Assembly: GCA_024220525.1 (NCBI GenBank)
Contig: JAMYWO010000192.1
Coordinates: 1 to 51,530 of the forward strand
DNA length: 51,530 nucleotides
Direction: 5' to 3'
Source: Cochliopodium minus
Lineage: Eukaryota > Discosea > Himatismenida > Cochliopodiidae
A model generated the notes under the pieces. It did not search any database, was not told the origin of the DNA, and saw only the letters and a list, made by a program, of their open reading frames with translations. Below are positions 1-51,530 of the stretch, one piece after another. The position numbers and the translations under genes are program-made. Within the stretch, counting starts at the first letter, position 1. Each line of letters starts with the position of its first letter.

Positions 1-110
1 TTTTTATTTTTTATTTTTTATTTTTTATTTTTTATTTTTTATTTTTTATTTTTTATTTTTTATATTTTTTATTTTTTATTTTTTATTTTCATTTTTTCAT
101 TTTTTTTTTA
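1..110. repeat. (TTTTTTA)n heptamer tract at window start
   Basis: The tract is mainly a 7-nt unit of six T and one A, with a few interruptions near the end. It lies in the intron just before the first TauE/SafE exon. The same unit recurs at 961-1092, 37756-37870 and 51397-51530. Confidence 0.9.
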
Positions 111-117
111 TTTTTAG

Positions 118-942
118 GTCGCAATAGTAGGAGCTTCGGTGGGAGCTTGTTTAGTGACAATGCCGAAAACTCACCCAAATACCAACAGACCATTGGTGTA
201 TTACGACATCGCCCTCATCATGGAACCCTGTCTCCTTCTCGGCACCACTATCGGAGTTCTCCTCAACGTTTTGTTTCCTGCTTATATCATCACCCTCCTT
301 CTCATTGTTATCTTAACTACTTTCGTTATTGGGATGTTCAAAAAGGTCTTTTAAATATTTTTATTATTTTAAAAATTAATTTTATTTTTTAATTTTTAAA
401 TTTTATTATTTTTATTTTGATTTTTATTATTTTATAAAATAATTGAAACCATTTAATTTTAAATCTTTTGATCATTTGTTTTTTTTTCAATTATTTCTTC
501 ATCATTTTTTTTTTTAATATATTTTAAAATTAAAATTAATTTTTTTATTTTTATTTATTTTAAATTTTTTATTTATTTTTATTTTTTAAATTATTTTTAT
601 TTATTGATTTAATGATTTATTATATTTATTTTTGTTTTTATTTTTATTTTTGTTTTTATTTTTTATTTTCTTTTTTCTTTTTTTTTCTTTTTTAAAAATT
701 ATTTTATTTTGATTATTTAATTTACATTATCAATTATTTAAATTTTTATTTTTATTTTTGTTTTTTTTTACATTTATTTTTACATTTTCACTTTTTTAAT
801 TTTTTATTTCATTTATTTTTTGTTTTTTATAAAGGCAGTGGCCACATTCATTCAAGAGAGGGAGGATGGGAGGCAGTATGGAGAAAAAGCAGAAGTTGAT
901 TATGTCAATTTGGATGATAAGTCCAACATTGATCCTGAGAAA
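118..942 (+). CDS. TauE/SafE-type membrane transporter, internal/3' fragment
   Basis: Two exons are visible: 118-345 (76 codons) and 835-942 (36 codons). The first follows a TTTTTAG acceptor and ends at GTCTTTT; both join in phase 0. The protein has a PKTHPNTNRPL segment, then YDIALIMEP, LLGTTIGVLLN and FPAYI followed by a hydrophobic helix. These match the first-half signature of the sulfite exporter TauE/SafE family, multi-pass proteins that move sulfur-containing or other organic anions. The second exon is a hydrophilic linker. Nothing resembling the second transmembrane half follows: reading past the possible donor at 943 gives a stop at 964-966, directly inside a heptamer repeat. The 5' end lies outside the window. 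The family is reasonably clear, but the gene is incomplete and may be cut by an assembly error. Confidence 0.7.
346..834 (+). other. AT-rich intron of the TauE/SafE-like gene (489 nt)
   Basis: This is almost pure A/T with T-runs. I see no exon, RNA gene or conserved motif in it on either strand. Confidence 0.6.
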
Positions 943-960
943 GTAAACAAAAATAAAAAC

Positions 961-1092
961 AAATAAAAAATAAAAAATAAAAAATAAAAAATAAAAAATA
1001 AAAAATAAAAAATAAAAAATAAAAAATAAAAAAATAAAAAATAAAAAATAAAAAATAAAAAATAAAAAATAAAAAATAAAAAATAAAAAAAA
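961..1092. repeat. (TAAAAAA)n heptamer tract between two truncated genes
   Basis: About 18 copies of a 7-nt unit with one 8-nt variant. It lies where the TauE/SafE-like gene (plus strand) and the kelch gene (minus strand) both end prematurely. See findings. Confidence 0.9.
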
Positions 1093-1094
1093 AT

Positions 1095-2598
1095 TCAAAA
1101 AAAGAATTTTTTACCAGCATAGACATAAAGATGTCCATTGAAATAAGTATAGGTAGCACCGTAGACACAAGGAGGTTTGGAGTCGAATTTGAGTTCTTCC
1201 CACTCTCCAAAGCTGTTGGAGTCTTTCAAATCAGGTATTCTCATTCTCCACCAATCGCCCAAAAAAAGATGTCCTCCTCCTGAAGACCAAAAAAAAATGT
1301 TTAAAAGAATGTATTATAAAAAAAATTAATTCATTTACCTCTTCCGGTACCTTTTTTTAAAAAATTACAAAAATTAAAAAATGATTAAATAAATGTTGTG
1401 AAAAAAAAGATAATACCGACATAAATATGAGATTTGTGAATAAAGAAAACGTGATAACTTTTTTTAAAAAAAAAATGTATTTTTTAAAATAAAATTATAT
1501 TTTAAAAATATTTTCTTACCTCCTGTCCTTTGGGGCTTCCCCTTTGATATTTAAAACTGTCCATTTTTTAGTGGAGAAGTGGTAAATGTTTATATCCGAA
1601 AATCTCCGCTCATCATCAAACCCTCCATTCAATAACATCATGTCCCTATAAATCAGCACTCTGTGGCCTCTTCTGGGAGAAGGGACTAAATTCAAAATTA
1701 ATAAAAATATGTAAAATATTTAATTAATAAAAATGTTGAAATAAATAATTTATAATAAAAAATTTAAAATAAAATTAATTATTAAAAATGAAAAAGTAAA
1801 AAATTTAAAAACATTTTTTTATTTGAATCAAAAATTATTATTAATCAAATTTAATTTTTATTAACATTTTTAATTCTTTTCATTTTACTTTCTCCTGTTG
1901 TTTCTAGCTTTTCCCATTTTTCAGACTTTGTATCGAAGGACCAAAAATCATTCACATTGAGTTCGGACTCTCTTCCCCCAAAGAGGTAGAGTTTGTCTTC
2001 GTAAGGGATCAAACTTGATCCATATCTATAACCAATCATCAAACATAATATAATAAAATTAAAAAATTAATAAAAATTTTAATTTTGCCTTTCTGATATT
2101 ACACTACTTTTTAATTGAATCCAAGAATTTGATTCCAAGGAAAATTTATGAAAATCATCTTGTTAATTTAATTTTGGTTAAAAAATCAATTAATTTTCAA
2201 TAAAAATAAAATTTTTTTCTTTTCACTTAATTGTTGATCTCTTTGTGATGCTCCTCCAAAACAATATATATGTTTATCATAATAACACATAGAATGAAAA
2301 TATCTATCAACAGGATAAATATCTGAATGAAAATAAGAAGGATGATTGATGATTAGATAAAGAGTATTTAAGTGCATTTTAAAGTTGTATTACCTTTAAA
2401 TTTTATTTCTTTCCATTCTCTTCCTTTTGAAATTTTGATTAAATTATTTAAAAGTTGAATATCTCTGTATGATAGGGTGAATTTACCTTCAATATCTTTT
2501 TCAGAATCATATTTCATTTGACTTGCAAGTTCTGGAGAGTTCATTTTCTCAAAATCCCCAAAAACAATTTTTTTTTTATTTTTTTTCAATAAAATCAT
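1095..2598 (-). CDS. Kelch-repeat beta-propeller protein, 3' end probably missing
   Basis: Exons on the minus strand: 2394-2598, 2227-2322, 2089-2158, 1889-2025, 1520-1685, 1417-1457, 1339-1350 and 1115-1279. All phases close. Repeated kelch blades are visible, for example HIYCFGG, then LYLFGG with NDFWSFDTKSEKWEKL and a following IPSPRRGHRV, then MLLNGG and HIYVGGTGRGG. The exon 2089-2158 ends in a GC donor instead of GT, and exon 1339-1350 is only 12 nt. The start is uncertain: the first in-frame ATG is at 2598, and open reading continues upstream without another. At the 3' end the last exon stops in mid-blade (LYVYAG); reading on gives a stop at 1095-1097, or a donor at 1114 leads into the repeat. 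Kelch propellers are protein-interaction platforms; the partner is unknown. Confidence 0.8.
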
Positions 2599-2765
2599 TT
2601 TTTCAAAATATTTTTTTTTATCTTCAAAACATCTTGAAAACGATACCACCCAATTTTTTTTAAAAATAAAAATAAAAATGTTTTTAAGACAGTTTCCTTT
2701 CTCACATTGAAAAAAAATTGGATATTGAACAAATAAACAGTTTAATAATAGTAAAGTTTTTTTTT

Positions 2766-3777
2766 TTAAAAATGAGGAAAGTCAGGATAAAGAAAGTTTG
2801 GAGATTCTTTAGAAATAATCAACAAAGACCAACAATTGTAATTTTCGGACTTTTTTTCCAGTTTGAGATATGGAGTGTTGTCACTTTTGATCTTTTCGAT
2901 CTGATCTTTAATCTCTTTGAATTTTCTGAGTCTTTCAGGAGATTTAAAAGAAAGATCATTGAGAATGAATTGATCCACCACTGTGTCTTCTCTTTTCTTC
3001 CAAATTTCTTCAGAGTATTTCTTTTCACTTTAAAATAATTTTTTAATTTTATTTATTTGTTCATTTTTATTTTATTTTACTTTTTATTAATTTTAATTAC
3101 CTTAAAAAAATGTCCATCTTTTTCATTACTAAATAAACTTGAAGAGTAACCCAAGCATCCATTGCACAATAAAGAATTTGTCTGTGGTTAAGAACGTTGG
3201 AGCTCCAATTACTGAAAGTGGCCTGATGATCCATCGATACACCAAGAATCATGCTGGCCAAATACTTCAATCCCGAGGGTCTGACCATCTTGAATGTATC
3301 GCACTCCTTAATGGTGAAATTGTTTTTGATGATCACCCCATAATTATCCTCCAGATGATTCCTCTCTTCATCATCTAGGGTGATGAAAGTTATGTTTGGA
3401 TTTTCGAATAGATCGTAGAGTTCATTGGGGAAATAGCGGCTGAAATATTTCATCTTGATTATCACCACTTCATCCTGCGTGGATAATTGTATCACATCTA
3501 TATTTCCTCTTTTATCAAGTGGATGCCATTCCAAATCTAATCCTATCTTTATATCATCCCTCTTTTTCACTCTATTGATCTCTTTTCCTTTCAACAGCTT
3601 CTTTATCAAGAATTTTAGGTTCCTATAATTTGTTGCTTCCCATATTCTTCCATATTTGGGGAAGATAGAGGAGATGTGAGGCAAATTATGAGAATATTTC
3701 GGTGAAATATAAAAATAAGGTTTTTGGATGTTGTTGTCTGTTAATAGAGGGTGTGTGATTGTAGATTTAGTTTCCAT
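2766..3777 (-). CDS. 3'-5' exonuclease, WRN/RNase D-like (DEDDy)
   Basis: Two exons, 3101-3777 and 2766-3027, joined across a phase-2 intron, give about 312 residues. DnaQ-fold exonuclease motifs are in order: Exo I as GLDLEWHPLD (the DxE pair) followed by VIQLST; Exo II around TLDDEERNHLEDNYGV; then NWSSNVLNHRQI and Exo III as YCAMDAW (Y-x3-D). The pattern fits the WRN exonuclease family, which removes 3' nucleotides from DNA or structured RNA with two metal ions. There is no helicase domain, so it is a stand-alone exonuclease as in plant and some invertebrate WRN-exo proteins. The C-terminal 87 residues are charged and unrecognised. The stop lies 168 nt upstream of the apparent kelch start on the same strand. 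Family confidence is high; the substrate is not inferable. Confidence 0.87.
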
Positions 3778-4057
3778 TTTCTTTCTTTCTATGCTTTTTT
3801 TTATTTATTTTTAAATTTTTCAAATCTTAAAAAGAAAAAAAAAACTTAAAATTGAATTGGTTCTTTTTCCAAATTGGTTTTTACAATTTAAATCATTTTA
3901 ATTTTTTTTCTCTTATGAATTATAAGAATTAAATAACACCAATAACTCCCTGTCCAATTTATTTGTAACACTCATTTTAATTCATTTTTATAAAATTAAA
4001 ATGGTTTCATTAAAAAATAATGTGTTCAAAAAGTCAAATTTTAATTTTTTTAATTTT

Positions 4058-5404
4058 TTAATAAAGAGAATATTGAATAATGAAGAAAAGAAGATATTTT
4101 GGGAGTTTAGATGCAATTTTCTTTTGGAAGTATTTTGAAACAAGAACAAACTCAAGAACAAATTGTTTTATTTCATTTGAGAAAAGAGAATGAGTTTGAG
4201 TAGACCATTCAAGAACATCACCTGATCCAATAAACATTAAAGAGGGATTTTCAAAAATCAAATCATGACAAAAATTTTTTGAAAAAAGAACGCCACTTGC
4301 AAAAACTTTTCCATCATTGTAATGGAAGATAGAAGCATTCAAAAAACAATCAACAGATTTGATGTTTTCATCTTTTATTGTTGTTTGGGGTGATAAATCT
4401 TCTTTACTAGAAATTTTTACACTTAATTTATTTTCTTCATTTGATCCAAAACCAATAATTTCTCCATCTTTTTTTAAAATAAGGGTGTGATAAGTTGTTC
4501 TAATCATATTTATATTTTCTATTTTCATCAACAAAGTTGGTGTTTTTATTATTTCTTTTTCTTCTAATCCCAATCTTTTATTACGGCTATTTTAATTTTT
4601 TAATTATTTTAAAAAGTTTTAAAAGATTATTTTAAAAGAATCAATTTTTTTTACTTGTTTCCAAAAACATAAATTTCCCCTTTTTTTTTTTGATAAATTG
4701 TATGTTCATTACCACAAAAAATATCTTCAATATCAAGATCATTCAATAAAAAAGTGGGTGTACTTCTGTTGAAATTATCTCCTAATCCAAGTTTTTCATA
4801 AAAATTATCACCAAACACTAACAAATCTCCGTTTTCTTTGTAAATGATTGAATGAGATTCTCCCAATCTTATCATTTTGATTGTTTTATCTTTCATCAAC
4901 AAAATTGGAGTTGATTCATATTCTTTTTCTGAATATCCAATTCCTAATTGTGCCCAATCATTACATCCAAACACTAATAATTCTCCATTTTCTTTGTAAA
5001 TCATTGTATGCTTTTCTCCACATGAAATTAATTTGATGGTTGCATCATTCATTACCAATACTGGTTCAAATTGATTTATAAAATTTCCTATTCCTAATTC
5101 TCCATGTTTGTTGCATCCAAATGAAAATAAATCTCCGTTTTTATAGAAGATCAAAGAAAAATCTCCACCCAAACAAATTGATTTTATATTTTGATCCTTT
5201 TTCAATAAAATTGCTTTATCTGTTTGTTTTATATCTTTTCCAATTCCTAATTGACCAAAGCTATTATCTCCCATTCCAAATAAATCTCCATTATCTAGTT
5301 GATAATAAAGAAGAATATGAGAATATAAGAATTAAAAAATTAAGATTTTTACAACAATAAAATAAAAGATGTGAGGAATGAAATCCATTGCTTGTCTTTT
5401 TCAT
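4058..5404 (-). CDS. RCC1-repeat beta-propeller protein
   Basis: Exons 5353-5404, 4655-5294 and 4058-4586 give about 406 residues. At least five RCC1-type blades are visible with the signature NGDLFxFGxNxxGELGIG, for example GDLFGMGDNSFGQLG, DLFSFGCNKHGELG and LLVFGCNDWAQLGIG. Related proteins act as guanine-nucleotide exchange factors or simply as binding propellers; no chromatin motif is seen, so a role in chromosome condensation should not be assumed. The C terminus ends in a short hydrophobic box, LPKYLLFFIIQY, which recurs in two other propeller genes here. Codons are extremely A/T-rich. The chosen ATG at 5404 puts a GFHSSHLLFY strand in register with the later blades. An extra upstream exon cannot be excluded. 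Confidence 0.85.
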
Positions 5405-5706
5405 TTTATTTATTATATAAAATTTATAAAAAAATTTTTTTTTTATAAAATTTTTTATTCGATGATAATTATCAATTTCAGATAATTGGACCCAAAAATT
5501 GTTTTAACTCTCTTTTGAAAAAATTGATCTCGATTTTAAAAAGCTGTCTTTCAATTAAGACACATTTACTTTAAACCAACTAATTTAATTTGGAAAAACT
5601 TTTTTTTTCAAATAATTCAATTTAATCTGACAAAATTTTATGAAGAAAATGTATTATTTAAAAAATAAAATGAAAAAAAAAAAAGAAAAGGTTTTAAAAG
5701 AATGAA
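5405..5706. other. Intergenic spacer, RCC1 5' side to A20-gene 3' side
   Basis: 302 nt of A/T-rich sequence between two minus-strand genes. It should carry the RCC1 gene promoter and the 3' end of the A20 gene. I see no distinct motif. Confidence 0.5.
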
Positions 5707-7842
5707 TCAAAAATCATATTCACTAAAAGTCTCAAACTTTTCCACTAGTTTTTTGTTTCCTTTGAAATATTTGTAAAAGGTGAAAGGGATCTGATAAACT
5801 TTTAACAACTCAAAAAGAGAGGGAGAAATGTCAGACTCCCTAAAAAGAACTATTTTGACAGACTCCAAGTTCTGAGCAGAAAGGATGGTGGAGTACTTTT
5901 GATGTGTCTCAATAATGGCTTGGTAAATATTGTCCAATGAATTTCCAAATACCCCTCCTCCAATTAGCGTCAAAAAGAGAGTCTTTGTTTGGTTTCTGAT
6001 AGCACTCAAGTAAGCACCTTTTTTAAAAAAAAAATTTAATCAATTTAAATGGAAAAATAAATTGAATCAGAGTTTAATTATCAATAAATAAATAAATTAA
6101 AAAAAAAAATTTTTAAAAAACCTTCATAAGCAACTTGTAATGCGAAATTAGCTTTGTCTTGAATGTTTTTTTGTTTAGAATTAAGTATTCCAGATTTTCC
6201 TTGAGAAATATTCACTGCAGCGCAAAAAATCCTTATTGTTAAAAAAAATGAATAAAAAAGTTTGGAATTTAAAAAAATTTTACTGATCCACTTTGATATT
6301 ATCGTTCTCAACATTTTGGGCAACTAAATAACCACTGTTATTTTTGAATCTATTTCCATATGTAACCTATTTTGTTAAAATAAAATAATGAATTATAATA
6401 TAAAAATAAAAAAAAATAAAAAAAAAAACTTGAAATAAATAAATGAAAAAAATAATAAAAAAAAACTTAAAATAAATGAAAAATAAAAAAAAAAAATATT
6501 ACCTGGGCATTAGATACAATTCCAACTTTGGCAGCTTTTAATAGGAGATCCCATTCTTTGGAAGAGGGCTTTGGGAAAGTAGGTTCATTCCCACTGAGAC
6601 AAACGTAACCATTATTCATGGGGAAATGCTTGGAGACTAACTCATTACCGAAAAAATTGATCTGTCTCTCTTTTGTTTGCTTCCACTCTTCCTGTTTTTT
6701 GTTTTCATCATAATAAGCAGCATATCTATAAAAGAAAATACGATAAGAAATATTAATCAAGGAAAATCAAAAAAAAATCAAAATTACACTCTTGAAATTG
6801 CAGCTGGACCAACTTTATTTTTAAATTAATTAAAATAAGATTAATTTTTTAATCTTATTTAAATTTTTTTTATTTTTTTATTTTTTTAATTTTTTTTCGA
6901 ATTTTTTTTTAAATTTTTATTTATTACCCGAAATGGATGCAGTAGGACCTTGTGTTTTGTCCATCTATTTACAAAAAAATTGTTTATTCTTCAAAAAATA
7001 AAAATGAACTATAATTTATAAATACAGTGTACATTGTTGTAAAGTTTTTCATTCCAGGATGCATGTCATCGTTGGGTGCTGATTAATTTAAAATTAAAAA
7101 TCCCTTCAACAAAATTTTTAAAAATAATTACCTTCAATTCCACTTTTATCAAAAATTATTAATGAGAATAAGAAATGAAAAATAATTGATGAGAATTAGA
7201 AATACAAATTGAAAAAAATAATTTTACTTAAAATTTGATGCACATTGAAACATAGCACCTGGATTTGTAGATTGGAGATATCCAACATCAACATACCTTA
7301 TAGATTCCTTGTTAAAAGATTTTTAAAATACTTTTTAAAATTAAAAAAAAAAGATACCATATCATCTCTCGTTATGATTTCAATTGGAATCATTGATCTA
7401 ATTGGTGTCCAATCCAACTCTTCGGACAATTCACCTATACTCATCACATCGTATCTTCCGCAATCATATTCTTTATTTGTTTTTGAGTTTATCAATTTAA
7501 AGCTGCCATCTTTTTCTCTTTTGAATTGATTGATGTTTCTGTTGAATTCAGATTCAACATTCCCTTTTTTGTTGCAATAAAAGTTTGAAGAATTTATAAC
7601 TCATATTATTTTTATTTTGGAAACCTGTCAAATGTTGAAACCAATTATCTTCCAAAATTGTATCTTTTGATTCAAATGGTATAGTAGGTTTATTTGATTT
7701 TGAAAAACATCCATTGCCTTTGATCAAATCAAAAATATGAAAATTTTATTAAATTTAATTTCTTTTATAACTTACATAATCCTCCATTTTGTGGATTCCC
7801 AAAATTACCACATTGATTTGAACATTTTTGTGGGTTATTCAT
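5707..7842 (-). CDS. A20 zinc finger fused to conserved QGP/GGGVFGN domain
   Basis: Twelve exons: 7776-7842, 7625-7717, 7358-7563, about 7228-7307, 7132-7142 (11 nt), 7026-7078, 6928-6964, 6788-6812, 6503-6725, 6284-6366, 6122-6231 and 5707-6017; about 432 residues. Residues 7-27 form an A20-type zinc finger (C-x3-C-x11-C-x2-C, with GNFGNPQNGGLC), a ubiquitin-binding or E3-type module. The rest carries a long conserved domain: FQCASNF, then DKTQGPTASISVGPAAISRVY, GRE-like region ERQINFF, KVGIVSNAQVTYG, VFCAAVN-type segment and LTLIGGGVFGN. I have seen this arrangement in uncharacterised bacterial and protist proteins, and the glycine-rich C-terminal loop recalls macrodomain ADP-ribose-binding proteins. 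I cannot assign an activity. The pairing suggests ubiquitin-linked signalling, which is inference. Confidence 0.75.
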
Positions 7843-8267
7843 TTTCAAAAACTCTTTTTTTTTTATTTTTTTATATTTCTCTTAATTATTAAAAAAAATT
7901 GGATCCAAGAACAAAATTAAATTCTTTGAACTATAATTCAATTCTCTGATGTCTTTATTAAAAGATATTATGCCAAATTTTGGTTTTATAAAAATTTTAT
8001 TTAAATTTTATTTCATTAGAGCACCAACTTATTATCATAATATCACTTTGTTCCCATTGATCAGAGAATAGAAGAACTATTCCCAAAAAATGTCCAACTA
8101 AAATAAAATCTGCTTTACTTTTTTTTATTTCTTTTATTAACAATTCCTCTTTTGAATTAAAAAATAAAAAAAAAAAAATTTGATTGTAAATAGTACAACC
8201 TAACGAAAATTAATAAAACTTTGTTATTTCAACAAATATTGTTGCTTCTATAAATTATTTTAAAATT
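7843..8267. promoter_or_regulatory. Divergent intergenic region, A20 gene (-) / DYRK gene (+)
   Basis: 425 nt between two start codons facing away from each other, so it must hold both promoters. The sequence is A/T-rich with poly-A and poly-T runs. No recognisable TATA box or other element stands out from that background. Confidence 0.55.
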
Positions 8268-10515
<2,248 letters not shown>

Positions 10516-10980
10516 TTGTATTTTGTTTTTTCTTTTTTTTTTGAAAAAAAAGAAGGAAAAATAATGTATATAAATTAAAAATAGAACAAATAACTATTGT
10601 TTCTCTTATTCATTGCATCCTCATTTTAATTGTTGATTCTTTATTAAATCACAAATAAATTTAATAATATAAAAAAAAATTGAAACCAAATTAATAAAAA
10701 ATTTTTTGATGTTTTCAAAAAAAGGAATTTATTCAAAAAATTTTTTTGTTTCACCTTGCCCAAATTGACGGTCGGAGAGTGATACTTTTTAATTAACATA
10801 ATCTCCAACTAAAGCAAGGGATATTTAAATTTCTCTCAAACTCCTTCTGGATATAGATTTACTTTCTATATCTGGTTTGATGAGAAGACATTTCCACTAA
10901 AAAATAAAAAAAAATTTTGAGAATATTCACAGATTTTGATTAAATTAATTTCAATAAAAAGAGGCTTAGAATAAAAAAAA
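10516..10980 (+). other. Intergenic region with a less A/T-rich patch and a hairpin
   Basis: 465 nt between the kinase stop and the methyltransferase start. The stretch 10745-10895 is richer in G/C than its surroundings. It contains a perfect 8-bp hairpin (10850-10857 with 10865-10872, 7-nt loop) of sequence GATATAGA. It could be promoter DNA or a small RNA gene; I cannot decide. Confidence 0.4.
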
Positions 10981-12129
10981 ATGAATGAAGAATACAAAAC
11001 TGAATTGAAAGATAGACAAATAAATTTGATCAACAATCTGAATAAATTAGATTATATCCTTGATATTTTAAAAGATACAATACCAAACAAAATAAAATCA
11101 GAAATCATTAAAAGACCTTCATTGGGATATAAGCTTGAATTGCATTCAGAACATCCTTATTTAAAACAAATAAAAAAAGAACCCTTTTTTTACAAGATGT
11201 ATCACGATTATTCCTTCCACACTTTTCACAAGCATAAAACTTCTTGGAAGGAAATGATTGAATCGTATTCTATTTATATAAGAGTTAAAAATGAGATGAT
11301 AAGATCAAATATGAAAGAAGAGGATATGTGTTTTATTGATCTTTGTTCTGGAAAGGTTTTAAAAATAATTCTGAATATATATAAAAAAAGAAATTTTTAA
11401 TCTTTATCTTAGGGATGGTAAACTTTCCTTTTTGAAAAAATGTTTTTTCCTCTAAATTGTACCTAATTTTAGGACTTCCATTTTATTTGCAATTCAATTT
11501 CCAAAATCAAAAGTAATAATGATAGATAATGTAAACAAAAAAAGAAAAAGAAAAACTTTCATTTTGTTAGAACTTTTATTCAACTCTTTCGAATATAGGA
11601 CAAAAATCTTACTCTTTCTTTCCTGAAAGCTTTACCCAACATTACTTTTAAACAATTTGATATTATAAACCATGAACAAAATTATTTAGAATATCTGAAC
11701 AATTATTTAATTAAAGAAAATAAAATTGGTAAAAACTTTATTTTTAAAAAAGTTTTTTTTGACAATTAAAAAAATAGGTTACTTGATGGGAATGCATTTG
11801 TGCGGGAGATTGTCTCTCATTTTCATAAACACGTTCAAGAAAATAAAAAATATAAAGAGGATGATACTATGTCCTTGTTGTATGGATCATTGTTATTCTA
11901 AACTTGTCAAAGTAAGAATAAATTAATCTTAGTTTAATTTAATAGAATCTTTTTTTGTTTTAAAAAATTATTTTATAAAAAGGAAGTTGCAAGAAAAATG
12001 AATGTTGATTCTTATCTTTACCTTAATGTTTGGCTTTATTTTTCTCTTACTGAATACAGGAAAAATCTTTCCACTGATGATCTAATGATCTCCGAAAAAA
12101 ACATGTTTATATCAGCTTCCAAAAATTAA
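10981..12129 (+). CDS. Class I SAM methyltransferase (DxCSGKG type)
   Basis: Six exons: 10981-11355, 11413-11417 (5 nt), 11473-11530, 11599-11728, 11778-11911 and 11983-12129; about 282 residues. Splicing through the 5-nt exon creates IDLCSGKGWTSILFA, the SAM-binding motif I, followed by KVIMIDND (motif II acid). Later come YLMGMHLCGRLSL and ILCPCCMD. HLCG plus PCC is the hallmark of the methyltransferase family that includes tRNA 2'-O-methyltransferase TRMT13-like and METTL25-like proteins. The end, SEKNMFISASKN, is also typical. Without the 5-nt exon the frame is lost exactly at motif I. The N-terminal 110 residues are helical and unassigned. The substrate (RNA or protein) cannot be read from the sequence. 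Confidence 0.85.
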
Positions 12130-12290
12130 AAAAAAAAAAAATGTTATATGTTTAAAATAAAAAAGAACTTTTTTCGTTTTTTCTATTTTTTTTTTTATAA
12201 TTTAAAAAAAAAATTTGTTTCGAGTCCGTCTACTTTTGGATAATTTAAATTAAATAACGATAATTTTTTGAATTAAAATTACCTATCCAA

Positions 12291-15200
12291 ATGAGAAGCT
12301 CGACAGAAGATAACAATAAATTTAAGATACAAATAGAAACAATAAATAGCTTTCAGACCAAAAGAACGACCCCTTTATCTTCAAGGAAGAATATTGATGA
12401 GGATAATGATCATCATATTCACAACAAAACTCCACATATCGTATTGATCGATGAAAATAATCATGAAGAAATATTATTAGACGAAAATCATCATCTTAAA
12501 GATAATTCAGGAGAAATTAAACATGGAGATAGTGATAATAATCTCAATATTAGAAAAGAGCGTGAATACAGATCTCTGACATTCAAAATCGGGGAAAATA
12601 GAGAACAAAAAAATAATGGAGAGAAAAATATCAACAATGAAAAGAATATCGATCAACCCAATAACTTGCCTATCAACAATAATAATACTCAATTGGATAA
12701 TCAAAAAAATTTTTATGTTGAAGATACCAGCGATAAATTTTTTAATTCGAAAGAATTTTATCCCAACAAGAAAAATTCCAAGAGTATCGTCATCAGTGAG
12801 GATAAATTGTATGAAGATCTTGATTATCTCAAACATATTAGAAGAGATACCAAATTAAATAAGTTGGAGAATGGATTGTTGATAGGCAAGCAAGAAAATT
12901 CCAATTCTGCATCGCTCAATGATTCATTAGATATCCTATCTACAAACCCAAGGAAAAATCCAGTAAAAAGAGATGACGGTAATTTATTATTATAAATATA
13001 AAATAAAAAATTTAAATAAAATAAATGAATAAAATAAATGAATAAAATAAAAAAAATAAAATAAAAATAAAAAGTACATTTTTTTTTTTAAAAAAAGAGT
13101 TTTCACTTTTGATATATGTCATGGGTAATTTTATAACAGCAGAACCTACGGCTTACAGATTTCCACAACTTGGTAACAAAAACATCAAGCAAGTTGCAGC
13201 GGGAGGAAATTTTTTTCTTCTAATGTCTGACAGTTTTGAGGTTTATTCTTTTGGAGATAATAGGTTTGGACAGCTGGGGTTGAGCCTTGAAATAAAATCG
13301 ACTGATACACCTGAAAAAATAACAAAGCTAGAAGGAAACCAAATAGTAAAAATAGCAGCAGGTTTTATGTAAAAAAATATTATCTTTTTAGAAAAAAATG
13401 AACAAAATTTTGAAATAAAAAATAAGATACTTATAAAAATTAATAAAAATTAAAAATTTTATTTTATTTTAGACAATCTGCTGCTATTGATAAAAATGGG
13501 GTAAAAAAACATTCATTGAATAAAAAAGAAACAATTTTGTATTTTTTATTTTAAGGAATTGTTTCTTTGGGGAGCGAGTGAGTTTGAACAGCCTTCCAAT
13601 GATCCAATCACTCAAAATTCCATTTTGACATACAAAGATGAAAACAATAGTGACAAAGTTCACGAAATAGAAGAAGTGGCTTTAGGAAGAAACCACATTT
13701 TGGCTCTTACCAAAAAAAAACAATTATTAACGTGGGGTTGTAACCAAAATTATGCTTTGGGAAACAAAAAAATTCCACTAGGTAAAAATATTTTGAAAAA
13801 GTTTTTTATTTAATAATTTACATAAAATCATTTATTTTAAAAAAAAAATTAACATTTTTGTTGACTACATTAATTCTTTTTTTAAATTTTTTTTAAAAAA
13901 CAGGGGAAATCAAAACTATTCCGGAGATAATCCCTTTTTCGAGTCCTGTAACCAAAATATCAGCGGGTGACTGTAATAGTGCAGCGATAACCGCAAAGGG
14001 AAGCTTGTATTTGTGGGGGAAAAGTTTGTGTTTGAGAAACGATGAAAGGACCACTGATAGGAAAACTTCTGGCCCTAAAAATCTCCTCTCTGACATTTCA
14101 ACTCCCAAAAAGCTTAAATTTAAAGCAAAAAATAAAGAAACATTGGTTAAAGTTGTGTTGGGTAAGCACATCTTTCTTTCTTTTTTTTTTTAATTTTATT
14201 TTTTTGAAAAAAAAAAGGTTCTAGACATATGATTGTTCTTACAACATTTGGTAATGTATATGTAATGGGAGGTAATTAAAACATTTTCTTTTCTATTTTT
14301 TTTCTGAACTATTTTTTTTAAAAAAAAAAAAGATAACAAACACGCTCAGTTGGGAAATAATACAGTGGAACCTTTAGAGAATTTGCAAAATATAACTCAG
14401 TTCATCACAAAAGACACAAAAAATCAAATTATAGACGTTTCATGTGGAACATACCACTCTGTGGCACTCACAGGTAAACAACAATAAATTTTGTAATATT
14501 AAAACTTTATTAAGAAAAATTTTAAATTTTTTTTTTAGATGGAGGACAAGTGTTTACATGGGGAAGAGATATAATGAAAGGAGACCGAAAATCAATTTCT
14601 ACACCCACCCCAGTAGAAAAATTCAAAGATCTCAACCTCTACATCGATCAGATCATTTGTGGGAGTGATTGTATCCTTGCAGTGGTCGGACTAAAAAACT
14701 TTGAGAAATTAAAGTTTAAATCTTTTGATCCCATCATCGTTCATTCTGGTTCTTTAGATGCTTTGGTTGATTGGTAAAACAAATTTTATTTTAAAAATAT
14801 TTTTTTCCATTCAATATTTCCAAATAGGCTGTTTCACCCTAGAAGATGTTCATTGGTTTATGGAGTTGATGATTATAGAGAATCCTTTTTTCTTTCTTAC
14901 AAAACTTTCGTTGAACCCTTGCAGCTGTTGGAACTCCTCTCCAAGAAATATTTCGACGCAGAAAACGAGAAAAACGATTTCAAAACCAAAAAAATTTTGA
15001 GTGCATTAAACGAATGGATAAAAGTAAGGAAGTTGGGTAAAAAAAAAAAAATTTTTTTTTTTTCATTCTTTACATTTTTTATTCATTTCTCTTTTTTAGG
15101 ACATCTCAGTGAATTTGATGATACTTCATTTTGTTCTGCTTTTCTTTCAACAGTAGAAAAGATGAATGTGAAAGATTCCCAAATCATAAAAGAATCCCTC

Positions 15201-16402
15201 AAAAAAAGCTACACAATTCTTTCTTTGCCTCCAAACATTCAACTTACTTGCACTTTTGAAATAATATTTAATTGTAGTCCCTCTGTCTTGGCGTTACACA
15301 TTACAAGTAAAATTAATAAATTATTTTTTTTTTTTTTTAATTTATTTTTTATTAGGAGTGGACCAAATGCTTATTTATTTAATTAGAAAAGAAGAATTAT
15401 TAAATACGAATTGGATGAAAAAGGAAAAGAAAGATTTATCTCCTAATATCATCAGAACTACAGTATTTTTCAACAGTCTTGCTTCTTTTGTTAGAACTTC
15501 AATAGTTTGCTGCAAAAACGAAGAAAGACAGAAAAAAATTTCATTTTTCATTCAACTTTTTAATGAATTATTGAAATTGTTGAATTTTAGTTCATGCGTT
15601 TCTATTTATGGTGCTTTTAAATCTATTTCTATGTAAAAAAAAAAAATTTTCAAAAACTTTTATTAACTTTTACTTATTTTTTTCAACAAAAAAAAAGGTT
15701 TAAAATGATCTCAGCAGGGATTGTAAAGCTGACAGATGAAGATAAAAAAGGAATGAAAATAGTCAAAAACCTTGTCTTCAAGCAAAATGGAAAGGGATAC
15801 AGACAAACGTGCAAAAAGGCAATAGAAGAAGGAAAATCATTTGTTCCTTACATTGGAATTACTCTCACAGATCTTACTTTTGATGATAATAAACCAAATA
15901 ATATTGCTGGTCTTATTAATTTTCATAAAAGGGATTCTATTTCTCGTCACATAAAGTTCATTTTACAATCTCAGAACTCTTTTCGAATTTCTAAAAATAA
16001 GATTTTCTCTGAAGTGGATGATATCCAAATTTTTCTTTTGTACCATTTGCCCATATTTTCTGATGAAGCCATTGAAATTTCTTTGGACAAAGTTTTAAAT
16101 AATATTCCTTTGTCTCCTCATGAATTGAAATTACAAGAAATTGGTAATTTTTTACTTTTTCTTTTATATATTTAATTTTATTTATTTTATTAGATGAAAA
16201 GGATCTTCTAATAATGAAATTAAAAGAAGAATTAAATGAAAAAAACAAAATAATTCAGTCAAAAGATGAAGAATTGATAGAGAAAGAATGTATAATAGAA
16301 GAAAAGGAAAGAATCATAAAAGAAAAAGTACATGAACTGAAAGAGTATGAAATAAAATTGAAACTGATGCAAGAAAAAAATCAAAAAGAACTTTCAAATT
16401 AA
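12291..16402 (+). CDS. RCC1 propeller - RasGEF - coiled-coil protein
   Basis: Thirteen exons: 12291-12978, 13098-13368, 13473-13500, 13556-13781, 13904-14161, 14218-14271, 14333-14473, 14539-14773, 14828-15036, 15100-15306, 15356-15632, 15698-16143 and 16194-16402; about 1082 residues with every phase closing. Residues 1-229 are polar, asparagine-rich and probably disordered. Residues about 235-610 hold RCC1 blades (EVYSFGDNRFGQLGL, LFLWGASE, VFTWGRD). About 620-760 is a RasGEF N-terminal (REM) domain (SLDALVDWLFHPRR, YRESFFLSYKTFVEP). About 770-1010 is a CDC25-type catalytic domain (VDQMLIYLIRKEEL, NSLASFVRTSIV, YIGITLTDLTF, NFHKR). The last 65 residues are a Lys/Glu coiled coil. It should load GTP on a Ras-type GTPase, with the propeller acting as a targeting or regulatory module. 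Confidence 0.92.
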
Positions 16403-16464
16403 ATTTGTTAGTTCCGTTTTAAAAAATTAAAAATGTTTTTTTTTTCAAAAAAATAATTAAATAA

Positions 16465-18322
16465 TTAATTAGTCTCAGAATCAACAAAATCAATCTCTTT
16501 TTCGATTTCTTGCATAGAAAAATTCTGAGAAGGAGGCCTATTGACTCTCTTAGCATTGTTACCACCCATAAATTCGATGGCATTACCCTTAAGATCATCA
16601 TCTTCATTTTCTTCAGGATCATAAAAGACATCATCTTCTTCTTTGACTTTCAAATCATAACGACTGTGTTGAATGTTGCAACTGTAGTAGTGATATTTTC
16701 TTGTGATGAAAAGTGAGAAATAGACGCAACAAGTGAGAGGACCGAAGTAAACCAAAATCGAGTTTTTTTCTGCGACTGTCAAAAGTAAAATCGAAATTGT
16801 CGATCCCCAAGGTGTTCTATCAATAAAAAAGATTGAGTTCAAAAAAACTGAAAAAATAAAAATAAAAAAAAAAAAAAAACCTTGTGACACATGCTTCTAT
16901 CACATTCATAAAACAAACTATCGCAGACGCTCTATTTACACCCGTTAGCAAAGAAGCAGCATTTCCCCAAACAGCTCCTTTTGAAACAAATAGAAATAAA
17001 AAAGAAAAAACAAATTTCAAAAATAAAAAAAATTACCAGCATAGAAAAGAGGAAAAATGACACCACCAGGCATACCCGCTTTTGAAAAAAATGTTATTTT
17101 GTTGGTTTTTATGAAAGAAATATGTTAATTTATTTTTTTATGTACCAGCAACAGAAATACCAATCGCAACAAACTTGAAAATGGCTACGAGGAGGCAAAA
17201 CATAAAACCATATGGAACTGTAAATGAGACTAACCCTACAGAAATTTTAATATTATTTTTATTAATTTTCAATTTTTTAATTTTTTAGTTTTTAATTTAA
17301 TTTTCAATTTTTTAATTTTAATTTTTTAATTTTTTAATTTTTTAATTTTTAATTTTTTTTTTAATTTATTTTTTTTTTAATCCAATGTATTTACCAGTCA
17401 TCCAAGTAGGAACATGGGTCAAACTTTGTTCACCCAAAGAGATGGTGTTCAAAAGTTCTGCCTCTCCCCAAAAAAGTGTTTGTGGGAAAAATGCACCTAT
17501 CCACCCTATTAAAAACCCTCCTAAAAATTGAAAATAAAAAATTATAAAAAAATAAAAAATAAAAAATAAAAAAATTAAAAAAATGATTATAAAAATGAAA
17601 ATAAAAAATTATAAAATAAAAATACCTATTAATCCAGAAATGACAGGAGCATTGGTTGCCAAATGAGTGATTTTAACAAATTTTTTGAGGACTTTTATGT
17701 AAAAAGTGAAAGCAAATGTCAAACAAGATGCGGCTATTCCCTGTTTACAAAATTTTTTAATAAAAAAAATGAAATCAAAAATAAAATAAATCAAAAAAAA
17801 AATGTAAAAATAAAAAAATGAAAAAGAAGTAAAAAAATCAAATTTTATCATAAATTTTTTACCATCAATGCAGCGATCAAAAAAGTTAATGCATTAACCT
17901 TTTCTGGGAAAGGAGGAAAAGAATATAATGGAGCAATATCTTCCTATTCAAAAAAAAAAATAAATAAATAAATAATAAAAAATTGAACAATTTAATTAAT
18001 TAATTAAAATTTTTAAAAAAATTGAATAATTGAATAATTAATCATTAAAAAAATAATTTACCTGAGTAATTCCATATCTTACTATAGTACCGACTATTGA
18101 AGCAACCTAGATTTCGTTTCAGAATTTTGTAAATATTTTCTTTATTTTTTTGTTTTATTTTTTTAATAATTTTATTTAATTTTATTTTTTAATAATTTTT
18201 TTTAATTTTATTTTCAATTTCTTTTTTAACCATAGCAGGTTGAATAGATTCATAATACTGTAATCCCATTCTGTGTGGGACCTCCAAAGTGAACAAAGCT
18301 AATAAAAAATAAAATAAAGAAA

Positions 18323-18355
<33 letters not shown>

Positions 18356-20019
18356 AATAAAAAATAAAAAAAAATAAAAAATAAAAATAAAAAAAAATGA
18401 AAAAATAAAAAAATAAAAAAATAAAAAAATAAAAAAATAAAAAAATAAAAAGTATTGAAATTTTAAATTAAAAATTAACCTCCTCCAATGGGCAACGAAA
18501 AAAAAGCAGATAAACCTAAATTTTTTTTTTGATTCTACAAAATTTTTAAATTTTTGATATTTAACCTGCACTCATGGAAGTGATTGTGATTTGTCTGCTG
18601 ATGGAAGGAGGTTGTTTCAAAAACTTTGCAAAAACTCCCGCTATGCATGCCGACAAAACCAACTAAAAGTAGAAATTAAAATAAAATAAAATTTAAAAAA
18701 AATTTAAAAAAAAATAAATAAAAAAAAAATGTGAAATTTTTTAAAAAAAAAAAGAAGAAAATTTTAGAATTAAAAAAATTTTACCATTGGTGCCTCTTTT
18801 TTTTAAATTAATCAAATGGTAAAAAATAAAAAAAAATTTACCAGGACCAACAGATGCTTTAGAATGTTAATTTAATAATCAAATTTTCAATCAATCATTA
18901 TTTTTTTGATTTTTTTTTTTACCTCCTAATTAATTTTTGGTCGTTGATTCTTTATAAAAAAAAATAAAAAATTAAAAAAATATTTTTTACCAGCAGCCAT
19001 GGCCAATATACTTGTGATAAGCATCGGAAAAAAAAATTTTGGCATCATCTTTATTTTTTAATAAAAATAAAAACAATTTTTTCGTAAAATTTTTTTTAAA
19101 AATTTTTTTTTTTTTTACCCATCCATGCCTATCATTATTTTTTTAATTTTTCAGTGATTTTGTTGAATAATAATTTTTAAAGAACCTATGTAATAATTCG
19201 ACTGTCTGTGGAATTGAACCAACTAAAATGTTAAAATAAAAATCAAATTAAAAAAAAAAAAAAAATCAAAAATCAAAAAATGTTACCAGGTGGAAGATAC
19301 TTTATCAATACTCCTACCAATCCTACCAAATTCATTTAATCTTTTCAATTCTTTTTAGATTTTTTTTTTTTTACCACAAAGTAGTGTGCACATTATCCAA
19401 AAGTAATTCCTTTTTCAAATCGAATGAATTGAGATGATATTTGATTGATTTTTTTTTTCGCTTACCATATGGGAATGAAATTAAATATATTTGTATTATC
19501 TCTGCCAATTAAATGATTAATTATTATTTGTTTGATTTTTCTTAATAATTTTGATTTTATTCACCTCAAGAATGTTGGGATGATTGTCCAGAATAATTTG
19601 GTGGTATTCTCCAATAGAAATTTATACACAATGGCTTGAATACCTCCGATAATACTTAATTGCCAAAAAAAAATTTAAATTTTTTATTCCTATTTGTTTA
19701 ATTAAAATATCTATAATCCAATACCCTAATACAACAGCCCATGCATGAATCTAATATTTATTTAATAAATATAAATTTAACAGGAGATTAAACTAAAAAT
19801 ACAATGTGATTGAATTGTGAATAATGAGATTATATTTCTTTTAATTTTGATATTTATTAAATTTTTAAAGTTGATTTGATATAAATGAGAATATACTACT
19901 TGATAAGTGTTTAATTTTTTTGGCGGCTCCCAAAAAATCTTTTTCAAAAAGAATAGACAATAAAATTTGATTCCTTTCTTTGGTTTTTCTATAAAAGGAG
20001 TCTTATTATCTTCTTGCAT
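16465..20019 (-). CDS. ClC-family chloride channel/exchanger
   Basis: Twenty-three exons, from the start: 19900-20019, 19725-19750, 19565-19654, 19466-19501, 19375-19409, 19287-19322, 19186-19222, 19119-19128, 18991-19048, 18923-18925, 18842-18856, 18785-18795, 18566-18662, 18480-18515, 18231-18298, 18062-18106, 17863-17943, 17626-17740, 17395-17520, 17146-17235, 17037-17078, 16881-16977 and 16465-16816; about 541 residues. ClC features: GASVGPEAPM in the selectivity-filter region, GLSAFFSLPIGG, LFTLEVPHRMGL, GAFFPQTLFWGE, and AGMPGGVIFP near the second filter loop. The sub-clade resembles bacterial and algal ClCs without CBS domains; the last 80 residues are acidic and cytosolic. At the usual gating-glutamate position the sequence reads valine (A-S-V-G-P), as in related clades. 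Exons of 3, 10, 11 and 15 nt encode the filter. Confidence 0.88.
18300..18450. repeat. A-rich (AAAAAT)n intronic tract
   Basis: Irregular 6-8 nt units of A-runs broken by single T, within an intron of the ClC gene. The open reading frames it creates are spurious. Confidence 0.8.
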
Positions 20020-20190
20020 TTTTTTTTTTTAATAAATGAAAAAGTTTTGAAAATTCTTGATTGATAGTTTAAAAACACCTGAATCAAAAATAACCTTGTC
20101 TTTCTATAAGTGAAATAAAAAATAAGATAGTTTTTGAAATCATTTAAAGTTTCTCGAATTGTTTTAATATTATTCTCAACAACAAATAAC

Positions 20191-21946
20191 TTAATGATGA
20201 TTTCTATCAGGGAAATGAGAGAGGATGATATCATAAGTGTTTTGCCATACGGTAGCAGATTCAGCAAAGCTGAACAAAGCACCAGCCCAGTAAGTGTTTC
20301 TTTGACCTTGAAGTCTATCCAATCTAGTGTAGGGGGTTGGAGATTGAGACAAAACTTCATCAGAGAAGTGAGCTTGATAAAAATGTCTTTCAAAGTTTTT
20401 GAGAGTGTAGCTGGTAAAGTAAGCAGGAGGAAGTTTAGTCAAGAAACCATTCAAGTAACCCAACATGGTGCTATCAGAGATATCTTCTTCTGCATAAGCG
20501 AAACTGCAAGCAGGACCATAAGCAACTTCTCTTCTGATTGCCAAAATGTTAGGGAATGAAGGGATACCGTCAGCAGCCATAACATCAATACTTGCGACGT
20601 TGAAGGAGTCATTGGTGATAGGACCAGTGACATCCAATTCAAATCTGTAGTAGTAGTTTGCTTGTACGTGTTTGAAAATATCGATTTCGTCTTGGTGAAG
20701 ATCAAGGAACCCAAGATTATTCAACAATTGAGTTGAAGTAACCAAAATCTTTTTACAGTAGATCTTTTGGAATTCTCCATCTACGTTTGCTCCAATGTAT
20801 ACATATTTTGGGTTGGTTCTTTGAACACTCAAGATTTCAGTGTTCAACAAGATGTTCTTTTTTCCAATGTACTTTGTAATTCCTTGATAGATTTTATAGC
20901 ATCCTCCCTTTACTGCAAATCCAGCATTAGGATCGGAATAAATCTTGATGATACCAATTCTCAAGTTTTGGAGAGCATACAAGGTGCTGACATTGTGATA
21001 GTTTCCCATTCCTCCATAGTAGAGTAAAGGAAAGCTTAAAAAGAAATAAATTTTGAAATATTCAAAAAGAAAGAAATATTTACAAGAAGGTGGAGAGGAT
21101 TTGAAAGTTGTTATCAGAAATGAATTTTCCAAATGGTTCCAATAATTCTTCTGGAATTGGATCTGGAAATTTAACGTTGTCCAACCATGGGTATTTAGTT
21201 GCAAGCAAAGTTTGAAATCTAATCATTGCTATAAAAAAGAAAATATAATTGAATAATGCGCCAAAATAAAATAATAATAATTTTTTTCAATATAATCGTT
21301 ATTTTTACCTTCAATATATTCAGGGGAAGGAGGTGGACTTGGGATAACTCCGGTGGTGATATTGTGATTGAAATCAAATCCATAATTGGTCAAAAGTCCT
21401 TGATATCCAATGGTGGAATCTTTTGGGAGAAATCTTTGTGCGAATTGTCTACTTCCCAAAGTCCAATGTCCGATACCAGAAATGTTTTCATATTCAGTAT
21501 CAGGAAATACAACAACCCCAAGATCTTGAGAATAAATATTATGCGTTTAAAATATTTTATTCAGGAGAAATAAAATTAAAGATTTAATTTTTTTTTCCAT
21601 CTTTAAAGAATTGAATAAAAAAAATAGATATATTCTTACCGACCCAGTTTCTATCACCATGGTGTGGTGGATCAAAATAAGAGGTTGTGCAATGTCCTCC
21701 GACAACGCTTTTCTTTTCGAGTACAAGGACATCATATCCTCTATCTTTCAAAAATACTGATGCACTCATTCCTGAAGCTCCAGCACCTTTTCGGGATGGG
21801 AAAAAGGATTGGAGTGGTTAAATAAAAAAGAAATTCAAAAAAATAATTCCTTAATTCTTACCTATAATACAAACATCTCTAATCATTAAAGCAGATTGAA
21901 TGAAGATTGCAAAAATCAAAGCGATAGCAATGATATTTTTTCTCAT
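20191..21946 (-). CDS. Secreted FAD-dependent amine-oxidase-like protein, paralogue 1
   Basis: Five exons: 21862-21946, 21640-21786, 21309-21524, 21084-21228 and 20191-21034; about 478 residues. It begins with a signal peptide (KNIIAIALIFAIFIQSAL), then DVCIIGAGASGMSASVFL, the GxGxxG dinucleotide-binding motif, and VLVLEKKSVVGGHC, the FAD ribose-binding acid plus GG doublet. YYGGMGNYHNV, GGCYKIYQGITKYIG and a C-terminal YWAGALFSFAES (second FAD contact) follow. The family is flavin amine oxidases, close to fungal beta-cyclopiazonate-dehydrogenase-like proteins. It oxidises a small amine or related molecule in the secretory pathway or outside the cell; the substrate is unknown. It lies in tandem with the next gene, same strand, 413 nt apart, and shares exon 5 length exactly (844 nt). 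Confidence 0.87.
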
Positions 21947-22359
21947 TTTTTGCTTCTTTTTTACTTTTTTTTTATTTTTGTTATTTATTTTTTGATTATT
22001 TTTGTTGGTTCAAAAATTAATTTTAAAGATTATTAAAATTTATTCAACAGTTTGATCTCTTTCACAAAATTTCTCACAATATTCTATGAATTATAGTTGA
22101 TAAATGATAATTTGTTCTTGTAGAAGATGTTATATTTTATCAAAAATGGATAATCCACTTAGTTATTTGAAGATAAAAAAAAATTTGTTATAAATTTTCA
22201 AAACTGGACTTAGGTAGTGATTCACTTTCACAATCACTTTGATACTTAACGAAATATTTAAAGATTTAGAAAAAAAATTTTAAAGATTTCTTCATTATTT
22301 CATTCTCGGGATTGGTATTTTTTTTTTGTTTATCAAAAAATTACTATTGTAATGTTTAT
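21947..22359. other. Spacer between the two tandem oxidase genes
   Basis: 413 nt, A/T-rich. It should contain the promoter of paralogue 1 and the 3' end of paralogue 2. No gene or repeat is seen. Confidence 0.5.
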
Positions 22360-24075
22360 TTACTTTTTAAAAGGGAAATGAGTATTGATCAAATCAAAAG
22401 TTTTTTCCCATACAGAAACAGTTTCAGCAAAACTGAATAAAGCACCAGTCCAGTAAGTATTTTTGTTACCTTGCAAGTTGTTCAAAAGAGTATAAGGAGT
22501 TGGAGAACTTGCCAAAGTGGTGGAATTAAAATGAGCTTGATAGTAATGTTTGCTGGTTTTAACGATAGAAGCACGAGTCAAAATAGCAGAAGGAATAAGT
22601 TTTAACTGAGAATCAACAACATTGTACATATGTGCTTCAGAATCGTCGTTGAGGGAATAAGAATAGACAGCTGCAGGTCCATAAGTCATTGGTCTTTTGA
22701 GAACAAGAATGGATGGGAAAGGTGGGATTTTATCAGCTGCCAATGCATTTACGTTGGCCAAATTGAAAGAGCTATCAGCCATTGGACCTTGGACATCAAT
22801 GAGCATTGTGTAGTAATGGTTAGCTTCAACTTTGGAAAAGATGGAGGTCTCTTCTTCGTCTAAATCAAGAAAATCCATTTTATCAAGCAATTGGGGGAAT
22901 GAAACAATCAATTTTCCACATGTTACTTGGTTGATTTTATTTTTAGATCCTCCTTCTCTATAGTTTATTCTTACCTCGGAGTTTCTTCTTCTAATCCCAA
23001 GTATTTCAGTTTCCAAAATGATATTCTTTTTTCCAAGGTAACGAGCCATTCCTTCATAAATGGAGTGGCAGCCATTCTTGACGTAAAATCCTGCAGCTGG
23101 TGTACTAAACATGGCGGTTACTCCTCTTCTCAAATTTTGTAAAGCAAACAATGCAGTTACATTACGATGATTACCCATTCCTCCATAGAAGAGAATAGGA
23201 TAGCTTTTATATCAATGAGGAAATTAGAAGAAAAATTAATAATAAAAAAAAAAGGAAATTTTACAACAAAGGTGCTTCGAGAGGACCAAGATTATTATTA
23301 GCAATAAAATCGGATAATGGCAACAATAATTCTTGTGGGATTGGATCTGGTATATCTGCATTTTCTATCCATGGATATCTGGTAGCGAGGATAGTTTGCA
23401 AATTGATATAAGCTGCAATATATTCAGGTGTTGTAGGTCCTGAAGGAAGAGGCAAATTGTTCCCAATAGGAATTTGATTGGTGAAATCGAATGCATAATT
23501 AGATGCAGGTACCCCTATTTAAAAAATAAAAAAGAAATTTGCAACAAAAGAAAGAAATTTTACTGCTGAAATTCAAATAATTGATGGTTCCTGGAGCAAA
23601 TCTTTCTGCAAATTTTCTGCTATCCAATGACCATGATCCAATCCCAGTGTTATTATCATATCCAGAATCTGGAAAGATTTGTACACCCCAATCTATTTAT
23701 TTATCAAAGAATTAAAAATAAATATAAAATTCAATTTTATAATTTGAAGAATCTTTATAATTAATCCCACCTAACCAATCGATTGGTTCATGAGAATGAA
23801 ATCTTTCTGTATGACAATGTCCTCCAAATCTATCTTCCTTCTCAAGAATTAAAACATCATATCCTCTATCATCCAAGAATGTGGCTGCTGACATTCCTGA
23901 TGCTCCAGCCCCTATAAGATAGAAGAAATTGTGTAAATTATAAAACCTTTCGAAAATAATTTTCATGAAACTTACCCAAAATACAAACATCATGATCCAA
24001 ATATGATTTCTTTCCAAGATTACTTTTTGAAAATACAAGTGCTAAAAATAAAAACAAACAGATAAAAGCTCTCAT
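22360..24075 (-). CDS. Secreted FAD-dependent amine-oxidase-like protein, paralogue 2
   Basis: Five exons: 23976-24075, 23771-23911, 23564-23692, 23265-23514 and 22360-23203; about 487 residues. The signal peptide FICLFLFLALVFS precedes DVCILGAGASGMSAATFL (FAD/NAD-binding GxGxxG) and VLILEKEDRFGGHCHTE. YGGMGNHRNVTALFALQNLR, NGCHSIYEGMARYLG and TGALFSFAETVSVWE match paralogue 1 almost position for position, so the pair arose by tandem duplication. The divergence in sequence shows it is not recent. One intron differs in position: this gene is cut after NYLNFS, whereas paralogue 1 is cut further on, after PEYIE. No active-site cysteine or covalent FAD motif is obvious. The same function class applies, with substrate unknown. 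Confidence 0.87.
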
Positions 24076-24624
24076 TTTAATTTTTTTTTAATTATTTTAA
24101 ATTTAAAAATAATTGAAGATTGAGGAAATTATTTTTATATAAAAATAATTCCACCCAGTCTTTTTCTAAATTAAATAAGAAAAATTGTTTGATAAAAGCA
24201 TTTTGTTCAGCAATTAAATTCCTCAAAAACTTCCACTAACGAACTTTTTTTTGTCAATAATTTTTCTTTTTTAAAAATATTTAAAACTTATATTTCATTA
24301 TACATATTTTTTAGGATTTGAAAAAGTTCAAGCATTTCCAAAAAGTTTCAATCTCAAATTCATCTTTTTTAAAAGGGAATGGTAGTGAGTAAATCTTTTC
24401 CAAAAATAAAACATTGTTGAGTTTATCTTTATTTTAAAATTAAACTCAATATTTATTTCCAAAAATGGAAGTTTGATTGATAATAGTGAATTTCTGTTTC
24501 AGTACTATTTAATGATTGTGAGTATACTTTTATATTCTTTCTTTTGTTTCATTCTTTTTGGTTGAAAGAAGACATGAATAAATAAAAAAATTGGGTTCAA
24601 AAATTCGAATAAATTGTTAATAAA
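24076..24624. promoter_or_regulatory. Divergent intergenic region, oxidase 2 (-) / smgGDS (+)
   Basis: 549 nt between two divergent start codons. It must carry both promoters. Apart from A/T-richness I see no strong motif. Confidence 0.5.
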
Positions 24625-27289
24625 ATGGAATTTGCTTATGAGAAAGTGAAAGAAAGATTAAATAATGATGGTGAGCTTTTTTTTTTTGAAGATATGATTT
24701 GAAATAATAAAGTATTAAACAAAATTAACAACAAATAATCTTCTCTTTGCAATATAAAGCACCAGCAGAGAAAAAAATTGAAAATAATGGTTTGGAAACA
24801 TTAAAAGAGTTATTAAACAATGAACAAGGAGAGGTTGTAAGATTATCCATAGAAAGAATAGGAGATCTATGCAGAATGGAAGAAAATAGAAGTGTAGTAG
24901 GTCAATCTGGAGTAATTGAGCTTATGTCTCAACAATTATTGAATGAAAAAAAATCTAAAGAAGAAAAAGATGAATTGTTACAATGGATTGCACGTGCATT
25001 TGCCAATTTGTCATTTGATCATGATGAAAACAGAAAGAGAATATCAGAGCTAAATATGCTACCTTTATTGATAAGTGGATTAGAAGCTAAAAATAATGAT
25101 AACCTAGTAAGAAATTGTTCTGGATGTATTGCCAATTTGTCATCTCAAACGGGTATTAAAAAAAAAAGAAAAAAATATAAAAAATTTTATTTATCAACAA
25201 AGATTAATGAATTTATTATTTTGGATGAAAGAATTATATTTCACATTATAATCATATTTGATCACATAATATCTCATTTCTTTAATGTCAAAATGATGAA
25301 ATTTTTTTTAATAATTGAAATTTCATTCTCTTTTAAAATGAATAAGAGGCCATACAACAAAAAGTGAGAGAATTGGGAGGGATAGAAAAATTGGTGTCAG
25401 TTTTGTCCAACCAAAACGACATGGTTCTAGGGCTCACCCTCAGAGCGATCTGCAACCTCTCCGATGACGTTGAGAACAGAAAGGAGGTGTGGAAAAGCGA
25501 GGGGCTCGAAAAGATCATCAACATCCTCAAAGTTAACGAGAACGAAAATGTTTTAAGCGAATGTATCACCACTTTGTCTGCTTTGTCTACTGATGACTTT
25601 CTTTGCATTAAAATGATTGAACACAAAATTGTTGACGTAATCATTGAGAAGATTTCTTCGGAGGACAAGGATCTTGTGGAGAGGAATAAGAGCATCGTTC
25701 AGCTTTTGGTTTCTTTTTCTGAGAAGGACTTTGTTGCTGATCATTTTTTGAAGTTGGGTGTTTTGGATCTTTTTGTCGAGAAGATGAGAGATGAACATCT
25801 TTTTGTTGAAATCAAAGAACAATTTTCAAAGTGTGTTTCTCTCATGGGTAACAAACTAAATAAATTTTTTTATTNNNNNNNNNNNNNNNNNNNNNNNNNN
25901 NNNNNNNNNNNNNNNNNNNNNNNNNNNNNNNNNNNNNNNNNNNNNNNNNNNNNNNNNNNNNNNNNNNNNNNNNNTTTTTTTATTTCATTTTTTACCATTT
26001 TTTATATTTTATTTTTGAATATTAGCTTTGAATGATAAATGTGTGGAGAAATTGTATGAAAGTATCGATTTTTTTATCAAGAACACAAAGAAAGATGTAA
26101 ACGAAGAGGGTATTCGTGTAGCCAGTCTCATGGTGGTTGGAAACTGTGCAAGAAAAGATGAAAATTGCAAAGACTTGATCGAAAAATACGAAATTTTGAA
26201 TTTTTTGAAAGATTTGGTATTAGAAGAAGGTAATCACATTACAAAATGAATCATATTATTAATTTTGTTTTTTTCTTACTTTTTTTTTTTAAAAATTTTT
26301 TAGGTGCTTCACAAATTCAACATTTGGCTATTGGTGCTTTGAACAACTTGTCCATTCCTTTGGATAATAGAAAGACAATTGTAAAGAGTGGGTATTTGGC
26401 TTATCTCTTGCAAGTAATCCAACAAAAAGAAAAGAGAAATGCTCATGTCTTGTTTGGAGCTGGTATAAAAATTTTAATATGTTTAAAAATCTTATTACTC
26501 AAATATTATTATTTTTATTTTTATTTTTTATTATTTTATAATTTTCAAAATTTTTATCTTTATTATTTTATTATTTTTATTAATTTTTTTTTTTTTTTAA
26601 TAGTAATCACACTCAAAAGAATATGTTCACACGAAAAGGATGCAGAATTCCGCAAGCAATTTGTTTTCGAAGAAAAAGGAGTGGAGATTTTGATGACAAT
26701 AAAAGAAGGGCTGGCAATGAGCGAACACGCACGTATCTGGTTCGAAGTGGGAAGATTCCTCTCCATCCTCATCCGTTCTGACGAAGATATCATGCTTTCC
26801 GTATTGAAACACGAGGATTCTGTTGATTGTTTGTTTTCTTTGGTAGAAGCAGAGTGGTCTGTTTTGAATACTGAAGGTTTTGCTGCTTTGGTTAAGGTAT
26901 TTTTTTTATTTTAAATTTTTCTTCAAATTTTTAAAATTATTTCTTCTAATTATTTTAATAAATTTTAATTTTCCTCAAAGATTTGTAAATCAAGTGACAA
27001 CAACGAAGTGGGCAAATTGATCAACAAGGAGGAATACATCGACAAGGTTATCTCCAAACTCAACGATCCTAAAGATCCTAACGTGGAGCTCCAAGGAGTG
27101 ATGTTTCTCGAATCTCTCGTAGTCCATCCTCATTTCCATCAATATCTCCCCAAAATTAAATCTGCCTTCCAACAAATGATCTCTCAAATCAAATTAAAGT
27201 ATACTGAGACTGAAATCCAACCTCATTTAACTGCTATTGCTTATTCTCAAAAATTGCTTGACTCTGATTTGTTCAAGAATGTCAATTAA
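24625..27289 (+). CDS. Armadillo-repeat smgGDS (RAP1GDS1/darlin) homologue
   Basis: Seven exons: 24625-24670, 24760-25152, 25347-25847, 26026-26229, 26304-26462, 26604-26896 and 26981-27289; about 634 residues, close to animal RAP1GDS1 (about 600). Armadillo-type helices repeat throughout, for example LLQWIARAFANLSFD, NCSGCIANLSS, GLTLRAICNLSDD, LAIGALNNLSIP. The family chaperones and promotes nucleotide exchange on prenylated Rho, Rap and Ras GTPases; the Dictyostelium member is darlin. It sits in the cytosol. The 100-N gap lies in the third intron (25848-26025); the flanking exons join in phase, but an exon could be hidden there. Codon choice changes sharply: exon 24760-25152 uses A/T-ending codons, exon 25347-25847 many CTC, ATC and GAG. 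Confidence 0.88.
25875..25974. other. 100-N scaffold gap
   Basis: Exactly 100 N, the conventional length for a gap of unknown size, flanked by T-runs inside an intron. The true length and content are unknown. Confidence 0.99.
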
Positions 27290-27672
27290 TTGTCTTGTTC
27301 TTTTTTATAAAAATTAATATCAAAATCCAATTTTTTTATTTTTGAAATAAAATCTTTTCACAAACACTGATCCAAACAAAATTGATTGAAAAAAATACTT
27401 TTAGATAAGTAATATAAATATTGTTTAATCTTTTATGGTTCTTTATTTTATATTTTAACATTTCCCTCTAATTTTATTTTATTTCTCGTTATTATGTGAC
27501 ATTTTCTTTGTTATTTATCTTCTTTTTCACTCTTGCCATGGAATCTCGAATATATATTTATTATAAAGGAAAGCCTAATGAAAACGAGAAATTAAAAAAT
27601 ATAGAATGATTGGGAATATTTAAAGATATTAAAATTATCTCCCAATATCTCTCATATCTGTTTTTAATGATT
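27290..27672. other. Convergent intergenic region, smgGDS / F-box gene
   Basis: 383 nt between two stop codons facing each other. It contains A/T-rich sequence with several AATAAA-like words, which in this composition are not informative. No RNA gene is recognised. Confidence 0.45.
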
Positions 27673-27924
27673 TTACATTTTTTTCTGTCCTGCTTCATTG
27701 AAATCATCCGATGTTAATTGTTCTATTCTATTTACTACATATTCATTCAACAATTTACAAGTACATGCCCATTTTCCCAAATCATCAAATCTTGTTTGAA
27801 CTATGATGTTCTTTAAGATTCGATCTGGCAAAGATAATATCTCAAATTGTTCAAATTTTGTCTTTTTGGAAAGAATGGTGGTATCTTCAATTAATTCTCC
27901 TGAATCGGTTTGTTCTCTTTTCAT
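27673..27924 (-). CDS. Small F-box-like protein
   Basis: A single exon of 83 residues. Residues about 30-62 read LSLPDRILKNIIVQTRFDDLGKW-type sequence followed by CTCKLLNEYV, the F-box pattern (LP..hL..Ih....h.dL......C+.h). F-box proteins bind SKP1 and recruit substrates to SCF ubiquitin ligases. No substrate-binding domain follows; a polar tail of about 20 residues ends the protein. It could be a truncated member or a first exon whose partner exons are not visible, but the TAA stop and the convergent neighbour argue for a complete small gene. The start is only 106 nt from the divergent RCC1 start at 28031. Confidence 0.65.
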   Translation of the reverse strand: MKREQTDSGELIEDTTILSKKTKFEQFEILSLPDRILKNIIVQTRFDDLGKWACTCKLLNEYVVNRIEQLTSDDFNEAGQKKM

Positions 27925-28030
27925 TTTTTTTTTTTTTTTTGAGATGTTTCAAGATGGTGATGCATTTCAGAAAATAAATTCACTTGAAATACACAAAAAA
28001 AATTGAAAGGAAAAAAACAAAAAATTCTTC

Positions 28031-29764
28031 ATGATCTTAGGATACAACTTGACCACAAGGTCAGATTCTTCTTCTTGTTTTTCAAATCATAATATGTTAA
28101 TGAAAGGTAGGATATATGCTTTTTTTCAAAAAACTCATTAGACAATCTAATTGTTGCTTTATTTTTATGAAACTTAAAATTATGAAATTGAAATTAAATT
28201 AAAAGAGAATGGAGATGTATATTCTTTTGGTCACAATGTTTCTGGTCAATGCGGGACTGGAGATATGAACAATGTTTTCACACCCACCAAAATAATGAAT
28301 AATCCAAACATTAAATCTATTTCACTGGGGAAAATGCACTCATTTTATTTGGAAAGGAATGGAGATTTATATGGTTGTGGTAAAAAAAAATTTAAATTTT
28401 TTTAATTTTTCATTTTTTTTCCTTCTTAAAAGGATCCAACAAATGTTTTCAATTGGGACTTTCCAAAAATGAGAATTACCTAAAATTTGAGTATGTAGAG
28501 TCAAATATCAAAAAAGTTTTTGCGTCAACAACATTTACTCTTGTGCAAAAGAGTAATCCAATTATTAATCTTTTTTTTTTTCATTTTTTAATTTATAGTT
28601 GATGGAAAAATATTTTACAGCGGAAAACTTATTGAGATTGATAAACAATCTCACTCTTTTAAAGAAATTAAAATTGACAAAGTTGCTTCTTTTTCATGTG
28701 GGGATTCTCACATTTTGTTTTTGAAAGGTTTTTCATGAAATTAAAGTCATTTCGTTTTTTTTTTTAAAAAAAATCAGAATTAAATATTTTTTAAAAGAAA
28801 ATGGAGAAGTGTGGGTGATGGGAGTTAATATACATGGGAAATGTGGATTTGACGAGAATGTTGATAAATTAGAAGAACCTGCTCTTTTATTATCTGATTC
28901 CAACATTATTTCTGTTTGTTGTGGATTGAATACTTCTTTCATTTTAACTTGTACAAAATTTTTTTTTTTTTAAAATTTAAAAAAAGTTATAAAAAAAAGG
29001 TGATCATAAAGAAAATACGGTTCTCAGAAGTTTTGGAAATAGACATTCAATCGGAATTCCTGTTTCAAAAAAAAAAAATTTTCTACCTGGAGAAATATTT
29101 AATAATACTTCTTTTAATGATATTTCTTCGGTTCACTGTGGCTCTGATCATTCTTTTATATTGACAAGTAACAAAATAAATATTTTTTATTTCAATTTTA
29201 TCTTGTTTAAAAAAAGAAAGAATGATAATTTATGGTTGTGGAAGTAATTTTTACTTCCAACTTGGTATCAATAGTACAAATTCGTTTTATGAATTTGGGA
29301 AGATTGGAGCTTACTTTAATTTAATTGTCAAATTCATAATAACTGGTTTCCATCACACTATTTTTGTTAACAGTAAAAATCTTTCTTTAAATATGATTTT
29401 TTAAACTTTTACAATTTTTAAGATAGGAATGAAGTTTTTGTTTGTGGGAATGGGCTTTATGGACAATTAGGTTTAGGTGAAAATATTACTCAAAAAACAG
29501 CCACAAAGTTGAATTTTAACGAATTAAAGTACATCTACCAACACAATAAACTCGTAAAAATTTTTATTTGGATACTTTTATGAATTATAACAAATTTTTA
29601 TTTAGGTTTGGACAACAAGCAACCACAAATATTTTGGTATCAGATTTAAAAACAATATCATGACTTTGTTGATGTGTTTGAAATTTTCTGTTCTCTTTAC
29701 AATAAATGGAATTAAAATACCAAAACCTATCAAACATATTATCATAGGATATTTGGATGAATGA
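28031..29764 (+). CDS. RCC1-repeat beta-propeller protein
   Basis: Nine exons: 28031-28106, 28206-28379, 28433-28552, 28599-28727, 28798-28950, 29000-29167, 29217-29372, 29423-29553 and 29606-29764; about 421 residues, ending in TGA. Blades are visible as NGDVYSFGHNVSGQCGTG, GDLYGCGSNKCFQLGL, GEVWVMGVNIHGKCGF, GCGSNFYFQLGI and EVFVCGNGLYGQLGLG, each preceded by a GxxHSFxL-type strand. Introns tend to fall at blade boundaries, often just before the (E)NGD turn. The C terminus carries a short box, IPKPIKHIIIGYLDE. No catalytic module is attached. Function is likely protein binding or GTPase regulation, but this is inference. The stop lies 23 nt from the stop of the convergent TTL gene. Confidence 0.88.
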
Positions 29765-29787
29765 AGAATATTAAAAAAATTTTTTAA

Positions 29788-32587
29788 TTAAATAATTTCT
29801 TCTAATTTCTCAATTTCAAAGTTAATTTTCCCGTTTTGTTGAAAAAATAAATCGTGTTGGAATTTCTCCAGGGGAAGGGAATCATAGTTAATTAATTGTG
29901 GGAATTTTTGAGAAGTTTTAAAAGGATATATCATTTCCCAATCTCCTTTCAGAGAATCTTCCAAAATCAATTTATCAACCAAGCTGAATGTTTCTGGAGA
30001 TTTGCTGTGTTCAAAATTTTTTTTTTTAGTCTCAATCAACCCAACCATCCCCAAAAAATCATTCAGCATTTTTTCTTTGTCAATTAATTCAAATTTCGTT
30101 TGAAACCCAAGAGAAGGAGTAACTAGAAAAAATTTTTGGTTCAAAAAATTTTAAAGAAAAATGTTAAAAAAAAATATATTGAATAAAAAATTTACCCTTT
30201 TTATTGAATTATTTGCAAAAATTTTAAAACTTTTAATTTTTAAAATTTTTTTTTACGTTACTTTCAATGATGTAAAGATGATCATTAGAATCCATATCGA
30301 TATCAACACCTAAAATATTAAAAAAATTTTGGTTGTTCAAGGAGGGGTTTTCTTTGATTTTGTGAATGATTTCGTGGTGTACTGACATCACCGTTTTTCT
30401 TGCCACTCTCTTTATTTTCCTCCACAATTCTTCATAATCTTTGTTTTCTTCCTCTTCCCAATATTTTTTAAATCCCCTCAAATTCCATCTAGTTCCTATT
30501 TAATAATTTGTTTACTCTTTTATTTATTTTTTATTTTTTTATTTATTTTTTATTTTTTATTTTTTTATTTATTTTTATTATTTTTCACAATAATAATAAT
30601 TATTTTTTATTGAAATTTATTTTTTATTGTTAATTTTGTTTTTCTACTATTCATTTTTTCACTTTAATATTTAATATTTTTTTTTTTTATACCAGTACAA
30701 TAAGGATTTAATTTGGAAGTATCACTTTCATCAAAAAGAATGGAACAAGGAGCAGAAGAATTCCCTTTTTAAAATTTATTATTTTATTATTCAAATTTTT
30801 TTTATTTTTTAGTTTATTTTTTTTATTTTTTAATTTATTTTTTAAATTTTTTTAAAGAATTTTTAATATTTTATTTCATTTTATTTTATTTCGTTACCTT
30901 CTTTTTCAGGATCAAAGTCACTGTGGTGAATGTTACCATCATGATAGGCAGCTTGATTGATGATGTGTTTGTGTTTGTCTTTTTCGTTTTTAGCGGAGAA
31001 ATCTTTTTCAGAAAAATCAATGGTCGTAAATTTTATAATCCCCTCCCTGTACAAATATACTCTCAATGGATCAACTGAAGTAATCAGCATGTATCTTTGC
31101 AAAAAAAAAAGGTATTTTAATTTTTTACATCAAAATTTTTTATTCATTATTTTAACATTTTATTATTTTAATTTTTTAATATTTCTTTTAAATACGATAT
31201 TTTTAAAAATTTTTTTGAAAATTAATAAATTTAATTAAATTGTTTAATTTTTTTTTTTACAAATTTTTTTACTCTTTTGTTATTAATTTTTTTTTGATAT
31301 TTTTAAAATTTTACATACTTTTTATTTTTTTAACAATTTTTTTAAATTTGATGAAAGTTCATTTTTTATTTCTATTTTGTTAAACGTTTACATTTTTTTA
31401 TAATTTTAATTTTTTATTTTTTATAATTTGATTTTTTAAATGATAAAAAAGTTTTATTTTTTCAAAATTTATTTTTACAATCTGAAAGTGAACTTTCTTT
31501 GGTGAATGAGTTTGGGAAGGGGAATGTATTGTTGAATGAGAAAATTGGAATTGTTTTTAAATTCTTGAAACTGAAGGAGAGATTCCAACAAAACGATTCC
31601 CTCGCCCCTCCCTCCATACACATCTTTTGCCAAATATTTTTTATCCTCGCTCTTTTCGTAATCTCTTTCCAATTTTTCATAATCATCTTTCAATAAAAAA
31701 ATATAAAAAATAAAAAATAAAAAATAAAATAAAAATAAAAAATAAAAAATAATGATAATAAAAAATAAAAAATAAAAAATAAAAAAATAAAAAATAATAA
31801 AATATCAATCAATTTAAATTTATTTAAAATCCTTTTGATTTTTAGATTTTATTTAATTTTTATGTTATTTTTTGATCATATTTTTTTACCAGGCATGACA
31901 TAAGTGTTGGGATGAAAGTCAAAGTGTTGAGGGTAAAAAGATTGAGCTCTCATGTAATTTTTGGCAAAGTTGGATTTCACGTTGAGAGACTGAGCCAAGT
32001 AAGGTATTCTGTTCACTTTTTTGTTTCCATTCATCAATTTCTCAAACTCTGTTATTGGAAAATCATTTTTCTCTATATCAGGCAATCCTATTCAAAAATT
32101 TAATTTTTAATTTTTTTTTTGTTTTCATTTTTTTGTTTTTTAAAAAAATTTTAATTTTTATTTATTTATTGTTTTTTTTTTTTTTTTTACTTATTTCCAA
32201 CCAAAGAAAATCGAAATCTTGGGATCTGCTTCTTCTCCATCTATTTTTTTCAAGAATATGTTCTATTGGCCTTTTTGAAAAATGAAGTTAAAAAAAAAAA
32301 ATTTTTTTTGAAATAAATTAGTTTGCTACCTTGATCTGTTTTGAAAAAAGAATTCAATATGGGAGTCTTATTTTATTTCACTAAAATTCATTTTACCCCA
32401 TCTCATATGTCCTTTTTTCATCTTTGGTACATTTTCTCAGTCGATTTGTTTCTCTATCAAAAAATCTGCATTCCTTGGTAGCAAATTCATCCATTGTTTC
32501 TCCATCAAATTTGGATATGGTTTTATAAGTCTTACAATGAATCATAATAATAAATACAAAGAAAAATAAAAGAAGAATGCCTTTCAT
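29788..32587 (-). CDS. TTL-family (tubulin-tyrosine-ligase-like) enzyme with signal peptide
   Basis: Ten exons: 32397-32587, 32330-32335 (6 nt), 32191-32270, 31890-32087, 31479-31686, 30898-31094, 30693-30764, 30257-30495, 30196 (1 nt) and 29788-30122; about 508 residues. Residues 1-18 (KGILLLFFFVFIIMIHC) are a signal peptide or anchor. TTL motifs follow: DFDFLWLE, NTYVMPDDYE, YLAKDVYGGRGEGI (ATP-binding Lys and glycine loop), FLIQQYI, RKFTFRLYMLIT, DPLRVYLYREG, GVDIDMDSND and YIIESNVTPSL, in which Glu and Asn397 bind metal. TTL enzymes ligate Tyr, Glu or Gly to proteins, mostly tubulin. A secretory signal means that this one probably faces the ER lumen and cannot act on cytosolic tubulin if fully translocated. 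The 1-nt exon is needed to make N-V-T-P-S-L in frame. Confidence 0.88.
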
Positions 32588-32656
32588 TTTTTATTTATTT
32601 TATTTTATTTTATTTTTGAATTCAGCGAAAAAGATAAGATTGATTTATTAATTTTC

Positions 32657-34366
32657 TTAATTAACTTTCTCTAAATAAGGTATTTCTATTTTAGGAGGAA
32701 CATCATATAAGGATTTAACACTGATATATCTCACTTCGTTTTTGTGATAAGAGACGGTGACGTAGAAATGAAGCAACTTTCCTTTTTCCACGTTTTGTTC
32801 GGACATGTGTTTGGATTCTGTGTTGAAAAAGTATACCTTGCCCTCCCTTGTTACCAATATTTTTATTATTTGCCTGCTTGCTCTGATGTGGAGCTCCGAA
32901 TTACAACTTTTTTAAAAAAAAAAATTAAAAAGAAAAAAAAATTAAAATTGATAAAAATAAAAAAGTGAATATTTTTGAAAAAAAAGAATTAAAAAAAAGA
33001 AAAAGAAAGAAAATATTAAAATAAATAATAGATGAAAATAAAATAACTTTATTAAATTAAAATAATTAAAAAGAAAAAATTAAAAAATTAAATAAATAAA
33101 GTGAAGTTTCTTGTTAAAAAAAAAAAATGTTCCCTTTATAAAAATTAAAAAAGAAATTGAATAATAAAAATACTTACAAAGTAACAGTGTTTTGAAAAAT
33201 CCATTCTTTATTTTGACTATTTTAAAAAAAAGTTTTTTTTTTTTAAAGAATAAAATTTAAAATTTCTTTTTTTTTATTTTTGTTGGATTTACCTTGTATC
33301 AAAGCATACTCCACAACCGTAATTGTGTCCAGGTTCTACGATTAGCTCAAAAGTGAAAAGCATGTCTGCTTCCCCAACTATAAATTTTCTACAAAAAAAT
33401 AAATAAAAAATTTTATTTAAAATAAATTAAAATTAAAAAAAATGATGAAATAAAATAAATTAAAATTAAAATTAAATTGAAATTAAATTAATCAAAATTA
33501 AAATAAAATAAAAATAGAAAATGTAAAAAATAAAATAAAAGATTTATTAAAGATATTTACCTTTTTGTAAAAGCTACACCTAGAGTGTATTCTACTTTGT
33601 GTCTAACCATTTTACCTTCATATTCTAAGTATTGATGATCTGAAAGTTTGAGATCCCATCCTGAGATTGTTTCCATGAATATTTTTTTGTAAGACATGTT
33701 CTCGTTCATTTGCTCAACTTCTTTTTCTGTGTAATCTGTTTTTTCTTTAACGAGTCTCCACCTATTCATTTATAGTTCAATTAAATCGATTTAAAATATA
33801 TTTCTTTGTATTGAAAGCTTTGTGACATTTTAATACAAATTTATAATATTTGGGTTATCTTGAAATGAATATTACATTTCTACTTTCATTTTGTTTTATA
33901 TCGAAAATTTGTTGGTAAAAATGATCGATAATGGATCAATTTTAATCAACATTTACAAATGATAATATGTTTATCTACATTGATCTAAATTATATGGCTA
34001 TTGATTGAGATAAATATTTAATTCTTTGATATGATATGATGGTATAAAATTTTGAAGAATAAAAGAATATTACCAAAATTGATCAGTTTTCATCAAAAAA
34101 TAGAATTGTTTGCAACTCTTTGTGATGGAAGAAATATCCTTTAAATCTAACATACAAAGTATATCAATCAAAATTGGCTTGGGAAAATTGATTTGTCTTT
34201 CATATTCTTCCTTTATTTTTATCTTTACTTTTCTTGGATTAGAATTTCCTTTTTTATCATTTGCTGATTGTGCAGCTGCCTCAATTATGTTATCAACCAC
34301 AGTCTCGGTTTCTTCTTTTTTGTAAACTGTTACTTTGTCACTTGATTTTGAATTCTTATTTCCCAT
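32657..34366 (-). CDS. F-box protein with SPRY-like C-terminal domain
   Basis: Five exons: 34074-34366, 33561-33761, 33293-33388, 33178-33216 and 32657-32906; about 292 residues. The N terminus MGNKNSKSS has a glycine-2 and could be N-myristoylated (inference). Residues about 58-98 form an F-box (FPKPILIDILCMLDLKDIS, then SCKQFYFL). The remainder includes GWDLKLSD, YTLGVAF, EADMLFTFELIVEPG, YGCGVCFD, WIFQNTVTL, KVYFFNTESK and LLHFYVTVSY, strand-rich sequence whose order resembles a SPRY/B30.2 domain, although identity is weak. It is likely a SKP1-binding substrate receptor. The first intron (33762-34073, 312 nt) is long for this region; nothing else is seen in it. Confidence 0.7.
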
Positions 34367-34834
34367 TTGAATCTGATTACCTTGCGGTATTTTATTGAAA
34401 TAAACTCAATTTTTTTTATTAAAAAAATATTATTTTCAATAACAGAACTGAACAAAAGAATCAAAACTAAAGACTCATCTTTCTGGAACAAGAATAAATT
34501 TTTATTTTCTTTGATAGTTGTTGAATCCTTTCTTTTTAAAAATTAAATTTAAAACATCAAATCAATCCAAGGATCACAAAGAAATGCATCCGAAATTTGG
34601 AAGAAAGGAAACAAATTTTCCTTCAAAGAGAAAAAGAAAAATTATATCCCCTCTTCAATTTCAAAATAAAAAAAAAAATTTGGATTGATTTGGGATTCTT
34701 TCTTAGAAAAAAGGTAATTTGGTGTTTACTCTTAATTATTTCTCTATTCACAATATAAAAAGAAATGAAAGCCTTTTAGCGAAAATAAAATTTATATTTA
34801 ATTATTTTAGGAGCAAAATTTTAAAATTTAAAAA
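34367..34834. promoter_or_regulatory. Divergent intergenic region, F-box/SPRY (-) / DENN (+)
   Basis: 468 nt between two divergent starts, so it holds both promoters. It is A/T-rich with several A-runs. No specific element is identified. Confidence 0.5.
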
Positions 34835-37800
34835 ATGAAGAAAAAAGAAGAGGAGAAAGAAAAGAAGATATTTGATTATGTGATGGTTGTAGGAAAAGAA
34901 AATGGTTTAATATTTTTTTTCCTTTCAAATTTTTTCCTTCATTTACATTATATTCAATAAATAGCAAAAATAGAGATCACATATCGTTATCCTCCCATAT
35001 CAACTGAGAAAAAAGATCCAATGGCTCAAAATATAATGCAATTTTGTTTTCCAGAAGGAGAAGGGGTTGAAATTGTTCAAAAAGTGTAAAATGAAACAAA
35101 AAATAAACATTTTTGCCAAAAAAATCATTAATCTCCCCAAAATAAAAATGATTTTATGTGAATCAATAACATATCAAACAGGGAGATTAATAAAAATTCT
35201 TAAATTTTGCTTTCTTCTAAAAAATATTTATAAATTAAGGGAGGTAGAAACATTCTCCTTTGTATTGACTGAACAAACAGGAGAAAAGAGATATGGTTAT
35301 TGTAGAAGATTTTTTGGCAAAAAATCAGAATGTTATTGCATAGTCAGTTTCTTGTAATATTTCTTGAAAATATAAACATAATAATTTAATTGCTTCATTT
35401 TTCAATTTTTCACAGTCCATCCTTTGAATTATTCTCCAAAATATTGGATATAGTGGAGGAGAGAAGAAAGGTGAATAGAACATCTGTCTTTTCTTTTTTG
35501 CAAACCATGTTGGCAAAGCCTTTTCCAGAGCCTGGTGTAAAAACATCCAAATAATTCAATTAATCATAAAAAAAGAGAGTTAATTTAAGAGGAGATATAA
35601 TCTTTCAAATGAAAATGAATTTATATCCATAAAACAAAATTGAATTAATATAGCTTTGAAATTTCTATTTATCACTAAAATTAATTTTTTGATTTAATTT
35701 AATTCAATTAATCAATATTTAAATTAAATCAATATTTAAATTTTAATTTTAATTTTAAATCAATTGTTTAATAGGAAACAATAGAAGTGAAAACATTCGG
35801 GACGAAAGGAGGACAAGACACATATGAGTTGACATACCCTCTTGTGCAGAAAATATCGCTCAACTATGTTGATTATCAATTGCTCATGAATATTTTATCT
35901 GTAAATACTATATTAGGTAAAAAAAAAAACTTTGAAAATGAAATAAAAAATTTATTCAGTTTACTCATTAGATATTTTTAATATTCCAATATTGGAAGAT
36001 TATTTTTTATTTTATTTTTATTTTTATTTTAGATTTTATTTTAAAATTAGATTTTATTTCTTTTATATTTATTATTTTTATATTTTTTATTTTTTATTCA
36101 TTTTTATTTTAGATTATTTTAATTTTATATTTATTTTTTTTTCATTTATTTATTTTTATTATATTTATTTTTATTATATTTATTTTTTCTTTTTGAATAA
36201 AAGAAATGTTCAAGAGTATTTTGATAGAGAGACGTATTATAATAGTATCTGCATCTCTTTCGAAACTTTCCAACTGTGTGGCTTCCTTCAACAGTCTCAC
36301 TTTCCCCTTCACCTGGCATCACATCTACATCCCCGTTCTTCCTGTCTCCCTCATCGACTACTGCACTGCTCCCATGCCTTTTTGTGTTGGCATGTTGAAA
36401 GGTAGATTAGAGATTTTAAATAAAAAAAATAAAAATGAAAATAAAAAATAAATATAAAATATAAAAAATTAATAAATAAAAATAAAAATATAAATAAAAA
36501 TAGACAATAATAAATAAAAAATAAAAAATAAAAAATAAAAATAAAAATAAAAATAAATATAATAAATTAATATAAAATATAAAAAATTAATAAATAAAAA
36601 TAAAAATAAAAATATAAATAAAAATATACAAAAATAAATAAGATAAAGTAATAATAAAGAAATATGATAAAGTAATAAATAAAGAAATATGAATTCAATC
36701 AAAATTAATAAAAAAAATTTAAAAATACAAAAAAATTTCAATAAAATAAATTTTAAAAAAGAAATGAAAATTTAAATAAAATAAAGAACAAATATAATAA
36801 AATAATTTTATATTTAATAAATAATTTCTTGATTATTTATTGAAAATAAACAAAAAGTTATTATTATTATTATAATTATTATTATTATTCAATTTTTTTT
36901 ATTAGTTCATCTTTGTATATTGGAAAAGATGCCATTGGAAGAAGTGGTTGTGTTAGATTTAGACGAGGACTGTTTCTTGGCAAAGCCAGCTAAATTCGTG
37001 ATACCTTACTCCCTCGAATCCCAACTTAAACGCAATTTGAAATCTCTCAAAAAACTTGGTAATTACAACTTTCTAATTTTTTATTTTTATTTTTATTTTT
37101 TATTATTTTGAGCAATAAATTTTTTTATTTTTAAATTTTAATTTTCTTTTCTTTCATTGTATCTTATGTTTATTTTTCATTTTTCATTTTTATTTTAAAT
37201 TATAATCGTAAAAATTTTTATTTTTATTTTTATTTTTGAATGTTATTTTTTTACACTTTAAAAAGTTTTTATTTTTATTTAATATTAACCATTTTTTTGA
37301 AATTTTTAAAAGTGTTTTTAATATTAATAGTTTTTTAGAATTAATAGTTTTTATTTTGGTTTTTATGTTTCTAATATTATTGGTTGTTTTTTGAAATTTT
37401 TATTTTAAATATTTATTCACTTCATTTTAATTTAAATATTTATTTACTTTATTTTATTTATTTAAATATTTATTTACTTCTTTTTAATTTAAATATTTAT
37501 TTTTTTACTGTTTAAATATTTTTTTGTTTTTTTTTTCCCAGGCCCAAATTATTTTAAGGATCCACAAACACAATTATCGAGGCAAATAGACAAGGAAAAG
37601 GGATACGAAATGATTTTTTCTTCGATTTTTCAACAGTTTTTTTTTTCCGTGTTTACTGGTTATGAACGTCATTTCGGAACCAAATGTAGATTTGATCCTC
37701 TCAATTTCGCAGAAACAAAAGATCAACAAACCAAAAAAGTAAAACAAAAAAAAAAAATTATTTTTTATTTTTTATTTTTTATTTTTTATTTTTTATTTTT

Positions 37801-39531
37801 TATTTTTTATTTTTTATTTTTTATTTTTTATTTTTGATTTTTTATTTTTTATTTTTTATTTTTTATTTTTTACTTTTTTACCTTTTTTATTTTTATTAAT
37901 TATTTTTTTACTTTTTTACTTTTTATTTTGCATTAAAATTTTATTTTATTTTTATTTACTTTCATTAAAATTTTTTAATTCAAAATTTATTTTTATTTTT
38001 AAAAAAAGTTTGTGGACGATTTTTCGATGTGTCAGATGTTTGAGGTGTTTATGAGGGAGCAAGAAACGAAAACTAATAAGTATCAATTTGAAGACAAAAC
38101 TGAAATCCTCTCCTGTCTCTCCACCCCTGTCCTCAAAGACAAAAAAAAAAGTAAAAATAAATAATACACAAAAATTAAAGATAAATCAATAAAAATGTAA
38201 ATAATAAAAATAATAAAATAATTAAAAAATAAAAATAATAAAAAAGTAAAAATAAATAATAAATAAAAATTAAAACAAAAAATAAAAAATAAAAAATAAA
38301 AAATAAAAAATAAAAAATAAATAAAATAAAAATAATAAAAAAAAAAAAAAGTAAAAATAAAAAATAAATAAGAATAAAAATAAAAAAATAAAAATAATAA
38401 ACTAACAAAAAATTAAATAAAATAAAGTTAAAAATAAAAATAAAGTTAAAAATAAAAATAAAAATAATTCTTTTTTTTTTTTTGTTAGGCGGATCGATAA
38501 TAAAAGATATTTTCCAAAGAAAGAAAAAGGGGAGTAGTGAATCATTGTCTAGAAGTTCAGAGAGGATAAGCACCATTTCTAGTGATGATAATGGAAACAA
38601 AATGAGTTCCTCCTCCAAATCCATCGTCATGGACAGGTCTTCTCAACGTGTTCCCAACAATTCTCAAAGCATGAACAATTTAAAGTATAATATAAATAAT
38701 TTATTATTTTTTATTTTATTTTTATTTATTTATTTATTTTTTATTTTTTTATTTAGTTTTTTATTTTTTTTTATTTTTTCTTTTTTTATTTTTTTATTTT
38801 TAAATTATTTAATAGGATTGATGATGATTTGTCAAATAACAATGAGGGAATTTTGGAGGATAGTAGTATTAAGAAAACGAAGAAGGGAAGTTTCATGAAA
38901 AAAGCTTTCAACAAAATTTTCCACAAAAAACACAGTTCTGTCCCTCAACACATCAACGAAAACAGAAATATTCACAATTCTCCCAACAACTCTACGATCA
39001 CTCCCAACAACAAGAATAATCCAAGTCCAAACGATAATTCCCAAACAAAAACTAATGATCCAAACAAAAACAGGTTTTTCTTTTAATTTATTTTTTAATT
39101 TCATTTTTTAATTTTATTTTTTAATTTCATTTATTAAATTTTATTTTTTTATTTCATCAATAATTTTGTTTTAATTTTTAATTTATAAATAGGAGTGTTG
39201 GTGGAAATTCACAAAGCCCTCTTTTGAATAAAACTAATCCCAATATAAATAGTAATACCAGAAAAGTTCAATCTGTTTTTATTCACAATGATCAAAAAGG
39301 TTTTTTTTTTAAAATTTTTATTTTTATTTTCATTTTTTTATTTTTTTTATTATTTCAGGATCTTTGTTGGAAAACATTAATAATGAGGGAGAAACAATGA
39401 ACAGATCTTCCACTGTTTCTGTAACTTCTTCCAACCCTTCTATTTCTGTACCTACCCCAACTAAATCTAATCTTTCTGTTCATGAACAGTGGTTGGAAAA
39501 TAAGAAAAAAAAAGAAAATCTACAAAATTAA
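34835..39531 (+). CDS. DENN-domain protein (Rab GEF type)
   Basis: Thirteen exons: 34835-34904, 34965-35083, 35244-35353, 35416-35536, 35775-35916, 36204-36401, 36906-37058, 37542-37738, 38009-38150, 38489-38684, 38816-39073, 39193-39299 and 39359-39531; about 661 residues. The uDENN part includes FDYVMVVG, PPISTEKKDP and FCFPEGEG; the linker has PFPEPGETIEVKTFG; the core DENN part has SILIERRIIIVSASLSKLS, FTWHHIYIPVLP and PMPFCVGM; the dDENN part follows to about residue 420. The last 230 residues are Ser/Asn-rich and disordered. DENN proteins exchange nucleotide on Rab GTPases in membrane traffic. Which Rab is not inferable. Long introns (36402-36905, 37059-37541, 38151-38488) are filled with A/T simple repeats; nothing else is seen in them. 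Confidence 0.92.
37756..37870. repeat. (TTTTTTA)n heptamer tract in a DENN intron
   Basis: About 16 units of the heptamer with one G substitution. It directly follows the exon 37542-37738. The encoded FYFLFFI repeat is a translation artefact. Confidence 0.9.
38270..38330. repeat. (TAAAAAA)n tract in a DENN intron
   Basis: A short run of the complementary heptamer inside intron 38151-38488, surrounded by less regular A-rich sequence. Confidence 0.8.
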
Positions 39532-39671
39532 ATTTAAAATATATTCAAAAAAAACTGTAAAAGAAAAATAAATAAAATTTTTTTTATTTTTTATTTTTTA
39601 AAGGAAATATTTATCAAATAATTTAATTTTTTAAAAACTTTTTTTGGTTTGATTTTGTTTTTTTGAAAAAG

Positions 39672-40064
39672 TTATTTTGTAATTTCCTCATTAAGAACTT
39701 TGGAAGTGATTCCTTGAGTAAAAGCAAAACCTCTGTATCTCCATCTCTTCTTCTCACCTCCTTCTTGTTTGACCTTCTCTTTCTTTTCTTGTTTCTTTTT
39801 CTTCAAGGTGATAATTTTTCCAACTTTCTCCATTTCTGCAATGAGATGGTGATTTCTTGGTCTGTAAGTTCTTGTCAAAAAAATATAGATGTAGCTAGGC
39901 AAAATGCTGGTAGCAACAATGAGAAGAATACTGAAATAGAAAACGGGAGTTGCCAACAAACGATAGAAAACCCAGTAATATTCTGGTCCTATTCCCGATC
40001 CTGAGTACAATGCGGCATAAACCACATTCCAAACAAAAAACAAGAACAAAGATCCCCAAACAAC
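39672..40064 (-). CDS. P4-ATPase (phospholipid flippase), last exon only
   Basis: One open exon of 130 codons plus stop, starting after a TAG acceptor at 40065-40067 and in phase 0. It reads VVWGSLFLFFVWNVVY, YYWVFYRLLATP, two or three hydrophobic helices, then ILPSYIYIFLTRTYRP, HHLIAEME and near the end RYRGFAFTQG. This is the last transmembrane part and cytosolic tail of type IV P-type ATPases, which flip phospholipids to the cytosolic leaflet; the RGFAF motif is the regulatory tail signature. No upstream P4-ATPase exon (phosphorylation DKTGT, actuator or nucleotide-binding regions) exists in the window. The next exon on the same strand, across a repeat containing an N, belongs to a CLU protein. 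The 5' part is therefore missing, probably through a false join. Confidence 0.85.
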   Translation of the reverse strand, partial: VVWGSLFLFFVWNVVYAALYSGSGIGPEYYWVFYRLLATPVFYFSILLIVATSILPSYIYIFLTRTYRPRNHHLIAEMEKVGKIITLKKKKQEKKEKVKQEGGEKKRWRYRGFAFTQGITSKVLNEEITK

Positions 40065-40068
40065 CTAT

Positions 40069-40236
40069 NATTTTTATTTTTATTTTTATTTTTATTTTTA
40101 TTTTTATTTTTATTTTTATTTTTATTTTTATTATTTTTTATTTTTTTATTTTATTTTTATTTTTATTTTTATTTTTATTATTTTTTATTTTTTTATTTTA
40201 TTTATATTTATTTTTTTATATTTATTTTTTTATTAC
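40069..40236. repeat. Ambiguous base followed by (TTTTTA)n tract
   Basis: An isolated N at 40069, then about ten 6-nt units and irregular T-rich sequence. It separates the P4-ATPase exon from the last CLU exon and is a probable assembly join. Confidence 0.85.
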
Positions 40237-43200
40237 TTTCAAACCGGTCATGTCTTGAATGGTGCTGAACAAATAGAATTTGCAGTCAAGGTACTCATTG
40301 GTGGAGTCAAAGATGTGTTCTTTGAGGTTGTGAGGAAAAAGAGGCCAGTTCAACTTGTTCAAATTGAAATAAGAATCCAACTCTTTCGTTACGTATGATG
40401 ACCAGTACACTTTTGACTGTGACGTGTTTGCAAAAACTAATATTTTAAAATTAAAAATAAAAAAAAATATAAATTTATTTTGAAATTAAAAAATCATAAA
40501 AAAAATCGTAAAAAAAAAAAAAAAAAATGAAAATTTTTGAAACATTTTTGGTTGTAAACTTTTGAAAAATTAATTAGTCAATAAAAATAATAAAAAATAA
40601 AAAAAAATAAAAATAAAAACTAAAAAATGAAAAACAAAAAAAAAAAAAAAAAATAAAAGATTAAAAATTAATTAATAAAAAATAAAAAATAAAAAATAAA
40701 AAATTAAAATCAAAGATTAAAAATTAATTAATAATAAAAATAACTATTTATAAAATAAGAAATAAAAAATAAAAAATAAAAAATAAAAAATAAAAAATTA
40801 AAAATTAAAAATTAAAATCAAAATTAAAAAATAAAAAATAAAAAAAAAAAATAAAAGATTAAAAATTAATTAATAAAAAATAAAAAATAAAAAATAAAAA
40901 ATAAAAAATTAAAAATTAAAAATTAAAAATTAAAATCAAAATTAAAAAATAAGAAATAAAAAATAAAAATAAAAAATAAAAAAATAAAAAATAAAATTGA
41001 TGGGAACCTAAATTGAGAAATTGAGTGGCGATGATACGATAAGGCTCATCAGTGCAGACTTTGAGGTTTTTCATTTCTTGACGGAGAAGAGTTCTCATTT
41101 GGCACTTGATGATTCTAGCGACCATGTTGCAAAGAAGGAGGTCCGTGTAGTTTGTTTTCTTCACCATCTTCTTCACCACTTCTCCCAACTGTCTCATGTT
41201 CACGCCATAACTATGCAGTGTTTCCGTCTTTTTTTTTTTTAATATTTTTTTTTTTAATATTTTTTATTTCTTTTATTTTTAATATTTTTTTTATTTTTTA
41301 TTTTTTTTTTTATTTCTTTCATTTCTTTTATTTTTTTTATTTATTTTTATTTATTTTTATTTATTTTTATTTATTTTTTTTATTTATTTTTTATTTTTTA
41401 TTTTTAATATTTTTTATTTTTTTATTTTTTTTATTTTTTAAATTTTTTAACATTTATTTTTATTTTATTTATTTTACTAAACGAAAGTTGATGAGATTCT
41501 TCTCAATTTTGATTTCAGAGTTCATGAGATCGTAAAGTTCTTTTGCAACAAAAGAAATGGTGGAGTAATAAAGATCTTTTGTAGCAACTAATGAAATAAA
41601 AATTTTAAATAATTTTATTTTTTTTAATTTAAAATTTTTTCATTAAATATTTTTTTATTTTATTTTTTTATAATTTTTGTAATTTTTTTTATTTTTTTAA
41701 TTTTAATTTTTTGTTAATTATTTTTTTGATTTTATTTTTTTATTTTTTGTTAATTATTTTTAAAAATTTATTTAAAATTTTTATTTCTTTAATTAATTTT
41801 TTTTGAATGATTTTTTTTTTTACTTTTGATTTCTTTGTTGTGTTCTTTCTTGTCAGGTTGACCTTTGATGAATTGACTAAAGGCATCAGAACAAAGGGGG
41901 AAGAGTTTAAAATTGGTGACAAACTCACATCTCAGCATTTGAAAAAGATGTCCGTTTTTAAACTTTTTGTTGGGTGTTTGTGGAGGCAAAACTCTTGAGA
42001 AATCCAACAAATAATATCTTCCATCTGTCCCTATATATATTTAAAAAATAATTAAATCAAAACAAATTAAAGATTTAAAATGAAAGATTAAATAAATTAA
42101 AAAAAAAATAAAATTGAAAACATTTTTAAAATAATTGTAAAAAATAAAATAAAAAATAATTTGATAAAATTAAAATTGAAAATTTTTTAATAAATAAAAT
42201 GTTTATAAAAAAATGATATGATATTGAAATAATGAATCAAATAATCAAAAAATAAATATTTTTAAAAACTAAATTAAAAAGTTTAAAAAAATTTAAAAAT
42301 GATTAAAATTTATTTAAACAATTTTAAAAAAATAAAAAAATAAATGCAAAGAATAATCAAAAAAAATTCAAAAAAATCAAAAAATTTGTAAATTTTTTAC
42401 CTTTATGCCCTTCTACATCCACCCCTGTGGCCATAATGGTGTTGGAAGAACCACATGAATGAGGCTTCAAGTTGAGTTGTTTGCAAGATTCTTCTATCAA
42501 CCCATTAAACTTTGGATCATCTTTGTGGATCGTCACAGCTGCGTCACTAGATCCGTATATCAAAGATCCCCTTGACAAAGGCAATAAACTTGAAGCTATC
42601 AGCCTAAATCCCTCTGAATAATTTTTTAATCATTTTTTTTTATTTAATTTTATTTAATATTTTTTAATCACTTTTTTATTTTTATTTTTATTTTAATTCA
42701 ATCTTTTTTATTTTTTTATTTTTTATTATTTATTTTATTGAATCATTTTGTTTTATTTTATTATTATATTTTGATTTTAATGATATTTTTTGAAATAGTT
42801 ATTGATATATTTTTTTAAAAAAAATATTTTTAATTATTTAATTTTTTGATATTATTTTAAAAATCTTCTAATTGATTTTTTAATTGTTTAATTATTGATA
42901 TATTTCGAACTTTTTAATCAATATTTTTTGAAATAGTTATTGATAAATTTTTTTAAAAAAAATACTTTAATAATTTATTTTTTTATTAATTTTTTATTTA
43001 TTTAATTTTTTAATAGTGTTTAATTATTGATTTTTTTCTTTATTTGTTTATTTACGGTAATCTATCAGAGCCATGAGAGGGAAGGAAAGTCCGTGCGTTT
43101 TTTTAGAGAATAGAGCTTTGAGACCTTTCAACTCGTGTCCTGCAACTTTAGAGGCGTAAAAGTCAGACTTGAAAACATCCCCACTATCCACTGCAAACTT

Positions 43201-46200
43201 GAACAAGATATTTCTCACTATGTATTTCTTTAAAAAATAAAATAAAAAATAAAAATTAAATAAAAAATAAAAATAAAATATAAAATAAAAATAAAAATAA
43301 AATAAAAAATAAAAAACTTCTTTTAAAAATAAAGTAAAAATAAAAATTAAAATGTGTTTAAAAAATATTTAAAAAATGATAAAACAAAAAAATAAATTGA
43401 TAAAAAATATTATTAATATAAAATATAAAAATAAAAAATAAACAAAAATATAAAAATAAACAAAAATATAAAAATAAATACAAATTTTTTAAAAAAAAAA
43501 TTAAAAATTGAAATTTAAAAAATAAAAAAATAAAAAGAATATTTTTTTTTACCTCTCCACCTATCACACCACCTATTGAAACAGGTTTGATAGTTTTCTT
43601 TTCTACAGGCTGGTAGACTTCACTGATGATGATACGGCCATACCTTCTTGCAGAATTGAGGAAATCGGTGGTCAATCTGAGCAAAGTGGTGTACGCTTCC
43701 AACTCTTTCTCTTCGTTTATTTCTGTGGTACTTGACAATAATTCTACAGCTTCCTGGAAAATTGAATTAAAGTTGTCTTGTATTATTGGTATCTTTTTCT
43801 CTTTTAAAAAATAAAAATATTAAATTGAATAAAAAAAAAATAAAATATAATTAAATACAAATTAAATAAATTATAAAAATAATCAAGTAAAAAATAATCA
43901 AGTAAAAAATAAATTATAAAAATAAAAATAAAGTAAAAAAATAAGAAATAATAATAATAAAAAAATAAACAAAACATCAATAATAAAATAAAAAAAAATA
44001 AATAATAAAAAAAATAAAACATCATAAAAAAAATAAAATAAAAAATAAATTTATAAACCTTTCTCTTCTACTTTCTTTTTTTGAGAATTCTTGTTTTTGT
44101 TTTTGTACAAAGTTTCTCCTTCTCCACTGCTCATTTCTTCTTCCTCATACTTACTCCTTAAAGAAGAAAAGCTGCTGTCCAAGTTGCTTTCTTTCTCGTC
44201 ATCGTCATCTTCGTCAGAACTCTGAGAATCTTCTTGATAATTGTCTTTCCCCTCTCCTTTTCCTTCGCCCGAACTGTTAGCATCTTCTTGGTAATTACTT
44301 TTGTCCCTCTTTTCCTTTTCCTTTTCTTTTTCTTTCTTAGGTTTTGTTGCCTTTTTCTCTTCTTCATCATCACTGCTGCTACTTGGATCTTCTTGATAAT
44401 TGCTTTTGCTTTCTCCTTTATCTTCTTCAGAGACAGAGTCTTGTTGGTAATTACTTTTCTTTTTGCTTGATTTTTCTTTTTTTGAGGGAATTTCCGTTTT
44501 GTTTGTTTTCTTTTTTTCTTCTTCTTCACTACTGCTACTTGGATCTTCTTGGTAGTTACTCTTACTATCTCCTTTCTCATCTTCACTTGAAGGATCTTCT
44601 TGGTAATTGCTTTTGCTTTCTCCTTTATCCTCTTCAGAGACAGAGTCTTGTTGGTAATTACTTTTCTTTTTGCTTGATTTTTCTTTTTTTGAGGGAATTT
44701 CCGTTTTGTTTGTTTTCTTTTTTTCTTCTTCTTCACTACTGCTACTTGGATCTTCTTGGTAATTGCTCTTACTATCTCCTTTCTCATCTTCGCTTGAAGG
44801 ATCTTCTTGATAATTGCTTTTAATTTCACCTTTATCTTCAGAGACAGAGTCTTGAGTACTGTTTTCTTTGCTGTTATTAGAAGATAAAGGAGATTTGGTA
44901 AGAGAATCATTATTGGAAGGAATCTCAACATTTCTAGGAGAAAGGTTTTTCAGTTTGAATTGTTGAATTGCAAAAGATTGTTCTTTTTTGGGAGACAAAT
45001 GTTCTTGATCGAAAAATTTGACAGCAGTCCTATTTTTCCTTACTTCATCATAAGTATCCTTTTCATCATCGGTGAGATGTTCGCTAGATTCTTCGAAATC
45101 ACCAGGATCAACACCAATCCTCCCACCCAACAAAATTTCGTTTTTAGTTTTCTGCCAATTGTTGAGATTAATCTTTGTTCTAGAGCTAGTAGAGATCATT
45201 TCAGGTTTGTTGGGTTTGAAAGCATTCTTCATTTCTTGTAAGATATTGAGGGTATCCATGGGGAGATCCTTTATGTTTTCTTTGTTCTCTTTGAGCTTTT
45301 TAACACGAGATCTTGTCATGGTGAATTTCGGGGTTGCTTTTGGCTTTTCCTCTACTTTTTCTTGAGTTGTGGTCATTGTTTTGAGATCTTTCATTATATC
45401 GGTAAGTTTGGATTGTAAAATGGAGAGTCTGCTTTCTGAACGATATCTTTGAGGAACACTTAGGGGCAATCGGAGGATGTTTTCCCTTCTTTTCTTTAGA
45501 GTTTCTTCCTTATCTTGTCTTTTATTTTGAATTTTTGTGATAACATCAACCCATTTGGCTTTTTAAAAGAATATTTAGTTTTTTTTTTTTCAATAATATA
45601 ATTTTTTTTTTAAAAAAAAAGTGTTTTTTGTAATTACAAGTTGCTTCCAAGTCAGTACATTTAAATGTTAATCCTTTCCCAGGAGTTAAAGCATTAGGAT
45701 TATTGTTGTTATTAAAAGGCTTTGCAAAGATACTTCTATTTATGTTTCCCACACTCAAAATCACTCTGAAAGGATCTTCATCTTCTTTTTTGATCAACTC
45801 GAAACGAGTACTGTTGGAGGATCTTTCAATGGTAAATTCTTGAAGATCAACTTTGAGAATGGGAGCAAAAGCAGGAACTTCATTTTTCATTGATTTTCTG
45901 AGAGAGTTTTTGTCTTGGAAAGAAAAAACTTTCAACTTCTTCCCTTTTATCTCCACTCTTGTAGGAACAAAGTTTTTCTCTCCTGGTTGTTTTAGTTCCA
46001 GTAATCCTTCGCAGTCAAAATTTGATCTCTGTGAAGATTCTTCCAACAAAGAACTAAAATTTTTGTAAAACTCCATCAGTTCGTCCTTTAAAATGAAAAT
46101 AAATAAACAAATAAAAAATAAAAAGTTTTTTTGAACTAAAAATTTGTTACCTTTAATATTGCTTCCAATTCTGTTTTAAGCTGTTTTTAATAAAAAATAA

Positions 46201-47214
46201 AATTTCACTTTTATAAAAAAATTTTTTTTTTCTTTTACAATTAAAATAGGTCTGGGATCAAGCTTCTTTGTTCTTAACAAGTCGTACAAAGGAGAGGAGA
46301 TGGAGAGAGCAATATTGATGAGGGGCTTTTCTTCTTCAAGGTAGGTAGACATGATCTTTTCGAATAACTCCCACATCTCACTTGATTTGCGAACAGTCAA
46401 TCTCCTTATTTTGTTTATCAACTCTGCTACTTCTTTCCAGAAGAAATACTTCTTTTCTGAGCTCTTTTTCTTTAACATCTTTGTGAATTCTTCGTTTGCT
46501 TTGTAATTTTGGGAGATGTTGTCCAACAGAGATCCGAGATCATTTGATATCGAAGTCAATAGATCTGTGTTTGATGTATTTTTCTCCTATTTTAATTTAA
46601 TTTGTAAATTTAGATAATAATTGTCCTTTGATAATTTGATTCATTAAAGAAAGGATTCTTGATTTATGATCAATTTTTTAAAGTTTTTATAAATATTTTT
46701 AGTATAATATTCAATTTTGAATTCCATTTTGTCATTCTTTTAACTCAAAAATAAAGATAAAAATGTTTTGCTTGAATTGAATATAAATTTACAATCCATC
46801 TGTAGAATAATTTATCATCTTTGAGGAAATGATCATCACATACATGCCTAAAATATCCGATCCTCATCAATTCATTTCCCAATTCCAATGCTTCTTTTCT
46901 TGATTTAGCATGATTGTTATCAACAAGCCATGAAACCAATTCTTTGCCTAAATTTTGTTTTTATGAAAAATATTATCAAAGGTATTCAAATCAATATATT
47001 AGTGATGCAAAGATGAGAATATACCCAAAAAACAATTTTCATATAATTTGAACATGTATTTTCTATTTTTGACTTTGATTCCATTCTTTTCATTTCTAAG
47101 AGCTTTGATCAGATTCTCCAATTTTCCAGTATCATGGATGGGAGAAAGGATATTACCTCTTGAATTACCCAATAAACTGATTAATTTCTTTGTTGATTTA
47201 GAGGAATCTCTCAT
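40237..47214 (-). CDS. DEP - BAR-like - PH - disordered - CLU multidomain protein, 3' end missing
   Basis: Thirteen exons: 47025-47214, 46793-46947, 46239-46586, 46151-46180, 45638-46085, 44059-45558, 43553-43800, 43056-43227, 42401-42613, 41824-42030, 41478-41587, 41008-41227 and 40237-40436; 1347 codons without stop, all phases closing. Residues about 48-115 are a DEP domain (KELVSWLVDN, ELMRIGYFRHV). About 116-260 is a helical BAR-like region. About 262-402 is a PH domain (CEGLLELKQPG ... SKWVDVITKIQ). About 430-885 is charged and disordered, with nine SNYQED-type motifs. About 890-1347 is a CLU domain (YGRIIISE, DFYASKVAGHELKGL, LIYGSSDAAVTI, DVEGHKGTDGRYYLLD, LHSYGVNMRQLG), as in the clustered-mitochondria proteins that bind mRNA. 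The TPR end is absent; sequence stops at a repeat. Introns 40437-41007, 42614-43055 and 43228-43552 hold only A/T repeats. Confidence 0.8.
40680..41000. repeat. A-rich simple repeats in a CLU intron
   Basis: Several blocks of (TAAAAAA)n interleaved with (TTAAAAA) units and a duplicated segment of about 125 nt containing AAAGATTAAAAATTAATTAATAAAA-like sequence. No exon is visible. Confidence 0.75.
44400..44830 (-). repeat. 207-bp coding tandem repeat, about two copies
   Basis: Within exon 44059-45558 a 69-residue unit (SKSNYQEDPSSEDEKGD ... SEEDKGE) occurs twice in a row with nearly identical DNA, one start near 44401 matching one near 44608. Within each unit the shorter SNYQED/SNYQQD motif repeats three times. 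Near-identity at synonymous sites points to recent duplication or gene conversion. Confidence 0.88.
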
Positions 47215-47295
47215 TTTTTTTTTTATTTTTTATTATATTTTATTTTTTTATTATTTTTTATTTTTTTTATTATTTTTTATTTTTTTTAAATATTT

Positions 47296-50200
47296 TTAAT
47301 TTGCGTTTGTTTTTTTGAAATTTTTTAAAGTTCTTTCTCTAATATCGTCTATAGAATTCTCTTCAGCAGCATAAGAGATAACCAAATGTCTTCCGTACAA
47401 GTGAGAATCGACCAAACTGTCCATGGCATTCTTTGCTTCTTGTTTGGTGAGGAACTCAACGAAGCAAAAACCACGAGGTGTTTTGTCAAACTTTTTGGGG
47501 AGTCTCACGCTTTTGATTTGACCATAGTTCCCAAATAATTGTTGGATATCTTTTTTTGTAGTTTGAAAAGCCATATTTCTAACGACCAACTTTGCACTAA
47601 AAATGAAATGAAAATAAAAATTTCAATAAAATAATAAAAATAATTTAATAAAAAATGATTAAAAATAATTTTAATAATAAATTAAAAAAATATCTTTTTA
47701 CCTTGGTTTCACATCTTCTGTGTTCTTTCTGACTTTTTCAGGAGCTTTTTTAGGTTTGGTAGAGAATTTGAGTTGGATTTGATGTCCGTCGACAGTTTCA
47801 CCCTGACACATCTTCATGACTTTGACAGCATGATCTCTAGAAGCCAACTCGATGAAACCATAACCAAGACTTTGAGAAACTCCCTTTTTGCTTCCCTTTG
47901 TCTCCGTTTTCTTGATGATGTTGACAGTTTTCACATTTTTTTCACCGACAGTCTTGTTAAAGAGGGCTTTGAGGGTCTCTTCAGTAGTTTTGAAGTTCAA
48001 GTTTTTGATATAAATAGAGTTGGTGACATCTTCATTATTATTGATGTTTGTGTCGTTTTTCTTGTTATTTTTATTTTTTTCTTTATTATTGTTAGTGTTA
48101 TTTTTATCAACATCAGAATTATTTTGATTCTTGGAATTATTTTCATTTTGATTATTTTCGTTTTTGTTATTTTCGATCTTTTGGGTATCCAACTTCTCCT
48201 TAAAAATCTCAACAGGAGGCCACTCCAAAAAGAGAGGAACAAATTTAAAGTTCTTATAAGCCAAACTATTAAACGCTCTCTTAGCCTCGGGCTGATGCAA
48301 AAACTCAACAAGAGCAATGGCACGAGAAGGAGGGAGAACTATACGTCCTATTTCTCCGTGTTTTCCGAAGAGGAGGCGGAGTTCGTCCTTGGAAGTCTCG
48401 AAGGGAAGATTCTTCACGAGGATTACGGTGTCGCTTCTTTGTGTGTTTTTGTCGCTGTGATGTTGGAATCTTTCCACACATACTCCCTCTTTTTCCAATA
48501 TCTTTTTTGTTTCATTTATCATATTTGTTTCTGCCAAAGCAAGTTTCACAGCCTAAAAATAGACGAAAAATAAACAATATAAAAAGGAAAAATAAAACAT
48601 AAAAAATAAACAATAAAAAGTAAAAATAAAAAATATTAATAAACTGATAATTTAAGAAAATGAAATAATAAAAATTTTATTTTTTTACCATGTTATCACT
48701 TTCAGGATCCAAAATATCCATTTTGTTAATATTAAATTTTTTAGAGGTAGCAGAAACAACAGTGTCAGATCTCAAAAATAAAGTGTTCCAATTTATGGAA
48801 TCTTGTGCCTTTTCTTTCAAGTTTTTCTCCTTATTTTTTTTATATGAAGACTTTTGTTTGCTTTCCATGGAACTCGTTTCTTGAACCTTCCCTGGAAGTA
48901 CGTGAATGAGTCTTCCTTTCCAAATCTTTGCATCTAATTCTGCATAAGCTTTCACTGCTTTTTCTGGGATGATAAATTGTACAATAGCAAAACCTAAAAA
49001 CAAATTTAGATTTTTTAAAATAAAATATTATTGAAATAAATAATTTTGAAAATTAAATCAAATTTAAAATATTAAATAATTTATATTGAAAGAATCAAAA
49101 TCACTTTAAAAATGAATCAAATATTTTTAATCAAACATTGTTTTGAATTAAATTTTTAAAAATATCTTTTTGTTTATTTTACCTTTAGGTTTTTTAAGAT
49201 CACCATCTAATGGCAAGAGGATCTGACTTATTTCACCGTAGGGAGAGAAAAGATCTTGGAGATCCTTCTCGGTAACAGAGTAAGGAAGATTTCTAACAAA
49301 AAGTCTGCCATGTTCTTCGATCTGATCAACAATATCGACATCATCTTTCTTGCCTTCCTCTTTCTTTTTCTCTTTTTTGATTTTCTCATCATTATCTTCT
49401 TCGTTTGAAGATATCTCCGCCAACATCTCATCCACTTCGTCATTCATATCTGATTCTGTGTTAGTTTTATCTTCCCCTTTGGAATTTCCCTTGACCTTTG
49501 ATTTCAACCAATCCATGTCTGATATTTCCCCTTTTTCTACTGTTATTTCATTATCAGTTTCTTCAATGAATATTTATGTTTAGAAAAAAGAATTATTCAC
49601 TCCAATTTTCGGATGGATTAATTGTTTACCTTTTTTCTTTTTTTTCTTTGATACAACTTCAGAATTTGATTTGTTTATTTTTTGATCTACAAGAGGATTT
49701 ATTTCGTTATCATTCTGCCACAATTTGGATTTGTAGCTAGGATCAGTTATTCCAAGGAATTCTCTGAATTTGGGATCATTTTCTTCCTCTATTACAAATA
49801 TTATTAACAAAATTGTCAATAAAGGGAAAAAGGAAATATATCGTTGAAAATTTGTAAATATTTGATTTTTTGTGGTCAAATAATGATTTTTATGATATTT
49901 GATTTTTTATGGTGTATATTTAAGATTATTTCTTACCAGGAAGCAATTTTCTTCTTTTTTCTTTCTTTTTTTCTTGCTTGTCTTCTTGCTTATCTTCTAT
50001 TCCCAATTTTCTTTTCTCTTTATCTGATTTTTTCTTCTCAATCTCTTGGAAACGAGAACTTCCCTTTGAATATTTACTCCATGGTCTTATGATAGAATCA
50101 TCACCAACCTATAAAAACAATCAAAGGATATTTAATAATTTTTTCACTGAAAAATAAATTTATCGATTTTTTGATAAATTTATCGATTTTTTTTTTTACG

Positions 50201-50504
50201 GGTTTTGCTATATCTATTGTTATTTTTGATGTGTCTATGTATGAATTGTTTAATTTTTGTTTTGCATTCAATGCATCTTGTTGACTTGAATATCCAACAA
50301 AACCAAATAATCTTGATCTTCCATCTTTGGTTTTCATGATCTTTGCATCAGTTATTTCTCCATATTTGGAGAAATGATCCTTCAATCTTTTATCCGTCAA
50401 ATGTTTTGGTAAATTTTTTACTATAATCCTTGAATCCCTGATAACAAAAAAAAAAAAAGAATAATAATGATGACTGTGAGTAAAATATTTCTTCATTCTT
50501 ACAT
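47296..50504 (-). CDS. MRD1: MRD1/RBM19-type pre-rRNA processing protein, five RRMs
   Basis: Exons: 50503-50504 (AT of the start codon), 50200-50437, 49937-50108, 49630-49788, 49183-49560, 48689-48993, 47702-48552 and 47296-47596; about 801 residues. It begins MDSRIIVKNLPK, the typical MRD1/RBM19 start. RRM1 is about 2-80; RRM2 about 280-350 (GRLFVRNLPYSV ... FAIVQF); RRM3 about 445-520 (VILVKNLPFETS); RRM4 about 590-685 (SIYIKNLNFKTT, GYGFIELAS); RRM5 about 704-785 (KLVVRNMAFQTT, RGFCFVEF). Five RRMs match yeast MRD1; animals have six. It binds the U3-containing small-subunit processome in the nucleolus for 18S rRNA maturation. An Asn-rich linker separates RRM3 and RRM4. The stop is 81 nt from the next start on the same strand. 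Confidence 0.93.
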
Positions 50505-50668
50505 TTTTCAATTTTTTTTTATTATTTTTCCTTTATTTTTATCAAAAGATTTCCACTTCCCAATATTCAACAAAAATATAATAACTACAACAAATTGAAT
50601 TTCTTGTATTGATTGGGAAAGAAGAAAAAAATTATAAAAGATTTTTTTATATTTTTGGAAATTTAAAT

Positions 50669-51396
50669 TTAATGATGCAAGGAATATTCTTTTATAATGA
50701 GAAACAAAACAGGCTTGGGTACTCTTGAGATGTAATTGGTTTTTTCTTTAACTTTGTGTGTCAATAAGAGTTGAGTAACAATGTTTTTAAAAGATCTGGG
50801 AAACATGGAATTGAAGTTTGGATGCCATTTTCCTTTGAGGGGTACATAACCTAACTAAAAAAAAAAAAAGAACAAAAAATCATTTTATTAAAGTTAAACA
50901 AAACTTTTAAAGAATAAATTTACTTGAAAAATATCAAAACATCCTCCAATACCATCTGAAAAAAAAAAAAGAAAATAATTGATAAATTTAACCTTTTTTT
51001 TGAATAAAAATAGTTGATTTTACGGTTAGATTTGCTTCCACCTAAACAAGTTAATTTTTTTATTTAATAAATAATAGTATTAATTAATTCTTTAATTGAA
51101 TAAAAATTATTCTTACCAAAAATGAACCTAAAAAATAAAAAATGATCAAAAAAATTCACAAATGTTAATTTCAAAAATTTTTTACCATTGATTTAATTCT
51201 GTAACCAAACATCCTAAAAAGAAAAGAAAATAAATTTTTTAAAAAAATAAAAAATAAAAGTTACCTTCAGCACAAGAAAGAGAAATATTTTTAAATTTTA
51301 AATCAGGAATGAGAGAGAATGTTAAGTCCCTTAAATCTAATTTCCAAACATCTTTATGGTCAGTAGTATAACCCGTTCCTGTATATGAACCATGTC
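50669..51396 (-). CDS. Kelch-repeat protein, 3' part
   Basis: Six exons: 51265-51396, 51186-51213, 51117-51127 (11 nt), 51024-51041 (18 nt), 50924-50955 and 50669-50854, phases closing to a TAA stop. Kelch features are GHGSYTGTGYTTDHKDVWKL, LDLRDLTFSLIPD and WFIFGGSKSNHGIGGCFDIF. The C-terminal 60 residues are not kelch: a region with SFKNIVTQLLL and VPKPVLFLIIKEY resembles the tails of the two RCC1 genes in this window and recalls a SOCS-box-like adaptor. The 5' part lies beyond the window, across the heptamer repeat that starts at 51397. Function is protein binding, possibly as a ubiquitin-ligase adaptor (inference). Confidence 0.75.
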
Positions 51397-51530
51397 CTAA
51401 AATAAAAAATAAAAAATAAAAATATAAAAAAATAAAAAATAAAAAATAAAAATATAAAAAAATAAAAAATAAAAAATAAAAAATAAAAAATAAAAAATAA
51501 AAAATAAAAAATAAAAAATAAAAAATAAAA
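51397..51530. repeat. (TAAAAAA)n heptamer tract at window end
   Basis: Heptamer units with a few longer variants run to the last base. The position is an intron of the kelch gene, and the tract mirrors the one at the window start. Confidence 0.9.

Follow-up and report, generated by a model that had tools for sequence, protein, structure and literature searches.

Can a single nucleotide serve as an exon of its own in a nuclear gene of a protist? The question is raised by a gene of the tubulin tyrosine ligase-like (TTL/TTLL) family on the minus strand of the window, by which we mean the whole 51,530-nt stretch of DNA that was analysed, part of contig C192 of the Cochliopodium minus assembly (44.65 Mb in 598 contigs), with intron-rich, evidently eukaryotic genes and a base composition of 24.7% G+C and about 75% A+T. 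Up to the end of exon 7, the exons of this gene join in consistent phase through canonical GT-AG introns, and exon 7 itself closes in phase 0 after GAA AGT AAC (E-S-N), which leaves the last exon (TT ACT CCT TCT CTT, from 30122) one base short. On the minus strand, with slashes at the splice sites, the junction reads GAA AGT AAC/GTAAAA, AAAAAG/G/GTAAAT, then TTTTCTAG/TT ACT CCT TCT CTT. One base, G30196, can be read directly between a canonical AG acceptor (30198-30197) and a canonical GT donor (30195-30194), the whole of AAAAAG/G/GTAAAT spanning 30202-30190, and the interval between exon 7 and the last exon is 134 nt. We consider a 1-nt exon at G30196, spliced between introns 7a and 7b (Table 1), to be the best-supported reading of this junction, with a probability of roughly 0.7.

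Joining 30257 directly to 30122 shifts the frame and brings a stop 12 residues past the Asn (N-LLLLLGFKRNLN-stop), and if the intron is retained translation stops after ESNVKKNFKN. Once the 1-nt exon is included, the joined gene has 506 stop-free codons; any base would be tolerated at 30196, since an NTT codon is always sense. The two flanking introns would be ordinary in length, as introns of at most 60 nt make up 24% and those of at most 73 nt 41% of the 258 confident ones, and both flanking acceptors score near the median of confident sites. A sequence-only reading of the locus had described the phase-0 end after ESN with one base missing at 30122, the AG, single G and GTAAAT back to back at 30194-30198, the introns of 60 and 73 nt as normal for this DNA and the frame shift on direct joining, and all of these observations hold.

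Table 1. Features of the TTL/TTLL-family gene and its candidate 1-nt exon (positions in the window)
Feature	Positions	Strand	Basis or remark
TTL/TTLL-family gene (Pfam PF03133)	29788..32587	minus	506-aa reading including the candidate 1-nt exon
Exon 1 (ATG assumed)	32397..32587	minus	outside Pfam and TTLL6/TTLL7 homology matches
Exon 2	32191..32270	minus	gene finder and joined reading frame
Exon 3	31890..32087	minus	gene finder and joined reading frame
Exon 4, carries K and GRGEGI loop	31479..31686	minus	gene finder, frame, TTLL6/TTLL7 alignment
Exon 5	30898..31094	minus	end G/GTAACG, a predicted use of a GTAACG donor
Exon 6	30693..30764	minus	gene finder and joined reading frame
Exon 7	30257..30495	minus	ends in phase 0 after GAA AGT AAC (E-S-N)
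Intron 7a, 60 nt, GTAAAA...AAAAAG	30197..30256	minus	donor 65th, acceptor 54th percentile of confident sites
Candidate 1-nt exon, a G that opens a GTT (Val) codon	30196..30196	minus	gene finder, enumeration
Intron 7b, 73 nt, GTAAAT...TCTAG	30123..30195	minus	donor 64th percentile in place, acceptor 52nd
Last exon, TT ACT CCT TCT CTT...	29788..30122	minus	110 open codons until the stop
Rival canonical donor GTAACG, starts 30261	30256..30261	minus	in frame with 30122, giving E-I-T-P-S-L; 12th percentile

The ATG at 32587 is an assumed start, and exons 1 and 2 are the least certain stretch of the gene. The gene finder fused the exon 1 region to the upstream gene and placed an extra 6-nt exon in the early part of the TTL gene (CAG/ATCAAG/GTAGCA, 32335-32330, minus strand), an unsupported prediction that leaves the frame unaffected.

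Gene finder and intron sample

The gene finder was a simple gene-structure HMM whose training set, 195,225 bases from this genome, comprised the window, 12 of 20 10-kb stretches (the other eight were mostly masked and were omitted) and nine further loci. It allows exons of any length and assumes GT-AG introns, so that other termini lie outside the intron sample. Its output held 108 genes with 410 internal introns, 258 of which were taken as confident (both flanking exons at least 40 nt, gene score above 40, no N), a rule that excludes the two introns at 30196. Among the confident introns the most frequent donors are GTAAAA (78) and GTAAAT (31) and the most frequent acceptors TAG (115) and AAG (109), and lengths centre on a median of 91 nt, with 49 nt at the 5th percentile. 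Exons most often end in G (134 introns), less often in A (58) or T (51) and rarely in C (15), the base that stands before donor 30256. No clear branch-point motif emerged from the intron sample, in which T-rich words top the list and TTGAA, TCTAA and CTAAT are weakly in excess.

The HMM decoded 30495-30257, 30196 and 30122-29788 unprompted. Its margin for the 1-nt exon is small, at 3.8 bits against the donor at 30261 and 0.9 bits against a frame shift made free of its penalty, and its exon-length prior under-penalises tiny exons. G30196 is one of three internal 1-nt exons predicted in the 108 genes. Another, at position 1440 of locus L002 (a TTL paralogue on contig C131), is spurious, given that a plain intron at 1395-1507 ending in TTTGCAG can be drawn by hand and yields K-G-Q-G-W in frame; the third lies within a weak gene (L029), and a predicted 2-nt exon at 37478-37479 falls in a low-complexity model. 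Since the HMM yields false tiny exons elsewhere, its choice here is not taken as proof. When frame shifts were allowed at introns or within exons, none was placed at the 30196 site under either setting.

Canonical alternatives and the active-site motif

Around the site we enumerated 277 canonical one- and two-intron structures with introns of at least 36 nt. The downstream frame is reached by 11 of them, and E-x-N-x-x-P-S-L is retained in a single one, the 1-nt exon combined with donor 30256. The 1-nt exon is used in five of the 11, and exon 7 is kept whole (IIESNVTPSL) only with donor 30256. Nine other in-frame structures were set aside, as they use donors deeper in exon 7, with GVDIDMD wholly or partly gone, or cut into the last exon.

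The nearest rival is the donor GTAACG at 30261, which would define a single canonical 139-nt intron (30261-30123) and a protein reading IIEITPSL, in frame to its end and lacking the Asn. Such a product might be a TTL-like protein that is inactive or otherwise changed, or it might accompany the 1-nt-exon form as a second isoform. It is an economical explanation, being a canonical GT-AG intron that keeps the frame and requires nothing unusual, and it is not impossible, because the gene finder uses GTAACG as a donor elsewhere in this gene as well, at the end of exon 31094-30898. We nevertheless find it unlikely: the site scores at the 12th percentile of donors and the GTAAAA that lies five bases further downstream at the 65th, its use would cost 7.0 Pfam bits and a position conserved in the five paralogous loci found while the other active-site motifs look kept, and the AG/G/GT arrangement, seen in 3 of 258 introns, would be reduced to a coincidence. 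The sequence-only reading was right that this donor deletes the Asn; it had placed it four bases before 30256, and the correct distance is five. Its proposal of a 1-nt exon describes the only enumerated canonical structure in which frame and motif spacing are both intact, though a canonical in-frame donor at 30261 competes with it.

The protein evidence bears on the same choice. With the 1-nt exon the predicted protein scores 147.0 bits against PF03133 (curated cut-off 20.1), compared with 140.0 for the donor at 30261 and 133.1 for direct joining, and given the 1-nt exon the TTLL6 alignment runs gap-free through the junction into the last exon. The active-site motifs can be aligned with those of TTLL6 and TTLL7, the last of them, E-x-N-x-x-P, being dependent on the 1-nt exon; the TTLL7 chain (4ylr) has Gln in place of the motif Glu. 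The lysine and the GRGEGI, KFxxR and H-x-x-N stretches match TTLL6 and TTLL7 too, and this argues against a loss of the Asn, as the predicted product does not look like that of a decayed enzyme. The lysine and GRGEGI loop of exon 4 presumably serve in ATP binding, and the Glu and Asn of the last motif are taken here to be metal-ion binders at the end of the ATP-grasp active site.

The genome holds at least five paralogous TTL loci (the search gives a lower bound), and in all five found (contigs C28, C131, C221, C116 and C59) E-x-N-x-x-P stands at the same place, in the forms MEVNLSPSL, LLEVNNTPSL, LLEINFSPCL, VLEVNHVPSM and EVNTNPG. No intron separates the Asn from the next residue in these five loci. 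The spacing of Asn and Pro in N-V-T-P-S-L fits the family, as had been proposed, although the Val following the Asn, which had been counted as consensus, is no part of E-x-N-x-x-P. One scan each of a viral and a prokaryote collection confirmed no relatives, and none was expected there. Which splice sites are chosen here could determine whether the gene yields an active enzyme (with the 1-nt exon), a protein that stays in frame and lacks the catalytic Asn (donor 30261) or a truncated one (skipping).

Chance, base loss and noncanonical introns

How often would an acceptor and a donor flank one base by accident? AG-N-GT with at least 36 nt on each side occurs in 3 of the 258 confident introns, and in 2 of 258 if the donor must score no lower than GTAAAT; in sliding 134-nt intron windows the corresponding counts are 77 and 62 of 9073. 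Markov-simulated 134-nt introns contain AG-N-GT in 0.8% of cases under the pooled composition (0.09% with a good donor) and in 4.1% under the interval's own composition (0.35%). Taken together, the intron, window and Markov counts make the site a 0.1-1% event per intron, or up to 4% when a GT of any strength will do. The exact 13-mer AAAAAGGGTAAAT occurs 26 times in the assembly on both strands, part of the assembly reading N. One of the three sites in the confident introns, an AG/A/GTAAAA at 31273 (minus strand) within intron 31478-31095 of the same gene, is as good as the one at 30196, and its inclusion would break the frame; AG-N-GT sites therefore exist without being exons. Genome-wide, AAGNGTAAAW is found 2188 times and the reversed pattern, a control that does not preserve dinucleotides, 4810 times, which perhaps reflects avoidance of abutting splice sites.

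Another possibility is that a base was lost beside a splice site, through an assembly error or a recent mutation, from an ancestral AACG/GTAAAA or TAG/GTTACT, the gene then being mis-sequenced or broken. G is the most frequent last exon base (134 of 258 confident introns), and the hypothetical AACG/GTAAAA would score at the 90th percentile. Possible frame breaks number 9 in 94,189 exon bases and 384 introns under the stricter HMM setting and 17 in 94,282 under the looser one, so they may be not very rare. Because several of them fall within doubtful gene models, these counts set a ceiling on the number of assembly or mutation events. The explanation requires an indel to have struck one of roughly two positions in addition to a coincidence of about 1%, and the loss of a boundary base together with a chance AG/G/GT is much rarer than either by itself. 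In addition, the gene reads in frame with no interruption outside this junction, and the base would have gone from a GG pair, not from a long homopolymer. The genome yielded no further copy of the locus against which the junction could be compared, the six other matches covering the intron interval alone (query 240-356). Extrapolation from 410 introns in 195 kb puts the genome-wide number at tens of thousands, and the junction was picked out as an oddity by a reader seeking oddities; for these reasons base loss retains a small share of our belief, on a par with the donor at 30261.

The sequence would also permit, exactly, one noncanonical intron of 133 nt bounded by GT-TA (30256-30124) or TA-AG (30255-30123), with no exon at 30196. 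The mRNA would be identical (AAC-G-TT), so reads carrying the extra G could not by themselves distinguish such an intron from a 1-nt exon. To our knowledge GT-TA or TA-AG termini are almost unknown among spliceosomal introns, and here again AG/G/GT would be reduced to a coincidence. We regard this explanation as very improbable.

Proposed splicing route and origin

Recursive splice sites, or zero-length exons, are sites at which an acceptor abuts a donor; the first splice regenerates the donor, no base is left in the mRNA, and they are known from long introns. The 1-nt exon proposed here would be like them in that the first splice regenerates a donor, and unlike them in that one base is kept and the interval is 134 nt. 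We suppose that it is recognised by intron definition and spliced in two sequential, recursive-like steps. Removal of the 60-nt intron would join AAC to G/GTAAAT, creating the intact donor AACG/GTAAAT, which would then be spliced to the TCTAG acceptor; alternatively, the two steps would run in the opposite order. The junction AACG/GTAAAT scores at the 69th percentile of donors, which means that no weak site would be left for the second step. The product, AAC-G-TT-ACT, would restore E-S-N-V-T-P-S-L and leave the final 110 codons readable in frame. It seems unlikely that the two introns are excised from around a single base at the same moment, as has been argued for Arabidopsis APC11 (PMC4674806). 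As to its origin, an ancestral phase-1 intron, AACG/GTAAAA...TAG, may plausibly have lost its G, a fortuitous intronic AG/G/GT then supplying the missing base. For their AGGGT exon, the authors of the Fusarium CYP621A study propose the same route of a lost base and its rescue (PMC12940212).

Comparison with known single-nucleotide exons

The sequence-only reading had knowledge of a single Arabidopsis gene with such an exon, a view that is outdated, since plant VPS55 and Fusarium CYP621A are described as further cases. In Arabidopsis APC11, the exon is an A within a 422-nt interval that restores the frame, recursive removal under intron definition is proposed, and the exon was proven by a base swap in a minigene (Guo and Liu; PMC4674806). 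The present case shares with it the one base between AG and GT, the restored frame and the proposed recursive removal; it differs in that the plant example is experimental, and ours is a G in a 134-nt interval, inferred from sequence. For plants, VPS55 and APC11 are presented as having 1-nt microexons overlooked by annotation, with support from land-plant conservation and RNA-seq (PMC8831610), and the exon proposed here would likewise have been missed by annotation.

The junction closely resembles that of CYP621A, a P450 gene of Fusarium, in which an AG/G/GT 1-nt exon is backed by 20 orthologues and 18 SRA reads (PMC12940212). In both, AG/G/GT lies within a conserved protein motif and was detected through a phase mismatch, and the interval of 134 nt compares with 139 nt in F. 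graminearum CYP621A; unlike the fungal gene, with its orthologues and reads, and unlike the plant genes, ours is a candidate proposed from sequence. Placozoan mitochondrial cox1 is also reported to have a single-base exon, among trans-spliced introns (PMC5436844), and shares the 1-nt length; it is mitochondrial and not a spliceosomal nuclear gene.

Exons of one nucleotide are already known from plants and fungi, and the present case probably adds a nuclear gene of a protist. None was found for a protist nuclear gene among the matches listed from the open-access literature. We lean towards the view that this is a 1-nt exon spliced in two sequential steps, which would make it the first nuclear case known to us beyond plants and fungi. 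If this is true, 1-nt exons would reflect a wider capability of the spliceosome, not a peculiarity of plants and one fungal genus, and they would work in extremely AT-rich introns without a clear branch-point motif in the sample. In draft genomes of protists, an intron across which the frame is broken would then not automatically point to a pseudogene or to faulty assembly, and gene finders should be able to consider exons of one nucleotide.

Other observations in the window and training loci

Two neighbouring genes on the minus strand (20191-21946 and 22360-23894) encode similar proteins (GGMGNYHNVSTLYALQNLRIG and GGMGNHRNVTALFALQNLRRG, respectively) and by eye represent a tandem duplication. 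A run of 100 N at 25875-25974, inside a predicted gene that by eye is armadillo-like, is apparently a scaffold gap, and one further N stands at 40069 of the window. Among the training loci, a 3-nt exon, TCTTAG/GAG/GTAATT, was predicted at L027:7399-7401 with introns of 55 and 56 nt on either side. Its host gene has ankyrin repeats and, by eye, a sirtuin-like second half, the exon reads DG-E-TPLH, and a true microexon is plausible there.
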